From positions 1 through 64,000 of the forward strand of contig DATCTV010000061.1 in NCBI GenBank assembly GCA_036567785.1: a stretch of DNA of 64,000 bases, read 5' to 3'. The translations under genes were made by a program, and so were the position numbers. Below, in pieces: positions 1 to 64,000 of the stretch; the stretch's first letter is position 1; every line of letters begins with the position of its first letter. The DNA is from Desulfomonilia bacterium (GTDB taxonomy: Bacteria > Desulfobacterota > Desulfomonilia > UBA1062). The notes beneath the pieces were generated by a model, which saw nothing but the letters and a program-made list of their open reading frames with translations, was not told where the DNA came from and searched no databases.

Positions 1-290
1 GGGCATTCCGCAAAAAGATAATCCGATGTTTTATCCCCTGGTAATTTTATCCCCAGGTAAATGAAAGGCAAACCTTATGGCTTCTGCTTGCCCCCCATTC
101 CCAAAAACAGCCAATACCTATTTGGGCAACAGGCCGTTTAACCTTGACAAATAAGGATATGCAAGAAGTTCGTTGAAAATAAGTTACTGCCGCTTATCAA
201 ACCTCGGTCGCTCCCTTATAATCAATCAGCCTTCTATTGATAAAATTGCAAATAATGCAGCCTGGATCAGTCAGTTGATGTGGCCTTTGA
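1..290. other. Left-edge noncoding stretch
   Basis: No convincing gene lies here on either strand. Near 31-58 there is an imperfect direct repeat: a 15-base unit, TTTATCCCC(T/A)GGTAA, occurs twice side by side. The rest is ordinary intergenic sequence downstream of the minus-strand epimerase gene, whose stop codon is at 291. It may include the end of a transcription unit that lies outside the window. Confidence 0.4.
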
Positions 291-1295
291 TCAGAAAAGT
301 TTCTGATCCAGAACCCACTGATATGTTTCTATAAGTGCGTCAAGTGCGCTCTTTTTGGGTTTGTAGCCGATGACCCTTGTTGCTTTTGATATGTCATAGT
401 CCCCTCCTGTAAGCGAAAACGGCAGGAGTTCCGCCGGTGTGTCGGTCATGGGCAGCGAGATGTCCAGTTTTACGGCAAGATACACAATCGGCGGCATGAT
501 CCAGTGCGGTATATGTGTAATTCTTGATTTGGAGCCGACAGCTTCGATGAAGCGGGAAAAGAACTCTCGTGTAGGTTCGGCAGGACCTGCGGAAATATTA
601 AAGGCCTCGCCGTCGGCCTCCTTTATTTCGTATGCGGCGATGAATGCATCCGCCACATCGGTTGCGGCAACTATGGTAAACGGGATATCCGGGCCGCCGG
701 GAAGAGGCAGCGGTTTGCCGTAATAGACGCGGCGCATCATGGAAAGCGCCGCCTTCTCATGATAGAAACCCGCACCCATGATCATGGGCATACGCATGAA
801 TGAAACCTTCAGACCGTGTTTTTTCCTGTAATCTAGCAGCATCTGCTCGCACTCCCATTTGTTGCGGCTGTAGGTTCCGGTAAACAGCTTGGGCGACTCC
901 TCATGAATTGGAAAATCCTTCTGAGCACCGTAGATTTCGATTGTAGAGGCGAAAATAAGCGCAGGAACGCCATGGCGCACGCATCCTTCCGCCACATTTT
1001 TAGTACCGCCCACATTTATCTGCCAGAAACCGTCTTTTGAAAGCCGGGCCTGCGGCATGCGGCCTGCCAGATGGAAGGCAACCGAGCATCCTCTGCAGGC
1101 TTCCATAACTAATCCGGCATCTGTGACACTGCCTTTTATGAAATCAACAGAGCCCAGATTTTCCGGAGGGGGAGAAAGATCAATAACTCGGACCTGCATT
1201 CCCCGATTCAACAAGGCTGAGACCAGATGACGGCCCAGCAGGCCGCTGCCTCCCGTCACCAGGGCTTTCAGTTCATTCGAATCATCTTGAGCCAT
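291..1295 (-). CDS. NAD(P)-dependent epimerase/dehydratase (extended SDR)
   Basis: This 334-residue protein is an extended short-chain dehydrogenase. The N-terminal Rossmann motif TGGSGLLG (about residues 14-21) binds NAD(P), and the catalytic pair is in YSRNK (YxxxK) near residue 142. The family acts on nucleotide sugars, sterols or flavonoid-type alcohols, and the substrate here cannot be read from sequence. The hydrophobic C-terminal part (HWIMPPIVYLAVKL) resembles the 3-beta-HSD/isomerase-like branch more than GalE. An AAAGGGAGG ribosome site lies just upstream of the ATG. It is divergent from the GGCT-like gene at 1376, so the 80-base gap must hold both promoters. Confidence 0.85.
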   Translation of the reverse strand: MAQDDSNELKALVTGGSGLLGRHLVSALLNRGMQVRVIDLSPPPENLGSVDFIKGSVTDAGLVMEACRGCSVAFHLAGRMPQARLSKDGFWQINVGGTKNVAEGCVRHGVPALIFASTIEIYGAQKDFPIHEESPKLFTGTYSRNKWECEQMLLDYRKKHGLKVSFMRMPMIMGAGFYHEKAALSMMRRVYYGKPLPLPGGPDIPFTIVAATDVADAFIAAYEIKEADGEAFNISAGPAEPTREFFSRFIEAVGSKSRITHIPHWIMPPIVYLAVKLDISLPMTDTPAELLPFSLTGGDYDISKATRVIGYKPKKSALDALIETYQWVLDQKLF

Positions 1296-1375
1296 ATAAA
1301 CCTCCCTTTACTTGACCATATTCAAATACTTGCATTATATTGGCAGACAACCGCTTTGTCAAAAAGGAGAATGCC

Positions 1376-1780
1376 ATGTTTGATCATGTCTGGGCAGAAG
1401 GACCGCTGAGCTTCATAATCGCCCCGCAGGACAACATCCCATCGCCGGATGTTCTGCAAAATGCCGAGCTCTATTTCGCCTGGGGCTATCTAATGAACCC
1501 CCGTTTTGTAATGAAGCTGCTCGGCCATGCCATCCCCATTGCGCCTGCCGTGCTCAAGGGATACCGCAGGGGGGAGTTTCTGAATAACGGCAAGCGCGAT
1601 TTCAATCTGATCCCTGACGAAAAGGGCGTGGTTATGGGGGTTGTCCTCATTTCTCCCAGTAAAGAGGATATTGTAAAACTCGATACATTCGAACAGGTCC
1701 CTAAGGTCATGGTCAAGCGCAGGATTGAAGTCATGACCGGAGACCTTGTGCGTGAGGCCAATACCTACATGAGGGTCTGA
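1376..1780 (+). CDS. Gamma-glutamylcyclotransferase-like (AIG2/GGCT fold) protein
   Basis: A 134-residue protein. The segment YFAWGYLMNP near residue 30 matches the YFxYGSNM-type phosphate/substrate loop of the GGCT/AIG2 fold, followed by LKGYRRGEF and GVVMGVVLISP, which are also typical of the fold. The ATG at 1376 is chosen because AAAAAGGAG lies directly upstream; an earlier in-frame codon at 1340 has no ribosome site. Family members cyclise gamma-glutamyl peptides or amines, but the glycine-serine of the usual YGSN loop is replaced here (WGYLMN), so catalytic activity is uncertain. Confidence 0.65.
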   Translation: MFDHVWAEGPLSFIIAPQDNIPSPDVLQNAELYFAWGYLMNPRFVMKLLGHAIPIAPAVLKGYRRGEFLNNGKRDFNLIPDEKGVVMGVVLISPSKEDIVKLDTFEQVPKVMVKRRIEVMTGDLVREANTYMRV

Positions 1781-1886
1781 GAATCGTTCATAATAACCGG
1801 CAAGGCGTCTGATGTTTTGCGTATCAGCGGACACCTTGCCTGATCCGGCTGACAGTTTTCAGGTACGGAGATTTTTAAAATATTTT

Positions 1887-1915
1887 TTGACACCCGGGTG
1901 CACTCACTTTATACT
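1887..1915 (+). promoter_or_regulatory. Sigma70-type promoter with a palindromic spacer
   Basis: TTGACA at 1887-1892 and TATACT at 1910-1915 are separated by exactly 17 bases, a near-consensus housekeeping promoter. It sits about 50 bases before the ATG at 1967. The perfect 10-base palindrome CACCCGGGTG (1891-1900) begins within the -35 box and runs into the spacer, where a repressor could block RNA polymerase. The promoter would drive the amidohydrolase, PMI-like and cupin genes. Confidence 0.7.
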
Positions 1916-1966
1916 TCCTTAATTGTGTAGTGGATTCATATCAATTTCAAATCAAGGAGACGAAGA

Positions 1967-2953
1967 ATGGCCAAAAAGAGGACTTACTACGAGCTTTCAA
2001 TGGAGAAAGAATGGCGCGAAGACACAAGGCGCGCGTACATCACGATAGAGTCCATGGGCGAATCTGTGCTTCTTCTCAAGGAGGACGATGTTCTCGAAGT
2101 GCTTGACGGCGCATACGACATGCACTGTCACGCATTTCCGGACCCTCTCATAGACACGGGCTGGGATCAGATCCAGGTCACGAAGGCGGCTACCGACATC
2201 GGTATGGGAGGAGTCGTTTTCAAGGCCCACACATTTCCTACGGCCGCGACAGTTCCTTTCGTCAATCAGGCGGTGGAAGCTTACGCAAAGGCTCTCGACA
2301 AAAAGCCGGCTCATGCATACGGCGGCATCGTCCTCAATAATTATGTGGGAGGCCTCAATCCCGAATCGGTCGAGATGTGCGCAAGACTTGGCGGCAAGGT
2401 GCTCTGGCTGCCGAGCCACGATTCGGCGCACCATAACCGGGTTATAGGCGAACCCGGCGGGATAGAGCTGCTTGACAAAAACGACATGCCTGTAAAAGCG
2501 CTTTATGAAATATTCGAGATAGCGGCCAAGCACGATATGATCGTTGATCCATGCCATGCAGGGACCAAGGAGAGATTCATCGTCGTAGAGCAGGCCAAAA
2601 AGCTGGGCGTGAAAAGGTTCATGATTACTCATCCCAACTGGAACGTTACCAAGATGACGCTCGAACAGGAGCGGGAGATAGGCAGAATGGGAGGGTTTAT
2701 AGGCCTCTTCTGCTATGGCGACATCCCGAACTTTAACAACCCGAACTGCGACCCCCTTTACGTGATCGAATGCATCAAAAAAGTAGGTCCCGACCGCTGT
2801 TTCATAGCATCCGATCTTGGAACCGTGGTCAATGTCCCGCCAGCGGAAGGCATGAAGCTATTCGTACGAATCCTCCTGGCAATGGGCATAAAAAAAGCCG
2901 ACATACGAAAGATGTGTGTGAACAACCCCAGGTATCTGCTGGGACTCGACTGA
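1967..2953 (+). CDS. Amidohydrolase-fold protein (DUF6282-like)
   Basis: This 328-residue protein has a metal-dependent hydrolase look. YDMHCHAFPDP near residue 50 gives the HxH metal motif after strand 1 of a TIM barrel. Later HAHTF-, PCHAGT- and THPNW-like segments could supply further metal ligands, with an acidic SDLG near the C terminus (ASDLGTVVNVPP). It resembles the family catalogued as DUF6282, whose substrate is unknown to me. The ATG follows AAGGAGACGAAG. It is the first gene after a strong promoter and lies 16 bases before a PMI-like gene, so a role in carbohydrate or carboxylate metabolism is a reasonable but unproven inference. Confidence 0.7.
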   Translation: MAKKRTYYELSMEKEWREDTRRAYITIESMGESVLLLKEDDVLEVLDGAYDMHCHAFPDPLIDTGWDQIQVTKAATDIGMGGVVFKAHTFPTAATVPFVNQAVEAYAKALDKKPAHAYGGIVLNNYVGGLNPESVEMCARLGGKVLWLPSHDSAHHNRVIGEPGGIELLDKNDMPVKALYEIFEIAAKHDMIVDPCHAGTKERFIVVEQAKKLGVKRFMITHPNWNVTKMTLEQEREIGRMGGFIGLFCYGDIPNFNNPNCDPLYVIECIKKVGPDRCFIASDLGTVVNVPPAEGMKLFVRILLAMGIKKADIRKMCVNNPRYLLGLD

Positions 2954-2969
2954 TTGGAGGCGGCTTGAC

Positions 2970-4064
2970 ATGGCCGGTAACCATCTGCTTAGAGATATTA
3001 TCAGGCGGCCGATTCCGCTTCCGTATCATCCCCTTTATCGTTTCTACAACGGCGGCGGGCTTGTGAGAAAATTCCGGGGTCTTCCGGATACAGGCGACGG
3101 CTGGTGGTCTGAGGACTGGGTAGGATCCTGCACGGTGGCAGGCAATAGAGGACCTGACGGTTTAGAACAGGGCCTCAGCACTGTGGAGGCCAACGGTGCA
3201 GGTACCGTCACACTCAAGAGCCTGGTTGATAGCTTTCCCGAAGAGATGATCGGCGCAGGTTTTGCAGAGCGCTTCGGAGCTGATATAGCATTTCTGGTCA
3301 AGATACTTTCGCCTGCCGGGCCGGTTCCCCTTCACATACACCCTGACAGGGCCTGGACAAGAAAAAATCTAAATTCCGGATTCAGCAAAGTGGAAGGATG
3401 GATACTTCTGGATACGCCCGGCGACGGCATCGAGCCGGCATATTTCGCAGCCGGCTTCAAGGACGGTGTGACCAGGGAATGGTTCCGCAGTATGGTTGAC
3501 AGCAAAAACGGGAAGGCTATGCGTGAAATGCTCCATCGTACCGAGGTTCATCCCGGTGAAGTGTATGTCGCCTACCCTGGAGTACCTCATTGTGTGGGTC
3601 CTCAGGTGCTTGCAATCGAGGTACAGGAGCCGACCGACCACATGGTCATCGCCGAGTGGGACGGTCTTGATGAAGCCGCTGCGACAATGGGTCTCGGATG
3701 GGACAGGGCGCTTGAGTTTGTCGATTTCATGCCGGTTGAAAAGGAGGCAGCTATTGCAAGGGCCCGCCAGCAGCCAATCATTCTGCGCGAGAAAGGGGAT
3801 AACCGCGAGACACGCCTTGTCAATCCAGACGTGCTCGATTATTTCGACGTCACCCGTCTCGATGTGTCGGATGAGATTGCGATTGAAGACAACCGCTTCT
3901 CGATTGACATCGTCATTGAAGGAACAGGTGCGATAGAGGGCGATTTCGGCAAAATACCTGTCCGAAGAGGCGAGGCGTTCGCCTGCGCCGCATCTCTGGG
4001 ACACCGTTTTCAAGCCCAGGGAAAACCGCTTACTATCGTGCGCTGCATGGGGCCGCTCATCTGA
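2970..4064 (+). CDS. Class I mannose-6-phosphate isomerase-like cupin protein
   Basis: A 364-residue cupin-type protein related to type I phosphomannose isomerases. The metal-binding segment PLHIHPDRAW (about residue 113) corresponds to the QxHPD-type zinc motif. A second metal cluster lies in VHPGEVYVAYPGVPHCVG (about residue 194), and the C-terminal part forms a further small cupin domain. The enzyme would interconvert a phosphorylated aldose and ketose in the cytoplasm, but sugar specificity cannot be assigned. It is co-directional and close to the amidohydrolase upstream and a small cupin downstream, which together look like a sugar-processing operon. Confidence 0.7.
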   Translation: MAGNHLLRDIIRRPIPLPYHPLYRFYNGGGLVRKFRGLPDTGDGWWSEDWVGSCTVAGNRGPDGLEQGLSTVEANGAGTVTLKSLVDSFPEEMIGAGFAERFGADIAFLVKILSPAGPVPLHIHPDRAWTRKNLNSGFSKVEGWILLDTPGDGIEPAYFAAGFKDGVTREWFRSMVDSKNGKAMREMLHRTEVHPGEVYVAYPGVPHCVGPQVLAIEVQEPTDHMVIAEWDGLDEAAATMGLGWDRALEFVDFMPVEKEAAIARARQQPIILREKGDNRETRLVNPDVLDYFDVTRLDVSDEIAIEDNRFSIDIVIEGTGAIEGDFGKIPVRRGEAFACAASLGHRFQAQGKPLTIVRCMGPLI

Positions 4065-4127
4065 GAAGTAATATTTGATAAATCAAATGCAGTCAAAACT
4101 GGACATAATTAACTGGAGGTTGAAAAT

Positions 4128-4583
4128 ATGCCGGTAAGAAAGTTCAAGTCATCCATCAGCGAAGGAATCCTCAAGCCTGAGTTCATTTACGTGAAGGATG
4201 GGGTTACGACCTTCGAGTGCAGGGAACTCATTTCGGAAGAGGCGAGCGGGGCAAAGAATGTATGCATTTTCAGGGCGGTTTTCGGGCCTCGCGAAGAACA
4301 TTCCAAACACGTTCATACGAACTGCGATGAAATCGTATATTGCGTGAAAGGACGCGGCGCCGAAGGAATAGAAGTAAGCGAAGGTGTATGGAAAGAGTTT
4401 GAATACGTGCCGGGAGTGATCATGCATCTTCCGAAAGGAACTGCCCACTACACCAGAAATCCCGACTATTTCGAGAACCTGGAGTTGATAGGGATTTTCC
4501 TCGGCGTTCCCAACATGGACAAGAAGACGACAGGGTACAAGTCAAAAGGGAAGGTTCTGAAGTCCGAGAAAGTGATAGTATAG
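4128..4583 (+). CDS. Single-domain cupin protein
   Basis: A 151-residue protein with the two cupin motifs. EEHSKHVHTNCDEIVYCVKG (about residues 57-76) gives the HxH...E ligands, and LPKGTAHYTRN (about residue 104) gives the later histidine. Such proteins are metal-dependent isomerases, dioxygenases or small-molecule sensors. A ribosome site (CTGGAGG) precedes the ATG. It is the last gene of the run that begins at 1967. The exact role is unknown. Confidence 0.75.
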   Translation: MPVRKFKSSISEGILKPEFIYVKDGVTTFECRELISEEASGAKNVCIFRAVFGPREEHSKHVHTNCDEIVYCVKGRGAEGIEVSEGVWKEFEYVPGVIMHLPKGTAHYTRNPDYFENLELIGIFLGVPNMDKKTTGYKSKGKVLKSEKVIV

Positions 4584-4626
4584 AAACTCCTGCTACATAA
4601 TACATGACAAATTCAATATATTTCTG

Positions 4627-4738
4627 ACAGGGCGTCAGAACAAATTTTCGCTTCACAAAAATTGACGTACCTAAGGTACGCCCGAAGGATGAGGGCTATC
4701 TGCCCGAATCAACGGTATGCGCAGTTATTATGCCCTGT
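4627..4738. repeat. Palindromic element R1 (ACAGGGC...GCCCTGT)
   Basis: A 112-base element bounded by inverted ends ACAGGGCGTCAGAAC and ATGCCCTGT, with a central hairpin CGTACC-TAA-GGTACG near 4665-4680. Its reverse complement aligns with R2 at 37367 (shared ATAACTGCGCATACC at one end and TTTGTTCTGACGCCCTG at the other). The right end overlaps the last codons of the GH4 gene, so Asn-Arg-Ala-stop of that protein is encoded by repeat sequence. No transposase is present, so it is a non-autonomous (MITE-like) or REP-like element. Confidence 0.8.
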
Positions 4739-6053
4739 TTTTAAACTGCGGCAGGTACTCTGCATGCGCCTCAAGCATCTCATCCAGCAGGTTCCCGGCC
4801 TCTTCTATCGTGAGTTTCCCTGCGACGAAAGGATCGAGTTCAAAGGCCTGCTGCGCAATCTTCCTGTCTCCCGTAAGTGCGGCGTCAAGCGTCAATTCCT
4901 GAACCGCGAGATGATGCCTCAAATGCGCCGCAAGGGCTTCAGGCAAAGCCCCAACATGAACCGGGAGAACGCCATAACGGTTGACCAGAGTGGAAACTTC
5001 CACAATGGCTTCATTGGGCAGATTATCGATCGCCCCGTGGTTGGGAACGTTGAGTACATGGACCTCGCCCCGGTTCTCCACGATTGATTCCATCACTTCC
5101 ACAACCTGCACAGGTTCGATTTCCGGTATGTCATCAAGGCAGGCCTCTTCCTCCCCGCAAATCCACCTGTTCACCATGGCCTCCCATTGTACGATTACAT
5201 CCCGTTCGACTTCGAGGTCATGGACGGGATTGTCATACTTCATGTTAAGGTTCTGTACCCTGCCTTCATATGTATCGTCCAGCTTGCAGATAGAGGGGAA
5301 GAATTCCGTCCAGTGAGGCCATGCGATGGGAAGGACGCCGTATGTTTCTATGCACCAGCGGATGACCGGTTGGTCGGATTCCTTAAGTATCATGGGGATT
5401 GCGCTGCGGCCGTCTTTGAAGAGCAGTTCGGGGATGCATGCGCAGTGGTTGATCCCGGCAGCCAGCGGCGGCAGGGCGAGTTCTTCAGGCTCCACCCCGG
5501 CCCAGCCCGCCAGAAAATCCGCATCGCGCACATAGACCCCGTTCGTGCAGATGCTTATGGCATTGACACGTGTCTCCCTGCGCATTGCCCGGCACAGAAC
5601 CGTAGCAGGATTGGTGTAGTTGAAGAGTATGGCGTCAGGAGAGACCTCCTGAAGGTCTTTACAGACCTCGACCAGCGGGGTGACATGCCTGAATGCACGC
5701 ATTATACCGCCCGGGCCGACAGAGTCGCCGATTGGCTGGCAGATTCCATATTTTGCCGGGATCTCGAGATCCTTTTCCCAGGCGTCATATCCGCCAACGG
5801 AAATGGCAGCGATGACAAAGTCCGCCCCCGAAAGGGATTCGCGACGGTTAGTAGTGCTCTTTATTATAAGCTGAGCCCCGGTTTTTTCCACAAGCAGCCT
5901 GCCCAGCGTTTCCATCAACTCGAGACGGTGAGGGTCTATATCCATCAGCATGATTGTGCTTCCCTGAAAGGTTTCAGACTTGATGAAAAGGGAGATCAAT
6001 TGGGGTGTGAAAATACTGCTTCCTCCGCCGACGACAGTGATCTTAAAGGCCAT
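4728..6053 (-). CDS. Glycoside hydrolase family 4 (6-phospho-glucosidase/galactosidase type)
   Basis: A 441-residue GH4 enzyme. These use NAD+ and a divalent metal to oxidise C3 of the sugar, eliminate the aglycone and reduce again. The N-terminal GGGSSIFTP motif (residues 9-17) binds NAD. Cys169 (ISICTNG) and His203 (GINH) match the family's metal ligands, and VGPGG at 112-116 is characteristic. Length fits the family (about 430-470). Whether the substrate is phosphorylated cannot be told here; no PTS genes are nearby. The C-terminal three residues and stop lie inside repeat R1. It may share metabolism with the PMI-like gene convergent to it. Confidence 0.88.
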   Translation of the reverse strand: MAFKITVVGGGSSIFTPQLISLFIKSETFQGSTIMLMDIDPHRLELMETLGRLLVEKTGAQLIIKSTTNRRESLSGADFVIAAISVGGYDAWEKDLEIPAKYGICQPIGDSVGPGGIMRAFRHVTPLVEVCKDLQEVSPDAILFNYTNPATVLCRAMRRETRVNAISICTNGVYVRDADFLAGWAGVEPEELALPPLAAGINHCACIPELLFKDGRSAIPMILKESDQPVIRWCIETYGVLPIAWPHWTEFFPSICKLDDTYEGRVQNLNMKYDNPVHDLEVERDVIVQWEAMVNRWICGEEEACLDDIPEIEPVQVVEVMESIVENRGEVHVLNVPNHGAIDNLPNEAIVEVSTLVNRYGVLPVHVGALPEALAAHLRHHLAVQELTLDAALTGDRKIAQQAFELDPFVAGKLTIEEAGNLLDEMLEAHAEYLPQFKNRA

Positions 6054-6186
6054 CGAACTCTCCTTGATTGAATTTTCAAAGAATACTTTCCAAACTCGCC
6101 AAGTATAGGGAAATGCATGCGGGGTGTCAATTAATGAAGACCGGACAACGGATAATTTTCAAGGCATAAACTTAAATGATTATTAT

Positions 6187-6262
6187 TGGTGGAGCCGAAG
6201 GGGATCGAACCCTCGACCTCATGAATGCCATTCATGCGCTCTCCCAACTGAGCTACGGCCCC
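6187..6262 (-). tRNA. tRNA-Ala (GGC)
   Basis: The complement reads as a complete cloverleaf of 76 bases. It has an acceptor stem GGGGCCG/CGGCTCC, a D stem GCTC/GAGC, an anticodon stem CATGA/TCATG around the loop ATGGCAT (anticodon GGC, alanine), a T arm with GTTCGATC, and an encoded 3' CCA. The first acceptor pair is G-C and there is one G-T pair in the acceptor stem. Confidence 0.96.
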
Positions 6263-6434
6263 ACACTGTCAGGATAGTGCTTGTGGGTAGCATATAAAAA
6301 ACCGTATTTGCAACAATAAATTGATTTCCGGAACAGGTAATGTCCTTAGATTAATTGGCCTTAGCGGTTGCTTCTTGTCATGAAAAATGGCCTGTGATAG
6401 ACAATTATAATATTAAGAAATCAAGGGGGACAAT

Positions 6435-7184
6435 ATGTCCGGTCACAATAAGTGGAGTACCATCAAACATAAGAAAGGGGCGGCTGACGCTAAAAGAGGC
6501 CAGCTCTTCAGCAAGCTGATCAAGGAAATTACTGTGGCTGCAAGAATGGGCGGAGGAGACCTGACGTCCAATGCCCGTTTAAGAACCGCCGTATTGACGG
6601 CAAGAGCAGCCAATATGCCAAAGGACAACATAGACAGGGCTATCAAAAAGGGTACGGGCGAACTCGAAGGATTCAACCTTGAGGAATTCTCATACGAAGG
6701 ATACGGCCCCGGCGGAGTGGCCATTATGCTTTCAGTGCTGACTGACAACAAAAACAGGGCTGTTGCGGATATAAGGCATCTCTTTGCGAAATATAACGGG
6801 AACCTGGGAGAGAACGGATGCGTCGCCTGGATGTTCGACAAAAAGGGAGTGATAGTCGTAGAAAAAAGTGCAGTCGATGAAGACACACTTTATGACATAG
6901 CGCTCGGCGTGGGTGCTGATGATATAAGCGACCAGGGAGAAAGCTTTGAGATACTTACAGAACCTTCCATGCTCGAAGATGTAAGGGCCGCACTTGAGGA
7001 GAAAAATATCGCATATACAAGTGCGGAAGTCTCGATGATTCCCAAGGATACCGTTAAAGTGACAGGCAAAAGCGCCCAGCAGGTGCTCAAGCTGATGAGC
7101 CTGCTCGAAGACCATGACGATATACAGTCCGTATCTTCCAATTTCGATATCGACGACGAGGAAATGGCTCAATTCCAAGGATAA
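6435..7184 (+). CDS. YebC/PmpR-family DNA-binding regulator or translation factor
   Basis: A 249-residue protein with the family's hallmark start [15 protein letters not shown] and the conserved [10 protein letters not shown] segment (about residues 93-102). Length and order fit the whole family (usually 235-250). YebC proteins have been described as transcriptional regulators and, more recently, as translation factors for difficult stretches such as polyproline. It sits directly before ruvC, with the ruvC ATG immediately after its stop, an arrangement widely seen in bacteria. AAGGGGG precedes the ATG. Confidence 0.93.
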
Positions 7185-7673
7185 ATGATTATCTGCGCCT
7201 TTGATCCGGGTACGCACTGCACAGGATACGGGGTTCTGGATATCGGGTGTAATTCGGTTAAACACATTGCTCACGGTACGATAAAGCCAAAATCCGAAGG
7301 GCTTTCGGAAAGGCTTAAGGAAATCCATCTCTGCGTGAAATCCATTCTGGAAAAATACAAACCGGCCGAAGCGGCGATAGAAACTTCTTTTTATGCGGTT
7401 AATGCCCAGACAGCGCTCAAGCTCGGCCAGGCAAGGGGCGTGATCATACTGGCAGCAACCCTTATGGACCTGCCTGTTTTTGAATACACGCCTACCGAAA
7501 TCAAGAAGGCCACTTGCGGATACGGCCATGCCGGGAAGGATCAGATCAGCGACATGGTTGCCATGCTGCTCGGCATGAAGAAAAAGTCGATCAGCTCAAA
7601 GGATGCTACGGACGCCCTTGCAGTGGGAATCTGCCACGGCGCATCCAGGAGGATAAGGAGGCTGACGCCGTGA
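7185..7673 (+). CDS. ruvC: Holliday junction endonuclease RuvC
   Basis: A 162-residue RuvC resolvase that nicks Holliday junctions symmetrically, working with RuvAB in recombinational repair. The acidic active site is visible: Asp7 in FDPGTHCTGYG, Glu67 in AIETSF and the C-terminal DATDALAVG with two Asp residues. The ATG comes directly after the YebC stop. Its own stop overlaps the GTG of ruvA, so the genes are translationally coupled. Confidence 0.95.
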   Translation: MIICAFDPGTHCTGYGVLDIGCNSVKHIAHGTIKPKSEGLSERLKEIHLCVKSILEKYKPAEAAIETSFYAVNAQTALKLGQARGVIILAATLMDLPVFEYTPTEIKKATCGYGHAGKDQISDMVAMLLGMKKKSISSKDATDALAVGICHGASRRIRRLTP

Positions 7674-8233
7674 TAAGTTTATTGAAAGGTGAAGTTTACA
7701 GCGTTGTGCCGGGCAGCCTTACGGTACTGGCCGGCGGTGTCGGCTATCTCGTCAACATACCGGCCGGTGCTGAAATCACCCTTAAGCCGGGACACGAGAT
7801 AACCATTTCGACCGTACTGATTTCAAGGGAAGATTCTCTTGAACTTTACGGTTTTCCGGATCCCAGACAGAAGGAGATGTTCTCGCTCCTGATAGGCGTT
7901 TCGGGCGTCGGGCCGAAAACGGCGATGAACATAATTTCCGGCACCGAGCCGAACAGATTTCTGGATGAGGTCGTGAATGAGAACATTAACTATCTCTGTT
8001 CTCTTCCCGGTATTGGCAGGAAAAGCGCGCAGCGCATAGTGCTTGAACTGAAGGAAAAGATCATGAAACATTATCCGCGTCAGGCAAGAGGTGTACAGGC
8101 GCCATCCGAGGACGCGGTTCAGGCGCTCATTGCGCTCGGCTATTCTGACAGTCAGGCCAGGAAAGCGGTTGCGGGGATAAAATCGGATAATGTCGAGGAA
8201 ATAATAAGGGCGGCGCTTAAGGAAATGTTATGA
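7670..8233 (+). CDS. ruvA: Holliday junction branch-migration protein RuvA
   Basis: A 187-residue RuvA, the tetrameric DNA-binding subunit that loads RuvB on Holliday junctions. The OB-fold begins LKGEVYSV; two helix-hairpin-helix motifs follow ([10 protein letters not shown] about residue 72 and [13 protein letters not shown] about residue 107), and domain III is at the C terminus. Translation most likely starts at GTG 7670, which overlaps the ruvC stop; the preceding AGGAGGATAAGGAGG stretch supplies ribosome sites. The longer open frame upstream lies within ruvC and is not coding. Confidence 0.95.
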
Positions 8234-9255
8234 GCAAGGATGAATTGACAGGCAAGATAATGGACCGCGACGAGGCGGATTTCGAGTCAAACATAAGGCC
8301 GAAAACGCTCAAGGAATATGTCGGTCAGGATGCACTTAAGGCCAACCTCGATATATTCATCAAGGCGTCGCGCTCAAGGGGCGAGCCTCTTGACCACTGT
8401 CTGTTCTATGGTCCGCCGGGCTTGGGCAAAACCACGCTCGCCTATATCATTGCAAACGAGCTGGAAGTGAACATCAAGGTAACGAGCGGACCTGCAATTG
8501 AAAAATCAGGCGATCTCGCCGCAATACTCACCAACCTTGAAAAGGGCGATGTGCTGTTCATCGATGAAATCCACAGGCTTGGTTCTGCTGTCGAGGAGAT
8601 ACTTTATCCGGCAATGGAGGAATTCAAACTCGATATCGTAATAGGACAGGGACCGTCGGCTAGGTCGATAAGGATCGACCTGTGTCCGTTCACGCTGGTT
8701 GCGGCTACAACCCGTGCGGGCAGGATTACGTCGCCCTTGAGAGACAGGTTCGGAATAATAGGCCATCTTGAATTTTATACAAGAGATGAACTTGCGCATA
8801 TACTTAAAAGGTCGGCAAGAATCCTCGGGATTGAGGCGGATGAAAAAGGGCTCGATGAAATCGCCCACAGGTCGCGCGGGACCCCGAGGATAGCAAACAG
8901 GCTTTTAAGAAGGGTGCGCGACTTTGCAGACGTGATGGGCGACGGGATGATAAGGCATGATATTGCGGACACGGCCCTGACCAGACTGGATATTGACGCA
9001 ACAGGTCTCGACAGGATGGATCGCAGGATCCTTGAAGTGATGATACGGCAGTTCGGCGGCGGACCAGTCGGTATCGATTCTCTGTCTGCGGCAATCGGTG
9101 AAGACAAGGATACCATAGAGGACGTTTACGAGCCTTTCCTCATACAGAACGGCTATGTTAACAGAACCCCCAGGGGCAGACAGGCGGCGGCCAAGGCGTA
9201 CAAGCATCTTAATATAAAACGACCAAGACAGATGGAGGTTCTTGAAGATGAGTAA
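8230..9255 (+). CDS. ruvB: Holliday junction helicase RuvB
   Basis: A 341-residue AAA+ motor that drives branch migration with RuvA. Walker [10 protein letters not shown] is at about residues 58-66, Walker [10 protein letters not shown] follows, and the sensor region has AATTRAGRI and RDRFG arginine finger. The C-terminal winged helix contains GGGPVG and RTPRGR. The ATG overlaps the ruvA stop by four bases (ATGA). Length is typical (330-350). Confidence 0.97.
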
Positions 9256-10144
9256 CCCGATAACCGGGCCAATGAAGCCGGCCTTTCTGATACTGACCCC
9301 GGCCTGTGTAATGCTGGGCATATCGACAGCGGTCCTGAGCGGTACCATGCCAAGCGCAATAAATATAATCATTGTGCTTGCGGGAGCAGTCTGCGCGCAT
9401 ATCAGCGTGAATGCTCTCAATGAATACGATGATTTTAAAAGCGGGCTTGATCTCGTAACAGTTCCGACACCTTTTTCGGGCGGAAGCAAGGCACTTCCCG
9501 AAAATCCGGAAAAGGCCTGGTACGGCCTGGCGACAGGCATAATATCGCTTGTTGTCACATGCGCCGTCGGCATCTATTTTGTTTATATCAGGGGGCTCAT
9601 GCTGCTGCCGCTTGGCATACTCGGTGTGGTCATAATAGTGCTTTATACGAAATGGATAACGAGATCCCCATTTTTATGCCTTATGGCATCCGGGCTTGGA
9701 TTCGGCCCCCTTATGGTCATGGGGACGCACTTTGCGCTGACAGGTTCTTATAACTGGGCTTCCTTCGTTGTCTCTCTTGTGCCTTTCTTCCTTGTGAACG
9801 ACCTTCTGCTGTTGAATCAGTTTCCTGATGCCGCAGCAGACAGCACTGTCGGAAGGAAGCATCTCCTGATCGACAGTGGCCCAAGGAAAAGCGCCAGGAT
9901 ATATGTAATCTTCCTCTTTGTCTCATTCATCCCGGTTGTAGCTGGCGTGGCTGCGGGAATCCTTCCTGTGACGAGCCTGATCGAGCTTGTGTTTCTGATT
10001 CTGGCAATCGATATCTCCCGCGGGGTTCTCAAGAACGCCGAAAACCTTCCGGCCCTGCTCCCTTATATGACAAAAAACGTGATCATGAATATAGGCGCTC
10101 CTGTCGTTCTGTCAGCAGGTATTCTATTAAGCCGCATACTGTAG
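9248..10144 (+). CDS. UbiA-family prenyltransferase (MenA-like)
   Basis: A 298-residue integral membrane protein with about eight to nine hydrophobic segments. The two Asp-rich motifs of the UbiA superfamily are present: [11 protein letters not shown] (about residue 58) and [15 protein letters not shown] (about residue 193). The spacing and the second motif resemble MenA, which prenylates 1,4-dihydroxy-2-naphthoate for menaquinone; another acceptor is possible because no other men genes are here. The ATG at 9248 is inside the 3' end of ruvB (8-base overlap). A TTG at 9242 is the alternative start. Confidence 0.8.
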
Positions 10145-10151
10145 GAGTATC

Positions 10152-10802
10152 ATGAAGCTGATACTTGTTGATGTGGATTACACGCTCTACCCCAAGGGAA
10201 CAGGTCCGTTCAGGCATGTGAATCAGAGAATAGAAGACTATGTGATGTCATCGTTAAGCATGGAAAGAGAGCATGTAAAGCTTTTGAGAAACGATTATAT
10301 CAGGAATTTCGGCTCGACTCTGGGCGGCATGATGCGAAATCACAATACCGATCCGTATGATTTTATAAGAAATGTGCATGATGTCCCTGTCGAAGATATC
10401 CTTTTTGAAGACGAAATGCTTAAAGAGGCCCTGTCGGCGATCAGCCTGCCCATGATAGCTTTTACGAATGCTTCAAGGGATTATGCGTCAAGGGTGCTCA
10501 ACGCCCTTGGCGTAAAAGAATATTTTGTGGATATATTTTCCATCGAGGATATGGATTTCATACCCAAACCGCTTGCCGCGCCATATGAAAAGGTTGTCGA
10601 AAGATACGGATGTGAACCTTCAGAAGTCATTTTTGTGGACGACAGGGCCGACAATGTGGAAACCGCACAGTCGCTGGGTATGCACGGCATACTCCTGGGC
10701 ATCGATCCCGGCGTCGATGCCGAGATGTACATCCAGAACATATACGAACTTCCCGATGCTGTTGAAAGGCTTACAGGCCTTTACGGTTCAAGGAGACGCT
10801 GA
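10152..10802 (+). CDS. HAD-superfamily hydrolase (pyrimidine 5'-nucleotidase-like)
   Basis: A 216-residue phosphatase of the haloacid dehalogenase superfamily. Motif I is DVDYTLYP with nucleophile Asp7 and Asp9; motif II is FTNAS (about residue 101); motif III uses Lys in PKPLAAPYEK; motif IV is FVDDRADNVETA. The TLYP signature and cap resemble the SDT1/PHM8-type pyrimidine nucleotidase branch, although the substrate is not determined. GGAG precedes the ATG, and the stop overlaps the next gene's ATG by one base. Confidence 0.85.
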   Translation: MKLILVDVDYTLYPKGTGPFRHVNQRIEDYVMSSLSMEREHVKLLRNDYIRNFGSTLGGMMRNHNTDPYDFIRNVHDVPVEDILFEDEMLKEALSAISLPMIAFTNASRDYASRVLNALGVKEYFVDIFSIEDMDFIPKPLAAPYEKVVERYGCEPSEVIFVDDRADNVETAQSLGMHGILLGIDPGVDAEMYIQNIYELPDAVERLTGLYGSRRR

Positions 10803-11818
10803 TGAAATTCCTGGTAACTGGCAGTGCAGGCTTCATAGGCTTTCACCTTTCAAGAAGGCTTCTCGAAGATTCTCATGAGGTCTTCGGCATCGACAATATC
10901 AACGATTATTACGACCCCCGGATAAAGCTCGACCGCCTCGGCATGCTGAAAGATTATGACGCGTTCATATTCGAAAAGGCCGACCTTGTTGACAGAGAAA
11001 GAATTCCCGCAATCTTCAAAGAACATGATTTCGATGTCGTAGTAAACCTCGCTGCGCAGGCCGGCGTAAGATACAGCATAAAGAATCCCTTTGCATACAT
11101 TGACTCGAACATTGCCGGGTTCATGAACATCCTGGAATGCTGCAGGCATGCGGGGACGAAGCACCTTGTTTACGCGTCTTCCAGTTCCGTTTACGGCATC
11201 AATGAGAAAATGCCGTTCTCGGTGCATGACAACGTCGATCACCCGATCAGCATTTATGCCGTTTCCAAAAAGACGAACGAACTCATGGCGCACTGCTATT
11301 CCTCACTGTACGGCCTGCCTACGACAGGGCTAAGGTTCTTTACCGTTTACGGTCCGTGGGGCCGGCCTGACATGGCGCTGTTCATGTTTACGAAGGCCAT
11401 TCTTGCCGGCGAGCCGATCGATGTCTATAACAACGGGAAGATGATTCGCGATTTCACTTATATTGACGACATTGTCGAAGGCATTGTCCGTATCGCAAAT
11501 ATCATCCCGAAGCCCGATAGAGGTTGGGACAGGGCAAACCCCGATCCCGGGACAAGCTTTGCGCCGTACAGGGTCTTCAATATCGGCGGCTCCAGTCCGG
11601 TTGAACTCATGCGCTATATCGAAGTGCTTGAAGAAGCTCTCGGCAGAAAAGCAGTAAAGAACATGCTGCCTATGCAGCCGGGTGATGTCGCTGCAACCTG
11701 CGCAGATGCTGCAGACCTGGAAAACGTGACAGGCTTTCGTCCGCAGATAACTGTGGAAGAGGGGATTAAACGATTTGTGAAGTGGTACAGGGAGTATTAT
11801 CAGTTCATGGCTTCATAA
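10802..11818 (+). CDS. NAD-dependent epimerase (UDP-glucuronate 4-epimerase-like)
   Basis: A 338-residue extended SDR. TGSAGFIGFHL (residues 6-16) binds NAD; DNINDYYDPRIK near residue 35 is typical of UDP-glucuronate 4-epimerases, and the catalytic tyrosine and lysine are in IYAVSKKT (about residue 151). It would turn UDP-GlcA into UDP-GalA for surface polysaccharide. A ribosome site AAGGAGA lies in the end of the HAD gene, whose stop overlaps the ATG. It is the last gene of the compact run that starts with YebC. Confidence 0.87.
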   Translation: MKFLVTGSAGFIGFHLSRRLLEDSHEVFGIDNINDYYDPRIKLDRLGMLKDYDAFIFEKADLVDRERIPAIFKEHDFDVVVNLAAQAGVRYSIKNPFAYIDSNIAGFMNILECCRHAGTKHLVYASSSSVYGINEKMPFSVHDNVDHPISIYAVSKKTNELMAHCYSSLYGLPTTGLRFFTVYGPWGRPDMALFMFTKAILAGEPIDVYNNGKMIRDFTYIDDIVEGIVRIANIIPKPDRGWDRANPDPGTSFAPYRVFNIGGSSPVELMRYIEVLEEALGRKAVKNMLPMQPGDVAATCADAADLENVTGFRPQITVEEGIKRFVKWYREYYQFMAS

Positions 11819-11897
11819 CTTTGCATCTCCGAGTCATTTTCTTGCCTCGTCACTCCGGCATACGTCTGATCATTGCCGATAACTTCAAAAGATATGA

Positions 11898-12053
11898 ACC
11901 ACAAAGAGCACGAAGGTCACGAAGAAACCAATTTCAAATCGCCAGGAGAAAAATTGGCGATTTGAATGATTGATTCTGAGGAATGCTTTCTTCATTCCTC
12001 AGAATGGTCTGATTTTATTTGCTTCTTTTCATGTTCTTCGTGCTCTTCGTGGT
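11898..12053. repeat. Cloverleaf-like nested palindrome
   Basis: Three inverted repeats are nested. The outer arms ACCACAAAGAGCACGAAG (11898-11915) and CTTCGTGCTCTTCGTGGT (12036-12053) pair with one mismatch. Inside are a 12-bp perfect stem (11933-11944 with 11955-11966) and a 13-bp perfect stem (11973-11985 with 11993-12005). Together they could fold as a three-arm structure in DNA or RNA. It lies between two convergent genes and has no ORF. Outer arms of this type recur in many bacterial genomes, so it is probably a mobile palindromic unit. Confidence 0.8.
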
Positions 12054-12164
12054 AAACAGTCATTTTGATATATTGATTTGAAAGACATTTGCTATCAGGT
12101 GGTTATGCCGGAATCTGGATCCCTGTAAGATATTTTATTAAATAAACCGAAGGATATGAACGAT

Positions 12165-12215
12165 ACAGTGCGATAGAATAAAACAGATCAAGAAACGACG
12201 AAACCGGGGAATGAT
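12165..12215 (+). repeat. Decayed partial copy R4 of the R1-R3 family
   Basis: The first roughly 45 bases beginning ACAGTGCGATAGAATA align with the left end of R3 (39777): both continue into CAGATCAAGAA(G/A)CGACGAAA. After about 12215 the similarity fades and no matching right end is seen, so this is a degraded or truncated copy. The remaining sequence up to 12311 holds no gene. Confidence 0.6.
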
Positions 12216-12311
12216 TTGTAAAGGCTGGCTTGTAAGCTGAAAAGCAGAATCAAAGGCTCTGCTTAACGGCTCAACAGCCCAATGTTTTCTGAAAATGCCC
12301 GTGCCCGTAGA

Positions 12312-14222
12312 TCAGATGTTCACAAAATCCAGTCCGAGTTTTTTGAGCGTCTTTGGAGTCGGAACGCCGTTTTCGTCCCATCCCCTGAGCTGGTAGTAGC
12401 GGGGAAGCATCTTATTTATCGGGACTTTTGTCTCCGGCCGGCCCTTTATCTGCTCCTCGTCGGTGAACCGTTTCGGCAGGGTGTCATCCTTTTTGCCGAT
12501 TCCTTCGCGCATATTGAAAAGCCGTTCAAGTGTGTATCCTCGAGCGCCTGCTTCCATGAACCTGCCGAAGTCACACTTCATTCCTGTTGCCAGTTCTATG
12601 GCCTTGGTGTGCGGAAGGAGCGGTACATGTATTTTCTGAAGCGAATAGGGCAGCATTAGCATTCCCTCGATAGACGCCCACCCGTAAGTCAGAATCTTTG
12701 TCATGATCCATGAAGCCATCTTGCTGCCTGGAACCTTGTATGCGATAGGCGGAACGAATGTCCAGGAGGTGAAAAGACACTGGCCGCCGGAACTTATGGC
12801 TGACATCATGTTCTGGTCAAGCACTGCCCAGCCCGGTTTTGAACGCCAGTGATAGGGGTCGAGCAGGACAGGGCCTGTAACTTCAAAATATACCAGATAT
12901 CCGCCGTCCAGATGGCAGGCCCCGCGGCTGGCGGTTGCGTAGCCCAGGCCGTGTCCGACCGAGCCTCTGGGCTCATAAGCTGCAATTTCAAGACCCTTAA
13001 CGTGAGGGGCGAAATCTCCACCGCCAAATTTTTCTGACATGGCGCGCACGCCTTCGGCCAGGTCATCACCGATGCCCCTGCGAAAGGCTATATCTTCGAT
13101 GATCTGCGCTATGTTATCCTTTCTTCCGAACTCGATGCCGTTTTTCCAGAGTCCTTTCTCGTTAAGCTCAGCTGCAAAGCCCATGACCGTTCCGGCGCTT
13201 ATTGAATCCATTCCGAGAAGGTCGAGCTGGTAGTTCCATCTGATGATTGCATCCATGTCGTTTATGAGCATGTTGGAGCCGAGCAGACAGAGGATTTCGT
13301 ATTCAGGACCCTTGACCTCCTTGCCGTCGATGTTTACGACACGCCCGCATCTGATGGGGCAGGTCACGCAGCCATAGTTTTTCACAAGATATTCTTCAGC
13401 GAGCCTCACACCCCCCAAGAGTTCGGCATTCTCATAGGTGCCTGTTGAGAAGTTCTTTGTGGGGAGCGCATTACCTTTGGACAGGGTTGTCAGGAAGAAG
13501 GCGGTTCCGTAGCGCGGGGCCAGGTCTCCGGTGGCAGGATGCTTCCTTAGCATTGCTGTCCATTTCTTGTAATGTTCTTTGAGCTTTTCAGGTTCGGCGA
13601 CTTCGGTTTTTCCTGTCCCCCTTGCAATCAATCCTTTGAGGTTTTTTGACCCCATCACCGCCCCCATGCCGCAGCGCCCGTGCGAACGCTCCTGTGAGAC
13701 GGCGCTTGCGAATTTGACCATATTTTCTCCTGCCGGGCCGATTGCGACGGTTCCACCCTTTCCCATGAGTTCCTGAGATACCTGTGTGTCCTTCCCCCAG
13801 ATATGGGAGGCGTCCCTTATCTCGACCTTTTCGTTGTAGATATCTATATAGACAGGCTTTTCAGCCCTTCCGAGGATGACTATCCCGTCCCATCCGGCAC
13901 GTTTCAGGTGGAGGCCGAAATTACCGCCGCTGTTGGAATGGCCGATTCCGCCGGTAAGCGGGCTTTTTGCCGATATGTCGTAGCGGCTTGAAGACGGTGC
14001 GCCTGTTCCTGTCAGAGGTCCGGTATTTATAATCAGGACATTCTCCGGAGAGAGAGGATCCGTACCGGGCTTGAGAAGGTCCCAGAGTATCTTTGTCGAC
14101 ATGTGGCGGCCGCCAAGAAATTTTTCACGGTCCGCGTCCGTTATCTGATATTCGCCGATGGCGCCTGTCGTCAGATCGATCTTGAGCATTTTTCCCGTAT
14201 AGGCCTTGTAATTGCTCGACAT
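12312..14222 (-). CDS. Aldehyde:ferredoxin oxidoreductase family protein (AOR)
   Basis: A 636-residue tungsten/molybdenum-pterin enzyme that oxidises aldehydes to acids with ferredoxin. The [4Fe-4S] cysteines are Cys285, Cys288 and Cys292 (CVTCPIRC), with the fourth in GGQCLFTSW near the C-terminal third. Pterin-binding signatures are seen in TGGIGHSNSGGNFG (about residue 90) and SRGACHLDGGY. GGAGG precedes the ATG. It lies 34 bases after the sialidase gene and may be transcribed with it, although a functional link is not obvious. The exact aldehyde cannot be assigned. Confidence 0.92.
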   Translation of the reverse strand: MSSNYKAYTGKMLKIDLTTGAIGEYQITDADREKFLGGRHMSTKILWDLLKPGTDPLSPENVLIINTGPLTGTGAPSSSRYDISAKSPLTGGIGHSNSGGNFGLHLKRAGWDGIVILGRAEKPVYIDIYNEKVEIRDASHIWGKDTQVSQELMGKGGTVAIGPAGENMVKFASAVSQERSHGRCGMGAVMGSKNLKGLIARGTGKTEVAEPEKLKEHYKKWTAMLRKHPATGDLAPRYGTAFFLTTLSKGNALPTKNFSTGTYENAELLGGVRLAEEYLVKNYGCVTCPIRCGRVVNIDGKEVKGPEYEILCLLGSNMLINDMDAIIRWNYQLDLLGMDSISAGTVMGFAAELNEKGLWKNGIEFGRKDNIAQIIEDIAFRRGIGDDLAEGVRAMSEKFGGGDFAPHVKGLEIAAYEPRGSVGHGLGYATASRGACHLDGGYLVYFEVTGPVLLDPYHWRSKPGWAVLDQNMMSAISSGGQCLFTSWTFVPPIAYKVPGSKMASWIMTKILTYGWASIEGMLMLPYSLQKIHVPLLPHTKAIELATGMKCDFGRFMEAGARGYTLERLFNMREGIGKKDDTLPKRFTDEEQIKGRPETKVPINKMLPRYYQLRGWDENGVPTPKTLKKLGLDFVNI

Positions 14223-14256
14223 TGATAACCTCCGTTTTTAAGTTTAATTTTTAGCC

Positions 14257-15450
14257 TTAATTTTCAATCAGGAACGGATAAGCAGCATCGCCATAATCCT
14301 TTGAATCAGTAAGCCAGGCGAGGTTGAAGCGGGCTAAAGATATCGTTCCGTAATCGCCTTTTTCATACAGCAGACCGATCGATTTGTCCGGCATGACGGT
14401 AAGGCAGGAATAGGCCGAAGGACCCGAATAGATCAGTTTGGATATTGTCCACGTATCACCTTCGTCATAGCTGAGCCGGGCTGTCATACCGTTCCGGCCG
14501 CCCGTTGCCGGGTTGGAAAACAGCAGCCGGTCCCGCCCTGTTTTACCAGCCAGGGAATATCGTATGATGCTTGCCTGACAGACAGGATCGGGCAGGGTCA
14601 TGTCATAAACGAATTTTGTCCATGTTTCCCCGCCGTCTTCACTGCGGGAGATTCCACGATAGCCCTTGCCGAGCCATTGAATGCGCATGTTCATCATCAG
14701 ATCGCCGTCCGCGAGTTCAACGACCTGGCTTTCATTGGCACCGCCGCCGATTGTTTCACTGTAATGCCATGTTTTCCCGTGATCATCACTGAATATCACA
14801 TGGGCCCCGAATGTCAGGAAGGCTGTTGAATGGTTGCAGGGTACAACCAGGCGGCCCATTTTCGTGCCTGTCTGCAGCTGAATTCCCCTTCCGGGTCCGG
14901 TGGCGTACCAGCGCCACAAACCTGGTTTTACGCTTGAAGTTATGTCAACAGGTTTCGAGAATGTGAGGCCGTCATCCTTCGATGAACAGATGAAAACCCG
15001 GCGGGTGTCCCTGCTGAGCCCGAGGTCTATGGTCATTTCATTGTCAGAGCCGTTATTCCATGTCATGAGAAGCCAGATGGTTCCTGTCTCAAGGTCAACC
15101 ACAGGGCAAGGGTTGCCGCATACATTTTTGCCGTCGTCCCAGATTACTTTCTGAGCGCTCCAGGTTTTGCCGCCATCGGTGGAACGTTTAAAGAGGAGGT
15201 CTATGTCGCCGCTGTCCTCCTGGCCGTTTTTGCGCCCCTCACAGAAGGCCAGCAATGCCCCGGTCTTCGTGGTTATAAGGGATGGTATCCTGTATGTGTC
15301 GTATCCGTTTGTGCCGCTTATGAAAAGATCGGTCTCTTCAAACACGGGTTTCCTGCACCCTGTTGAGATGAACACGGTGACGCACATTAAAATTAAGCAG
15401 CATGACTGAACAGGAAATTTGCCCGAACCTGATGATTTCATGGATGTCAT
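14257..15450 (-). CDS. Exo-alpha-sialidase-like lipoprotein (BNR/Asp-box)
   Basis: A 397-residue secreted protein. A signal peptide ends with lipobox STGC, so it is likely anchored to a membrane. The TYRIPSL motif carries the catalytic arginine of sialidases. At least five Asp-box (SxDxGxTW) repeats follow: STDGGKTW, SKDDGLTF, SDDHGKTW, SEDGGETW and SYDEGDTW, giving a six-bladed propeller. It would release sialic acid or a related sugar from glycans. AAAGGAGG lies eight bases before the ATG. No sialate catabolism genes (nanA/nanE) are in the window. Confidence 0.88.
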   Translation of the reverse strand: MTSMKSSGSGKFPVQSCCLILMCVTVFISTGCRKPVFEETDLFISGTNGYDTYRIPSLITTKTGALLAFCEGRKNGQEDSGDIDLLFKRSTDGGKTWSAQKVIWDDGKNVCGNPCPVVDLETGTIWLLMTWNNGSDNEMTIDLGLSRDTRRVFICSSKDDGLTFSKPVDITSSVKPGLWRWYATGPGRGIQLQTGTKMGRLVVPCNHSTAFLTFGAHVIFSDDHGKTWHYSETIGGGANESQVVELADGDLMMNMRIQWLGKGYRGISRSEDGGETWTKFVYDMTLPDPVCQASIIRYSLAGKTGRDRLLFSNPATGGRNGMTARLSYDEGDTWTISKLIYSGPSAYSCLTVMPDKSIGLLYEKGDYGTISLARFNLAWLTDSKDYGDAAYPFLIEN

Positions 15451-15591
15451 AAATCAATCCTCCTTTAAATCATTAAAGACCAGATATACTTTATATTTGC
15501 ACCATAGGAAAGTGATTATCATTAGGAGTTCTGTACAACCATCATTCCGGGTTTCTGATTGAGAACTTTGCCCATGGACTTCATTCATGAT

Positions 15592-15605
15592 GGTTCATAT
15601 GAACC
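15592..15605. promoter_or_regulatory. Perfect 14-base palindrome, possible operator
   Basis: GGTTCATATGAACC lies in the 280-base divergent region between the sialidase gene and the SDR gene at 15731. Such a symmetric site is typical of a dimeric regulator, but no regulator for it is evident. Confidence 0.4.
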
Positions 15606-15670
15606 TCGTTTTTGAAGAGATGAGCAGATGTCCTGATGTCAAGTATGATGATTTACTGTCATAAAAAATC

Positions 15671-15699
15671 TGGATAATGGTATGCAAAAATATTATAAT
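15671..15699 (+). promoter_or_regulatory. Putative promoter for the SDR gene
   Basis: TGGATA at 15671-15676 and TATAAT at 15694-15699 are spaced by 17 bases. The perfect -10 box and short leader to the ATG at 15731, with ATGGAGG as ribosome site, make this a plausible start. The -35 box matches four of six consensus bases. Confidence 0.5.
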
Positions 15700-15730
15700 A
15701 AAAAAATTCAATTTTTTCATGGAGGTTATT

Positions 15731-16627
15731 ATGACCGATTTCAACAAAAAGACGGTTCTCATTACAGGAGCGGCGCACGGAATAGGCAAACTGATGGCGG
15801 AAAAAATAGCCGCACTTGGGGGATCGCTTGTACTTTGCGATGTCAACAGAGAAGGCCTCGAAAAAACGGCTGAAGAAATCAGGAAGAAGGGAACAACCGT
15901 ATATGCCCATGCTTTTGACATTTCCGATCGCGAAAAGGTTTATGCGGCATCGGAGATCATCCATAAAGAAACAGGCGGGATCGATATCCTTATAAACAAT
16001 GCCGGTATAGTATTTACCGGTGAGATACTGACACTTCCAGACGATAAGCATCTGAGGCAGGTTGAGATCAATCTTCTGGGAACCCTTTGGATGATAAAAG
16101 CCTTTGTGCCCGATATGGTAAAAAGAAATGACGGCCACCTTGTGACCATAGCTTCTGCCGCAGGTCTGCTGGCCATGCCCGGCATGGGCATTTACAGTGC
16201 GACGAAGCATGCGTTGATGGGACTGAACGAAGCGCTCAGAAATGAACTCAGGAATAATAATTCAAAGGTCAAGACAACCGTTGTCTGCCCTTACATTATC
16301 AATACCGGAATGTTCGAGGGCATGAAAACGCCTTTCTGGCAGCCTGCGCTTAAACCTGAGGCAATGGCTGATGCAGTGATCAAGGGGATTTTGAAAGACA
16401 GAATGATCGTGGCCAAGCCGTTGACCGTATTTGCACTGCCCGTAATAAAGGCGCTTTTCCCGCCGTCTGTCATGGATTTCATTACAGGCATCACGGGTCT
16501 GAGCAAATCGATATATTCATGCAAGGGGTTTGTGGAAATTGATTTAAGCGAGGCATTAAAAGGCCCGCAGCAGGCGGATAGGATGTCGGAAAAAAGCATC
16601 TCCAGGGGAGCTGAAGCCCGGAAATAA
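15731..16627 (+). CDS. Short-chain dehydrogenase (17-beta-HSD11/retinol dehydrogenase-like)
   Basis: A 298-residue classical SDR. TGAAHGIG (residues 11-18) binds the cofactor, NNAG follows, and the catalytic set is Ser in IASAAG with YSATK (YxxxK). The long C-terminal tail with hydrophobic stretches (FALPVIKALFPPSVMDFITG) resembles membrane-associated hydroxysteroid or retinol dehydrogenases. It would oxidise or reduce a hydrophobic alcohol/ketone. The start at 15731 follows GGAGG; the open frame upstream to 15677 lacks a ribosome site. Confidence 0.85.
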   Translation: MTDFNKKTVLITGAAHGIGKLMAEKIAALGGSLVLCDVNREGLEKTAEEIRKKGTTVYAHAFDISDREKVYAASEIIHKETGGIDILINNAGIVFTGEILTLPDDKHLRQVEINLLGTLWMIKAFVPDMVKRNDGHLVTIASAAGLLAMPGMGIYSATKHALMGLNEALRNELRNNNSKVKTTVVCPYIINTGMFEGMKTPFWQPALKPEAMADAVIKGILKDRMIVAKPLTVFALPVIKALFPPSVMDFITGITGLSKSIYSCKGFVEIDLSEALKGPQQADRMSEKSISRGAEARK

Positions 16628-16736
16628 GGCATGCAATCCAGCAAATAAGCTGATGAACTCTCAAACTGATAATAAGAATCAGAAGAGGATATAATTTCTC
16701 TGTCAGTTAATCAGCGTATAAAGCTTATCAGCTTTT

Positions 16737-17300
16737 ATGAACATTCCGGTGCGGGGAATATTTCAAAAGGGTGAGACTGTCGTGAAAAACGGTACCTTGA
16801 TTAATATTGATAAGAAACCTGAGATGATTTTTATTCTCTGCCTTGTTTACGCTTTGCATATGGTCGAGGAATTTTCCTGCGGCTTTGTTGAATGGGCCGA
16901 TAGATATTTCGGCAAGTTCAACTGGGCCCAGAATTTAATCGGCAATTTCATGTTCTTTGTGGCCCTGGCCTACGGCTGCTATCTCTACTATAAAGATCCC
17001 AAAAGAAATTTGTGGGCCGGAGTATCAGGCAGCATGTGGGTCCTGTCCAATGCCTTCCTTCACATTTCAACCAATATTCTTGGCAGGGAGTATTCTCCCG
17101 GCGTGGTCACGGCGGCCGCTCTTTACGTACCCGGCGGATTGTATTTCATTTCACAATGGGGTAGGAAGGGTCTGCTGACCTGGAAAATTCTCATAATGGG
17201 ATTTGTTATTGGCGCAATGATCTTTATGCTCATCCCCACCTATGTAAGAGCCATAATTCTTCGAGCCAGACTTGCCAAGATCTTTCATCTTGTGAAATGA
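16737..17300 (+). CDS. HXXEE domain membrane protein
   Basis: A 187-residue membrane protein with about five hydrophobic segments. It carries the family signature HMVEEF (HxxEE, about residue 41) and a second conserved histidine in NAFLHIS. The metal-like pattern of His and Glu in the membrane suggests an enzyme or transporter, but the function of the HXXEE family is not known to me. The start is uncertain: ATG 16737 has no clear ribosome site, and GTG 16782, preceded by AAAGGGTGAG, is an alternative that shortens the protein by 15 residues. Confidence 0.75.
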   Translation: MNIPVRGIFQKGETVVKNGTLINIDKKPEMIFILCLVYALHMVEEFSCGFVEWADRYFGKFNWAQNLIGNFMFFVALAYGCYLYYKDPKRNLWAGVSGSMWVLSNAFLHISTNILGREYSPGVVTAAALYVPGGLYFISQWGRKGLLTWKILIMGFVIGAMIFMLIPTYVRAIILRARLAKIFHLVK

Positions 17301-17384
17301 GATAAGGCTATATCCGGGGCCGTTAAGGGAACAGCGGATAAATTAACTCCGGACCTACATCGGAATCCTTAAAATTCCATGATA

Positions 17385-18341
17385 TCAGTTTGCCAGACGC
17401 GGGAAAAGGCTGATCGCATTGCCCCGGTATATGTCCTGGCGGTTTGTGTAGGTGAGCAGCTCGGTTTTTTCAAGTAAATCCGCCAGAATTTCGCAGCCGA
17501 AACGAGGGGTGTAGGGGAAATCACTTCCGTAGAGCAGGTTCTCGGGGCCTGTTATCCCCAGGAGCACGCTCAGCTGTCTGGGCACGCAGAAACCCGCCAC
17601 ATCATAATAAAGGTTTTTCAATTCTGCATAGACATCCGGAACATCTCCATCCTGAGGCATGAAGTTCGTGAATGCAAACAATCTGTCTGCAAGAAGCGGC
17701 AGAAACGCTCCTGCATGCGGTACAACGATTCTGATATCCGGAAACCGTTTCAATGTCCTGTTCAGTATCAGATTGGTTACAGTCCGTGTCGTATCGAAGA
17801 AAAATTCCATCATGGGTATTGGCGCCCGTTCGGCGACGTTCGGAGGAATGAGGCCGGGTGTCGTCGGATGGATAACTGCAATCGCCCGGCGCTTGTTCAA
17901 AACCTCGAAAACCGGATCAAGCTTCGGATCACCCAGATAAACTCCACGCGCATTGGTGGGTAAGGTAAAGCCGTCTGCATGCAACACATCCAGGGCATAT
18001 TCTATCTCATCAATGCTGCCGGTTTCATCGGGCAGAGGGAGCGACGCCAGTAGACCGAACCGGCCGGGATATTTTTCCGCAAGTTCTGCCCCTTCCTCAT
18101 TTGACTGGCGGGCGATTTTACTGGCGTAGACGCCATCGGCGAAGCTTAGATGCGGCGACGAGACAGAAATCATGGAAGTTGTGATATGCATTGCCTCCAT
18201 GAACTCCAGGTGCATCTCCGGATTCCAGTCCGGGGTTGGAAATCTGTCAGGGTTTGCCCCTGGGTTTTTGAGCAGCGCCTCTCGATAGGCATAAGGCAGG
18301 TAATGCACGTGCATATCAATTTTACCTTCTTTGCCGTTCAT
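17385..18341 (-). CDS. Amidohydrolase 2 family protein (ACMSD-like)
   Basis: A 318-residue TIM-barrel metal hydrolase or decarboxylase. IDMHVHYLP near the N terminus gives the HxH metal pair, later ligands are in AVIHPTTPG and VPHAGAFLP, and GSDFPYTP gives the last Asp. This motif set is that of the aminocarboxymuconate-semialdehyde decarboxylase group, which handles aromatic carboxylates. TAAAGGAGG precedes the ATG. It stands alone between two convergent or unrelated genes, so the substrate is open. Confidence 0.85.
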   Translation of the reverse strand: MNGKEGKIDMHVHYLPYAYREALLKNPGANPDRFPTPDWNPEMHLEFMEAMHITTSMISVSSPHLSFADGVYASKIARQSNEEGAELAEKYPGRFGLLASLPLPDETGSIDEIEYALDVLHADGFTLPTNARGVYLGDPKLDPVFEVLNKRRAIAVIHPTTPGLIPPNVAERAPIPMMEFFFDTTRTVTNLILNRTLKRFPDIRIVVPHAGAFLPLLADRLFAFTNFMPQDGDVPDVYAELKNLYYDVAGFCVPRQLSVLLGITGPENLLYGSDFPYTPRFGCEILADLLEKTELLTYTNRQDIYRGNAISLFPRLAN

Positions 18342-18535
18342 TTAGTCCTCCTTTAATCGTGTTGTTCGTTCTTCAAGTACTACAGATAATCGATATAGAG
18401 TACGAGGATTCGAAACGGGTATATTTAAATATATGAAATTAAGCATTTCGGCACAACCGGCAGTTTTCTGCATTGCGAAGATTGGAGTATCGAAGATGAG
18501 CCCGAATCAAAGAAAGTTTTAAAATGCTTACGGGA

Positions 18536-19663
18536 TCAGGCTTTGCCTTTCAGCATCTCATCCGACAGCAGATTCTTGTCCAGTATGAACTCGAGGATCT
18601 TGTCTCTGAAACTGTCCGGGTTGTCTATGAATTCGATTCCAAGCTGAGTTTTCTGAAGGATATTCTCAGTCCTGACAGAGCGTATAATTCCCTTTCCCAT
18701 TACCTCTCCCTTTGGAAGGTTGATCTTAATGTCGGGAAGGTTCATGCCGTCGATGACAGGTATTTCTTCTTCGAGAATCTCGGCCCCCATGCCTTCTATG
18801 CTTATATCCCATATTACAACCGGGAATTTCTTTGAGTTGATCGGGTGCACAAGCGATGCCGTGAGAGGTTCGTCTCCCGTTATCAGGTATCTGGCCATGC
18901 TGCGGCGGCTTATATAACTGACCTCGGTCGGCCAGGTGGTCTCGAGGATGTTCTTGATGATATTCACGACCTTGACGGTGAATATCATGACATTGATGCC
19001 CTTGAAGAGGTAGAATGTGTAGTCCTTTCCGGCTTGAGGTTCAAACGGGAGTCGCAGTTCGGAAATTCTTACTATTCTGAGAACCATGTTGTTGTCATCG
19101 GGTCTCAGATAGAAAAATTCGGCCGGGATTGCTTTGTTTTTGTAGACCATCAGCATGTCGCCGAATCCGCGCGACCATCTCTTTATCTCGCTGAAAAGAT
19201 CATAAATGTTGTTGCTGCCTTTTATAATCCTTATGCTTTTGCCGTTGACATTCCTGAGTTTTGTATAAGCCTCGATGGGAGTGTCCTGCGGAGAAAATTC
19301 AATACCCGCGCGTGACGGGACCCCCGGTCCCAGATAGGCAATCTTGCCTGTAATATCAGCTGCAATAACATTGCCGCCTTTCTCCAGTGTTTCAATGGTA
19401 AGCTCCTTGCCTTCCTTGAAATAGGAGAAACCGTCAGAGATAAGAATGCCCATACCGCCGATTGATATGTCAAGAACCGGCATCTTGACCTTATGTCTGT
19501 CAATTTTTACGTTGGCATAAAGGTCATGTAAATTGTTCGTACTTCTTCGTCTGTTCTCTCGTTTTTCTTCCATTGAAGATATAATCGGATTGCCTGCACC
19601 AAAAACTTTAACAATAAAATCATTTGTTTTATAATTATTTGATAAATTATTTTTTATTGTCAT
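18536..19663 (-). CDS. Tandem PilZ-domain protein (c-di-GMP receptor)
   Basis: A 375-residue protein with two PilZ domains. The first has RENRRR followed by VLDISIGGMGIL (about residues 35-75). The second has ISRRSMARY followed by VIWDISIEGMGAEI (about residues 250-295). Both show the RxxxR and DxSxxG signature for cyclic di-GMP. The middle region (about 130-240) has a YcgR-like N-terminal feel but is not assigned. Its ATG is nine bases after the acyl-CoA dehydrogenase stop, so it is the last gene of that operon, which would link c-di-GMP to lipid metabolism expression. No transmembrane segment is seen. Confidence 0.85.
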   Translation of the reverse strand: MTIKNNLSNNYKTNDFIVKVFGAGNPIISSMEEKRENRRRSTNNLHDLYANVKIDRHKVKMPVLDISIGGMGILISDGFSYFKEGKELTIETLEKGGNVIAADITGKIAYLGPGVPSRAGIEFSPQDTPIEAYTKLRNVNGKSIRIIKGSNNIYDLFSEIKRWSRGFGDMLMVYKNKAIPAEFFYLRPDDNNMVLRIVRISELRLPFEPQAGKDYTFYLFKGINVMIFTVKVVNIIKNILETTWPTEVSYISRRSMARYLITGDEPLTASLVHPINSKKFPVVIWDISIEGMGAEILEEEIPVIDGMNLPDIKINLPKGEVMGKGIIRSVRTENILQKTQLGIEFIDNPDSFRDKILEFILDKNLLSDEMLKGKA

Positions 19664-19672
19664 AACATGTTG

Positions 19673-20812
19673 TTATTCCTTGATCATTTCTCTTGCTATA
19701 ACAATACGCTGAATCTCGGAGGTCCCCTCATATATCGTTGTGGCCCTTGCGTCCCTGAACAGCCTCTCCACTTTGTAGTCTTTTGTATATCCATAACCGC
19801 CGTGTACCTGGAGTGCCATGTAAGCCACCTTGTTAGCGGTTTCCGATGCAAAAAGTTTGGCCATTGATGACTCTTTCGTGAATTTAAGACCTTTGTCCTT
19901 CCGGTAGGCTGCGGACAGCGTTAGCCATGAAGCCGCCTCGACTCTCGTTGCCGCATCCGCGATCATGAACTGTATGGCCTGGAATGAATTGATGGCCTTT
20001 CCGAACTGGCGCCTTTCTCTTGTATATGAGATTGCTTCGTCAAGGCATGCCCTGGCGATGCCTGTTGCCTGAGAGGCGATTCCTACGCGACCGCTGTCCA
20101 GCGCGCTCATGGCGACTTTAAACCCCTCGCCGGGGTTGCCGAGCAGGTTCGAGGCCGGGACGACGCAGTCCTCGAATACAAGTTCAACTGTATTGGATGC
20201 CTTCAGGCCGAGCTTGTCTTCTCTTGTGCCGATTTTAAAACCCGGCAGATCCGGTGTAATGATAAACGCTGATAGTCCTTTAGGTCCTTTGTCCTGCCCT
20301 GTTCTTGCAATAAGGTTGATGATGTCTGCATATTCTCCGTGGGTGATGAATACCTTGGTACCGTTTATGATGTAATTGCCGCCCTTCAGTACAGCCTTTG
20401 ACGACATGCTGCCGGGGTCCGAACCGGCACCAGGTTCGGTAAGACCGAATGCTCCAAGCCTGGAACCTTCGGCAAGTCCGGTAAGCCAGCGTCTTTTCTG
20501 CTCTTCGCTCCCGAATTTCAATAAGGGTTCGGTCGAAAGGTTGGCAACCGACATGGTGACTGCGCTTGATGCACATGAATAGGCTATTTCCTGAAGCGCA
20601 AGGCTGTATGCCACGGCACCGGCCCCCGAACCCCCGTATTCGGCAGGGACCATCATGCCGAGAAGCCCGAGTTCGCCCATCTTTTTTATGGCGTCTATCG
20701 GAAATATTCCCTGCCTGTCCCAGTTGGATGCATTGGGTTCGAGCTCTTTCCTGGCGAAGTCCCTCGCCATGAGCCTTATCATCGTCTGTTCGCTTGAAAG
20801 TTCGAATGTCAT
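19673..20812 (-). CDS. Acyl-CoA dehydrogenase
   Basis: A 379-residue flavoprotein that forms the alpha-beta double bond of acyl-CoA, passing electrons to ETF. Signatures include FGLTEPGAGSD (about residue 116) and the catalytic Glu362 in IYEGTSEIQR. Length and the C-terminal glutamate fit short/branched-chain and glutaryl-type enzymes. It is third in the operon after an isomerase-like gene and an XRE-cupin regulator, with gaps of 14 and 9 bases. The chain length of the substrate is not determined. Confidence 0.93.
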   Translation of the reverse strand: MTFELSSEQTMIRLMARDFARKELEPNASNWDRQGIFPIDAIKKMGELGLLGMMVPAEYGGSGAGAVAYSLALQEIAYSCASSAVTMSVANLSTEPLLKFGSEEQKRRWLTGLAEGSRLGAFGLTEPGAGSDPGSMSSKAVLKGGNYIINGTKVFITHGEYADIINLIARTGQDKGPKGLSAFIITPDLPGFKIGTREDKLGLKASNTVELVFEDCVVPASNLLGNPGEGFKVAMSALDSGRVGIASQATGIARACLDEAISYTRERRQFGKAINSFQAIQFMIADAATRVEAASWLTLSAAYRKDKGLKFTKESSMAKLFASETANKVAYMALQVHGGYGYTKDYKVERLFRDARATTIYEGTSEIQRIVIAREMIKE

Positions 20813-20821
20813 CAGGATGGC

Positions 20822-21367
20822 CTATGGAATGTACAGCACTACAAGCAACTCGGCCTTCTCATCCGAGGGGTTGCTGAGCGCATGGTGCAGGGCCGAATTG
20901 AAGTGAATATATTCCCCCTTCTCCAGGTTGCTGATATTCTTGCCTACAGAGATGGTGAGTTTTCCCTTCAGGACATACACGAATTCTTCTCCGTCATGGT
21001 GATATTCAACACCCTTATGCTCCGTGTTCGGTTCAATCGTTACGAGGTAGGCGCCCAGGTGTTTGTCCGAGCCTGATTTTGTGAGCTGGTTATAGGCATA
21101 CGAACCGGCCCGTCTTTTCTGGCTTTTAACGCGGTTGGATGCCTTCTGGGCTGCATCGTCAAGTGTGTTGACATCCACTTTGAGCGTCCTGCTGAGTTGA
21201 AGGACAAGGGCTACTGGAGGCGTTATTTCATCGCATTCCACCTTTTCGAGAAGGTCGGCTGGGTAACCGGTTTCATGGGCGAGTTCCTTGATGCTGAGGC
21301 CTCTGTCCTCGCGGTAGCATTTTACGCTCTGTCCGAAAGATTTTTTTGTTTCCTTAGCTTTTGCCAT
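20822..21367 (-). CDS. XRE-family regulator with C-terminal cupin
   Basis: A 181-residue protein. An N-terminal helix-turn-helix (VKCYREDRGLSIKELAHETG, about residues 15-34) is joined to a cupin sensor domain (EHKGVEYHHDGEEFVYVLKG, about residues 117-136). The AAGGAAA ribosome site is close to the ATG. This architecture is common in regulators of small-molecule catabolism. Being inside the operon, it probably regulates its own acyl-CoA genes, perhaps by sensing a ligand in the cupin. Confidence 0.88.
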   Translation of the reverse strand: MAKAKETKKSFGQSVKCYREDRGLSIKELAHETGYPADLLEKVECDEITPPVALVLQLSRTLKVDVNTLDDAAQKASNRVKSQKRRAGSYAYNQLTKSGSDKHLGAYLVTIEPNTEHKGVEYHHDGEEFVYVLKGKLTISVGKNISNLEKGEYIHFNSALHHALSNPSDEKAELLVVLYIP

Positions 21368-21381
21368 TATCAGCTTTCCTT

Positions 21382-22197
21382 TTAAAATTTGGGTTTACGC
21401 TTTTCAAGCATAGCGGTTATCGTTTCCTTGAGGTCGTCTGATGGAAGTATCATAGAGCTCCTTGCCGCAACGTATTCCAGTCCGTCGGCAATGCTCTTGC
21501 CGCGACAGTAATTAAGGACATCCTTTGCGCTCTGAACCGCCAGAGGCGAGCAGGAGGATATTTCAAGGGCCATTTCCCTGGCTGCTGCAAGGAGAGATTC
21601 CTTATCTGGATAGACATCGTTTACGAGGTGCATCTCTTTAGCACGCGCCGCATCAAAATATTTGGCCGTGTAGGTAAGCTCGCGAGTATAACCCTGGCCG
21701 ATTATGTGAGGGAGCCTCTGAAGGCTTCCGACATCAGCAACTATGGCGACCGCCGCCTCGCGCACCGACATTCTGGCGTCTTCTGAGGCCAGCCTTATGT
21801 CGCATGCGCTGGCCATGTCGAGTCCTGCGCCTATGCAGTAGCCGTGTAATGCGCAGATCACGGGCTTGCTGCACTTTTCAATGCAGCTCATGGTGTCCTG
21901 CAGCGGAAAAATGCTCTTAAAGAGTTTGATCTTCGTAGCGGGTCTCATGTCCCAGTCCTTAAGGCCCGGCACTTCGTTACCCATGGCCATGAGGTCTATG
22001 CCCGCCGTAAAGTCCTTGCCTTCACCCGCGATTATGACGCAGCGGATGGAATCATCCCTGTCGAGGTCATCAAATATCGGGATGATTTCGGTCCAGGCAG
22101 CAGGTCCCATTGCGTTTTTCTTCTCGGGCCTGTTCAGATAGACCCACGCTAAAGGGGCTTCTTTGATAATCTTATAGAAAGTATAGTTTTCGCTCAT
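21382..22197 (-). CDS. Enoyl-CoA hydratase/isomerase family (dienoyl-CoA isomerase-like)
   Basis: A 271-residue crotonase-fold protein. The region CDIRLAS...REAAVAIVADVGSLQRLP is close to mammalian ECH1, delta3,5-delta2,4-dienoyl-CoA isomerase. Its three acidic residues appear at Asp133, Glu147 and Asp155, corresponding to Asp176, Glu196 and Asp204 of the rat enzyme. This suggests shifting of conjugated double bonds in unsaturated acyl-CoAs rather than simple hydration. It is first in the four-gene operon. GGAGGTAAC precedes the ATG. Its promoter region is shared with the divergent OYE gene. Confidence 0.82.
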   Translation of the reverse strand: MSENYTFYKIIKEAPLAWVYLNRPEKKNAMGPAAWTEIIPIFDDLDRDDSIRCVIIAGEGKDFTAGIDLMAMGNEVPGLKDWDMRPATKIKLFKSIFPLQDTMSCIEKCSKPVICALHGYCIGAGLDMASACDIRLASEDARMSVREAAVAIVADVGSLQRLPHIIGQGYTRELTYTAKYFDAARAKEMHLVNDVYPDKESLLAAAREMALEISSCSPLAVQSAKDVLNYCRGKSIADGLEYVAARSSMILPSDDLKETITAMLEKRKPKF

Positions 22198-22264
22198 GGT
22201 TACCTCCTGAAATTCGAATCAACAAGTTAAGGGGATAAAACGGATTTGTCAAAAGGAAAAGAAA

Positions 22265-22310
22265 TTGCAAAAATTGCATGCAACAAATAATTTAATTTGC
22301 TATAATTGCA
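22265..22310. promoter_or_regulatory. TTGCA-rich divergent operator region with -10 box
   Basis: The gap between the isomerase and OYE genes has TTGCAA (22265), a perfect palindrome TTGCATGCAA (22274-22283) and a TTGCA at 22306. TATAAT (22301-22306) is a good -10 for the OYE gene, only ten bases before its ATG, so the transcript may be nearly leaderless. The LacI-type protein encoded two genes later is a natural candidate to bind these palindromes and control both directions. Confidence 0.5.
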
Positions 22311-22316
22311 TCCATC

Positions 22317-23450
22317 ATGGAAAATGTAATGGAGAATATATTCAAACCGTTTCGCTTGGGGGACGTGTCTGTACGTAACAGGCTTGTGGCTCAGGCGATG
22401 GAGATCAACACTTCGGATCCGGGCGGTAGAGTAAGCGAAAGGATACTCTCGCGCTACAACAGGCTTGCCAGTGGCAAATGGGGCATTGTCTTTATCGAGG
22501 CAACATCGGTAACCGGCGATTCACTGGCCAGGAATCACGGACTTGTCATGTCACGGGAAAATCTTGCGGGATTCAGCAGGCTTGTTCAGGAGTTCAAGGG
22601 TCATGATGATAAGGCCCTCATCATGCTACAGCTTACGCATGCGGGCCGCGTTGCTCATGATCCTTCGAAGAAGGCCTGTGTGTGCAGCAGTTGTGATGAC
22701 GACATACCTGAACTGACAACATCCGATATAGAAAAGATTAAGGATGCATTTGTCGAAGCCTGCGGGCTTGCCCATGAGGCAGGCGCCGATGGTGTGGACA
22801 TAAAGGCATGCCACGGTTATCTCCTGGGCGAGATGCTGAGGCCCAATAACAGAAGGCAGGATATTTATGGCGGAGATGCCATGAACCGTGCAAGACTGAT
22901 CTGCGATATAATAAAAGAAGTAAAAAGAGATTATCCCGGCCTCATCATGGGTTCCCGCATTTCATTCTACGAGGGCATAAGGGGCGGATGCGGTACTTCA
23001 TCACCGGAAGAGTTAATCGAAGACCCGGGTGATATCATCGAAACGACCGGCTTTATCGTAAGGGCCGGGGCAGATTATATAAATGTGTCGGCAGGCATAC
23101 CTTCAATAACCCCAAAGCTTACCCGTCCGGGCGAAGACGGCATATTCAATATGTACTCTCATTTCCGGTATGCGAAAGTTATTAAAGAGAACTTTCCGGA
23201 TACGTCCGTAATCGGATCGGCATATTCCACCGGCTCAAGCGCTTCAGCATGTCTGGCTGGCGAGAACATCGGAAAGGGCTATACGGATCTTGCGGGTTTC
23301 GGCCGCCAGAATATGGCCGACCCGCTTTTTCCTCTCAAGCTTGCCGAAGACCCCGGTTCAATCAAATGGTGCAGGTTGTGCGGCGGATGTTCAAAACTTT
23401 TAAAATCAATGAAGAATGTATTCTGTCTGCTTGACAGGGAGGATAAATGA
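22317..23450 (+). CDS. NADH:flavin oxidoreductase (Old Yellow Enzyme family)
   Basis: A 377-residue TIM-barrel flavoprotein. IFKPFRLGDVSVRNRL is the typical OYE start, QLTHAGR marks the active-site region, and RPNNRRQDIYGGD with later sequence supplies FMN contacts. A cysteine group CRLCGGC near residue 358 is atypical for OYE and may be a remnant of the iron-sulfur site seen in 2,4-dienoyl-CoA reductases. That enzyme class would fit the dienoyl-CoA isomerase encoded divergently. Start is ATG 22317 or 22329. Its stop overlaps the LacI gene start. Confidence 0.83.
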   Translation: MENVMENIFKPFRLGDVSVRNRLVAQAMEINTSDPGGRVSERILSRYNRLASGKWGIVFIEATSVTGDSLARNHGLVMSRENLAGFSRLVQEFKGHDDKALIMLQLTHAGRVAHDPSKKACVCSSCDDDIPELTTSDIEKIKDAFVEACGLAHEAGADGVDIKACHGYLLGEMLRPNNRRQDIYGGDAMNRARLICDIIKEVKRDYPGLIMGSRISFYEGIRGGCGTSSPEELIEDPGDIIETTGFIVRAGADYINVSAGIPSITPKLTRPGEDGIFNMYSHFRYAKVIKENFPDTSVIGSAYSTGSSASACLAGENIGKGYTDLAGFGRQNMADPLFPLKLAEDPGSIKWCRLCGGCSKLLKSMKNVFCLLDREDK

Positions 23451-24427
23451 AAGATCGTCCGGTACTGACCCTTGCCGATATTGCTGCCAGGTGCGGTGTG
23501 TCGGCCAGTACCGTATCCCGGGTTCTTAACAATGCACCGGGCATTTCAGGTGATGTCCGGCAGAAAGTGATAGAATCCCTTCAGGGACATGACTTTTCTC
23601 ACAGAAGAAGAAAAAGGCATTTGTCCAGGACGCAGCTTAGAATTCTCATAGTCATACCCGATACGGATCAGACCTCTGCAAACCCGTTTTTTGCCATGAC
23701 AGAATTGATGTCCTCGATAAACAGCGTATTTGACGGAGACTGGAAAACGGTCGAGGTAACGGGCTATAACGCGCTCTCGGAAAAAATGCTCAAAAAAGAC
23801 ATATATGCGGACGGCGTTATTTTTGCCTTCGGTTCTGCACGGAAAGCTCTTCTGGAAATGCTAGATCTGAAAGAGATACCTTACGTTTTTCTGAACAGAA
23901 CCGAGGGGAACTATGTCTCCTGTAACAATTTCAAGGGCATGCTGAAGCTTGCCGGATTCCTGATATCAAAGGGCAAAAAATCGATCGGCTACCTGGGATA
24001 CCCGGATAATCCCGTAAATAATGACAGGCTCAGAGGATATTCTTCAGCCATGATGGAGTCCGGGTTGTTTAACATTGCATTTATCAGAAATGTAAAAGGT
24101 ATCGACGGTATCAGTGATGCCGATGCCCGCTTCTATTTAAAAAAATGCGATGCAGTAATGTGTTTTAACGATAATTTTGCAATAAGGCTTATCTCTGAGA
24201 TAAACAGGCTGGGGAAAACGGTGCCCGGAGATATAGCGATAACCGGTTTTGACGATTCACCCATGAGAAAGCTTTTCAGGCCTCTCATCACCACAGTGAG
24301 TCTTTCGACCTATGAAATGGGGTTTTACGCAGCCAGATGGCTTAAGGATAACATTGTAAATAAAACGAACAGGACACTGAGGCTGGAGGTCGAGGGCGAG
24401 CTTATCGAAGGTGAGACAGTGGAATAA
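23447..24427 (+). CDS. LacI-family transcriptional regulator
   Basis: A 326-residue repressor or activator. The N-terminal LacI helix-turn-helix is clear (LTLADIAARCGVSASTVSRV, residues 7-26), followed by a periplasmic-binding-like sensor domain. SKGKKSIGYLGYP and DIAITGFDDSPM are typical of the effector core. It overlaps the end of the OYE gene by four bases and leads into SDR, FAD oxidoreductase, ThuA and Gfo genes, so it is probably their local regulator. The inducer is unknown. Confidence 0.92.
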   Translation: MKDRPVLTLADIAARCGVSASTVSRVLNNAPGISGDVRQKVIESLQGHDFSHRRRKRHLSRTQLRILIVIPDTDQTSANPFFAMTELMSSINSVFDGDWKTVEVTGYNALSEKMLKKDIYADGVIFAFGSARKALLEMLDLKEIPYVFLNRTEGNYVSCNNFKGMLKLAGFLISKGKKSIGYLGYPDNPVNNDRLRGYSSAMMESGLFNIAFIRNVKGIDGISDADARFYLKKCDAVMCFNDNFAIRLISEINRLGKTVPGDIAITGFDDSPMRKLFRPLITTVSLSTYEMGFYAARWLKDNIVNKTNRTLRLEVEGELIEGETVE

Positions 24428-24455
24428 TCATAAGGACAATTATGGAGTATATTAA

Positions 24456-25214
24456 ATGACTGAGAAAAAGACCGCACTTGTAACCGGTTCAACGGCAGGT
24501 ATTGGCAGGGCCGTGGCATTGACGCTCGCAAAACTGGGCCATCATGTGATCATAAACGGCAGGAGGGCGGCTGATGAAGCATCCGGACTTGTTTCAGAGC
24601 TTAAATCAATCTCAGGCGGATGCATCTATGTGAGCGGCGACATTGCCCGGGAAGAGACACGGAAAGAGATAATTGAAGCCCTTAGAAAAGAGGGAGGTCT
24701 GGATGTCCTTGTAAATAATGCAGGCAGGACAACATCCGGCAGAAAAGATATCCTTGCACTTGATGAAAAGGATATTCTTGACGTATTTCAGGTCAACCTG
24801 ATAGGCCCCATGCTGCTTTCGTCCGCACTTGTTCCTTTGATGAAAGAAAGGTCCGGGCGCTCTTATATCATCAACATCGCTTCCATTTCTTCATACACTG
24901 TCAGCACAAACCGGGCCGACTACTGCATCAGCAAGGCAGGCATGTCCATGATGACGCAGCTTTATGCAGCCCGGCTTGCAATGGATAATATAGGCGTGTT
25001 CGAGGTAAGGCCGGGAATAATTTCAACCGATATGACAGTTCCGGTCAGGGAAAAATATGACAGGCTCATCGCAGAAGGCCTTTTACCAATGCCCAGATGG
25101 GGGCAGCCGGAAGATGTTGCCAAAGCAGTAGAATCAATCGTACTTGGATATTTTCCATATTCAACAGGGGAAATTATAAACGTGGACGGCGGTTTCCATA
25201 TCAGGAGGCTGTAA
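24456..25214 (+). CDS. Short-chain dehydrogenase (FabG-like)
   Basis: A 252-residue classical SDR with TGSTAGIG (residues 10-17), NNAG, and the catalytic YCISK motif. The Asn-Ser-Tyr-Lys set is complete and the end, GEIINVDGGFHIRRL, is FabG-like. It would oxidise an alcohol or reduce a ketone, and its place between a LacI regulator and an FAD oxidoreductase points to a sugar or cyclitol derivative. The ATG is preceded by AAGGACAATTATGGAG. Confidence 0.88.
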   Translation: MTEKKTALVTGSTAGIGRAVALTLAKLGHHVIINGRRAADEASGLVSELKSISGGCIYVSGDIAREETRKEIIEALRKEGGLDVLVNNAGRTTSGRKDILALDEKDILDVFQVNLIGPMLLSSALVPLMKERSGRSYIINIASISSYTVSTNRADYCISKAGMSMMTQLYAARLAMDNIGVFEVRPGIISTDMTVPVREKYDRLIAEGLLPMPRWGQPEDVAKAVESIVLGYFPYSTGEIINVDGGFHIRRL

Positions 25215-25237
25215 TAATAAAGGTGACCTCAAACATT

Positions 25238-27382
25238 ATGAAAAGGAAAGACTTATCAAGTATTTCAACTGAAAGGAAAACTGCTGCGCGTAAAGATAAG
25301 CTTTTTACTGTCTCATCGCTCACCACTGAACATTCACTACTATCTTTAAAGGTCGCCATAATCGGCTCGGGTGCAGCATCGCTCAATGCGGCGATCAGGC
25401 TCAAAAGGTCCGGTATCGACGATATAGCCGTCATAACCGAGGGCTTAAACCTCGGGACATCTGCAAACACCGGATCCGACAAGCAGACATACTACAGGCT
25501 CAATCCGTGTGCACCCGGCGGCGACAGCGCATATAAAATGGCTCAGGACCTTTTTTCAGGCGGGGCAATGCATGGTGATACCGCACTGATCGAGGCATCC
25601 CTTTCATCCGAGTCTTTCGCACATCTGTGCTTACTGGGTGTGGAGTTTCCATTCAATGAATACGGCATTTATCCCGGCTACAGAACAGACCATGACATCG
25701 CATCAAGGGCTACATCGGCCGGACCCCGCACCTCAATCATGATGCATGAAAAACTCCTGGCCGAATCGAGACGCCTTGGCATCAAAATTATCGATGGGCT
25801 GGAAGTTGTAAAAATACTTACAGAGTCAGATACTTCAATCCCCCCATCTCCCACCCCTCTTCCCCTTGGAGGGGAAGAGGGCCGTCAATTTTCTGAATCC
25901 GCAGATTCTGCGGATTCAGAAAATAAGATTGCCTCCTACTGGACAGGAGGGGGATGGGGGAGGTCGAATCTTGTCCGGGGTGTTGTTGCATTGGACAGAA
26001 GTAACAGTATGCAGGTTATACTTGCTGATTATGTAGTCTGGGGTACTGGAGGGCCTGCGGCATTGTATGCGGACAGCGTATATCCCAGGGAGCAGACAGG
26101 TTCTCTGGGGGTAGCGCTTATGGCAGGCGTAAAGGCGTGCAATCTTACAGAGAGCCAGTTCGGCATTGCGTCAATAAGTCCGAGATGGAACCTCTCGGGA
26201 AGTTTCCAGCAGGTGCTTCCTGACTATTTTTCATGCAATGCAGATGGAACGGACAAGAAGCATTTTCTGGCCCTGCATTTTGAAAACTGGCAGACAATGT
26301 GCGGGATGATTTTTTTGAAAGGATATGAATGGCCGTTTGATGTTAGGAAGGTCCCCGGCTCTTCGATGATTGACCTCCTTGTTTACAGAGAGAGGGTGGA
26401 GCTTGGAAGAAAGGTCTATATGGATTTCACCCGCAATCCGTTCTATCCCGGAAGCAGGTTTACAACAGGTGGTCTGCCGGAGGCGGCAAGAGAGTATCTT
26501 AAAAAATCAGGGGCTGACGGAGACACGCCGGTAAAGCGTCTGATAAAGATGAACGTGGCTGCTTATGAGCTGTATCTTTCAAAAGGGGTTGACCTTAAGA
26601 AGGAACCTCTTGAGATAGCGGTTTGCAACCAGCATTTAAACGGCGGTCTTGCAGTCGATAAATGGTGGGAGACAAGCGTAAAAAATCTTTTTGCAGTTGG
26701 AGAATCAGCAGGAACTCACGGCATATACCGCCCCGGAGGCAGCGCGCTCAATGCGGGACAGGTCGGCAGTCTGAGGGCGGCCATGTGTATAGCGCACAGG
26801 ATTAAAACAGCACAAACCACCCGGAGTGGAAATTCTGTCAATATTGAAGGTATGACTTCAGCCATAAAAGGTGCGCTTCAATCAAAGAGCCGGATAAACC
26901 CGTATGAAGAAAGGCTCAATATTCAGCGGAGAGCGTCTTCGGCTCTCGGGATAATAAGAAGTGTTGCAGGGACGAAAAAGGCCATGTCATCAAATGAGGG
27001 ACAGCTCCGTAAGCACCTCTCGTCCGGCGTCAAGGATTTATCTGAAATAAGGGAGTGGCTTAAAAACATAGATCTGCTCATTGCCGAGAGGGCCATGCTC
27101 GATGCATCGCTCAAGCTTCTTGAAACCCTCGGTCAGGGAAGGGGATCGTTTGTCTATAGAAAAAATGACAACCGGGATTCAGGATGTATCCCGGCAGAAA
27201 AAAAATCCGGAAGCAGGCTCAGCAAATGCAAAGCATTGACAGATATGGTTATAGAAACATGGCTTGACGGCAAGGGGAGGGCACATAGCGAATTCGTACC
27301 GGTAAGGCCTGTGCCAGTGACCGATAACTGGTTCGAAACCGTATGGACAATGTTCAAAAAAGGGGAGGTGTTCGGGTCATGA
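25238..27382 (+). CDS. FAD-dependent oxidoreductase with an in-frame palindromic insertion
   Basis: A 714-residue protein of the fumarate reductase/succinate dehydrogenase flavoprotein type. The Rossmann motif VAIIGSGAAS (residues 39-48) binds FAD, and GESAGTHGIYRPGGSALNAG near residue 491 closes the FAD domain. No signal peptide is seen. Residues about 200-243 are an odd, low-complexity segment (PPSPTPLPLGGEEG then ADSADSEN) encoded by a palindromic repeat inserted in frame. ATG 25238 is chosen; GTG 25223 is closer to the AGGAGG at 25203. It overlaps the ThuA gene by four bases. Confidence 0.82.
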   Translation: MKRKDLSSISTERKTAARKDKLFTVSSLTTEHSLLSLKVAIIGSGAASLNAAIRLKRSGIDDIAVITEGLNLGTSANTGSDKQTYYRLNPCAPGGDSAYKMAQDLFSGGAMHGDTALIEASLSSESFAHLCLLGVEFPFNEYGIYPGYRTDHDIASRATSAGPRTSIMMHEKLLAESRRLGIKIIDGLEVVKILTESDTSIPPSPTPLPLGGEEGRQFSESADSADSENKIASYWTGGGWGRSNLVRGVVALDRSNSMQVILADYVVWGTGGPAALYADSVYPREQTGSLGVALMAGVKACNLTESQFGIASISPRWNLSGSFQQVLPDYFSCNADGTDKKHFLALHFENWQTMCGMIFLKGYEWPFDVRKVPGSSMIDLLVYRERVELGRKVYMDFTRNPFYPGSRFTTGGLPEAAREYLKKSGADGDTPVKRLIKMNVAAYELYLSKGVDLKKEPLEIAVCNQHLNGGLAVDKWWETSVKNLFAVGESAGTHGIYRPGGSALNAGQVGSLRAAMCIAHRIKTAQTTRSGNSVNIEGMTSAIKGALQSKSRINPYEERLNIQRRASSALGIIRSVAGTKKAMSSNEGQLRKHLSSGVKDLSEIREWLKNIDLLIAERAMLDASLKLLETLGQGRGSFVYRKNDNRDSGCIPAEKKSGSRLSKCKALTDMVIETWLDGKGRAHSEFVPVRPVPVTDNWFETVWTMFKKGEVFGS
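25836..25966. repeat. Palindromic repeat inserted in frame within the FAD oxidoreductase gene
   Basis: Imperfect outer arms (a C-rich run from 25836 and the G-rich run 25946-25966) enclose two perfect hairpins. One has a 12-bp stem with loop TGG at 25855-25881; the other has a 17-bp stem with loop ATT at 25888-25924. The whole insert keeps the reading frame and lacks stops, so it is translated as a linker. The same layout (outer arms plus two hairpins) is seen at 11898-12053. Confidence 0.85.
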
Positions 27383-27981
27383 AAAAACATGTTCTTCTTA
27401 TCTCGGCAGGACTTTTCCATCCAAGCGTGTTTGCGAGGAAAAGGCTTTTTGAAATTATCTCCGGTAAGTGCACGGTTGTGCAGACCCCTTCCATCGAAGG
27501 CGCATGCATATTGAAGCGCGGCATGTTCGATGCGGTTGTGATCTATCTCCACAGACAGAAGATAAGCGATGAGGCGCTGTTCGCAATTGAGAGTTTTACA
27601 GCGCACGGCGGGGGTCTGATGGGCATACACTCGGCAACCGCATCCTTCAAACAGTCAAGAGACTGGTTCAATCTAATGGGTGGGCGGTTTGTCTCCCACG
27701 AGGAGGTCATTCCCTTTACCTGCATCTCAAAAGGCTCTGAAATATTTACGCCGGAGTCCTTTACAGTTCAGGATGAGCTTTACATCCATGAAACAAGACC
27801 CGGCATATCGGTCTCATATATGACGGAAAAGTCCGGCAAAGCGGTACCTGTCGTGTGGACTCAGAATTACGGTAAAGGACGGGTGTGCTATATAGAACCC
27901 GGTCATGTTGCGGCGTCGCTCGATGTTCCTGAAGTGGCGACGATCATAAGGGAAGGACTTTCATGGGTTTGCGGAGGATGA
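27379..27981 (+). CDS. ThuA-like domain protein
   Basis: A 200-residue protein of the ThuA family, a class I glutamine amidotransferase-like fold found in sugar-utilisation operons, especially beside Gfo/Idh dehydrogenases. GGGLMGIHSATASF and the RFVSHEE segment are recognisable, and WTQNYGKGRVCYIEPGH is typical of the C terminus. ATG 27379 overlaps the FAD gene's stop. An in-frame codon at 27343 lies inside that gene and is less likely. The family's biochemical role is still unclear. Confidence 0.8.
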   Translation: MKKHVLLISAGLFHPSVFARKRLFEIISGKCTVVQTPSIEGACILKRGMFDAVVIYLHRQKISDEALFAIESFTAHGGGLMGIHSATASFKQSRDWFNLMGGRFVSHEEVIPFTCISKGSEIFTPESFTVQDELYIHETRPGISVSYMTEKSGKAVPVVWTQNYGKGRVCYIEPGHVAASLDVPEVATIIREGLSWVCGG

Positions 27982-27982
27982 A

Positions 27983-29014
27983 ATGAAGAACAAAATGAGT
28001 ATTGCAATCGTCGGGTGCGGAGACATAGCACGGTTTACCGCAGTTGGTTTCATACTGAACAGCGGCATCAGGACTGTTGCCTGCTGTGATAAGAATGTAG
28101 ACAGGGCGAGATTCTTCAGCCGTTGGTTCAGGATTCCCCAATATTTCTCCGACTATTCCGAGATGCTCGAAAAGGTAAAGCCGGATGCGGTATACCTTGC
28201 AGTGCCGCACTTCCTTCACACGCCTATGATAAAAGAGGCGATTGCCGGCGGCAGGCATGTATTCTGCGAAAAACCGGTAACGACCAATATGGAAGACGCC
28301 CTCGATGTATGCCGGCTTGCGGAAAAAGCAGGACTCAAGCTGGGCATCAATTATCAATACCGTTATGATACCGGCTGCTATGCCATGGCTCAGGCTGCAC
28401 GTAACGGAGATATGGGCGAGATCCTCTATGGCCGCTGCAATGTCCCATGGCACAGGACTGACAAATATTTTTCCACATCCCCCTGGCATGAATGCATTGA
28501 GACCTCCGGTGGAGGTACACTTCTGACTCAGGGTAGTCACGCACTTGATGTACTTCTGTGGACCTGCGGCAAAGCCCCGCTTAGGGCTACAGGGATGACA
28601 GCAAGAAAATGCTTCAAGAATGTAGAGGTGGAAGACCTCGCAATGGCGGTGATCGAGCTTGAAAACGGCATACTTATCCAGGCGGCTTCATCCATGGCTG
28701 CCGCATCCGAGCAGAAGGTGACGATCGACGTCTACGGAAGCAGGGCTACTGCCCTCTATTCGGGATTTTCATCGCCCAAGGTGAGGTTTGTCGGTATAAA
28801 GCCTCCCAGGTATCAGGTTCCGGCCAGAGGCCTTCATGCGCTGTTCAGGAGCATTGAAGGTTTCAGGGCATGGGTTATGGAAGACAGGCCTTTCCTGACT
28901 CCCGCTTCACAATCGCTGCCGGTACTGGCTGCAATAGAAGCTGTTTACAGATCCGCTGCAACGGGTAAAACCGTGGAAACGGACACGAGATTTCTGGGAA
29001 TGATAAACGGATGA
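27983..29014 (+). CDS. Gfo/Idh/MocA-family oxidoreductase
   Basis: A 343-residue NAD(P)-dependent dehydrogenase. VGCGDIARF (residues 10-18) begins the Rossmann fold and EKPVTTN is the family's conserved lysine motif. Substrates are usually sugars, inositols or glycosides. It is one base after the ThuA stop and ends the LacI-regulated run. With ThuA and the FAD and SDR enzymes it suggests stepwise oxidation of a carbohydrate. Confidence 0.9.
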   Translation: MKNKMSIAIVGCGDIARFTAVGFILNSGIRTVACCDKNVDRARFFSRWFRIPQYFSDYSEMLEKVKPDAVYLAVPHFLHTPMIKEAIAGGRHVFCEKPVTTNMEDALDVCRLAEKAGLKLGINYQYRYDTGCYAMAQAARNGDMGEILYGRCNVPWHRTDKYFSTSPWHECIETSGGGTLLTQGSHALDVLLWTCGKAPLRATGMTARKCFKNVEVEDLAMAVIELENGILIQAASSMAAASEQKVTIDVYGSRATALYSGFSSPKVRFVGIKPPRYQVPARGLHALFRSIEGFRAWVMEDRPFLTPASQSLPVLAAIEAVYRSAATGKTVETDTRFLGMING

Positions 29015-29240
29015 AAGTTCATATGTGTGACGAAATTATTTCATAAATCGGGAAACAAAATTGCCCGTGGTGCGATAAATCAGCATGCTGCCGGAAATGG
29101 ATTGAATGCTTGCGGGCGCATGTATGCGACAATAAAGGATATTCAGACATGGTGTAAAGAATCGGCAATAGGTGTATAAGGGCATGGATGTTGCAAAAAA
29201 ATAATTAAGGGCAAATGTGCAGTTTATCTGGAGGTTTAAT

Positions 29241-31316
29241 ATGAGGAAATATTTCGGTTTCGCTTTCATTCTCTCAGTAATTATTTTCGCAGGCTGTTCG
29301 GGCAACGGCAATTCCGGAGCGGATACTCAGTATCTTGCACCTCAGGAAGAGTCGAGCAGTATTGCAGTCCCAATTCCGATCACTCCGAGTGAGGGTTATC
29401 AATTGCGCAGATCCCTGTATATAAGCGATGCCCTTTTAAGCGATGGGCTTGATGCGCAGGTCGTTCGTGTTGCAAATGGACAGCCTGTCGCCGAGGCGCC
29501 CATCCTTGCAGCACTCGCAAAAGCCGATGCCAGGAAAGACTGCGCCGATTTCGGCCTTAATGCGATCATCCGCATGCTTTGCATTGACAGGAACACGAAC
29601 TCCCTGCCGGCCGAACTTCGCGAAAAGATGAAAGCGACTGTCCTCAATTTCAGGTATTGGTATGATGAGCCGGGCGAGACCCAAACGATAACCACGACCG
29701 AAAATCACCAGATTCTATTCAACACGGCCGAACTCCTGGCCGGGAGGCTCTATCCCGACGAGATATTTGCCAATTCAGGTATGACCGGCCTTCAGCATGT
29801 CGAACATGGACTGCACTGGGTCAATTCATGGCTCGGTTTCAGGGGAAAATTCGGGCTTACCGAATACCATTCCAACATCTACTATAACGAGACCATGCCA
29901 GCACTAGTCAATCTGGTTGATTTCTCTGACGATGTAGAGGTGTCAACAAAGGCCTCAATGCTGCTAGATCTGATTGCTTTCGATTTTGCAAACAATTATT
30001 TCAAGGGCTCATACGCCACCGCACACGGACGGACAGAGGACGGCAAGGAGGTTGCACTGGGGCCTGACAAACTGCCGGGCAGGGAATCCACAAACGAAAC
30101 GGCCTGGCTTATGCTCGGAATAGGCGATCACCTCGATCCAAGCCATTTTACTGCAACCTTCCTCGCCACCAGCAGCTACGTACCCCCGGCAATACTCGAA
30201 GAAATTGCAGCAGATGCTGCGCCTCAGAATGAGCACAAAGAAAGGATGAGCCTGTCACTGGACGATGCCGACGCTTTCGGCGTAGGATTTTCGTCCGAGG
30301 AGGATATCATATACTGGTGGACAATGTCGGGAATGGTCGCACCCTATGTGGTTGACGGTTCCATCAAGCTCATGGACAAATACGACCTCAGCGCCGATGT
30401 AAGCAGCGACCTCGGGATGAGCGACGATGATTTCTCAACCTTCATCAAAGTATCATCACTGGCGCATCTGACTACCCCGACAGGATACAGCAAGATGCTT
30501 GGCGATCTGACCAGGGGAATCATGCTGGAAGCGCCCAACACATACACCTACCGTACTCCGGACTATCAGCTTTCAGGCGTTCAGGATCATCAGAAGGGCA
30601 TGTCCAGCATGCAGGAGCTTATATGGCAGGGAAGTCTTGACATGTATGCCACGGTTTTCACTAACTCAGGACCGACACTCAGGGGTGAGGAATATGTAGG
30701 CGGCTGGAAACCGAGGGCCACGCTTTATAAAAACGTGGGCATAATTCAATATGACCGCAATCCGGAGCTTCCGCTGATAGAATTGTTCATGCTGGCCATG
30801 GGGCCGGAATACTATAACCTCGCCTATTTCCCGAAATGGGCTTTCGACGAAGTCATCACAAAGGGCCACTGGGTGTTCGGCCGCAAGGGCGACGGCTATA
30901 TCGGACTTTATTCGTTTTTCAAACCTTTCTGGCAGGAAAACGGCATAGAACTGAGGGTCCCCGGAAAACAGAACTTCTATATCGTCGAGATGGGGAGCCT
31001 GTCCGAGAGTGGTTCATTTGAAGCGTTTACAACCGCCCTTGCCAATGCTGAAATAAAAGCGACGATTAAATGCAAAGGTTTTGACATAACCTATCAGTCG
31101 CCGTCTCAGGGCCTTGTCAGCGTCGGCTGGGACGGGCCGATGACAGTAGATGGCAGTCCTGTTGACATAGGACCCTACAAACGCTTTGACAACAAATACT
31201 GCACGCAGGAATTCGGCACTGAAAAAACCGTTATCGATTTTAACGGGAAATCTCTGGAGCTTGATTTTACAAATGCGATGAGGACCTATTACAAGACAGG
31301 ATCAGGTCCGAGATAA
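29241..31316 (+). CDS. Large secreted lipoprotein of unknown function
   Basis: A 691-residue protein. Its signal peptide ends in lipobox IFAGC (Cys at about residue 18), and GGAGG precedes the ATG. The core (LLDLIAFDFANNYFKGSYATAHGR and NETAWLMLGIGDHL, in parts) is helix-rich and resembles uncharacterised proteins that may form alpha/alpha toroids, sometimes linked to polysaccharide lyases. I do not recognise an active site. The C-terminal third is beta-rich. It stands alone with an extracytoplasmic location. Confidence 0.75.
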   Translation: MRKYFGFAFILSVIIFAGCSGNGNSGADTQYLAPQEESSSIAVPIPITPSEGYQLRRSLYISDALLSDGLDAQVVRVANGQPVAEAPILAALAKADARKDCADFGLNAIIRMLCIDRNTNSLPAELREKMKATVLNFRYWYDEPGETQTITTTENHQILFNTAELLAGRLYPDEIFANSGMTGLQHVEHGLHWVNSWLGFRGKFGLTEYHSNIYYNETMPALVNLVDFSDDVEVSTKASMLLDLIAFDFANNYFKGSYATAHGRTEDGKEVALGPDKLPGRESTNETAWLMLGIGDHLDPSHFTATFLATSSYVPPAILEEIAADAAPQNEHKERMSLSLDDADAFGVGFSSEEDIIYWWTMSGMVAPYVVDGSIKLMDKYDLSADVSSDLGMSDDDFSTFIKVSSLAHLTTPTGYSKMLGDLTRGIMLEAPNTYTYRTPDYQLSGVQDHQKGMSSMQELIWQGSLDMYATVFTNSGPTLRGEEYVGGWKPRATLYKNVGIIQYDRNPELPLIELFMLAMGPEYYNLAYFPKWAFDEVITKGHWVFGRKGDGYIGLYSFFKPFWQENGIELRVPGKQNFYIVEMGSLSESGSFEAFTTALANAEIKATIKCKGFDITYQSPSQGLVSVGWDGPMTVDGSPVDIGPYKRFDNKYCTQEFGTEKTVIDFNGKSLELDFTNAMRTYYKTGSGPR

Positions 31317-31334
31317 AATAGATACCATCCCGCA

Positions 31335-31361
31335 AGCCCCCTTTATTAAAAAAAGGGGGCT
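31335..31361. terminator. Terminator-like hairpin
   Basis: A 10-bp perfect stem AGCCCCCTTT/AAAGGGGGCT with loop ATTAAAA lies 18 bases after the lipoprotein stop. It is not followed by a T run, so it may be a weak terminator or a repeat unit. Confidence 0.5.
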
Positions 31362-31436
31362 ACTTGTCGGTGGATTTGGAGGCTGCTTTGCATAAACAAA
31401 CCCGGTATTTCTCTGGTGGTATCAATTCAAATTGAC

Positions 31437-31580
31437 GCACTTGTTTATGTTTTAGACGGCAATGCGGAGATTTTTATTGATCAGGTAAGCCATGGGCAGA
31501 TGATAATCATGCCCGCCTGTCATCCGCATGCGCTGAAGGCTGCGACAAAGTTCAAAATGCTGCTTGTACTTATCAAATGA
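31437..31580 (+). pseudogene. C-terminal remnant of a cupin protein
   Basis: A 47-codon frame reads as the C-terminal half of a cupin: LVYVLDGNAEIFIDQ, then GQMIIMPACHPHALKAATKF and a final LLVLIK. The first cupin motif (HxH) is missing and there is no start codon in frame, so the N-terminal half has been lost. It ends about 75 bases before the next gene. Confidence 0.65.
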
Positions 31581-31655
31581 AGCAGCCGGGAATAAAAGCT
31601 TTTGAGGTGATTATCCTTGAATATGAAAGTTTAATAAAGAGGGAGAATGGATCCA

Positions 31656-32690
31656 ATGAGACGCATACTTTTATTGCTTGTGCTGTCGGTGGCCATTATG
31701 GCCTTGTTCCTGTGTGCTTGTTCAGCATCACCTGCTGATGACGAAGCCGCGAGTGGTGCCGGCGGGGAGACTTCAACGGATGCCCCGCAAATAATGACCC
31801 ATATCAGGTATCTTGCAATAAACGCCGGCAATGCTTCTCCGCAATTCGGCTGCTGGGAATACAAGCTCTGCCGGGCCTGCGATGTAAAGAGCCTGCGTGA
31901 TTATATTGCATACTGGAAGCCTGACATCATCATGCTCTCCGAAATCTATTCACAGGATCAGCTTACCGGTTCAGCCATGAACGGGCCGGTTCTTCCTCCG
32001 GGGTATACTGGAATATGCGGAATGAGCCGTGACCGCTATACCGGCGCACCTGCTGCGTTCGATGCTGACGGCGCATCTCATGAACATGAATGCATAGCCT
32101 GGAAGGAATCACGCCTGAGCTATGTAGAGGGCAGCGCAGAATCAGCCTGCGGACGCAACGACGAATACGGCATGAAGAACTGCAACTATGATTTTACGGG
32201 CTTTGGTGTGACGCTCCTGCTTTCGGTTTCAGAAGGGCTGAATGAAGAGATAACCGCGGTGGCGGTTCATCCCGATTCAGGCAAAAAGGAATGCCGCAAA
32301 GAGGAAATAGCCCGCTATTGGAGCCTCCTTGCAGGCAAAGGTAAAACCGTAATAGGTGGAGACTGGAATACCGACAAGGACGCCGAACTTCAGGTTCCTG
32401 AAGATTTTCTGGTAAATTATTCAAAGGGACAGCACTGGGATATCATTTTACATGAGGATGAATACAGCGCCGAATACGTGTTAGGGATAAAAAGAAAGCT
32501 GGACCATGCCTTTTCAAATTTTGGAATTCCCTGCACGAACTGCGGTCCCTATTACGGAACGCCGAGCCTTCCTTTCGGATCCGCCCTGGGGGGAAATGAC
32601 GGGCACCCCCGGGCTGACGGGGGGCAGGGCATGGATCACAGACAGATCCTGGCCGACATCAAATTTGCGGTCGATTCAGGTGCCGAATAA
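31656..32690 (+). CDS. Endonuclease/exonuclease/phosphatase-family lipoprotein
   Basis: A 344-residue secreted protein of the DNase I-like fold. After a lipoprotein signal (FLCAC) comes NAGN, then IIMLSEI with the metal-binding Glu, GGDWNTD with Asp/Asn, and KLDHAF with DHRQIL carrying the catalytic His-containing ends. It may cleave nucleic acid or phosphodiesters outside the cytoplasm. Start 31656 has GGGAG ten bases upstream; ATG 31647 gives only three extra residues. Several cysteines in the middle suggest disulfides. Confidence 0.78.
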   Translation: MRRILLLLVLSVAIMALFLCACSASPADDEAASGAGGETSTDAPQIMTHIRYLAINAGNASPQFGCWEYKLCRACDVKSLRDYIAYWKPDIIMLSEIYSQDQLTGSAMNGPVLPPGYTGICGMSRDRYTGAPAAFDADGASHEHECIAWKESRLSYVEGSAESACGRNDEYGMKNCNYDFTGFGVTLLLSVSEGLNEEITAVAVHPDSGKKECRKEEIARYWSLLAGKGKTVIGGDWNTDKDAELQVPEDFLVNYSKGQHWDIILHEDEYSAEYVLGIKRKLDHAFSNFGIPCTNCGPYYGTPSLPFGSALGGNDGHPRADGGQGMDHRQILADIKFAVDSGAE

Positions 32691-32777
32691 ATCATATCCG
32701 CTCCGGCGAAGGGGACATATCTGAAAAAGGCTTGAGACAGGCTTTTAGGCAGGATATGGTTCATCTGGGCTGCAGAG

Positions 32778-33533
32778 TCATCTCTTGCGGCCGGCGTCAA
32801 AAAGCGCGCCCTGGATGATCGGGGTTATGTACATGCCCTGATCCATATTGAAATAGGTCCCTTTTGAGCATTTGCCGGTTTTCCTGAATTTTCTTGCATG
32901 TTCTTCCGACCGGAAGAATACAGAGAGCCTTCAGAATGAATCTATTATGCTTGGCTCATCGAGCTTCTCAAAATCAACCAAGGGTGCAAATACAACGGGT
33001 GCTGAATTTTCCGTAAGAACTCTGTAATTCATTGAGCTGTCAACTTCCAGTACGAGAGGCTCTTTACAGCATGCGCATTCGGTTTCAATCGTTACCGTAA
33101 GTTCCTTGTTTTTCAAAAGCCCTTGCACGAAGGGCGCCGCGAGCGCGTCTACCGCTCAGGCGGCGTAGATGCGCTCTCCCGTGCTGAAGGTGAGCCTGTG
33201 CGGCGTCTTTTCCGCTGTGACCGGGTATGCCCATATCACATCACCATCCGGATTCCTGAACAGGAAGGTCATATGGCGTTCCAGTTCAAGGAGTATCTCG
33301 TTTACTCTTGCCGTTCCGATGCCTAATGACTGCGAGAAATATTCAGGCGTCAGCGGTCTGCCTTTTTCCGCAATGCCGGTTACTGCCAGATCACGCACCC
33401 TGTGATGATCATCCGTCATGAAGTCGAGCCTGAAGGCGTTTTCCTTGGCAGCACCGCCCACCTGCGCCTTCCACGCAAAGCCGGGTACGCGCAGGATATA
33501 TTTCCAGATACCGAGAAGAAGTGCGTCCTTCAT
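32778..33533 (-). CDS. MerB-like organomercurial lyase homologue with two predicted selenocysteines
   Basis: One frame of 252 codons contains in-frame TGA at 33156-33158 and 32931-32933. Read as selenocysteine these are Sec126 and Sec201 of a 251-residue protein. RIYAA-U-AVDAL aligns with MerB YAW-Cys96-ALDTL, including the Asp99 match (Asp129), and DSF-U-RLSVFFRS aligns with SF-Cys159-CHVHFFAS. The N-terminal helices (about 40-90) fit MerB's winged helix. The ATG follows GGAGG. Each TGA is followed by a SECIS-like hairpin. MerB cleaves carbon-mercury bonds using these residues. It is third after hisF and a secreted protein. The alternative, a double-nonsense pseudogene, is less likely because both stops hit catalytic sites and the frame is otherwise intact. 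Confidence 0.85.
32901..32918 (-). promoter_or_regulatory. SECIS-like hairpin after the second UGA
   Basis: In the mRNA, 12 bases after the UGA (32931-32933) comes a 7-bp perfect stem UUCUUCC/GGAAGAA with apical loop GGUC. The loop starts 19 bases after the UGA and begins with G, as required for SelB recognition in bacterial SECIS models (16-37 bases, G in the first two loop positions). Confidence 0.7.
33119..33135 (-). promoter_or_regulatory. SECIS-like hairpin after the first UGA
   Basis: In the mRNA, 20 bases after the UGA (33156-33158) comes a 6-bp stem GCCCUU/AAGGGC with loop CGUGC. The loop starts 26 bases after the UGA and has G at its second position. An overlapping larger inverted repeat (GAGCGC.../...GCGCTC) brackets the UGA itself. 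Confidence 0.6.
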
Positions 33534-33563
33534 GTCTGACCTCCGGATCGGTTCAAGGGGTGA

Positions 33564-34133
33564 CTAATCGGCAGGGATCTCATACCAGATATCTGAAATG
33601 AAACCCCTGGCATCCGGTTTGAACAGCTGTTTCGATATTGCAGGAACTTTTCCTGAACAGCGCCACTCATAAACGGTTGTACGTCCTGTCACATAAGCCG
33701 GTATGAAATCCTGATCCGGATTGTTCTGGCAATAATCCCTCATGGCCGCATCCGGCGTTTTTCTCATATCAGCTTTTTCCATGCATGGAAGATTTGCGCC
33801 TACCATGCAGGCAAAGACTTTTCTGTCCATGCAGCGCCAGAATGTGGTCTGTTTTATGTAATCGGAAGGCGTGTCGCCGCCAAGTTTCATGACCTTGCGC
33901 ATTCCCGTTACCATTGATTCGGGCACCTTTTCCCCCTGATATCTCTTATCTGGAGCATCTATGGTGCCGGCACAGTTGCAATAGCTGAACGGGTCAGTGT
34001 AGATGTTGTTTTCAGGCATTTTCGGGGAAGAATGTTTCGGGGCAGCCGGACCGTATGCATATGCAGCGCCTGACCCTGAAATGATTACCATGGCCAAAAC
34101 AGCTAAGGGCATTATTATCTTTTTCATCATCAT
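33564..34133 (-). CDS. Secreted cysteine-containing protein of unknown function
   Basis: A 189-residue protein with a clear signal peptide ([16 protein letters not shown] then [10 protein letters not shown]), predicted to be periplasmic. Several Cys pairs follow, including [29 protein letters not shown] and YEWRC. Related uncharacterised proteins occur in other Proteobacteria, but I know no function. The ATG overlaps the hisF stop (ATGA), so it is translationally coupled to hisF, and the MerB-like gene begins 30 bases after it. ATG at 34130 or 34127 are equivalent starts. Confidence 0.8.
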
Positions 34134-34906
34134 TTTTTCCTTACAGGGATACCTTCCTTATCAAGATATTCCTTTATCTGACGGACTGTGTATGTGCCAT
34201 AATGAACCATCGAGGCGATAAGCGCTGCATCCGCTTTGCCGGCAGTCAGCACGTCCCTCAGATGTTCGGGCTTTCCTGCCCCGCCTGATGCGATGACAGG
34301 TATGCCCACATTATCCGAAACCAGCCTTGTTATTGCAAGCTCATAGCCTTCATTTGTACCGTCCGCATCAATTGAGTTAAGGCATATTTCGCCTGCGCCA
34401 AGCTCTTCAGCACGCTTCGCCCAAACCAGTGCATCGATGCCCATCGGTGTTCTGCCGCCGTTTATGAACACCTCATAACCGCTGGGGATCTTATCGCTTA
34501 TGCCCACATGTTTTGCATCCATTCCGAGGACGATGCACTGACTGCCGAAAACACGCGCCCCTTCTGAAATTATTGAAGGGTTTTCGACCGCCGAACTGTT
34601 CACACTGACCTTTTCCGCACCGGCATCAAGCACGCGGTACATGTCGTCAATGGTTCTGAGTCCGCCGCCCACGGAAAAGGGTATGAATATGTTGCGGGCT
34701 ACTTTGTCGACCACATCTATCATTATGTTTCTTTTGTCTGAGGATGCGGTTATATCGTAAAATACCAGTTCGTCCACACCCTGCTCATAATACTCCTTTG
34801 CCATTTTTACAGGGTCTCCGATGTCGACATTGCTCAGAAACTTTACGCCCTTTGTAGTTTTGCCGTTCCTTACATCCAGGCAGATGATGATTCTCTTGCT
34901 AAGCAT
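34130..34906 (-). CDS. hisF: Imidazole glycerol phosphate synthase subunit HisF
   Basis: A 258-residue TIM barrel forming the cyclase half of the fifth histidine step, joining ammonia from HisH to [13 protein letters not shown] near the N terminus gives the catalytic Asp, and the second catalytic Asp is in LGMDAKH (about residue 130). [16 protein letters not shown] and IASGGAG complete the phosphate sites. GGAGGG precedes the ATG. No hisH or other his genes are here, so it is an isolated hisF; a glycosyl-amidation HisF2 role is possible but the sequence looks like a true HisF. Confidence 0.88.
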
Positions 34907-35087
34907 TTACCCTCCGGTCATGTCTTCTAGACAGGCATCTGGAAATAGATTTTTCGCAGAAAACAGATAAAAATACAATAATTGAAATTTCATTTGACAT
35001 CAGGGTAAAGGTGACGGGGGGATTTTCCGGTAAAATTGTTTTGTCAAAATACGGGTCTAAAAGTACTTAAAATTACGGTTGTTTTTA

Positions 35088-36215
35088 CTAATCTTTTTCT
35101 GATTTCCCATGTTTAAACACGAAGAGTTTGCTTCCTGAAAAATTGATGAGAGTGCCCCCAAGAATGCCCATGAAGGCCGCTAACAGGTAGTATTTGTTGA
35201 AGAAAGCGATATGCTCGTGAAGATAGACGGAGATGGAAAAGTTTACGATAAAACCCAGCAGCGACACTATGAAAAAAGACAGGTATTGCCGGTGGATGTT
35301 TCCCTGCCCGGCTTCAGGGAAAGTGAACTTTCTGTTCAACAGGAAATTCGATGTGACGGCAAAAACATAACCGATTACCCGGGCGGAGCGAAACCGGTAC
35401 GGTGTGGAGATGATGCCTGAAATCATAAATATCTGCATTGAAAGATAGACTGCGGCAAGGTCGACTACCATGCCGGAGCCGCCGATGAGGCAAAACTTTA
35501 TGAACTGGGCAATGGTTTCGTATTTATATTCAAACAGCCTTTTAATATGGATGAGATAATTAATCTGTTCCTTCAATGACAGTTTGCTTTCCCCGAACTC
35601 CCTTTCCCGGAATTGGATTGGGATTTCCGATATGCGCTTCGGGGAGGCCTTGACTATCAACTCCAGGCCGATCTTGAACCCGAGAGGATTAAGCATCAAT
35701 CCCGGCCTCAAGAGCTTCCTGTTAAAAGCAAAGAAACCGGCCATCGGATCCGAGACATTGGTAAAAGGTCTGGCTATCATCCTGGACACCAGGGCATTGA
35801 GCTTTCGATACCAGTTGAAATGCGGTGCGGAGCCGCCTTTGACGAATCTGCTTCCGATAATAAAATCATAATCATCATTCAGTATCGGGATGACAAGCTC
35901 CGGAATTTTAAAAGGCGGGTGGCTCAGGTCGGCATCCATTACGACGATAATCTCACCCTTTGTCAGGCCGAACCCTGCAATAACCGCAGAAGACAGGCCC
36001 CGCTCCGATTCTCTTACTTTCAAGTGGATATTGTATCTATCCTTGATCAGATCCACTGCCTCAATAATGCCGTCTTTCGAATTATCATCCACAATTATGA
36101 TTTCATAAGTAAGTCCGGCACCCTTCATGGCCTGATCAATCTGTTCGGATAGCGGCGTTATATTTTTCGCTTCCTTGTATGTCGGTACAATGATGGAAAC
36201 ATTTATTTCATTCAT
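35088..36215 (-). CDS. Dolichol-phosphate-mannose synthase-like GT2 fused to GtrA domain
   Basis: A 375-residue protein. The N-terminal GT2 domain (IIVPTYKEA, DDNSKDG, then DADLSHPP as the DxD-type metal motif) resembles polyprenyl-phosphate mannose/glucose synthases. From about residue 235 there are four hydrophobic segments of a GtrA-type domain, which moves or anchors lipid-linked sugars. It would make a lipid-carried sugar for surface glycans or glycoproteins. ATG 36215 has AAGGAA upstream; ATG 36242 overlaps the tsaC stop and gives nine extra residues. Confidence 0.88.
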   Translation of the reverse strand: MNEINVSIIVPTYKEAKNITPLSEQIDQAMKGAGLTYEIIIVDDNSKDGIIEAVDLIKDRYNIHLKVRESERGLSSAVIAGFGLTKGEIIVVMDADLSHPPFKIPELVIPILNDDYDFIIGSRFVKGGSAPHFNWYRKLNALVSRMIARPFTNVSDPMAGFFAFNRKLLRPGLMLNPLGFKIGLELIVKASPKRISEIPIQFREREFGESKLSLKEQINYLIHIKRLFEYKYETIAQFIKFCLIGGSGMVVDLAAVYLSMQIFMISGIISTPYRFRSARVIGYVFAVTSNFLLNRKFTFPEAGQGNIHRQYLSFFIVSLLGFIVNFSISVYLHEHIAFFNKYYLLAAFMGILGGTLINFSGSKLFVFKHGKSEKD

Positions 36216-36238
36216 GCATGATTCCTTGCCGGATGCAG

Positions 36239-36862
36239 TCATGATTTACTCAATGGTAATTGATTCCAAAACTCAAGAATTTTTTCGAAGGGAACCGCTC
36301 CCTCTCGCAAAGAGACAGGCTCTTCGCCGGTGAGGTCAATGAGAGTTGACGGCAATCCGTCCTGAATTTTTCCGCCGTCAAGGATCGCATCGATATCAAG
36401 GCCGTATGAGATTATGTCTTCCCTGCAGTTGGCAGGTTTCATCCCTGAAGGATTTGCGGATGTAGATATGATGGGGCCGATAAACCTTGTAAGTTCTGCT
36501 GCTAGCGGGTGGGGAGACACCCTTATTGCGATTGTCCCGTTCTGGATGTACGCGGCAGTTTCATGAAGACTGGAATTGATTTTCATGACAGCACTCAAGG
36601 CACCGGGCCAGAATCTGCCAAGCAGCAGTTCATGTCTGGAATCGATTTTTGCAAGAGCCTTTGCCTGATGCAGTCCTGAGACAAGCACTATCATGCCTTT
36701 TGCTGCGTTTCTGCCTTTTATATTGATTATACGCTCTATTGCCTGATTGTCGGTAATCGGGCAGCCCAGGCCGTAAACCGTCTCGGTAGGGTAGGCGAAA
36801 ACCGTTCCCGGTCTCTTTTTTGTGAGATACGCTATGTCTTCAGCAGAGGAGGTGATAAGCAT
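36239..36862 (-). CDS. tsaC: L-threonylcarbamoyladenylate synthase (TsaC/Sua5 family)
   Basis: A 207-residue YrdC-fold enzyme making threonylcarbamoyl-AMP for the t6A tRNA modification. KRPGTVFAYPTETVYGLGC (about residues 17-35), the phosphate-binding region and IISTSANPSG (about residue 131) are family signatures. Length fits the short TsaC form without the Sua5 extension. GCAGAGGAGGTGATAAGC lies just before the ATG. It is 1 base after purE and overlaps the GT2 gene, part of a minus-strand operon. Confidence 0.92.
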   Translation of the reverse strand: MLITSSAEDIAYLTKKRPGTVFAYPTETVYGLGCPITDNQAIERIINIKGRNAAKGMIVLVSGLHQAKALAKIDSRHELLLGRFWPGALSAVMKINSSLHETAAYIQNGTIAIRVSPHPLAAELTRFIGPIISTSANPSGMKPANCREDIISYGLDIDAILDGGKIQDGLPSTLIDLTGEEPVSLREGAVPFEKILEFWNQLPLSKS

Positions 36863-36863
36863 C

Positions 36864-37352
36864 CTAGGAGTTTTTCACCTCTTTGTCCGCGGCCAGAATG
36901 GTTTTTTTCTGGTCATCCCTGAAAGATGTCAGCTTGTTTTTGAGAGACGGTTCTGCAAGGGCCAGCATTTCCACTGCCAGAAGCGCTGCGTTCTTGGCTC
37001 CGGCTTTTCCGATGCCTACCGTTGCTACGGGTATTCCCGGGGGCATCTGGACGATTGATAAGAGGGCGTCGATGCCGTCAAGCGACGATGCATCTATGGG
37101 CACGCCGATTACCGGAAGCGTCGTATATGATGCTATGACTCCCGGCAGGTGTGCGGCCATGCCCGCGCCTGCGATTATTGCAGAAAAGCCGTTGTCTGCT
37201 GCGGCTTTTGCGAACGCGGCAACTTCATCAGGGCACCTGTGTGCGGAAAGCACCCTCATTTCGGTCTCGACCCCGAACTGCTTGAGAATAGCGGTAGTCT
37301 CTTCCATTACCGGCAGGTCGGATTTGCTTCCCATTATAATGGCAACCTTCAT
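36864..37352 (-). CDS. purE: N5-carboxyaminoimidazole ribonucleotide mutase PurE
   Basis: A 162-residue PurE, moving the carboxyl group in the sixth purine step. MGSKSDLPVMEE at the start, SAHRCPDEVAAFA, and AGAGMAAHLPGV with IGVPIDASSLDGIDALLSI-type sequence (in parts) are characteristic. ATG 37352 follows GGAGGGGAA. A longer open frame runs upstream into repeat R2 and is not needed. The purK partner is not in this window. R2 starts about 15 bases before this ATG, so the ribosome site lies just next to the repeat. Confidence 0.94.
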   Translation of the reverse strand: MKVAIIMGSKSDLPVMEETTAILKQFGVETEMRVLSAHRCPDEVAAFAKAAADNGFSAIIAGAGMAAHLPGVIASYTTLPVIGVPIDASSLDGIDALLSIVQMPPGIPVATVGIGKAGAKNAALLAVEMLALAEPSLKNKLTSFRDDQKKTILAADKEVKNS

Positions 37353-37366
37353 TTCCCCTCCATTAT

Positions 37367-37488
37367 ACAGGGCGTGATAACTGCGCATACCTTTGTCGCG
37401 CCTCGATTCGTCGTTGCGACATACCATAAAAGTATGTCTCACTCCTCATCTTCGTTGCTTCGCGGTCTGCTTTGTTCTGACGCCCTGT
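37367..37488. repeat. Palindromic element R2 (ACAGGGC...GCCCTGT)
   Basis: A 122-base element with inverted ends ACAGGGCGTGATAAC and GTTCTGACGCCCTGT and a central hairpin GACATAC/GTATGTC. It is the same length as R3 and aligns with it in reverse orientation (shared AACAAAGCAGA, GAAGC.ACGAA and central GCATAC/GTATG-type stem). It lies between the MBL and purE genes, and its left end is next to the purE ribosome site. Confidence 0.82.
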
Positions 37489-37515
37489 AGTTCTGATGTA
37501 TTTGCAAAATATTAT

Positions 37516-38322
37516 TTAATTATTACACATCAGCAATGACTTGACAAAATTATAAGTCGAATAGTGGTTATTCGTAATCGAGGCGAAGTTGTGTTCGCCG
37601 CCGAAAAGTGTGTCCATGATGTCTTTCACATCACGGCCTTCATCTGCAAGCGCTTTTGTCCTGGATGCCATGTCGGACAGGTAGGCCATGCATTCGGAAA
37701 GGGCTTTTCTTCCATCGATGACGATCTTGCCGACCGAGGTCAAAAGCACGAGCCTTTCACATGGCAGGTCTATCAGCGAGCGCATTGATTTTATCATACC
37801 GCTGACATCTTCCTCGGGCCTTATGAATTTGGGCATTTCGCGTGTGAATATGTCCCCCGAGAAGCACCAGCCTCTTGAAAGCTCGACCAGGGCGATATGG
37901 CCTGTGCTGTGGCCCGGGGTTTCGATGACCTGAAACGTATAGTTACCTGTTTTGATTGTTTCCGGAACGGGTTTTACCACACTCGGTTCCGGGTAACCCC
38001 AGACGGTTTCCTGATAAGGATAAAGCTCGATCTTTTGAGAGATGCGCTTTGCCGAATCAGGGTGAGCGAATATATCGATTCCAAATTTCTCCATGAGAAT
38101 CTTGTTGGCACCGATGTGGTCTTCATGAAAATGAGTGTTGACCGCAAGCTTTACATTCTTATCGCTCAGGAAGTTCATGAGTTCATCAGCCGTATAGAAA
38201 CATCCGGTGTCGATCAACAATCCGTCTATCAGATAAGCCGCCACCCAGTAAACCGGCTTGCCGTCGATCTCACGGCTCATTCTGATTTGTGTGATATCTT
38301 CAAAAGTATCTATTTCAAGCAT
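37516..38322 (-). CDS. MBL-fold metallo-hydrolase
   Basis: A 268-residue metallo-beta-lactamase-fold protein. VNTHFHEDHIGAN (about residues 61-73) is the HxHxDH metal motif, TPGHSTGHIA the third histidine and CFSGDIFT the bridging Asp. Substrate is unknown; family members hydrolyse glyoxalase-type thioesters, phosphodiesters or quorum lactones. It is separated from purE by R2 and lies 62 bases after purD. Confidence 0.87.
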   Translation of the reverse strand: MLEIDTFEDITQIRMSREIDGKPVYWVAAYLIDGLLIDTGCFYTADELMNFLSDKNVKLAVNTHFHEDHIGANKILMEKFGIDIFAHPDSAKRISQKIELYPYQETVWGYPEPSVVKPVPETIKTGNYTFQVIETPGHSTGHIALVELSRGWCFSGDIFTREMPKFIRPEEDVSGMIKSMRSLIDLPCERLVLLTSVGKIVIDGRKALSECMAYLSDMASRTKALADEGRDVKDIMDTLFGGEHNFASITNNHYSTYNFVKSLLMCNN

Positions 38323-38384
38323 GATTACGATGGCCTATTTATAAAATCTTACATTGCTCACCACTCACCACTCCCATCTCACCA

Positions 38385-39662
38385 CTATTCTCTAATAAGC
38401 GCCTTTCTCCCGATGTCCTTCCTGTAATGCATACCATCGAAATTGATAAGGCCTGTTGCCCTGTACGCCTTGTCTATGGCTGATTTGATGTCCGGCCCAA
38501 GTGCCGTCACACCAAGCACTCGGCCGCCGGATGTAATTATTACATTGCCTTCTTTTTTCGTGCCTGCATGGAAAACCTTAACGCCCGGAATGGAGTCGGC
38601 TTTCTCGATGCCTGATATGGGTAGGCCCTTTTTATAGCCGCCGGGATAGCCGCCCGACGCCATCACCACGCAGACGGTTGCGCCGTTTTCCCACTCCAGT
38701 GACATGTCCTTGATGCTGCCGCCTGAGGCCACTTCAAGCATGACCGGCACGATGTCGCTCTTAAGTCTCATCAAAAGCGGCTGTGTCTCCGGGTCTCCCA
38801 TCCTGACGTTATATTCCAGGACATACACTCCTTTATCCGTTATCATAAGGCCTGCATAAATGACGCCTTTATATATGATGCCTTTTTTCTTGAGCCCTCT
38901 TACAAGAGGGTAAAGTACATTTTCCATGACATTGCCGAATATCTTATCATCAACTACGGGCGCAGGCGAATACGCACCCATGCCTCCGGTGTTGGGCCCC
39001 TCGTCGTTATCGAAGACAGGTTTGTGGTCCTGGGAAGATGCAAGCGGAACGATATTCTCGCCATCGCATATCGCGATGAAGGAAGCCTCCTCTCCGATGA
39101 GCTTTTCCTCGAGAACGACCGAGTTTCCGGCGCTGCCATAGGCCTTGTCAAGCATGACCTCGTCGAGCGCCCTGAATGCCTCGTCCTTGTCGCATGTGAC
39201 GATAACCCCTTTGCCTGCGGCAAGACCATCCGCCTTGACGACTAGATCGAAGCATGCCTTTCCCACATAGTCTTTTGCGGAATCGTAGTCATTAAATGTG
39301 CAGAATTGGGCTGTCGGAATGCAGAATTCCTTCATGGCCTCCTTGGAAAAGACCTTTGAGCCCTCAAGTTGAGCAGCCTTCCTGTCCGGTCCGAAAATCT
39401 TCAGCCCCTCTGCTGCAAAAACATCAACTATTCCTTCGGAAAGAGGAACTTCTGGTCCGACCACGGTGAGCCCTATGTCATTTGACCTTACGAACTTGAT
39501 GAGCGAGGCAAAATCGCTTACACCTATATTCACACATTCGGCATCAATCTCGATTCCGCCGTTTCCCGGTGCGCAGAAAACCGTATCGACCAGCGGGCTT
39601 TTGGCGATTTTCCAGCAGAGTGCATGCTCCCTGCCGCCCGAACCTATAACGAGAACTTTCAT
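38385..39662 (-). CDS. purD: Phosphoribosylamine-glycine ligase PurD
   Basis: A 425-residue ATP-grasp enzyme that makes GAR from phosphoribosylamine, glycine and ATP. It starts VLVIGSGGREHALCWK; PEVPLSEGIVD, KADGLAAGKGV, NTGGMGAYSP and NVRMGDPETQ are all family signatures. Length is normal (about 420-430). GGAGGATAATGG lies at its start. R3 is between it and purH. Confidence 0.96.
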   Translation of the reverse strand: MKVLVIGSGGREHALCWKIAKSPLVDTVFCAPGNGGIEIDAECVNIGVSDFASLIKFVRSNDIGLTVVGPEVPLSEGIVDVFAAEGLKIFGPDRKAAQLEGSKVFSKEAMKEFCIPTAQFCTFNDYDSAKDYVGKACFDLVVKADGLAAGKGVIVTCDKDEAFRALDEVMLDKAYGSAGNSVVLEEKLIGEEASFIAICDGENIVPLASSQDHKPVFDNDEGPNTGGMGAYSPAPVVDDKIFGNVMENVLYPLVRGLKKKGIIYKGVIYAGLMITDKGVYVLEYNVRMGDPETQPLLMRLKSDIVPVMLEVASGGSIKDMSLEWENGATVCVVMASGGYPGGYKKGLPISGIEKADSIPGVKVFHAGTKKEGNVIITSGGRVLGVTALGPDIKSAIDKAYRATGLINFDGMHYRKDIGRKALIRE

Positions 39663-39776
39663 CCATTATCCTCCGGACTGGTTGTTTTTTAATAAGGACT
39701 TTAAATTATCAGAATCGGATATTTATTTCGATTTGTTTTTGTATTCAGGTTTGTTTTTCAATCTATGTTTTTAATT

Positions 39777-39898
39777 ACAGGGCGTTATAACAAAGCAGAT
39801 CAAGAAGCGACGAAATCGAGTCATGAGGCATACATTAGCGTATGCCGCAATGACTTCGATGAGGAGCGACGCAGAGATGCAAAGTTATAACGACCTGT
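39777..39898. repeat. Palindromic element R3 (ACAGGGC...GACCTGT)
   Basis: A 122-base element between purH and purD. Its ends ACAGGGCGTTATAAC and GTTATAACGACCTGT are inverted repeats differing by one base in their outer ten. The centre is the 7-bp stem GGCATAC/GTATGCC. It is the most symmetric copy, and its interior (CAGATCAAGAAGCGACGAAA) is shared with the decayed R4 at 12165. No ORF is present. Confidence 0.85.
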
Positions 39899-39905
39899 AT
39901 TATTA

Positions 39906-41477
39906 TTAATGGCGGAAGTGCCGCATGCCTGTAAATACCATCGCCATGTTGTGCTCATTGGCAGCCTCGATCACTTCCTCGTCCCTTACCGAGCCGCCGG
40001 GCTGAACAGCAGCCGTTGCACCCGCGCCTGCAGCCTCGTCTATGCCGTCTCTGAACGGGAAGAACGCATCCGATGCAACTACAGAGCCTTTGAGCGACAG
40101 CCCCGAGTTTCCTGCTTTCAGGATCGCAAGCCTTGAGGAATCGACCCGGCTCATCTGCCCTGCGCCGACGCCTATGAGCTGATTCTTTGAGGCATAGACT
40201 ACGGCGTTCGACTTGACGAACTTGACTATGCGCCATGCGAACTGCAACGCCTCAAGCTCTTCCGCGGTCGGGGCCCTTTTTGTGACGACTTTGGCATTCT
40301 TGAGGTCAATGGTTCCCATATCCCTGTCCTGCAGAAGAAGTCCGCCTACAACCCTTCGAGTTGATATCATCTGCTTTTTGGCACTTGGTCCTGCAAGTAT
40401 TTCGGGAACGTTCAGGAGTCTGATATTTTTCTTTTCTTCCAGAATCTTCAAGGCTTCCTCGGTATAACCGGGTGCAACGACGACCTCGGTAAACACCTCA
40501 CCGATCGCCCTGGCAGTTTCGGCATCGACAATCCTGTTGAGCCCTACTATGCCCCCGAATGCACTGACCTTATCGACTGCGAATGCATTTCTGTAGGCTT
40601 CTGCAAGTGAAGAATCCGACTGAGCGGCCCCGCACGGGTTGGAATGCTTCAGGATGACGCATGCCGGTTTGTCAAAGTCCATAATCATATCGAGTGCGGC
40701 ATCGGAGTCCATGATGTTGTTATATGAGAGTTCCTTGCCCCAGAGCTGTTCCGCTGTGGCAATGGAAGGCTGGTCGATTTTTGTCTCGGCATAGAAAGCG
40801 GCCTTCTGATGCGGGTTCTCTCCGTATCTCATGATCTGCCTGCGGTTGAACTGCACGGTATATGTAAGAGGGAACTGGCCTTCTTCCACGTCAATGCCCT
40901 GTAGATGATTCGAAATGGCTGCGTCATAGCGGGCAGTCAGGGAGAATGCCTTTCTGGCAAGGTTGAAGTTGGTTTTTGGACTGACTGCTCCGCCTGAAGC
41001 GGTCATCTCTTCAATGATGGATGCATAGTCAGCCGGGTCCGTGACAACGCTAACGAATTCGTAGTTTTTGGATGCGGCGCGAAGCATAGCCGGTCCGCCG
41101 ATGTCTATATTCTCTATGGCCTCGTGCAATCCGGCGCCTTTTGCCACGGTATCTTCAAAGCGGTAGAGGTTTACAACAAGCATGTCGATCGGTTTTATAC
41201 CGTGTTCCTTCATAGACGCTACATGACCCGGGTTGTTTCTGAGCGCCAGCATTCCGCCATGAACCTTGGGATGCAGGGTCTTCAGCCTGCCGTCCATCAT
41301 CTCGGGAAAACCGGTAAAGTCCGATATGTCGATCACTGTGAGCCCGCTCTCCCTGAGCATTTTAGCGGTTCCGCCGGTTGATATTATTTCCACGCCGAAG
41401 GAAGCAAGGTCTTTTGCAAAAGCGGCGATTCCGGCCTTGTCTGTAACACTGATCAGTACTCTCTCGATTTTTGGCAT
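39906..41477 (-). CDS. purH: Bifunctional AICAR formyltransferase/IMP cyclohydrolase PurH
   Basis: A 523-residue enzyme for the last two purine steps. The N-terminal IMP cyclohydrolase domain of MGS fold (about 1-195) includes [11 protein letters not shown] and [15 protein letters not shown]. The C-terminal transformylase domain has [23 protein letters not shown] and the end [11 protein letters not shown] with [12 protein letters not shown]. It is complete. The hypothetical gene at 42104 lies 36 bases upstream. purH, purD and purE are in the same direction, suggesting a purine operon broken up by repeats. Confidence 0.96.
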
Positions 41478-41513
41478 TATAACTCCTTAAATTTTGGTTT
41501 GCTGTAGTGTTTA

Positions 41514-42104
41514 TCAGTTGGGGATCGTGTCACCTGACTTGTCTGCACCAACATAATACCATGCAAAGATCGGGACGATCATCTTGAACAGGTCCTTATC
41601 CATCTGACCTATGTATCTGAGCTGTTCGGAGATGACCTTGCCGTCGATATCACCGGAGACAAGTCCCTCGCTCAAGACAGATATCCTCTGAAGAAGGTCT
41701 TCCCTGACGGCGTCGTCTTCTGTCTTAGCAATTATATACCTGCCCATCTCATAAAAAGTGGTTTCGATATCCATCATGCCGAATACGTGATAGTATTCGC
41801 TTTCGAGCTCGTCCATCATGGCGATCAGATATGATTTCCCGTCCTCCAGGCCAAGCCTGTATGTATCCTCGACCATGACCCTGTCCGAGCCGTCGATGAA
41901 AGGGGTTGCAAAATCAATAGCCTCGAATTCCCTGACATACGGGTGGTTTTCACCGAAGACAGTGGATATTTTTTTTCTGGTATCTTCTCTCCACTTGATG
42001 GCGGATTTTTTCTCCACAGTCGGGCTTTCAAGAAGCTGGTCAAGGTCATTCATCATGTCTTCCATGAACTCGATGAATTCTTCTATGGGGTATGTTGTCT
42101 TCAT
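41514..42104 (-). CDS. Uncharacterised soluble acidic protein
   Basis: A 196-residue, highly acidic, helix-rich protein without signal peptide or membrane segment. I do not recognise a domain. MKTTYPIEEFIEFMEDMMND at the N terminus and frequent Glu/Asp/Met runs suggest a cytoplasmic all-alpha fold. It lies 36 bases before purH on the same strand and is probably transcribed with it. Codon use looks like the neighbours. Confidence 0.72.
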   Translation of the reverse strand: MKTTYPIEEFIEFMEDMMNDLDQLLESPTVEKKSAIKWREDTRKKISTVFGENHPYVREFEAIDFATPFIDGSDRVMVEDTYRLGLEDGKSYLIAMMDELESEYYHVFGMMDIETTFYEMGRYIIAKTEDDAVREDLLQRISVLSEGLVSGDIDGKVISEQLRYIGQMDKDLFKMIVPIFAWYYVGADKSGDTIPN

Positions 42105-42182
42105 GACTCATATCTATACACAGCAATAACACTGGCGGTCAAGACTGTTCATTATCCGTATGATGTGGTACATTGTTTTGCT

Positions 42183-42842
42183 ATGGATGAATTGTCAAGC
42201 AGAGAGAAACTGGCATATCTGATAAGTTCAAGACTGGGTAGCAGGACGAGAAAAAAGATTTTCGTGGAAAAATTGAAACCTGCCGCCGTACTTATACCGG
42301 TCTCTTTTATTGAAGAAAGACCTCAGATCATCCTTACAAAACGTTCAATGAATGTTCAACACCACAAGGGGGAGATTTCCTTTCCCGGAGGGCATGCCGA
42401 GTCCGATGACGCATCACCGGTTGAGACCGCCCTGAGAGAGGCTGAAGAAGAAATAGGCATCAGGTCCGGTGATGTTGATATACTGGGACTGCTTGATGAT
42501 TATATCACCATATCCGGTTTTCATATCACCCCTGCTGTGGGAATTGTCCCCTGGCCGTATGAGCTTAAAATAAACAGCGAATCCGAGACGCTTCTTTTCC
42601 TGCCGCTGGCCGATGTGCTTTCAGATGATGCATGGATGATGGAGAAGGCCTCGATCAAAGGTCATGAGTTCGAACTTTTCTGTCTGGAAACAGAGGATGG
42701 AGTGATCTGGGGAGCGACCGCAAAAATGCTGCGCCAGTTTGCCGAAGTCCTGCTGGAAAGGGAGCCTGCAACAAAACCAGTAACAGAAACAGCAAGAAAA
42801 TGGATACTTTCTGTTATTGCTTCTCAGGAAGCATACAGATAG
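42183..42842 (+). CDS. NUDIX hydrolase, CoA pyrophosphatase type
   Basis: A 219-residue cytoplasmic hydrolase. The Nudix box GX5EX7REUXEEXGU is complete (GGHAESDDASPVETALREAE then EEIGI). The preceding HHKGEISFPGG together with ILTKRS is the CoA-pyrophosphatase signature (UPF0035 type), so the likely reaction splits CoA into phosphopantetheine and 3',5'-ADP. ATG 42183 lacks a clear ribosome site, but no better start is near. It is divergent from the acidic hypothetical. Confidence 0.85.
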   Translation: MDELSSREKLAYLISSRLGSRTRKKIFVEKLKPAAVLIPVSFIEERPQIILTKRSMNVQHHKGEISFPGGHAESDDASPVETALREAEEEIGIRSGDVDILGLLDDYITISGFHITPAVGIVPWPYELKINSESETLLFLPLADVLSDDAWMMEKASIKGHEFELFCLETEDGVIWGATAKMLRQFAEVLLEREPATKPVTETARKWILSVIASQEAYR

Positions 42843-42975
42843 AAGATTGACTGATCTTTTCATTAATTCCCGATAACAGCCTGGAAATATTTGAATAATC
42901 AGACATAAATAATTCATTGACACAATAAAATCAGTTATCGCTTTTGACGTGGAACGATATGCGAATCAGCCTGTG

Positions 42976-43869
42976 TCAGGATGAGAATTTCAGTCCGGTA
43001 AGCCTCTCGTATGCCTCGATATATTTTTCACGAGTTTTCGAGATGATCTCTTCAGGAAGTTTCGGACCGGGAGCCTTTTTCCCCCAGTCAAGCGTTTCAA
43101 GGTAATCGCGGACAAACTGTTTGTCATAGCTCGGCTGGGCTTTTCCCGGAGCGTATTTGTCAAGCGGCCAGAAGCGCGAGGAGTCCGGGGTAAGCACCTC
43201 GTCGATCAGTATTACCTCGCCGTTTCTTATCCCGAATTCAAACTTTGTGTCGGCGATGATGATGCCTTTTTTCAAGGCCTCATCAGCCGCTGTTTTGTAG
43301 ATCTTCAGTGCGGCCTCTTTTACCTTGTTGAAGATTTCAGTACCGACAAGATTCTTTGCAACTTCCTCGGAGACATTCTCGTCATGCTGGCCCATTTCAG
43401 CTTTTGTTGAGGGAGTAAAGATCGGTTCGGACAGCTTGTCAGATTCCTTCAATGCCGCAGGAAGCTTTATTCCTGAAATGGAGCCTTTTTCTTTGTACTC
43501 TTTCCACCCTGAGCCTGAGATGTAGCCCCTGACTATGCATTCGATTGTCAGCGGTCTGGCCTTTATGACCAGCATCGAGCGGTCCTTCAGTCTGATGTCT
43601 CCTTTGAATGGCGCGGGGTATTCGTTTATGTCGGAACTGACCACATGGTTTTTCATGACGGACTTCATTTTGTCAAACCACCAGAGCGAGATGCGGTTGA
43701 GAACTGCCCCCTTGTCTGGAATCGGATCAGGCATAACCACGTCGAATGCCGAGAGCCTGTCCGTGGTAACCATCATGAGGTGATCATCGTCCACATCGAA
43801 GATTTCTCTGACCTTGCCGCTGGATATTTTCCTGCCACCAGATATCTCGTAATTTGATAAGGCTGACAT
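42976..43869 (-). CDS. purC: SAICAR synthase PurC
   Basis: A 297-residue enzyme that condenses CAIR with aspartate. [19 protein letters not shown] at the N terminus is the SAICAR synthase signature, followed by [28 protein letters not shown] and the conserved IADTKFEFG. The C terminal extension [18 protein letters not shown] is typical of this longer form. AAGGAGATC lies before the ATG. It is separate from the other pur genes, divergent from thrC. Confidence 0.96.
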
Positions 43870-43985
43870 ATGATCTCCTTCTTATGTAATAGAGCGCTAG
43901 GGTGCCAAAAAAGTATTGAAAAAGTCAATAGCGTATTATATGACTTGGCATTCCCAAAAGACGTCTTTAATAGGATTTGTTTGCT

Positions 43986-45368
43986 ATGGCTGAAGAAAAC
44001 ATGCCAGAGATGTGCGGTTCCCTTGCCTATAAATGCATAGGTTGCGGAAGCAATTATGACATATATGATTTCATTTACACCTGCCCCGAATGCAGTTCCC
44101 TTCTGATAATCGAAAACACCGAATTTGATAACCTGAAAAAAACATCGCCCGGCAGATGGCGCGATATATTCGATGCCAGAAGGGCCACAAACACTCACAG
44201 CCTTTCCGGTATATTCCGATTCCATGAGCTTATACTGCCCATACTTCCGGTGGAAGATATCATCTATCTGGGAGAAGGAAACACACCCATTGTAAAGGCT
44301 AATCCTGAACTCTCAGAATGGGTCGGCGCCCCGTTTATTGTGAAGAATGACGGATTCAACCCTTCTGCAAGCTTCAAGGACCGCGGTATGGCATCAGCCA
44401 TAAGCTATCTGAACCATGTAATAAGGGTAAGAGATCTGGATAATGTTCTCGGCATATGTGCTTCAACAGGTGATACATCGGCAGCTGCGGCACTGTACCT
44501 GAGCTACCTGCCGAAGGACAAGGTGAAGACCGTAGTGCTCCTTCCTAAAGGAAAAGTGACAAGCCAGCAGCTTTCCCAGCCTCTGGGCTCGGGTGCGACG
44601 GTCATTGAGCTTCCGGGTGTGTTTGACGACTGCATGCGTGTTGTCGAAAGGCTTGCCCAGGATTACAAGGTGTTTCTGCTGAACTCGAAAAATCCGGTTC
44701 GGATACTGGGGCAGAAATCATACGCATTTGAAGTGGCGCAGCAGATGAGATGGCAGACTGGCAATCTGGCCGTGGTTGTGCCCATAGGAAACGCAGGCAA
44801 TGTAACTGCAGTCATGGAAGGGTTCCTTGATCTCCTTAACCTGGGCATCATTGATGAGCTTCCTGTAATTCTCGGTGTGCAGAGCCATCATGCGGATCCT
44901 GTCGTCAAATGGCGTGAAAGCGGTGAGTTCCATCCCATGAAGGTGTCTCTGTCTGTAGCTCAGGCGGCCATGATCGGCGATCCCGTGAGCTTTCCGAAGG
45001 TCAAGAGGCTTGTTGAAAGCTATTACAGCCATAAATTCATGACAATTACCGTGACAGAGACGGAAATTATGGAAGGCATGCTGAAATCCAACAGGCATGG
45101 ACATGTCGTATGCACCCAGGGCGGCGAATCTGTAGCCGGACTCAAAAAGGCGCTTGGGGCAGGCATGCTCGAGAAGGATATGAATTTCGTGGTAGATTCG
45201 ACCTCTCACCAGCTCAAGTTCTCGGGTTTCCAGCAGATGTATTTCGATGACAGCTTTGCCCCTGAATACGGGGTTGTTGTAAACGACGAATACAGGAATA
45301 CACCTGTCGGACTGGAACTTGATCCCATAAAAGTTGCAGAGTATCTTGGCCTCCAGAAAAAGGGCTAG
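43986..45368 (+). CDS. thrC: Threonine synthase
   Basis: A 460-residue PLP enzyme that converts O-phosphohomoserine to threonine. A zinc-ribbon-like N terminus (CIGCGS...CPECSS) precedes the PLP region: NPSASFKDRG carries the Schiff-base lysine and IGNAGNVTA the phosphate-binding loop. Length fits the longer ThrC type. The ATG is taken at 43986; a TTG three codons earlier is possible. It leads into metK and ahcY with 42 and 14-base gaps, a likely operon of threonine and methyl-cycle genes. Confidence 0.92.
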   Translation: MAEENMPEMCGSLAYKCIGCGSNYDIYDFIYTCPECSSLLIIENTEFDNLKKTSPGRWRDIFDARRATNTHSLSGIFRFHELILPILPVEDIIYLGEGNTPIVKANPELSEWVGAPFIVKNDGFNPSASFKDRGMASAISYLNHVIRVRDLDNVLGICASTGDTSAAAALYLSYLPKDKVKTVVLLPKGKVTSQQLSQPLGSGATVIELPGVFDDCMRVVERLAQDYKVFLLNSKNPVRILGQKSYAFEVAQQMRWQTGNLAVVVPIGNAGNVTAVMEGFLDLLNLGIIDELPVILGVQSHHADPVVKWRESGEFHPMKVSLSVAQAAMIGDPVSFPKVKRLVESYYSHKFMTITVTETEIMEGMLKSNRHGHVVCTQGGESVAGLKKALGAGMLEKDMNFVVDSTSHQLKFSGFQQMYFDDSFAPEYGVVVNDEYRNTPVGLELDPIKVAEYLGLQKKG

Positions 45369-45410
45369 GAATCAACACTGAATAAACAGAGATATCAAGG
45401 GAGGAAAAGA

Positions 45411-46571
45411 ATGGTAAAGAACTTTATGTTTTCATCAGAATCAGTGACGGAAGGCCATCCCGATAAGGTTTCCGATCATATTTCGGATGCGGTTCTTGAC
45501 GAGATACTGGCCCATGACACTGCAGCGCGTGTTGCCTGTGAAACTCTTGTAACTACAGGTCTTGTTGTCGTTGCGGGAGAAATAACGACTAAACATAATT
45601 TCGATGTCCAGCGTGTAGCCAGACAGACAATAAAAGAGATCGGCTATACGGACAGCGGTATGGGGTTTTCATGGGATACCTGCGGTGTAATGGTTACCCT
45701 GGACAAGCAGTCGCCCGATATCGCACAGGGAGTGAACGAGGGTGAAGGCCTTTTTGCGGAGCAGGGTGCGGGAGACCAGGGTATGATGTTCGGTTTTGCC
45801 TGCGATGAAACCCCGACACTTATGCCGGCACCCATATTTTATGCACAGGGGCTTTCTAAGAGACTTTCCGATGCCAGGAAACAGGGCATCCTAGAATTTC
45901 TGAGGCCGGACGGCAAAACTCAGGTCACGGTAGAATATAAGGATGGGGTTCCAAAACGGATTGATGGTATTGTCATTGCGGCACAGCATAATGAAGACAT
46001 CAGCTATGACAAGCTGAAAGAAGGCATCATCGAAGAGGTGATTAAAAAGATAGTCCCGAATGAGCTGATAGATGACAATACCAAGTATTATATAAATGCA
46101 ACAGGCAGGTTTGTCCTTGGCGGTCCGCATGCCGACTGCGGTTTGACGGGCAGGAAGATCATAGTTGATACCTATGGCGGGTTCGCACCTCATGGCGGCG
46201 GTGCTTTTTCCGGAAAGGACCCTTCCAAGGTCGACCGCAGCGCAGCATACATGTCGCGCTATATTGCCAAGAACATTGTAGCTGCGGGTCTTGCTAAGAA
46301 ATGTACGGTGCAGCTGGCCTATGTAATCGGTGTGGCCGATCCCGTATCCGTCATGATTGACACATGGGGCACTTCTACTGTTCCCGAAGAAAAGCTCTCG
46401 TCAATGGTGAGAGAAATATTCCCGCTTAAACCAAGGCGTATAATCGAGGCGCTTGATCTGCTCAGACCGATATACAAGAAGACGGCAGGTTACGGCCACT
46501 TCGGCAGGAATGAGCCTGAATTCACATGGGAAAAGACCGACAAGGTCGAAGCCCTAAAAAATCTGGCCTGA
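45411..46571 (+). CDS. metK: S-adenosylmethionine synthetase MetK
   Basis: A 386-residue enzyme that makes SAM from methionine and [22 protein letters not shown] gives the methionine-binding His/Asp region, [12 protein letters not shown] (about residue 119) and [20 protein letters not shown] (about residue 261) are PROSITE-type signatures. AGGGAGG precedes the ATG. No SAM riboswitch fits in the 42-base gap to thrC. With ahcY directly after, it forms the SAM synthesis and recycling unit. Confidence 0.97.
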
Positions 46572-46585
46572 TAAAGGAGCAGATA

Positions 46586-48022
46586 ATGGCCCGCAAAACC
46601 AACACAAGGATTCTGGATTATTCAGAACTCAAATGCAAGATTGCCGATATTGAGCTTGCCGAATTCGGAAGGAAGGAAATTGAGATTTCCGAACATGAAA
46701 TGCCGGGACTGATGGCCCTCAGAAAAAAGTACGCTAAGAAAAAGCCGCTTAAAGGGGCGCGGATTACCGGCAGCCTTCATATGACTATCCAGACGGCAAT
46801 CCTTATTGAAACGCTGAAAGATCTGGGTGCAGATGTGCGCTGGGCCTCATGTAACATATTTTCAACTCAGGATCATGCGGCTGCGGGTATTGCTGCTTGT
46901 GGCACTCCCGTCTTTGCATGGAAAGGCGAGACGCTTGAGGAATACTGGGAGTGCACGCTTCAAGCACTCAGCTTTCCCGAAGGAAAAGGACCCAATCTGA
47001 TTGTTGACGACGGCGGCGATGCAACGCTTATGGTCCACAGGGGTTATTATGCCGAGAAAAATCCGAAAATTCTTGACGAACCGACTGAGAATAAAGAGCT
47101 TCAAATAATAAATGCCATCCTCAAGCGCCAGTTGAAGAAAGATAAAACATTCTGGCACAGGATGGTCAAGGATATCAGGGGTGTCTCGGAGGAAACGACA
47201 ACAGGGGTACACAGGCTCTATCAGATGAAGGAAAGGGGAGAGCTTCTGTTCCCTGCCATTAACGTCAATGATTCGGTTACGAAATCCAAATTCGATAATC
47301 TCTACGGCTGCAGGGAATCGCTTGCGGATGGAATCAAACGTGCAACCGATGTCATGATTGCAGGAAAGGTCGTGTGTGTTTGCGGATACGGCGATGTAGG
47401 CAAAGGCTGTGCAAAATCCATGCGCGGTTTCGGCGCCAGAGTGCTTGTTACTGAGGTTGATCCTATATGCGCGCTTCAGGCGGCTATGGAAGGATTCGAG
47501 GTGACAACTGTTGAAGACGCGCTGAAAGAGGCCAATGTCTTTGTAACGGCAACCGGCAACTGCGAAGTGATTACGCTCGAGCATATGGAAAAAATGCTGG
47601 ATCAGTCTATTGTCTGCAACATCGGACATTTCGACAATGAAATACAGGTGGACAGGCTGAACACAAAGAAAGGCGTTAAAAGGGTGAACATAAAACCGCA
47701 GGTGGATAAATACATATTCCCTGACGGGCACAGCATCTACCTTCTCGCAGAAGGAAGGCTGGTAAACCTGGGATGCGCCACGGGTCATCCCTCCTTTGTC
47801 ATGTCGAACTCGTTTACGAACCAGACGCTTGCCCAGATCGAACTATGGTCGAATAAACATAAGATTGATGTCATCACGCTGCCGAAAGCTCTTGATGAAG
47901 AGGTTGCAAGGCTTCACCTGGGCAAGCTCGGTGTGAAGCTTACAAAATTAACCAAGAAGCAGGCGGATTATATCGGGGTCAGACCAGAGGGCCCGTTCAA
48001 GCCGGATCATTACAGGTATTAA
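46586..48022 (+). CDS. ahcY: Adenosylhomocysteinase AhcY
   Basis: A 478-residue NAD-dependent enzyme that hydrolyses S-adenosylhomocysteine to homocysteine and adenosine. The [15 protein letters not shown] region binds substrate, [13 protein letters not shown] (about residue 263) binds NAD, and GHFDNEIQ and [10 protein letters not shown] are conserved. The end KPDHYRY is the invariant C terminus that contacts NAD. AAAGGAG lies before the ATG 46586; the longer open frame is inside metK. Its stop lies inside a terminator stem. Confidence 0.97.
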
Positions 48023-48053
48023 AAAAGCGCCTTAGAGGCGCTTTTTTAATACC
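48015..48053 (+). terminator. Intrinsic terminator after ahcY
   Basis: A perfect 17-bp stem (48015-48031 with 48037-48053) with loop TTAGA. Its descending arm contains six Ts. The upstream arm includes the ahcY stop codon TAA at 48020-48022, so translation termination and hairpin formation are coupled. It is nearly symmetric and may act in both directions. Confidence 0.9.
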
Positions 48054-48078
48054 AGAATTATTTTGAAAGGATAATTTT

Positions 48079-49236
48079 ATGGAGAATAAAAACCTGACTT
48101 TTATTGAGGCCTCTTCAATTGTTACTGGATACGGCATAGGCGGAGGGGTAATGGCCGCACCATATCTGGCCTCTCTTTCCGGTATTATTCCCACTCTCAT
48201 TATCCTGTTGCTGGCATTCGGCATCAGCCTGATATTTCATCTGATGACTGCTGAAATCATGTTGAGGGACGGTCACAATGAACAGATAATAGAAATGTTC
48301 AGCAAGTACATGCTGAAGGGTACAATAACAAAATATATATTGTGGTTTCTGTTCGCCGTAATAGTTCTCTCTTTCATAGCGAGCCTTTCAGCATTTATTG
48401 CGGGCGGGGGAGAGAACATAAACAATCTGTTCCCTGCCATTCCACTATGGGCCGCCCACTGTATTGTTTATCTTATTGCGGCGGGCGTTGTATTTTTCGG
48501 TCTGAAAGCCATAGGCATAAGCGAAAAGTATGGTGTTTCGGCGATATTTGTATTCGTGATAATCCTGCTTATCGCCTCACTAAGACACGGTCTCTCCTTC
48601 AGGCCCGAAGTTACTGGGGCGTTCAAATACCAGATGGCCCTGTTCGGTATGATGATGTTCAGCTTTTTCGCCCTGTTTTCGGTTCCACAGGTTGTTAAGG
48701 GGCTCTCATGGAACAAAAAGCTCATACCGAAGGCCGTGGCTTTCGGTATGGCTTTGAACTGCATCATCATATTTGCCATTGTCATGATCTGTGTAGGTGC
48801 TTCCGGCCATGTAACCAGGTTCGCCATGAACGGCCTGGCAAATTCTATCGGCGGCTGGATTAAGTATTTCAGTTCACTCTTCGTTCTGCTGGCAATGCTA
48901 ACCACATACTGGTCGGTTTCTTTTGCCCTGGCTGTGGTAGTGCAGGAAAGGCTTGGCTGGGGACAGAGAATTTCATGGCTTGTGGCGACGCTCCCCTCAT
49001 TTATCGTCGTCATATCAAGGGCCACCGATTTTCTGGGTTTCATGCAGATTGCAGGCGGAACGATAGCAATCCTTATAGTTATAATGATGATACCTCTTTA
49101 TAATATCGTAAAAAAGCAGGGTGCAGTAAAAGAACCTGAATGGCAGCTTGACTTTTTCGGCAAACCTGTCTTTCAGGCGCTGGTGATAATCGCATTCATA
49201 TTGATGGCTGCCGGTTCGCTTGTAAAGGTGGACTAG
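48079..49236 (+). CDS. Amino-acid permease-like membrane protein
   Basis: A 385-residue membrane protein with about eleven hydrophobic helices. ASSIVTGYGIGGGVMAAPYL at the N terminus is like the GxGxMxxP-type first helix of HAAAP/APC transporters of aromatic or branched amino acids. No signal peptide. It sits after a strong terminator with AAAGG before the ATG. It probably imports an amino acid with sodium or protons, but substrate cannot be inferred. Confidence 0.8.
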   Translation: MENKNLTFIEASSIVTGYGIGGGVMAAPYLASLSGIIPTLIILLLAFGISLIFHLMTAEIMLRDGHNEQIIEMFSKYMLKGTITKYILWFLFAVIVLSFIASLSAFIAGGGENINNLFPAIPLWAAHCIVYLIAAGVVFFGLKAIGISEKYGVSAIFVFVIILLIASLRHGLSFRPEVTGAFKYQMALFGMMMFSFFALFSVPQVVKGLSWNKKLIPKAVAFGMALNCIIIFAIVMICVGASGHVTRFAMNGLANSIGGWIKYFSSLFVLLAMLTTYWSVSFALAVVVQERLGWGQRISWLVATLPSFIVVISRATDFLGFMQIAGGTIAILIVIMMIPLYNIVKKQGAVKEPEWQLDFFGKPVFQALVIIAFILMAAGSLVKVD

Positions 49237-49487
49237 TCCTGCAGGATATTTTCAGGCGGACGCCGTAAACCTTTGAAGAACAGAAGGGCTGTCAGGGATT
49301 TTTAAAATATAGATTTGCCGCTTGAAGGAATCAAAGAGAGCATCCAGGATAAGCCTCTTTCATCTGCGGCAATCAATGCCCAGCCATGAAAATCATCGTT
49401 ATCCGTTTTTTATATAAAGAACTCTTTTCTTTTTCCCCGGATATACCGATTTAAATTTCAAAGACATAATTAAATAGCGGAGGATAT

Positions 49488-50495
49488 ATGAGGATTCTTG
49501 TCACAGGCGGTGCAGGGTATATAGGAAGTCATACAGTACTTGAACTTTTGAAGGCCGGGTTTGAAGTTGTCGTAGTTGACAACCTTTCAAACAGCAAGGA
49601 AGAATCATTGAAACGGGTCAGCGAACTTGCAGGAAAAACCGTCGATTTCTATAAAGCCGACCTGCTTGATATGGATGCCTTGAGATCGATATTTTCAAAA
49701 TATGAAATTGAAGCGGTCATACACTTTGCTGGGTTGAAGGCTGTCGGCGAGTCTGTGTCAATTCCTCTTCACTATTATCACAATAATATTACGGGAACGC
49801 TCATGCTCCTCGAAGCGATGAAGGATGCAAATGTCAAGAATATTGTTTTCAGCTCCTCGGCGACCGTCTATGGAGATCCTGAGCATATCCCGATTACGGA
49901 GGAGGACAAGCTCGGTCCCACCAATCCATATGGAAGAACAAAATATATGATAGAGGAAATAATGAAGGATCTCCATGCCTCCGATAATTCATGGAATGTT
50001 ATCCTGCTGAGATATTTCAATCCTGTCGGGGCCGATAAGAGCGGGAGGATAGGGGAAGATCCCAATGGCATTCCGAACAACCTCATGCCTTTTATTTCGC
50101 AGGTTGCCGTCGGGAAATTAAAGGAGTTGAGCGTTTTCGGAAATGACTATCCTACCCATGACGGCACGGGAGTACGCGATTATATTCATGTAGTTGATCT
50201 GGCGATTGGTCATATAAAAGCAATAGGGAAATTAAAAGAAAAGCCGGGAGTGGCGATATACAATCTTGGAACAGGACAGGGCTACAGCGTCCTTGATATG
50301 GTCAAGGCTTTTGAAAAGGCGTGCGGCAAAAGAATACCATATAGATTCACAGGCAGAAGACCTGGAGATATAGCCATCTGTTATGCAGATCCTGCGAAGG
50401 CATTAAGAGAACTTGAATGGAAGGCCGAACTCGGGCTTGAGAGGATGTGTGAAGATTCATGGCGGTGGCAACTGATGAATCCTCGAGGATATTGA
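49488..50495 (+). CDS. galE: UDP-glucose 4-epimerase GalE
   Basis: A 335-residue extended [13 protein letters not shown] (residues 6-15) binds [23 protein letters not shown] and SSSATVYG are typical of GalE, and YGRTKYM contains the YxxxK pair. YFNPVGAD and [10 protein letters not shown] complete the signature. It converts UDP-Glc and UDP-Gal for surface polysaccharide. GCGGAGG precedes the ATG. It is a single gene; followed by a long noncoding stretch. Confidence 0.95.
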
Positions 50496-50949
50496 TAGAG
50501 AAATTTATTTCCCCAGGCAGCACAGGAATTCCATTAGTTGCTGACATCTAACATGTCAGAATGGTTAATTACGGTTGTTGTGTAAAATTTTGGCCCTCAT
50601 TATCAACAGGTTAGGCAATATTCGTGCTGGAAATAACATTTGGCATGTCTGTTGCTTATTACTACATAATTGCATATTTATTTCAGTTATCTTATGCTGC
50701 TGCGGTCTGAATGCAATACTCACCTGATGGTGAGAAATTTATTATGTTATAACATCAGATCCGCAGTCAGCAGTATTGTTTTACCTCATGCCGTAGAGGA
50801 TATTTTCTCAAGCCTGAGAACACATTTAGAAGGCTATACCTTGTTGAACTTTATATAGTGTGGTAATGCTGGTATATAATATAGTTTTTAATTTCAATTG
50901 CCGATAAAATATATCAGGATTTCAAGTTTAAAATTGGAGGTGATCTTTC
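50496..50949. other. 454-base intergenic region, AT-rich, with hairpins
   Basis: No gene is seen on either strand. It contains a hairpin CTGACAT-CTAAC-ATGTCAG (50541-50559) and a complex palindrome at 50694-50776. A TATAAT at 50875-50880 could be the -10 box for the PilZ gene, but no good -35 is present. GGAGGTG lies just before the PilZ ATG. Confidence 0.5.
50694..50776. repeat. Multi-hairpin palindrome
   Basis: Outer arms around 50694-50712 and 50753-50776 (ATGCTGCTGCGGTCTGA against its near complement, with two bulges) enclose two inner inverted repeats. These are CTCACC-TGAT-GGTGAG (50719-50734) and the perfect palindrome ATGTTATAACAT (50744-50755). The architecture parallels that of 11898-12053, with different bases. 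Confidence 0.6.
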
Positions 50950-51258
50950 ATGGACGAGAGAAGGAAAAATGCCCGCACCAGCGTAAATCTGAAAGTCATA
51001 TACATGGGAGATTCAATGAAGTACTGCAGGGGGAAGGTGAACAATATAAGCAAGGAAGGTATGTTCATTCAAACGGAATCTCCACATGATGTCGGGATTT
51101 ATATTCTTGCAAGTATCGATGTTGACAACATGGGCCGGATAGTATGGGCACAGGGTCGTGTCACAAGAAAATCAAATAACGGTATGGGTATAGAGTTTAC
51201 AAGAACAGATACGAGAGGAATAGATTCGATTATATCCAACTGGGGAATGCCTTATTAG
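50950..51258 (+). CDS. Single-domain PilZ protein
   Basis: A 102-residue cytoplasmic PilZ protein. RRKNARTSVNLKV holds the RxxxR-type arginine region and VNNISKEGMFIQ corresponds to the DxSxxG motif with Asn for Asp, then ends with GMGIEFTRTD. It should bind c-di-GMP and act as a single-domain adaptor, e.g. on motility or exopolysaccharide. GGAGGTG precedes the ATG. A small GGGG/CCCC hairpin follows the stop, before the convergent LysM gene. Confidence 0.85.
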   Translation: MDERRKNARTSVNLKVIYMGDSMKYCRGKVNNISKEGMFIQTESPHDVGIYILASIDVDNMGRIVWAQGRVTRKSNNGMGIEFTRTDTRGIDSIISNWGMPY

Positions 51259-51288
51259 GGGCATCCCCCTGACTTTATATTTACTTGC

Positions 51289-52272
51289 CTATTTTCCCGA
51301 TACAACAAAACCTTGTTCAATATACATGGTCGCATACGTAATGAGTACTATGGCGCTGTTTTTAACTGTCTGAATAACGACAGCTGTGCCGGCATAGGCA
51401 TTTATATCTTTGGTGGTCTTTCCATCTTTGACAGGGACGTCTTTATAAATATTCAGGATATTGCCGGGCTTGAGACCATCGGATGTACCCCGGTCAATAA
51501 ATACCAAATCTCCGTTTCCTCCTCCTGAGGCATTGTGCCATACGTCAATGATTACTGATTCTCCGAAGCCTTTATTTTCAGACAGATCTAGTGTCAAGGG
51601 CTTTACCCCGGTAATATCATCATCGACAAGATCGTTTCCGCTAATCTCCTGATAGGAATAGGTAACAGTGCAGATAGCTATATCTTTTTCAACATTGTCC
51701 ACTTTAGCAAGGGCAACAATTTTATAAAGATAGCCATAGACTTCATCATCCACTTTCACGTCGTTCTGCAAAGATTTTATTACCAGAACTTTTCCAGGCT
51801 TTGCGTCAGGGAATCCTTTGATCAGTATCTGGTCATCTGTTGTGGACAAATCGCCGTTTTCAACCTTTTTCAAAACACGGCCTTTTAATTTCAATGGATT
51901 GTCGGAATAGATAAGCGTTGAAAATTCAGGTGATAATACAATGGACCTTCCTTTCATTTTGGAAAAATCATCAAACGAGAAGATCCTTTCTCCTGAGGTC
52001 TTGTCATAAGGAATAACTTTTATGGATGTCACGCCATTCTGGCTGAAAATTACAATCTTATCCCCGGGATAAATGAGGTGAGGATTTGTTATCTTATCAT
52101 TCTCTGCCCAGACGAGCGGCCATTTCCAGGGTGTCTTCAGGTATTTGTTGGAAATATCCCAAAGAGTGTCGCCTTTCTTGACCGTATGAACAATTTCCGA
52201 ATCATCCGCCCAGGCCGCACCGAATGCCAGCAGGAAAAAAAAGCCGGTAATTAGAGGAATAACCTTCTTCAA
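51289..52272 (-). CDS. Secreted LysM-domain protein
   Basis: A 327-residue protein. A signal peptide (residues 1-22, ending AAWA) is followed by one LysM domain (HTVKKGDTLWDISNKYL, about residues 30-46, to GDKIVIF) that binds peptidoglycan. The rest is a long beta-rich region of unknown fold; the family is widespread in Desulfobacterota. It is likely envelope-associated. AGGAGGGTACGAC precedes the ATG. It is convergent to the PilZ gene, with only 30 bases between them. Confidence 0.87.
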   Translation of the reverse strand: MKKVIPLITGFFFLLAFGAAWADDSEIVHTVKKGDTLWDISNKYLKTPWKWPLVWAENDKITNPHLIYPGDKIVIFSQNGVTSIKVIPYDKTSGERIFSFDDFSKMKGRSIVLSPEFSTLIYSDNPLKLKGRVLKKVENGDLSTTDDQILIKGFPDAKPGKVLVIKSLQNDVKVDDEVYGYLYKIVALAKVDNVEKDIAICTVTYSYQEISGNDLVDDDITGVKPLTLDLSENKGFGESVIIDVWHNASGGGNGDLVFIDRGTSDGLKPGNILNIYKDVPVKDGKTTKDINAYAGTAVVIQTVKNSAIVLITYATMYIEQGFVVSGK

Positions 52273-52386
52273 GTCGTACCCTCCTTTATTGCACAGGTTT
52301 TGTACTTAGATGCTTTATCGGTTTTGAATGTGCCATTCTTGAATAATTATTGCAAGATTAAATGGTTTTAAATATATATTTGTTGA

Positions 52387-52812
52387 ATGAATGATCAGGG
52401 AATGTACGGTCAGGCGCATCTGTTTGTAGCCGCAATAAGGATTTTAGAGCATGGCAAGGGAATATCTCCTTCGTTAAAAGAGATATCCGATACTCTCAAT
52501 CTTTCCCGGGAGGAAACCGCAAGAATTTCAAGACGGCTTGATGATGCAGGAATTATCGGGACTGCGATCAGTGGAACAGAAGAGAGGTTTTATATAAAGG
52601 ACCATCTACTGATCGAAAACATTCCGAAGGAAGTTAAAACGCCTGCGATGATGGAAGAGATACTGCGCGTCAAGGCTGAAAAAGAGGCAAAGCTCAGTCA
52701 GATAGAAGGAATGATGAAAAAAGGTCCTGCGAAGCAGGATCTATTCCTTGAACTGGATAAGGCGCTGAAAGACCCATCGGCTGTAAAAAAGAAACCGAAT
52801 CCTCTGGATTAG
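52387..52812 (+). CDS. Winged-helix (MarR-like) protein with charged tail
   Basis: A 141-residue protein. Residues about 25-65 (SPSLKEISDTLNLSREETAR then ISRRLDDAGIIG) form a winged helix-turn-helix of the MarR kind; about 70-141 is a charged helix with coiled-coil character. No operon partner is seen. ATG 52387 has no obvious ribosome site. It could be a DNA-binding regulator, but no target is known. Confidence 0.7.
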   Translation: MNDQGMYGQAHLFVAAIRILEHGKGISPSLKEISDTLNLSREETARISRRLDDAGIIGTAISGTEERFYIKDHLLIENIPKEVKTPAMMEEILRVKAEKEAKLSQIEGMMKKGPAKQDLFLELDKALKDPSAVKKKPNPLD

Positions 52813-52819
52813 CTTTTTA

Positions 52820-53443
52820 TCATAGGGAATTCATTGACCAGACTACTGCCCGTCTGTTTTCCTTCAAAGTGAGAGGATATCTGGAGCCATACACATGACC
52901 CGGCCAGATAAGAGTATCATCCGGCAGATCGAGAAGCATTGCGAGGCTTTTTTTTATGGACGTGCTGCTGCCGTGAGGTATGTCTGTCCGGCCTATTCCA
53001 CCTGTGAACATAGTATCTCCTGAGATAAGGTTGCCATCCCAGTAAAGGCAGATGGAACCCGGTGAGTGGCCCGGCGTGTGCAATATGCGGATGATTGTTC
53101 CGCCCAGAGCGATCTCATCGCCATCCTTAAGCGAAAAATTTGTTTTCGGAGGCTTTTTGCCAGCCATCACGGATGATATCAGAGTGTTAGTCAGACGATA
53201 GAGTGGTTTGTTTTCAAGCTTGTGCGCTTTAATCGGGCTCAGTCTGCCTACAAAGGGGTTCCCCTGCGTGTGATCAAAATGAATATGCGTGTTGATCACC
53301 GATTTTATTTTGAGCGGGTCTTCTATTGATGAAGAAATCTCTCTTGCAGGATCGATGATGATGCATTCTCCTCTATCGTGATCCGCCAGTATGTAACTTA
53401 AAAGGCTGAAATAGCGGGATTCAAACGGTATTACCTTTATCAT
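52820..53443 (-). CDS. MBL-fold hydrolase (glyoxalase II-like)
   Basis: A 207-residue metallo-beta-lactamase-fold protein. INTHIHFDHTQGN (about residue 49) is the metal motif, TPGHSPGSICLY the next histidine, ISGDTMFTGGIGR the bridging Asp and WPGHVYGS the last histidine. This is the layout of the YcbL/glyoxalase II-like subgroup, which can hydrolyse thioesters. The ATG overlaps the gltX stop (ATGA). The longer open frame upstream is inside gltX. Confidence 0.88.
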   Translation of the reverse strand: MIKVIPFESRYFSLLSYILADHDRGECIIIDPAREISSSIEDPLKIKSVINTHIHFDHTQGNPFVGRLSPIKAHKLENKPLYRLTNTLISSVMAGKKPPKTNFSLKDGDEIALGGTIIRILHTPGHSPGSICLYWDGNLISGDTMFTGGIGRTDIPHGSSTSIKKSLAMLLDLPDDTLIWPGHVYGSRYPLTLKENRRAVVWSMNSL

Positions 53444-54843
53444 CGGCCTGTGCTTGATTCCATGAAGGAAAGGGCATTTTTCAAACGCGGAATAACCCTG
53501 GGGCCGAGAGTCGATATGATCTCGAATATTCCGGGCGAAGCCGTTTTGCCTGTCAGTGCGATCCTTATTGGCTGGGCGAGCTGCTTGAACTTGATGCCGC
53601 ATTTTTCAAGGACACCGGCAAAGACACCTTCGGTAATTTTTCTGTCTGCAAGGTCTACATGCTCAAGGCCTGAGATCAATTCCCTGAAAACCGGGATCAT
53701 GTCCGGAGTCAGGAATTTATTTTTGAGCTCAGGCGATTCATCTATTTCCTTAAAATAGAAATCTCCGAAATCGAGCATGTCTTTCAAGGTATGTGTTCTT
53801 TCCCGTACATCTTCAACTACATGTTCGAGATAATCATCACTTACGGGGTCAAGCCCGGCTTTTATTGCAAACGGTCTGAGAAGTTTTGCCAGCCTTTTTA
53901 CATCCCCGGTTTTTATGTAATGGTGGTTGAGCCACAGTAGCTTTTCAGGATTGAATACAGCAGCACTTCTGCCGACATCTTTGATGTCAAAGAGCTCCAC
54001 GAGTTCATCCATCGTAAATATCTCCTGGTCACCGTGCGCCCATGAAAGCCTGACCAGATAATTTACAAGTGCCTCGGGAAGATACCCCATTTCCTTGTAG
54101 GCCATTACCGATGTGGCACCGTGGCGCTTCGAAAGCCTAGTCTTGTCCGAACCCAGTATCATGGGGACATGCGCGAATACGGGATGAGGAAAACCAAGCG
54201 CATCATACAGGGCGATCTGGCGGGGGGTGTTGTTAACATGATCATCGCCTCTGATGACATAATTTATGTTCATGGTTGCATCGTCTATCACTACAGTGAA
54301 ATTATAGGTGGGCATGTTGTCTGATCTTAGAATTATGAGATCATCCAGTTCGGAATTGTCAACGCTGATTGTCCCTTTTATGACATCTTCAAAGGAAGTT
54401 GTCCCGGTTTTGGGTGAGGCGAACCTGACAACACGGCCGGGTCCCGGGCCCAGCTTCTTGTTTCTGCATGTCCCGTCGTACTTAGGTTTTCCGCCGGTTT
54501 TAAGGGCTTCCTCGCGTTTCAGTTCAAGGTCTTCGGGCGTACATTCACACCAGAACGCGCGGTCATTTTTAATAAGCTGTTCCACATATTCCCTGTAAAT
54601 ATCGAGCCTTTTTGACTGGAAGAAAGGGCCTTCGTCCCAGTTGAGGTTAAGCCATTCCATTGCCTGAAGGATTTTCTCTGTATATTCGTCGGTTGAACGC
54701 AGGGCATCGGTATCTTCAATCCTCAGAATGAATTTTCCGCTTGTATGCCTTGCGTAAAGCCATGCGAAAAGGGCTGTTCTTGCGCCGCCTATATGAAGGT
54801 GGCCGGTCGGTGAAGGCGCGAATCTTGTTCTTATTTCTGTCAT
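53440..54843 (-). CDS. gltX: Glutamyl-tRNA synthetase GltX
   Basis: A 467-residue class I synthetase. RFAPSPTGHLHIGGARTALF carries the HIGH motif and DKTRLSKRHGA the KMSKS-type motif. The C-terminal anticodon-binding domain is complete. It attaches glutamate to tRNA-Glu (and perhaps tRNA-Gln, as many relatives lack GlnRS). Start at ATG 54843, with AGGTG ahead; a GTG at 54852 is possible. The aconitase stop (54845-54847) falls just before the ATG. Confidence 0.95.
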   Translation of the reverse strand: MTEIRTRFAPSPTGHLHIGGARTALFAWLYARHTSGKFILRIEDTDALRSTDEYTEKILQAMEWLNLNWDEGPFFQSKRLDIYREYVEQLIKNDRAFWCECTPEDLELKREEALKTGGKPKYDGTCRNKKLGPGPGRVVRFASPKTGTTSFEDVIKGTISVDNSELDDLIILRSDNMPTYNFTVVIDDATMNINYVIRGDDHVNNTPRQIALYDALGFPHPVFAHVPMILGSDKTRLSKRHGATSVMAYKEMGYLPEALVNYLVRLSWAHGDQEIFTMDELVELFDIKDVGRSAAVFNPEKLLWLNHHYIKTGDVKRLAKLLRPFAIKAGLDPVSDDYLEHVVEDVRERTHTLKDMLDFGDFYFKEIDESPELKNKFLTPDMIPVFRELISGLEHVDLADRKITEGVFAGVLEKCGIKFKQLAQPIRIALTGKTASPGIFEIISTLGPRVIPRLKNALSFMESSTGR

Positions 54844-54844
54844 C

Positions 54845-56761
54845 TTAATCACCTGCCACGGATTTTATATAATTGAGGAGGCCGCCCTTCTTCAGCAAGG
54901 CCGCTTCTCTTTCAGAAACCGTTAGTTTTCCTGCGATGCTGTTTCCTGATGAGGTATTATCAATCTTTATCCGGCCTGTTCCGTCAAGTGCTCCTAGAAT
55001 TCCGGATATCTGAATTTTATCCCCGCTCCTTATGGAATGATATGAACTCTCATCGATTGTAACAGGCAGTATGCCGAAGTTGATCAGATTGGCACGGTGG
55101 ATCCTGGCAAACGTTATTGCAAGTACGGCCTTTATCCCCAGATACATGGGTGCGATTGCCGCATGTTCCCTTGATGATCCCTGGCCATAGTTGTTTCTTG
55201 CCAGTACGCAGCCTGCGCCGGCAGCAATCGCCCTTTCTGAAAAATTACTGTCAATGCCTGAAAAGACGTATTTCGAAATCTTTTCAATGTTTGACCTCAG
55301 CGGCAATATCTTAGAGCCTGCCGGCATGATGTCATCGGTTGTTATATTGTCTTCAAGCTTGAGCAGGACCTCTAATTCGACTGAATCTTCCATTGCGCCT
55401 CTTTTGGGGAAAGGCTTTATGTTCGGCCCCCTCGTGATTTCGATATTTCTATCAGCCGGGGGTGGAATAATCATTGAATCATCGACTGAAAAAACGGCAG
55501 GAATTTTTATTTCCGGATAAATCCCGAGATCTCTCGGGTCTGTCAATACCCCTGCAATCGCAGAAGCTGCTGCCACTTCAGGGGATACCAGATAGATTTC
55601 CGCGTCCTCTGTCCCGGAGCGGCCCTTGAAATTCCGGTTGAAAGTCCTTAGTGACACGCCTTTTGTTCTGGGGGACTGGCCCATGCCTATGCAAGGGCCG
55701 CATGCGCTCTCCAGAATTCTTGTCCCGGCTGCGATTATATCAGTGAGCGCACCTGTCTCGGCCAGCATTGTAAGTACCTGTTTCGATCCGGGTGCGATGC
55801 CCAGGCTTACATCGGGATGAACAGTCTTCCCCTTAAGGACCGCTGCAACGGTGAGCATATCTTTGAGTGATGAGTTCGTGCACGAGCCTATGAGCGCCTG
55901 ATCGACCTTTTTACCCTTAAGCGCGGATATTTTTTCCACTCTGTCGGGACTGTGAGGGCATGCCGCCATAGGTTCAAGGTTGCTCAGGTCGATTTCAATC
56001 AATTCATCATATGAAGCATTATCATCTGCCTTCAGTTCCATCCATTTCTCGCCCCTCTTCTGTGCGACAAGAAAGGCCCTGGTAATCTCGTCGCTCGGGA
56101 ATATTGACGAGGTCGCACCGAGTTCGGCCCCCATGTTTGTAATGGTGGCCCGCTCCGGGACGCTAAGGCTTTTTACGCCTTCTCCGGTATATTCGATTAT
56201 CCTGCCGACGCCGCCTTTGACTGTAAGCCTTCTCAGTACCTCCAGTATGATGTCCTTGGCGCTGACCCAGGGCGAAAGACTGCCTGATAGTTTTATTCCG
56301 AGTATCTTAGGCTTCGGGATATAAAAGGGCATTCCGGCCATTGCTGCAGCTACGTCAAGACCTCCTGCGCCTATAGCCAGCATTCCTATGCCGCCTCCGG
56401 TCGGGGTGTGGCTGTCTGAGCCGAGCAGTGTTTTGCCAGGTATTCCGAACCGCTCAAGATGCACCTGATGGCATATGCCGTTTCCGGGTCTTGAAAAATA
56501 GATGCCGTATTTTGCCGCGATGTCCTTAAGAAAACGGTGGTCGTCCGCATTTTCGAAACCGGTCTGGAGCGTGTTATGGTCCACATAGCTGACCGAAAGC
56601 TCGGTTCTGACTGCGTCGATCCCTATGGCCTCGAACTCCAGATAAGCCATGGTGCCTGTTGCATCCTGAGTGAGCGTCTGGTCTATCCTTAACCCAATTT
56701 CATCCGGTGTTTCATCTACCTTGTGGGCATTGATAATTTTTTGTGCTGCCGTATAAGCCAT
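54845..56761 (-). CDS. Aconitate hydratase, short monomeric type
   Basis: A 638-residue enzyme of the aconitase superfamily, isomerising citrate and isocitrate with a [4Fe-4S] cluster. Cluster cysteines are in GSCTNSS and SACGPCIGMGQ, and GSDSHTPTGGGIGMLAIGA is the substrate-binding section. The swivel domain at the C terminus has NYGQGSSREHAA. It is shorter than bacterial AcnA/AcnB (about 890) and matches the homoaconitase-like short form of anaerobes. An AGAGGTC lies just before the ATG. It forms an operon with gltX. Confidence 0.93.
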   Translation of the reverse strand: MAYTAAQKIINAHKVDETPDEIGLRIDQTLTQDATGTMAYLEFEAIGIDAVRTELSVSYVDHNTLQTGFENADDHRFLKDIAAKYGIYFSRPGNGICHQVHLERFGIPGKTLLGSDSHTPTGGGIGMLAIGAGGLDVAAAMAGMPFYIPKPKILGIKLSGSLSPWVSAKDIILEVLRRLTVKGGVGRIIEYTGEGVKSLSVPERATITNMGAELGATSSIFPSDEITRAFLVAQKRGEKWMELKADDNASYDELIEIDLSNLEPMAACPHSPDRVEKISALKGKKVDQALIGSCTNSSLKDMLTVAAVLKGKTVHPDVSLGIAPGSKQVLTMLAETGALTDIIAAGTRILESACGPCIGMGQSPRTKGVSLRTFNRNFKGRSGTEDAEIYLVSPEVAAASAIAGVLTDPRDLGIYPEIKIPAVFSVDDSMIIPPPADRNIEITRGPNIKPFPKRGAMEDSVELEVLLKLEDNITTDDIMPAGSKILPLRSNIEKISKYVFSGIDSNFSERAIAAGAGCVLARNNYGQGSSREHAAIAPMYLGIKAVLAITFARIHRANLINFGILPVTIDESSYHSIRSGDKIQISGILGALDGTGRIKIDNTSSGNSIAGKLTVSEREAALLKKGGLLNYIKSVAGD

Positions 56762-56903
56762 GATGACCTCTTAAATGGTTTTAAAAAGTGAATTAATGTC
56801 TAATTGATAAGACCGTCTCAGTCAATGACATTCGGGGGCATTTTCAGAAAGCCTATAGTTTATTTCAAATATAACCGAAGAGTATTTCTAAACAATAAGC
56901 GGG

Positions 56904-57653
56904 ATGGTTATGAAGATAGAAATACTCGGATGCAGTGGTGCCGTGGCAAAAGGATTCAATACTACTAGCATACTGATAAACGGGGAAGTTCTGGTAGATG
57001 CTGGCTCGGCTGCCTCTGTTCTTGATACTAAAAGACTTTCGGGCATCAGTCATATCCTTTTGACCCATTCCCATATAGACCATATAAAGGAACTCCCTTT
57101 CATCCTTGACGTTGTATGTTTCGGCAAAGGAAAGGGCGTCGACATATGGGGAAGCGGAATTACATTGAATGCAATAAGAAAACACCTGTTTAACGGTACA
57201 ATATGGCCGAAGCTGAAGCAACTTGAACTTGACGGATCCTTATGCAGAATTCATACGCTGCCTGCAGACACCTTCAGCCTTAATGGATTATGCGCAAAGG
57301 GGATAAAAGCCCAACATATAAGCGGGGCAAAATCCTTTATGATTTCTGAAGGCGACAAGCATGTCATATTCAGCGGAGACACCTCATACACACCTGGACT
57401 GTTCAATCTTGCCGCTTCCCTTGCATCAAAGCTTAAACTGTTTTTCGTGGAAACTTCATTTCCTGATAAGATGCATGAGGTTGCAAGACTTACCGGGCAT
57501 ATGACTCCGGCAGTTATCGGCAGGGAATTGAACCGCTTGAGCTTCTCGAAGGTGATTGCATACCATATCAAACCGCGTTATTTTAAAGATGTGATAAGAG
57601 ATATACCTGAAGGAATGGGATATATAAGGGGAGGGGAGGTATTCAACCTTTGA
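56904..57653 (+). CDS. MBL-fold class II cyclic-nucleotide-phosphodiesterase-like protein
   Basis: A 249-residue protein. THSHIDHIKELPF (about residue 54) is the metal motif and SGDTSYTPG supplies another Asp; LTGHMTP gives a later His. The arrangement resembles the class II cAMP phosphodiesterases (PDE1/CpdP-like). Activity on cyclic nucleotides is plausible but unproven. The ATG may be 56904 or 56910. Its stop overlaps the accD start (TTGA). Confidence 0.8.
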   Translation: MVMKIEILGCSGAVAKGFNTTSILINGEVLVDAGSAASVLDTKRLSGISHILLTHSHIDHIKELPFILDVVCFGKGKGVDIWGSGITLNAIRKHLFNGTIWPKLKQLELDGSLCRIHTLPADTFSLNGLCAKGIKAQHISGAKSFMISEGDKHVIFSGDTSYTPGLFNLAASLASKLKLFFVETSFPDKMHEVARLTGHMTPAVIGRELNRLSFSKVIAYHIKPRYFKDVIRDIPEGMGYIRGGEVFNL

Positions 57654-58387
57654 CGGAAATTCTGGATATTGCAAAAAAGGACGGAAGATGGACTGAATGT
57701 CCGGCCTGCAAGGAAATAAGCATAACCGAAAAGCTAAAAGAAAATCTAAGCATCTGTCCGCACTGCGACTTTCATTTCAGGGTGGGTCCCAGGGACCGCA
57801 TGACGATTACATGCGGCAAGGACGGCTTCTCTGAAATCGATCTGTCTTTATCGGGCAAAAACGTTCCAGCCGGGGAAGAAGGTTTCAAGTGCTACAATGC
57901 CGCCATCAAGGGTGAACCTTGCATAATCGGCGTGATGGATTTCAGTTTCATGGGCGGCACCATGGGAACGGCTCTTGGACAGTCCGTGATGTCGATGCTC
58001 GATTATTCATCCGCTGAAAAAACTCCTGCAATAATATTCTGCGCTTCTGGCGGGGTCAGGGTTCAGGAAGGAATATGGGGGCTTATGCAGATGATAAGAA
58101 CCGTGTACAGAAAAAACATATCAACTGCACCTCTGATAACCGTTTATACAGACCCGTGTTATGGCGGGGTCACCGCAAGCTTTTCGTCTCAGGCGGATTT
58201 TATTATTGCTGAACAGGGTGCAAGAATCGGCTTTGCCGGGCCGAGAGTAATCGAGACTACAACTCATGCCGAACTGCCCGGAGATTTTCAGACGGCATCC
58301 CGCACGTTGTCAAACGGGTTTGTCGATGCCGTGGTTCACAGGCGGGAGATACCGCAAACGCTTTATTATATTCTCAAATGGCTCTAG
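57650..58387 (+). CDS. accD: Acetyl-CoA carboxylase carboxyltransferase subunit beta
   Basis: A 245-residue beta subunit that transfers carboxyl from biotin to acetyl-CoA. The zinc ribbon CPACKEIS...CPHCDFH is at the N terminus (residues 17-39), and FCASGGVRVQEGIWGLMQM carries the crotonase-fold oxyanion region. It is shorter than E. coli AccD (304) at the C end. It starts with TTG at 57650, overlapping the previous stop, with GGAGG upstream. folC overlaps its end by ten bases. Confidence 0.93.
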   Translation: MTEILDIAKKDGRWTECPACKEISITEKLKENLSICPHCDFHFRVGPRDRMTITCGKDGFSEIDLSLSGKNVPAGEEGFKCYNAAIKGEPCIIGVMDFSFMGGTMGTALGQSVMSMLDYSSAEKTPAIIFCASGGVRVQEGIWGLMQMIRTVYRKNISTAPLITVYTDPCYGGVTASFSSQADFIIAEQGARIGFAGPRVIETTTHAELPGDFQTASRTLSNGFVDAVVHRREIPQTLYYILKWL

Positions 58388-59538
58388 AAAATATTGACCA
58401 GAACCGGTGGATTCCCGGTCTGGAGAGGGTCAGAAAAGCCCTTGATATCCTGGGGCATCCTGAAAAAAGCTACCGGCATGTACTTGTCGGAGGCACAAAC
58501 GGCAAGGGTTCAGTATGCGTTTATCTGGAGAGACTCCTTTCTGAAGCAGGCTTAAGAACCGGCGTTACCATGTCACCTCATATAAGCAGCTATACCGAAA
58601 GATTCAGGATAAACGGGCGCGATTCGACGGAAAAAGAGATCAGTGACACGGAAAAAGAAATCGCCCCTCTTCTTGACGGGATCGGTCTTACATATTTTGA
58701 GATGACCGTCGTGCTGGCTGCAAGGCTTTTTCAGAAGGCAGAAGTCGATGTCGGCATATTCGAGATCGGACTGGGCGGAAGGCTTGATGCCGCAAATGTG
58801 CTTGATCCCGCCCTTTCGGTAATAACCAATATTTCACTTGATCATACCGACTATCTCGGTTCAAGCATATCCGAGATAGCAGCGGAAAAAGCAGCCATTG
58901 CAAGAAGCGGAAGGCCTCTTGTGACATCAGCCGCAGAAGGGCTTGATGTCATTAAAGATTATGTTGAAAAGATCGGTTCGCAACTGATAGTCGTGCACAA
59001 ACCGGTGGGATTCAAGCCCGGAATCGAGGGTTCTTGTCAACCTCTCAATGCCGCCCTTGCGATAAGGGCCTTCAACGAACTCGGGTTCGAACTCGATGCG
59101 GACAGCATGAAGTCCGCAATCTCTTCTGCATGGCTTCCCGGCAGAATCGAACATGCCGGAAAGGTCATACTTGATGTAGCGCATAACAGCGCTTCTATGC
59201 TATGCCTGTCCGAGTATCTGAGGAAAAGGAAATTTTCAGGCATTGGAGTGCTGGGCATCCTGAAAGATAAAGATTATGCCGCTATGACGAAGATGCTTTC
59301 AAGCGTCTGTTCAAAGGTTAATATCGCCCCTCTCGATTCGCCAAGGTCATGGGGTGAACAAGAGATAGGGCAGGTCGCGGGAACAGGGAATGTTTATGTA
59401 TTTACTTCAATGACAGATGCTTTTAATGAAGCATTTGAAATGTCTGAAGAGATTGTTGTAACAGGTTCATTCTACACAGTTGGCGAGATAAGGGAATATT
59501 TGATATGCAAAGGCTGGCTTATTTATGGGCGATCATAA
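58378..59538 (+). CDS. folC: Folylpolyglutamate/dihydrofolate synthase FolC
   Basis: A 386-residue Mur-ligase-like enzyme that adds glutamate to folates and may also make dihydrofolate. GGTNGKGSVCVYLERLL is the P-loop (about residue 37), and LDVAHNSASM is the family's second motif. Length is normal to slightly short (about 420). It overlaps both neighbours: accD at the start and lptD by 34 bases at the end, so the genes are translated together. Confidence 0.92.
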   Translation: MALENIDQNRWIPGLERVRKALDILGHPEKSYRHVLVGGTNGKGSVCVYLERLLSEAGLRTGVTMSPHISSYTERFRINGRDSTEKEISDTEKEIAPLLDGIGLTYFEMTVVLAARLFQKAEVDVGIFEIGLGGRLDAANVLDPALSVITNISLDHTDYLGSSISEIAAEKAAIARSGRPLVTSAAEGLDVIKDYVEKIGSQLIVVHKPVGFKPGIEGSCQPLNAALAIRAFNELGFELDADSMKSAISSAWLPGRIEHAGKVILDVAHNSASMLCLSEYLRKRKFSGIGVLGILKDKDYAAMTKMLSSVCSKVNIAPLDSPRSWGEQEIGQVAGTGNVYVFTSMTDAFNEAFEMSEEIVVTGSFYTVGEIREYLICKGWLIYGRS

Positions 59539-61631
59539 CAATTTTTCTTCTGCCGGTATCTCTTTTCGGCGAAGACCTCGATATTGAAGCCGACAAGATA
59601 GAGAAAACAGGCGACAGGATTGAAGCCTCGGGTAATGTTGTTCTCAGAAGCAAAGAAGGCATGACGCTTACTTCCAATTACGTTATCTATGATGCCCGGA
59701 GCAACGACATATCGGCATCGGGAAACTGCTACCTGAAGGACGTCAAGGGAGAGATCAGGGCGGAATCGGTCACATACAATATCAGGAGAAAAGATGCATA
59801 TGTGACTGACGGCTATGTCTATGGATATGAAGAGCCTTTCAAGGTATGGGGGAGCAAAATCACCCGCTACAGCAACAACGTATACCTCGGGGACGAGATA
59901 AGATACAGCCCGTGTACGTCGGTAACTCCTTCATGGTCCATCAAATCAAGCCATCTTGATATCCCTGTCGAGGGATACGGTGAAGCAAGACATGCCTGGT
60001 TTTATGTCAAGGACGTGCCGATATTTTATTTTCCCTACCTCTATTTTCCGGCAAAGCTTGAAAGGCAGACAGGCATACTCTTTCCCAAAGTCGGCAGCAT
60101 GAGCGATACGGGATTGTATGGCGGACTGCCCATATATTTCACCCTCGGACGTTCGGCCGATGCGACGGTAACCCCCACATGGCTTGAGAAACGAGGATGG
60201 CTGATGGCGGGTGAGCTCAGATATGCGCTGGATTACAATAGAAAGGGTTATCTGTATCTCGAAGGCTTGAGGGACAGAGAGGGGGGAGATGTCACGACAT
60301 CAGGCGTTGAACCCATTATCCCATACAGCAGGTGGTATGTTAAGGCCAGCAACACCGGAGGCGATCTTACCTGGAATATAAATCTGCCGAGCAATGCCGA
60401 TTATTTCAGAGACATCGGGCCTCTCTATCCGTTTGAAGCCGATAAGGAAACATTCTGGGTCGGCGAACAGCAGAGCAGAAAAGAGGACTCGATATCCCGT
60501 GTTGAATGGCTGAAGACCTATGGGAAATTCATGTTCGATGTTTCGGGACAATGGAAAAAGGATCTGACTACATCCGACAACAGCTACACGATACAGCAGC
60601 TGCCGAGTGCAAGGATAAAGATGGGCCAGTTGAAAATTCCCAAAACGCCGCTTTATATTTCGGCCGATGTAAATTCAATATATGTTTATTCGGAAAATTC
60701 CGCACGGGGCATAAAAGATTATGCGAACGCGGAAGTGTCGCTTCCCATCAATCTCATGCCGTATGTAACCATCAGGCCTTTCTATCAGCAGATATACAGG
60801 GACACGCATTTCACACAAAAGAGCGAGAAATATGAGGATTTTGACAGCGATATAGAAGAGAACTGGAACAGGAGGGGAATCACACTGACGTCATCCATTT
60901 ACAGCCCCAAGTTCTATAAAGGATGGTATCATCAGATAATCCCTTCAGTGGACTGGACCGGCATGTGGAAATTTGGCGGCAGTTACGATGTACTGCCAAC
61001 CGATCCGGACTACCCTTATCCGATAATTCTTTCAGGTGACGGTTGGCAGAATTACAATGACATCAAGCCTGCGCTGTCAAATTATATCAGGGATGAAAAG
61101 GGAAACTCGATACTCGAGTTGACGCTCAGCGCGATATACAGCTTCGTGTATGAAGACTGGGGATACTATGAGGGAGTGTTCAGGTTCCGTCCATGGTCCT
61201 GGCTCTATTTTGAACATAGAAATATTTTCGGAGAAGACGAGGATAACGCATTCATCTCAAAGCAGAACAAGACACAGCTTACCTTCAATGACAGGAGAAC
61301 CGACTCATTGTCTCTGACTTCCGAATATTTACGGTCTGATACAGGAGACAGCTCGAACAACCTTTATGGAAATGCAAAAGTGCTTGTTATCAATGGACTG
61401 TGGCTCTTTTTCGAAGGCAAATATAACTTTACGGACGACAGGTTCGAATTCTTCAGGCAGGGGGTTGACTATCAGTCCCAGTGCTGGGGAATAACGGGTT
61501 CCGTACAGGTTGAGCCCTCATATGACCTGGATGCGACTCAAACAGTACCGACTAAGACGATATTCGCCCTCACGGTCAAACTGCTCGGCCTCGGTGATAT
61601 TTCCGGCAAGCACAGTGAATCATCCGATTAG
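59505..61631 (+). CDS. lptD: LPS-assembly protein LptD
   Basis: A 708-residue outer-membrane protein that inserts LPS. A signal peptide (about residues 1-22) is followed by an OstA/LptA-type jellyroll (EADKIEKTGDRIEASGNVVL), then a conserved PIFYFPYLYFPAKLERQTGI block (in parts) that marks the OstA_C region, then a beta-barrel rich in aromatic strands. It pairs with LptE, not found here. It is the clearest sign of an LPS-containing outer membrane. It overlaps folC by 34 bases. Confidence 0.92.
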   Translation: MQRLAYLWAIITIFLLPVSLFGEDLDIEADKIEKTGDRIEASGNVVLRSKEGMTLTSNYVIYDARSNDISASGNCYLKDVKGEIRAESVTYNIRRKDAYVTDGYVYGYEEPFKVWGSKITRYSNNVYLGDEIRYSPCTSVTPSWSIKSSHLDIPVEGYGEARHAWFYVKDVPIFYFPYLYFPAKLERQTGILFPKVGSMSDTGLYGGLPIYFTLGRSADATVTPTWLEKRGWLMAGELRYALDYNRKGYLYLEGLRDREGGDVTTSGVEPIIPYSRWYVKASNTGGDLTWNINLPSNADYFRDIGPLYPFEADKETFWVGEQQSRKEDSISRVEWLKTYGKFMFDVSGQWKKDLTTSDNSYTIQQLPSARIKMGQLKIPKTPLYISADVNSIYVYSENSARGIKDYANAEVSLPINLMPYVTIRPFYQQIYRDTHFTQKSEKYEDFDSDIEENWNRRGITLTSSIYSPKFYKGWYHQIIPSVDWTGMWKFGGSYDVLPTDPDYPYPIILSGDGWQNYNDIKPALSNYIRDEKGNSILELTLSAIYSFVYEDWGYYEGVFRFRPWSWLYFEHRNIFGEDEDNAFISKQNKTQLTFNDRRTDSLSLTSEYLRSDTGDSSNNLYGNAKVLVINGLWLFFEGKYNFTDDRFEFFRQGVDYQSQCWGITGSVQVEPSYDLDATQTVPTKTIFALTVKLLGLGDISGKHSESSD

Positions 61632-61642
61632 GATAATCAGCC

Positions 61643-62191
61643 GTGATACCTTCAAAAAAATGGGCATATGATCTTATACGGCTGAAGCAGATGCCGCAGC
61701 ACATCTTAAATCACAGCATGGCAGTGGAAAGGATTGCCGTGGAAATTGCCTCTCGCCTGCCGGATAAAATTGATATCAGGCTGGTTGAGACGGGAGCACT
61801 TCTCCATGATATATGCAAGATTGATTCGATCCGCACGGGAGAAGATCATGCGAAAATGGGAGGCAGGCTTCTTGAAATACTCGATTGCCCTGAAGTGGCT
61901 TCAATTGTCAGGCAGCATGTGCACCTTGAATCTGATGAACTGAATGAGGCCATGATAGTTCACTATGCGGATAAAAGGGTGATGCATGAGGAGGTGGTAT
62001 CTCTCTCAAGGCGCTTTGTCGATCTTATGGAAAGATACGGGAAAGATAAAATGAGAAAGGAACGGATATCAAATCTCTATTTAAGGAGCATCGAGATAGA
62101 AAAGATAATATTTAAAGCAACCGGAATCGATGCTGAGGGTTCGGACGACTTATGCCCGAGAGGAGATAACAGTTCCCTCGGCACCATATGA
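61643..62191 (+). CDS. HD-domain phosphohydrolase
   Basis: A 182-residue protein. The HD motifs are HSMAVERIAVE, GALLHDICKI (the H-D pair), IVRQHVHL and VHYADKR. It is a metal-dependent phosphohydrolase acting on nucleotides or phospho-sugars, with the substrate unknown. A GTG start at 61643 has AGGATAA upstream; no other start is near. It is 11 bases after lptD, so the run accD-folC-lptD-HD is one operon. Confidence 0.82.
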   Translation: MIPSKKWAYDLIRLKQMPQHILNHSMAVERIAVEIASRLPDKIDIRLVETGALLHDICKIDSIRTGEDHAKMGGRLLEILDCPEVASIVRQHVHLESDELNEAMIVHYADKRVMHEEVVSLSRRFVDLMERYGKDKMRKERISNLYLRSIEIEKIIFKATGIDAEGSDDLCPRGDNSSLGTI

Positions 62192-62256
62192 AATAACCGT
62201 CAACCGGGCTCGTTTACAAACATGCTGTCGGCAACAGATAACCGTCCGGATGTTTC

Positions 62257-63006
62257 TTATTTTTTCTTCAATCTTTCAAGCGCCATTACAAGTGAAAATT
62301 TTATCCTGGCGAAAGAATCTGAAAATGCAGCCATATCCTTTCCTTTCAGAACAGGGGGTTCCGCATTCAAGTCTCCAAGGCTTAAAGCCTTTATGCTTAA
62401 AGAAAATTCCGCCAGATATTTTGATACCTTTATGGATATCAATAGCGAGAGCACAATGGAAATAATGATGCCGGCGCAGGCCAGCAGAAGCAATTTTTTC
62501 AATACAGCCGAAGACTCTTTGTTCATATAATCAACCTGAGAACTGATCAGGTCTTTTTCCCAGGTTTTCGGTTTCAGACCGATAATGAACATATCCGGCT
62601 GATAGGGCACGACTGCGACCATGTAGTCTTTAGATTTGATAAAGTCCGGTTTCGGGGCTTTCATCTGCGCCAGGATCCCCTTTGCCTGGTCGAGCAATCC
62701 CGGGATGCTGTAGATGTATTTTCCATTATCAGCTTTATTGGTTGAAGAAATAATCTGAAGATTTTGAGGGTTTACGGTCATTATCTCGGCCCATGAGGGC
62801 GGCAGTTTGATTGTTTCATAAGATGTCGGGGGGATGTTCTGGATGATTGACGACATGATCCTGGTGTTTTCCATGTAGAGTTTTTCAGTGGCTCCATCCA
62901 TGTTTATTTTTCCAATTGATGAGAGTTCGTATAAAACTGCGGCCATGGACCCTGCAAGGATTATGATGAAGCCGGCCATTGTTATGATAAATACTTTTAT
63001 TTTCAT
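62257..63006 (-). CDS. Membrane sensor-like protein with HAMP-like tail
   Basis: A 249-residue protein. One transmembrane helix (about residues 4-27) is followed by an extracytoplasmic region (28-165), a second helix (about 168-192), then a HAMP-like region (SIKALSLGDLNAEPP and KDMAAFSDSFARIK). No kinase or methyl-accepting domain follows, so it is a short sensor or the membrane half of a split system. Its ATG overlaps the stop of the DUF4388 gene by four bases, so they form a coupled pair. Confidence 0.78.
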   Translation of the reverse strand: MKIKVFIITMAGFIIILAGSMAAVLYELSSIGKINMDGATEKLYMENTRIMSSIIQNIPPTSYETIKLPPSWAEIMTVNPQNLQIISSTNKADNGKYIYSIPGLLDQAKGILAQMKAPKPDFIKSKDYMVAVVPYQPDMFIIGLKPKTWEKDLISSQVDYMNKESSAVLKKLLLLACAGIIISIVLSLLISIKVSKYLAEFSLSIKALSLGDLNAEPPVLKGKDMAAFSDSFARIKFSLVMALERLKKK

Positions 63007-63818
63007 GATTTGCCTTCCTCGGTCTTGATCCAGATGGTCATCATGTTCAGGAATTTGAGCGCCAGTTCTTCATCCGGTATCTTGTTATGCAGCGTTTCGA
63101 TGAACGCCGCACGCTGTGCGGTGTCCTCACTGAGAAGGTCCCTTCCCGTTTCTCTTAATGTTTCAGAAATTATGAAGGGCGCTATCGGGCCTATTGTCTG
63201 TGTCAGGTTTTTAACAAGCGCCAACGCATACGGGGTGTCCGGCAGGTCTGATTTGTCTTCAGCTGGCCTTGAAGTCTCCTTTTTCGCCTCCTTGATCAGC
63301 CCCTGCCTGAAAAGTGTATAAAAAACCTTCATTGCATCGGAATCTGTTATGCCTAAAATTTGAGCAATCTGCGAAATCGACCTTTCTCCGTTTATCTGAG
63401 AAAGTATCTTCCATTGAATGGCCTTTAATATAATCTCCTTTTCCCTGGTCTCAGGTTCCAGAGAGAATACAGCAGCGGCGGAGGGAATAAGGGATGCGAT
63501 TTTTTCCATCTGCCTCAGCCTGTTCTCGGTTTCCTTGAGTATTTCTTCCGTTGGCTGGTTTATGGTAATCAGGTCGGTCGATTCGTCAATAAAGAATTTA
63601 TAAGTTCCCGAAGACCACAAAGACATTTCATATACAGCCTTAACGCCTTCAATCTGGCCGCATTTTGCATGAACAAGCCTGCCGTCTTTGAAATAGATCG
63701 ATCCTGTTTCCGCTCCGCTGGTGAGGTAAAGCCTTCCTGCTCCCTTGCCTAGGGAAATTATTCTGACTATCTCAGAGCATCTCGTGGCATCAAGGTTCCC
63801 CTGAATATTTTCATTCAT
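63003..63818 (-). CDS. DUF4388 (PATAN-type) protein with winged helix
   Basis: A 271-residue cytoplasmic protein. The N terminus (GNLDATRCSEIVRIISLG and YFKDGRLVHAKCG) is a DUF4388/PATAN domain common in deltaproteobacterial signalling proteins. The centre (about 130-180) has a winged-helix-like segment SISQIAQILGITDSDAMKV. Role unknown, often linked to motility or two-component signalling. CAAGGAGG lies upstream of the ATG. Paired with the sensor-like gene. Confidence 0.85.
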   Translation of the reverse strand: MNENIQGNLDATRCSEIVRIISLGKGAGRLYLTSGAETGSIYFKDGRLVHAKCGQIEGVKAVYEMSLWSSGTYKFFIDESTDLITINQPTEEILKETENRLRQMEKIASLIPSAAAVFSLEPETREKEIILKAIQWKILSQINGERSISQIAQILGITDSDAMKVFYTLFRQGLIKEAKKETSRPAEDKSDLPDTPYALALVKNLTQTIGPIAPFIISETLRETGRDLLSEDTAQRAAFIETLHNKIPDEELALKFLNMMTIWIKTEEGKS

Positions 63819-63983
63819 TCCAAAACCTCCTTGGCCGGATTTGCCTGTGGTTCTGATTAATTGACACTCTCATACAAAACAGCGTATCGGCACTGAAAAA
63901 CCAAGTCTTTAACCTGTTATTTAATTAGTGGCCCGGTTAAGCAAAATGCTATCGCGCCGATAAGCTTAATTGAGGGAGCAGAC

Positions 63984-64000
63984 ATGATAAACAACATATT
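63984..64000 (+). CDS. Possible start of a gene cut off by the window edge
   Basis: ATG at 63984 (Met-Ile-Asn-Asn-Ile) is preceded by GAGGGAGC, a fair ribosome site seven bases away. Only six codons are visible, so identity is unknown. Confidence 0.35.

Follow-up and report, generated by a model that had tools for sequence, protein, structure and literature searches.

The mechanism of the organomercurial lyase MerB uses Cys96, Asp99, and Cys159 (PMC4525700). MerB was screened by the residues Cys96, Asp99, Cys117, and Cys159 in a survey covering 84,032 bacterial genomes, which makes no mention of selenocysteine (PMC8261052). Among the 119 prokaryotic selenoprotein families in a review of May 2026, the sole entry with the MerB fold is SaoL, which contains a single selenocysteine (Sec) (PMC13188914). 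Following Haft and Gwadz (2023), that review places SaoL in the Sec-assisted organometallic (SAO) system, in which it is the MerB-like organometallic lyase; an alkylmercury lyase-like selenoprotein is listed elsewhere under SaoL's accession (PMC9312934). The literature searched describes no lyase that uses two Sec residues on its metal.

The window, a 64,000-nucleotide stretch from the genome of a Desulfomonilia bacterium, includes a gene that almost certainly encodes a relative of MerB in which both of the metal-gripping cysteines are replaced by Sec. The gene and its associated features are listed in Table 1.

Table 1. Coordinates of the MerB-like gene, its predicted Sec codons and putative SECIS elements, and the upstream gene, numbered by position in the window
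Feature	Position	Strand	Description
Double-Sec MerB-like protein	32778..33533	−	251 codons; TGA at codons 126 and 201 only; TGA stop
UGA codon 126, Sec1 (predicted)	33156..33158	−	Equivalent to MerB Cys96
UGA codon 201, Sec2 (predicted)	32931..32933	−	Equivalent to MerB Cys159
Putative SECIS element 1, hairpin after Sec1	33117..33136	−	GGCGCCCUUCGUGCAAGGGC; stem GCCCUU/AAGGGC, loop CGUGC
Putative SECIS element 2, hairpin after Sec2	32901..32918	−	UUCUUCC-GGUC-GGAAGAA
Upstream gene	33564..34133	−	189-aa protein; likely signal peptide, several Cys; 30 bases separate its end from the MerB-like gene

Gene structure, fold, and active site

Translation of the locus yields one minus-strand frame, running from an ATG at 33533 to a terminal TGA at 32780–32778, with no in-frame stop other than the two internal TGA codons, in agreement with an earlier sequence-only reading of this DNA. 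A Shine–Dalgarno sequence (GGAGG) lies a few bases 5′ of the ATG. The expectation in that reading that ordinary annotation would miss the gene is borne out, as standard ORF calling recovers only a 125-aa fragment (33156–33533) and drops the remainder.

The protein matches the Pfam MerB model (PF03243) at 54.9 bits, above the cut-off of 27, and a profile of the family searched against the PDB finds both MerB2 and MerB (E 1e-7 to 1e-4). Profile alignment places Sec1, Asp129, Cys153, and Sec2 on Cys96, Asp99, Cys117, and Cys159 of MerB, respectively; the proposal that the two TGA codons fall on the catalytic cysteines, with the Asp99 equivalent kept, thus stands. The MerB motif used in that proposal is refined to SF-C159-C160-HVHFF, in which the TGA lies on Cys159 and the residue corresponding to MerB Cys160 is Arg in the window protein.

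An AlphaFold model of the window protein (pLDDT 95.1, pTM 0.92) superposes on mercury-bound MerB2 (5c17) with a Z score of 22.6 over 206 residues at 2.6 Å, and on MerB (3f0o) with a Z score of 20.6. The next, unrelated chains score about 10, over 60–70 residues. Matches to winged-helix regulators (Foldseek/VIA) are limited to the N-terminal helical part of the protein, about residues 37–105. The window protein is extended at its N terminus by about 20 residues.

Common to MerB and the window protein are the whole fold, the equivalents of Asp99 and Cys117, and the positions of both catalytic chalcogen residues. However, MerB has cysteine at positions 96 and 159, where the window protein has UGA (predicted Sec), so that the two active sites are functionally analogous but not identical; the window protein is also only about 20% identical to MerB, about 40 residues longer, and without a mer operon. 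Scores against the NCBIfam MerB models (51.6 of 193 bits and 45.1 of 200 bits) are both below the curated cut-off. Membership in the MerB superfamily is supported by the predicted fold and the predicted Sec/Asp/Sec active site.

Distribution and conservation of the paired UGA codons

A first search of 99 relatives returned seven good matches, with 43–49% identity and exactly two in-frame TGA codons each. The alignment of these initial matches (A1) was then used on 395 genomes of the window's phylum and on 84,980 species genomes, the latter scanned with peptide patterns that omitted the Sec positions. Patterns derived from a single protein were too specific in the genome-collection scan and gave no matches; alignment-based patterns succeeded. 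Following deduplication, TGA is present at both columns in 89 distinct genes: the window gene, 87 others of its clade (clade A), and one member, L049, of a second clade (clade B). No Cys was observed at either Sec column within clade A, although more distant relatives do have Cys there. Two of the three outcomes that would have counted against the sequence-only reading, namely homologues lacking both Sec and Cys at these positions and TGA codons arising from sequencing error, are therefore not realized: the occurrence of TGA in the same two alignment columns of 88 other distinct genes indicates that these codons reflect neither error nor chance.

Identity to the window protein ranges from 37 to 55% among 52 aligned members, in all of which Asp129 and Cys153 are invariant; Asp129, the Asp99 equivalent, is kept in 88/89 genes of the full set. 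Homologues were assigned to the Desulfobacterota, Chloroflexota, Acidobacteriota, Nitrospirota, Spirochaetota, Binatota, Rokubacteria, Abyssobacteria, Bacteroidota, and Acidimicrobiia. These homologues come mostly from metagenome bins, and individual assignments may be wrong. The predicted double-Sec design recurs in anaerobe-rich bacterial groups of many phyla.

Relationship to other MerB-like proteins

Scanning the 395 genomes of the window's phylum with PF03243 produced 59 matches, of which 35 contain a pair of in-frame TGA codons and 7 contain one; by this measure the two-TGA form is common. Five groups can be distinguished among the matches examined closely: clade A, the window's group, with Sec at both catalytic positions (Sec-Sec); clade B, also Sec-Sec, with Glu for Asp99; an all-Cys sister group of clade B; SaoL-type proteins, with Cys and then Sec; and a fifth group close to canonical MerB, including both all-Cys and Cys-Sec pairs. 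Clades A and B each form one branch with full support in the gene tree, and clade B joins the all-Cys proteins (99/96). The simplest reading of this topology is that the double-Sec state arose twice, separately in A and in B, though the deeper nodes are weak.

Clade B (L147, L150, L152, L154, L155, L157–L162, L019, and L049/L146) shares two features with clade A: both catalytic positions are occupied by Sec, and Sec2 is followed by the same UUCC-GGUC-GGAA hairpin. It differs in its separate branch, its own all-Cys sisters, the substitution of Glu for Asp99, and its motif, QKWFGQU...PYAUSTMNLFRSEEH. One member, L162, has no NCBIfam family above cut-off.

Two further observations concern the remaining groups. 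A SaoL protein is present in the window's phylum (L137, 530–907 on the plus strand; 175.5 bits against a cut-off of 140), and its Sec aligns with MerB Cys159, with a Cys directly before it. Within the fifth group, L134 and L135 have Cys at the Cys159 position and L141 has TGA, an exchange of Cys and Sec inside one small clade.

No NCBIfam model (June 2026) claims the clade A proteins. The double-Sec proteins of clade A constitute a new, widespread subfamily of MerB-like proteins; they are new to the searched literature, and an earlier mention in the SaoL literature is not fully excluded. The suggestion in the sequence-only reading of a new selenoprotein family consequently holds for the double-Sec form, but not for Sec-containing MerB-like proteins as such, of which SaoL, with one Sec, was already known.

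Selenocysteine machinery and putative SECIS elements

The window's genome (4.0 Mb, 64 contigs, 97% complete) contains the full complement of selA, selB, selC, and selD, for which the sequence-only reading had proposed looking: tRNA-Sec (selC) scores 66.5 bits (Rfam cut-off 47), SelB 359 bits, SelA 500 bits, and SelD 378 bits. The selD gene (L164, G000:C27:68217-69131) itself has one in-frame TGA, like the genes of Sec-containing SelD proteins, suggesting that SelD is probably also a selenoprotein. SelB was found above cut-off in 27/29 other carrier genomes tested, the remaining two being incomplete or unassessed bins.

Codon usage in the hairpin downstream of each UGA is frozen across the family. 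After Sec1, the codons of a Pro-Phe-Val-Gln-Gly segment are CCC (86/86), TTC (88/88), GTG (87/88), CAA (76/86), and GGG (85/88), and these form the hairpin GCCCUU-CGUGC-AAGGGC. After Sec2, two Phe codons (TTC in 88/88 and in 85/86) are followed by Trp or Arg as TGG or CGG, by Ser as TCA (75/89) or TCG (14/89), and by two Glu codons (GAA in 84/88 and in 79/87); the family hairpin here is UUCUUCU-GGUC-AGAAGAA. For control columns of the same genes, the top codon accounts for 30–65% at well conserved fourfold-degenerate positions and 55–70% at other Phe positions. The pair closing the GGUC loop covaries (U-A in 75 genes, C-G in 10, U-G in 4), as does the adjacent pair, 206/209 (U-A in 85, C-G in 3, U-G in 1).

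After Sec1, folding energy is lower than in shuffled synonymous sequences, with a mean Z of −1.23 at the best offset; after Sec2 it is not. The case for the second hairpin rests on codon freezing and covariation, since total folding energy at this site is uninformative relative to shuffles. The all-Cys relatives read that keep FF.SEE have AGC, AGT, or CAT where clade A has an NGG codon, which means that these relatives lack the GGUC loop. In the E. coli fdhF SECIS, whose sequence was verified, the GGUC apical loop lies 21–24 nt past the UGA, similar to the 22–25 nt of the clade A Sec2 loop; the Sec1 loop, in contrast, differs in sequence (CGUGC) and is farther downstream, at 29–33 nt. In clade A, columns 205–210 encode the motif FF(W/R)SEE and at the same time make up the second hairpin. 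Column 207 is Trp or Arg but always NGG, from which we infer that the choice between these residues seems to be set by the RNA.

Together, these data make it near certain that the UGA pair is read as Sec, with the caveat that incorporation itself is inferred, in the absence of an experiment.

Genomic context

In the window, the double-Sec gene neighbors hisF, the gene for the 189-aa protein, and an Exo_endo_phos-like ORF; hisF and the 189-aa gene precede it on the same strand. The 189-aa protein is probably secreted and has no significant Pfam or NCBIfam match. The neighbors of homologues vary between genomes. No mer or SAO operon was seen in the flanks of the window gene or its homologues, no recurring transporter gene lies directly beside the homologues, and no conserved neighborhood was found beyond an occasional regulator directly upstream, of the MerR type (L064, L068, L078, L088, L093, L105) or the MarR type (L066, L085, L087, L104, L106, L121, L127). 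The presence of these regulators in some genomes suggests an inducible, stand-alone function. The MerR-type regulator of L064 has no Cys in its first 150 residues; a mercury-sensing MerR is therefore not indicated, and the inducer is probably not Cys-bound Hg(II).

In the window's genome as a whole, no MerA was found above cut-off (best 309 of 454 bits), and no HgcA was found. With respect to plasmid carriage, only weak matches were recovered, to ordinary MerB and its relatives.

Proposed function and alternatives

We consider it probable that the gene encodes an enzyme of the MerB fold, with Sec inserted at both catalytic positions, that acts as an organometal lyase; Sec incorporation, lyase activity, and substrate are all inferred. 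Mercury is bound far more tightly by selenium than by sulfur, and Sec would lower the pKa of the nucleophile and strengthen metal binding. In the proposed mechanism, SelB, tRNA-Sec, and the hairpin after each UGA would insert Sec at positions 126 and 201. The two selenolates would then grip the metal of an organomercurial (e.g., methylmercury) or of a similar soft organometal, and Asp129, like Asp99 in MerB, would help to deliver a proton to the departing carbon group, releasing an alkane. The metal would finally be handed to cellular thiols or to another protein. Cleavage of a metal–carbon bond is an inference from fold and active site, and binding of mercury or another organometal is likewise inferred; with no mer operon, canonical MerA, or HgcA found, either organomercury or a different soft organometal could be the substrate.

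Several data weigh against a lyase: the identity to MerB of about 20%, the lack of a mer or sao operon, and the lack of a MerA or HgcA hit over cut-off. The protein could instead bind or hold a soft metal or metalloid (Hg(II), Cu, arsenic, or selenium species), or serve in redox chemistry, without cleaving metal–carbon bonds, acting as a scavenger, chaperone, or reductase. The absence of a mer operon or MerA nearby is consistent with such a role, and a diselenide between residues 126 and 201 is chemically possible. Moreover, MerB-like variants with altered active sites (99Ser) have been reported to bind other metals (PMC8261052), so that the substrate cannot be deduced from the fold alone. However, the remainder of the MerB core is retained, Cys117 among it, and a pure metal binder would not need the Asp99 equivalent, which is required for protonolysis and is conserved in all but one of the 89 genes. 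We therefore view binding or redox chemistry without cleavage as unlikely, though not negligible.

Identity with SaoL, the one-Sec MerB-like protein of the SAO system, is very improbable. Both are selenoproteins of the MerB superfamily with Sec at the Cys159 position, and the window protein does score 47.6 bits against the SaoL model (NF040728); this is far under the curated cut-off of 140, which the true SaoL of the window's phylum passes at 175, and on this basis the assignment was rejected. In addition, SaoL has Cys at the Cys96 position and a single Sec in a CU motif, whereas the window protein has Sec at both positions and Phe before Sec2, and no SAO genes flank the window gene.

Reassignment or readthrough of UGA (as Trp, Gly, or Cys by a near-cognate tRNA), or a pseudogene with two stop mutations, has in its favor only the general fact that in-frame TGA codons can arise in these ways and is for practical purposes refuted by the complete selABCD set, the restriction of TGA to exactly the two catalytic columns across 89 distinct genes, the frozen hairpin codons and covariation after each TGA, and the use of TGA as the stop of the same gene.

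Implications for organometal degradation

The double-Sec genes would escape surveys that, like PMC8261052, screen MerB by Cys96, Asp99, Cys117, and Cys159. As a result, sediments, groundwater, and anoxic basins may hold more genetic capacity to break down organomercury or organometals than has been counted. A broader proposal, which we put forward only tentatively and with some doubt, is that many bacteria, often anaerobes, degrade methylmercury or other soft organometals by a dedicated bis-selenolate lyase whose evolution was separate from that of the mer operon and took place twice, in clades A and B. Because annotation truncates the gene at its first UGA, such a lyase would be invisible to merB surveys; if the proposal is true, the lyase would be an unrecognized enzyme responsible for demethylation not attributed to merB.

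Follow-up and report, generated by a model that had tools for sequence, protein, structure and literature searches.

The locus described here raises the question of whether a bacterial gene can specify an enzyme of the MerB organomercurial lyase family with selenocysteine (Sec) at both of its catalytic positions. The gene lies in the window – the 64,000-nucleotide stretch of a Desulfomonilia genome analysed here – and two UGA codons interrupt its reading frame. In MerB, Cys96 and Cys159 are essential residues (numbering of PMC8261052) that act as metal ligands, and Asp99 is involved in the reaction and in metal release (PMC4525700, PMC8261052). The model quoted in a recent review (PMC13188914) describes the bacterial SECIS element as a hairpin with a loop of 3-9 nt, a stem of 4-16 bp and a G in the first two loop bases, located 16-37 nt from the UGA and having a minimum free energy of at most -7.5 kcal/mol.

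A MerB-like gene with two in-frame UGA codons

Inspection of open reading frames finds the frame of the window gene open across UGA1 and UGA2 (Table 1), and the GGAGG preceding its ATG is presumably the ribosome-binding site. When read through, the protein matches Pfam MerB (PF03243) with an E-value of 9.8e-15 and 55.1 bits, against a curated cut-off of 27, and in the family profile the UGA1 and UGA2 columns align with the catalytic cysteines of solved MerBs. The gene thus has the character expected of a selenoprotein gene, with in-frame UGAs opposite cysteines of homologues and homology running on beyond them. It departs from the canonical Cys96/Asp99/Cys159 triad in that the Asp99 place is still Asp, while both catalytic cysteines are UGA. 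A third conserved cysteine (TGC or TGT) is still Cys in 39 of the 40 genes whose two catalytic places are UGA, so UGA is restricted to the catalytic pair. A structure predicted with the window protein and one relative as input is of modest confidence (mean pLDDT 60.8), and its 11 PDB matches with E <= 0.001 are MerBs without exception (TM-score 0.43-0.45 by query length, rmsd 9-11).

Table 1. Features of the MerB-like gene and its RNA elements (window coordinates)
Feature	Position	Strand	Description
MerB-like gene with two in-frame UGAs	32778..33533	-	ATG at 33533 to TGA at 32778; 251 residues, counting both UGAs as Sec
GGAGG	33540..33544	-	6 nt 5' of the ATG; read directly from the sequence
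UGA1	33156..33158	-	At the MerB Cys96 place; aligned with Cys of 3f2g, 1s6l and 5c17
SECIS-like hairpin 1	33119..33135	-	GCCCUU-CGUGC-AAGGGC; 6 bp, loop CGUGC, 26 nt between UGA1 and loop
UGA2	32931..32933	-	At the MerB Cys159 place; same family-profile alignment
SECIS-like hairpin 2	32901..32918	-	UUCUUCC-GGUC-GGAAGAA; 7 bp, loop GGUC, 19 nt between UGA2 and loop
Terminal UGA stop	32778..32780	-	Without SECIS-like hairpin

Homologues and phylogeny

The first relatives found with two UGAs at the same places comprise four close ones, of the same class, and one distant one; a two-UGA relative is present in a Chloroflexi MAG (JACRMI010000075.1, locus L007). Scanned with Pfam MerB, 395 genomes of the phylum to which the window belongs, taken from a larger group, gave 59 MerB places in 49 genomes, a count that is too low because the scan missed the window's own gene. 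Two UGAs are present in 35 of these 59, one in 7, a UAA in 1 and none in 16, so that most of these genes would be cut short by gene callers that treat UGA as a stop. The aligned set comprises 40 UU genes, in which both catalytic places are UGA (window gene included), five CU genes, with Cys at the first place and UGA at the second, and 15 CC genes, with two Cys; the reverse order, UGA then Cys, does not occur in it. Two of the 59 scan places (L026 and L030) are not profile hits and so lie outside the alignment, three loci (L045, L067 and L069) are outside the tree and inside the site counts, and L072-L076 duplicate other loci. In L067 and L069 the two-UGA gene is split over two frames, through a frameshift or an assembly error, and was entered as pieces.

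A search of 301 genomes of the L007 phylum yielded 23 with a match and four further UU genes. Besides L007's own there are 27 places, of which 17 were examined, comprising all 12 with a UGA and five of the 15 without, and the Cys rows of this later set are therefore partial; L007 itself is counted in the first set, though a member of the later-searched phylum. Because L007 is labelled Chloroflexota and none of the genomes of its phylum is among the 395, we infer that its phylum differs from that of the window, and two-UGA MerB-like genes thus appear to come from two bacterial phyla. A search of viral contigs gave no relative, and one of plasmids gave five distant matches, at less than 30% identity.

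In the tree the UU rows form two clades, A (13 rows, including the window gene) and B (27 rows). The UU label needs two changes on this tree, and the starred branches force two, which fits two origins of the UU state, with long-branch warnings attached to the tree; one gain and one loss may explain the pattern alternatively. Two near-identical MerB-like genes from different genera, L051 and L029, differ in having UGA against UGC at the second catalytic place; Cys and Sec may have been exchanged recently, or one sequence may contain an error.

Relation to known lyases and to mercury metabolism

The closest described counterpart is SaoL (NF040728), a MerB-like organometallic lyase that, like the window gene, combines a MerB domain with selenoprotein character. 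Two rows scoring above the SaoL cut-off (L018 and L023, both CU) have Sec at the Cys159 place and Cys at the Cys96 place, whereas the window gene has UGA at both and scores 47.8 bits against a SaoL cut-off of 140. Within the available text of a 2026 review, SaoL is listed with one Sec (motif CU) and is the sole MerB-like selenoprotein in the table (PMC13188914); a 2022 table, also available in part, has one MerB-like selenoprotein (PMC9312934). Canonical MerBs (NF009710 and NF033555; 1s6l, 3f0o, 3f2g and 5c17) share the domain, the fold and the catalytic Asp99 with the window gene, which differs in having UGA for both catalytic cysteines and scores only 51.8 bits with NF009710 (cut-off 193) and 45.3 bits with NF033555 (cut-off 200). 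Among the matches listed for literature on Sec, selenoproteins, MerB, SaoL and alkylmercury lyase, no title or abstract describes a double-Sec MerB; the primary SaoL papers fall outside this comparison, and the double-Sec MerB is therefore regarded as new relative to the single-Sec SaoL provisionally.

It is possible, if on balance somewhat doubtful, that the protein is a MerB-fold binder or lyase of a metal or metalloid whose substrate is something other than organomercury. SaoL bears the name organometallic lyase, the UU genes have no recognisable mer gene cluster next to them, and MerA exceeds its curated cut-off in only two of 33 carrier genomes, leaving 31 with none above it. The scarcity of MerA suggests that the lyase may work without mercuric reductase; weaker matches reach 413 bits against the cut-off of 454, so divergent MerAs are possible in carriers, some of whose genomes are incomplete. 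Position 99 is Glu in all 27 clade B rows, which favours another substrate, but it is Asp in all 13 rows of clade A, to which the window gene belongs.

The second point in favour of mercury is an enrichment of the mercury-methylation gene hgcA, found above cut-off in 19 of 30 UU carriers versus 95 of 365 other genomes (Fisher p 4.6e-5). The enrichment comes mainly from clade B (17/24), with clade A at 5/10 (p 0.13, weak), and is not significant when stratified by family (odds ratio 2.9, z 1.6), a test from which nearly all of the 79 genomes missing from the hgcA listing were left out. The 30 carriers include the window genome (found by its own protein), which has no hgcA match, and the split-gene genomes G400 and G412; G097 and G116, with hgcA fragments below the cut-off, were counted as lacking the gene. 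The hgcA link is a lead rather than a result. In a large survey in which MerB homologues were checked for Cys96, Asp99 and Cys159, no MerB-only genome was reported to encode HgcAB (PMC8261052); the Cys-based outcome differs from the frequency of hgcA among the UU carriers here.

The neighbourhood of 40 loci, most with a few kb of flank, contains no widely conserved gene. A regulator-like gene lies upstream in three loci (L002, L061 and L062), and other shared genes occur in two loci only, mostly from close relatives. This regulator has 149 residues and, judged from its sequence, is MarR-like; it is encoded 38-77 nt ahead of the aligned region, in the same orientation, and perhaps controls the lyase in these three loci. 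In the window, a gene at 33564-34133 on the minus strand, the same strand as the MerB-like gene, ends 30 nt ahead of it; its Cys-containing product carries what reads as a signal peptide, matches nothing in Pfam and has no relatives at the other UU loci.

Hairpins following the two UGA codons

The preliminary description had placed a SECIS-like hairpin after each UGA of the MerB-like gene, with a G in the first two loop positions and a spacing within 16-37 nt, and had seen none after the final UGA. Both hairpins were recovered with the offsets and loops given there (CGUGC at 26 nt and GGUC at 19 nt), and no hairpin of the bacterial SECIS type follows the stop at 32780-32778. The two elements conform to the loop, stem, G-position and spacing rules of the bacterial model, although the bare stems, at -7.4 kcal/mol each, fall 0.1 short of the -7.5 limit; the 45-nt folds reach -16.8 and -12.0. 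The presence of two elements with differing loops and spacings in one gene is unlike that model. The GGUC loop of hairpin 2 resembles the E. coli formate dehydrogenase SECIS.

Hairpin 2 stands out from dinucleotide shuffles by its stability (z -2.30 for 55 nt and -2.04 for 45 nt), while hairpin 1 is not exceptional (z +0.13 and -0.40, respectively), and the case was therefore turned to comparative tests. Under a synonymous-codon null, with the protein fixed and codons drawn from local usage, the order is reversed, with p = 0.02 for hairpin 1 and p = 0.29 for hairpin 2, the latter because the peptide FFRSEE by itself tends to encode the stem. An Rfam scan of 32600-33700 gave mir-2450 as its sole match, with an E-value of 0.51 and far under the gathering score.

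Hairpins track UGA codons across homologues

At site 1 the loop lies 26 nt from the codon in clade A and 17 nt from it in clade B; at site 2 the distance is 19 nt in both clades. A hairpin was scored when a stem of at least 5 bp with a G in the first two loop bases was present at the clade offset. In the first set such hairpins follow 42/42 UGA codons at site 1 and 41/47 at site 2, versus 0/20 and 2/15 Cys codons; in the L007-phylum set they follow 4/4 and 12/12 UGA codons versus 1/13 and 0/5 Cys codons, the rows being related and some of them near-copies, so that the rows do not count as independent events. The first set had already supplied the offsets when the second was retrieved, although a single fixed-offset script was used to score the two. 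When the site-2 register is shifted by 1, 2, 3 or 6 nt in either direction, the number of hairpins drops from 53/59 to 0/59 in each case. At an energy of -6.5 kcal/mol or better, a hairpin accompanies 69 of 80 UGA sites in the 40 genes versus 508 of 6571 other codon positions, and none of 12 terminal UGA stops has one reaching -4. The hairpins track UGA rather than Cys codons; a lack of conservation in homologues was an outcome named in advance as fatal to the SECIS assignment, and instead the stems recur at the same offsets and are mostly missing beside Cys codons.

The exceptions are few. The six UGA rows without the +19 hairpin at site 2 are a broken copy and the five CU rows, in which a different or a very weak hairpin is present, while the two site-2 Cys rows with a hairpin (L019 and L064) have the loops GCUC and GCGA. 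A hairpin at +33 outscores the +19 hairpin in L099. The Cys/UGA gene L086 keeps the clade B site-1 stem beside a Cys codon, with its loop changed from GGUC to GAUC, and the stem may be either a remnant of the Sec state or a forerunner of it.

Constraint and covariation at the RNA level

The hairpins could also be inactive by-products of the conserved protein motifs PFVQG and FF-R/W-SEEH, with Sec inserted via other signals, which we consider very improbable. The motifs alone do permit the stems, as the result for hairpin 2 of the window under the synonymous null illustrates, and p < 0.05 is likewise obtained for four of the 15 Cys rows at site 2. The same test is passed, however, by 29/42 UGA rows versus 0/20 Cys rows at site 1 and by 26/47 UGA rows at site 2, and Cys homologues differ at the motif residues and mostly lack the hairpins.

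Base-pairing provides a second argument against protein motifs as the cause. In clade A, 90.9% of site-2 cells are paired (22/500 shuffles as high), with five double-changed cells (3/500 shuffles) and a covariation score reached in 22/500; in clade B, 98.9% are paired, and neither the six double-changed cells nor the score is reached in any of 500 shuffles. How many pairs have changed at site 2, and how many pair types occur there, is not unusual: these numbers are reached in 483 and 500 of 500 shuffles in clade A and in 66 and 66 of 500 in clade B. In clade A the loop-closing pair 22-27 is U-A in eight rows and C-G in five, with no mismatches; Trp-TGG occurs with Ser-TCA in 8/8 and Arg-CGG with Ser-TCG in 5/5, so that the Ser codon switches with the preceding codon and the pair is preserved. 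We read the tree as showing at least two such switches. In clade B, pair 16-33 is C-G in 17 rows, U-A in four, U-G in three and other in two, and pair 17-32 is U-A in 24 and G-C in two. The two G-C rows are the sisters L048 and L054, in which both members of the pair have changed, replacing Phe by Cys and Glu by Ala; a double amino-acid change thus preserves an RNA pair.

Site 2 therefore shows the compensatory changes that the preliminary description had suggested looking for. Site 1 varies too little for the same approach: the clade B stems are 100% paired and nearly invariant, the clade A score does not rise above shuffles (103/500), and covariation cannot test stems so nearly invariant. 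Taken as a whole, the earlier proposal of SECIS elements for the two Sec codons is upheld, chiefly by the comparison of homologues.

Selection beyond the UGA codons and selenocysteine machinery

Still less credible is the view that the UGAs are real stops within a decaying MerB pseudogene, or the product of an assembly error. It accounts for two in-frame stops and for the failure of the whole-genome Pfam scan to report the window's own genome, but the same two UGAs are present in 40 genes of many genera and in four found later, and hairpins go with UGA. Synonymous and non-synonymous codon differences, summed over five close pairs, number 69/43 in the part upstream of UGA1, 54/47 from UGA1 to UGA2 and 40/18 downstream of UGA2, which argues, as a coarse test, that selection on the protein continues beyond them.

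The window genome (3.96 Mb, 97% complete) encodes SelA (500 bits), SelB (359 bits), SelD (378 bits) and a tRNA-Sec with anticodon UCA, and the L007 genome encodes SelB (345 bits). Among the relatives searched, tRNA-Sec is over cut-off in 55/60 and SelB in 52/60, so their mere presence does not discriminate. The selD gene of the window genome (G000:C27:68217-69131, L078) has one in-frame UGA of its own, and its product likely contains Sec. Host-wide reassignment of UGA, for example to Trp, making SECIS elements unnecessary, would also leave the frame open but is scarcely credible, given that homologues have Cys rather than Trp at both places, that UGA terminates 21 of the 48 stop-to-stop frames of at least 250 codons in the window, and that the genome has the full Sec machinery.

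Discussion

The product of the gene is very probably an organomercurial-lyase-like enzyme with the MerB fold and with Sec instead of Cys at the catalytic positions 96 and 159, each UGA being recoded by its own SECIS. Sec insertion at both UGAs and the mercury chemistry of the double-Sec protein are predictions made from genome sequences. SelB together with Sec-tRNA(UCA) would bind the apical loops CGUGC and GGUC and deliver Sec at UGA1 and UGA2, respectively, and the last UGA, having no hairpin, would terminate translation. In the protein, the two selenolates would bind the metal of an organomercurial, or of another organometal, the Asp may help to protonate the carbon leaving group, and the metal would then pass to other ligands, a step suggested by the small number of carriers with MerA over the cut-off; if MerA is absent, Hg(II) would presumably go to thiols, sulphide or selenide. 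Selenols are more acidic than thiols and bind soft metals more tightly, so a UU enzyme should bind organomercurials more strongly, perhaps with slower release.

A broader proposal can be put forward tentatively, at slightly less than even confidence: double-Sec MerBs may have arisen twice and may constitute a widespread, MerA-independent organomercury-cleaving system of anaerobes, often accompanied by hgcA, in which paired selenolates retain the metal and accelerate protonolysis of the carbon-metal bond. If this is true, double-Sec MerBs would have been overlooked by surveys that end the gene at its first UGA or make Cys96 and Cys159 a requirement. With hgcA over its cut-off in 19/30 carriers and no MerA over its cut-off in 31/33, the breakdown of methylmercury by methylators becomes directly testable, and the natural CC, CU and UU homologues offer a direct comparison of the contribution of each selenium to an enzyme of mercury detoxification in which selenium seems to have taken the place of sulphur at the two metal-binding residues.
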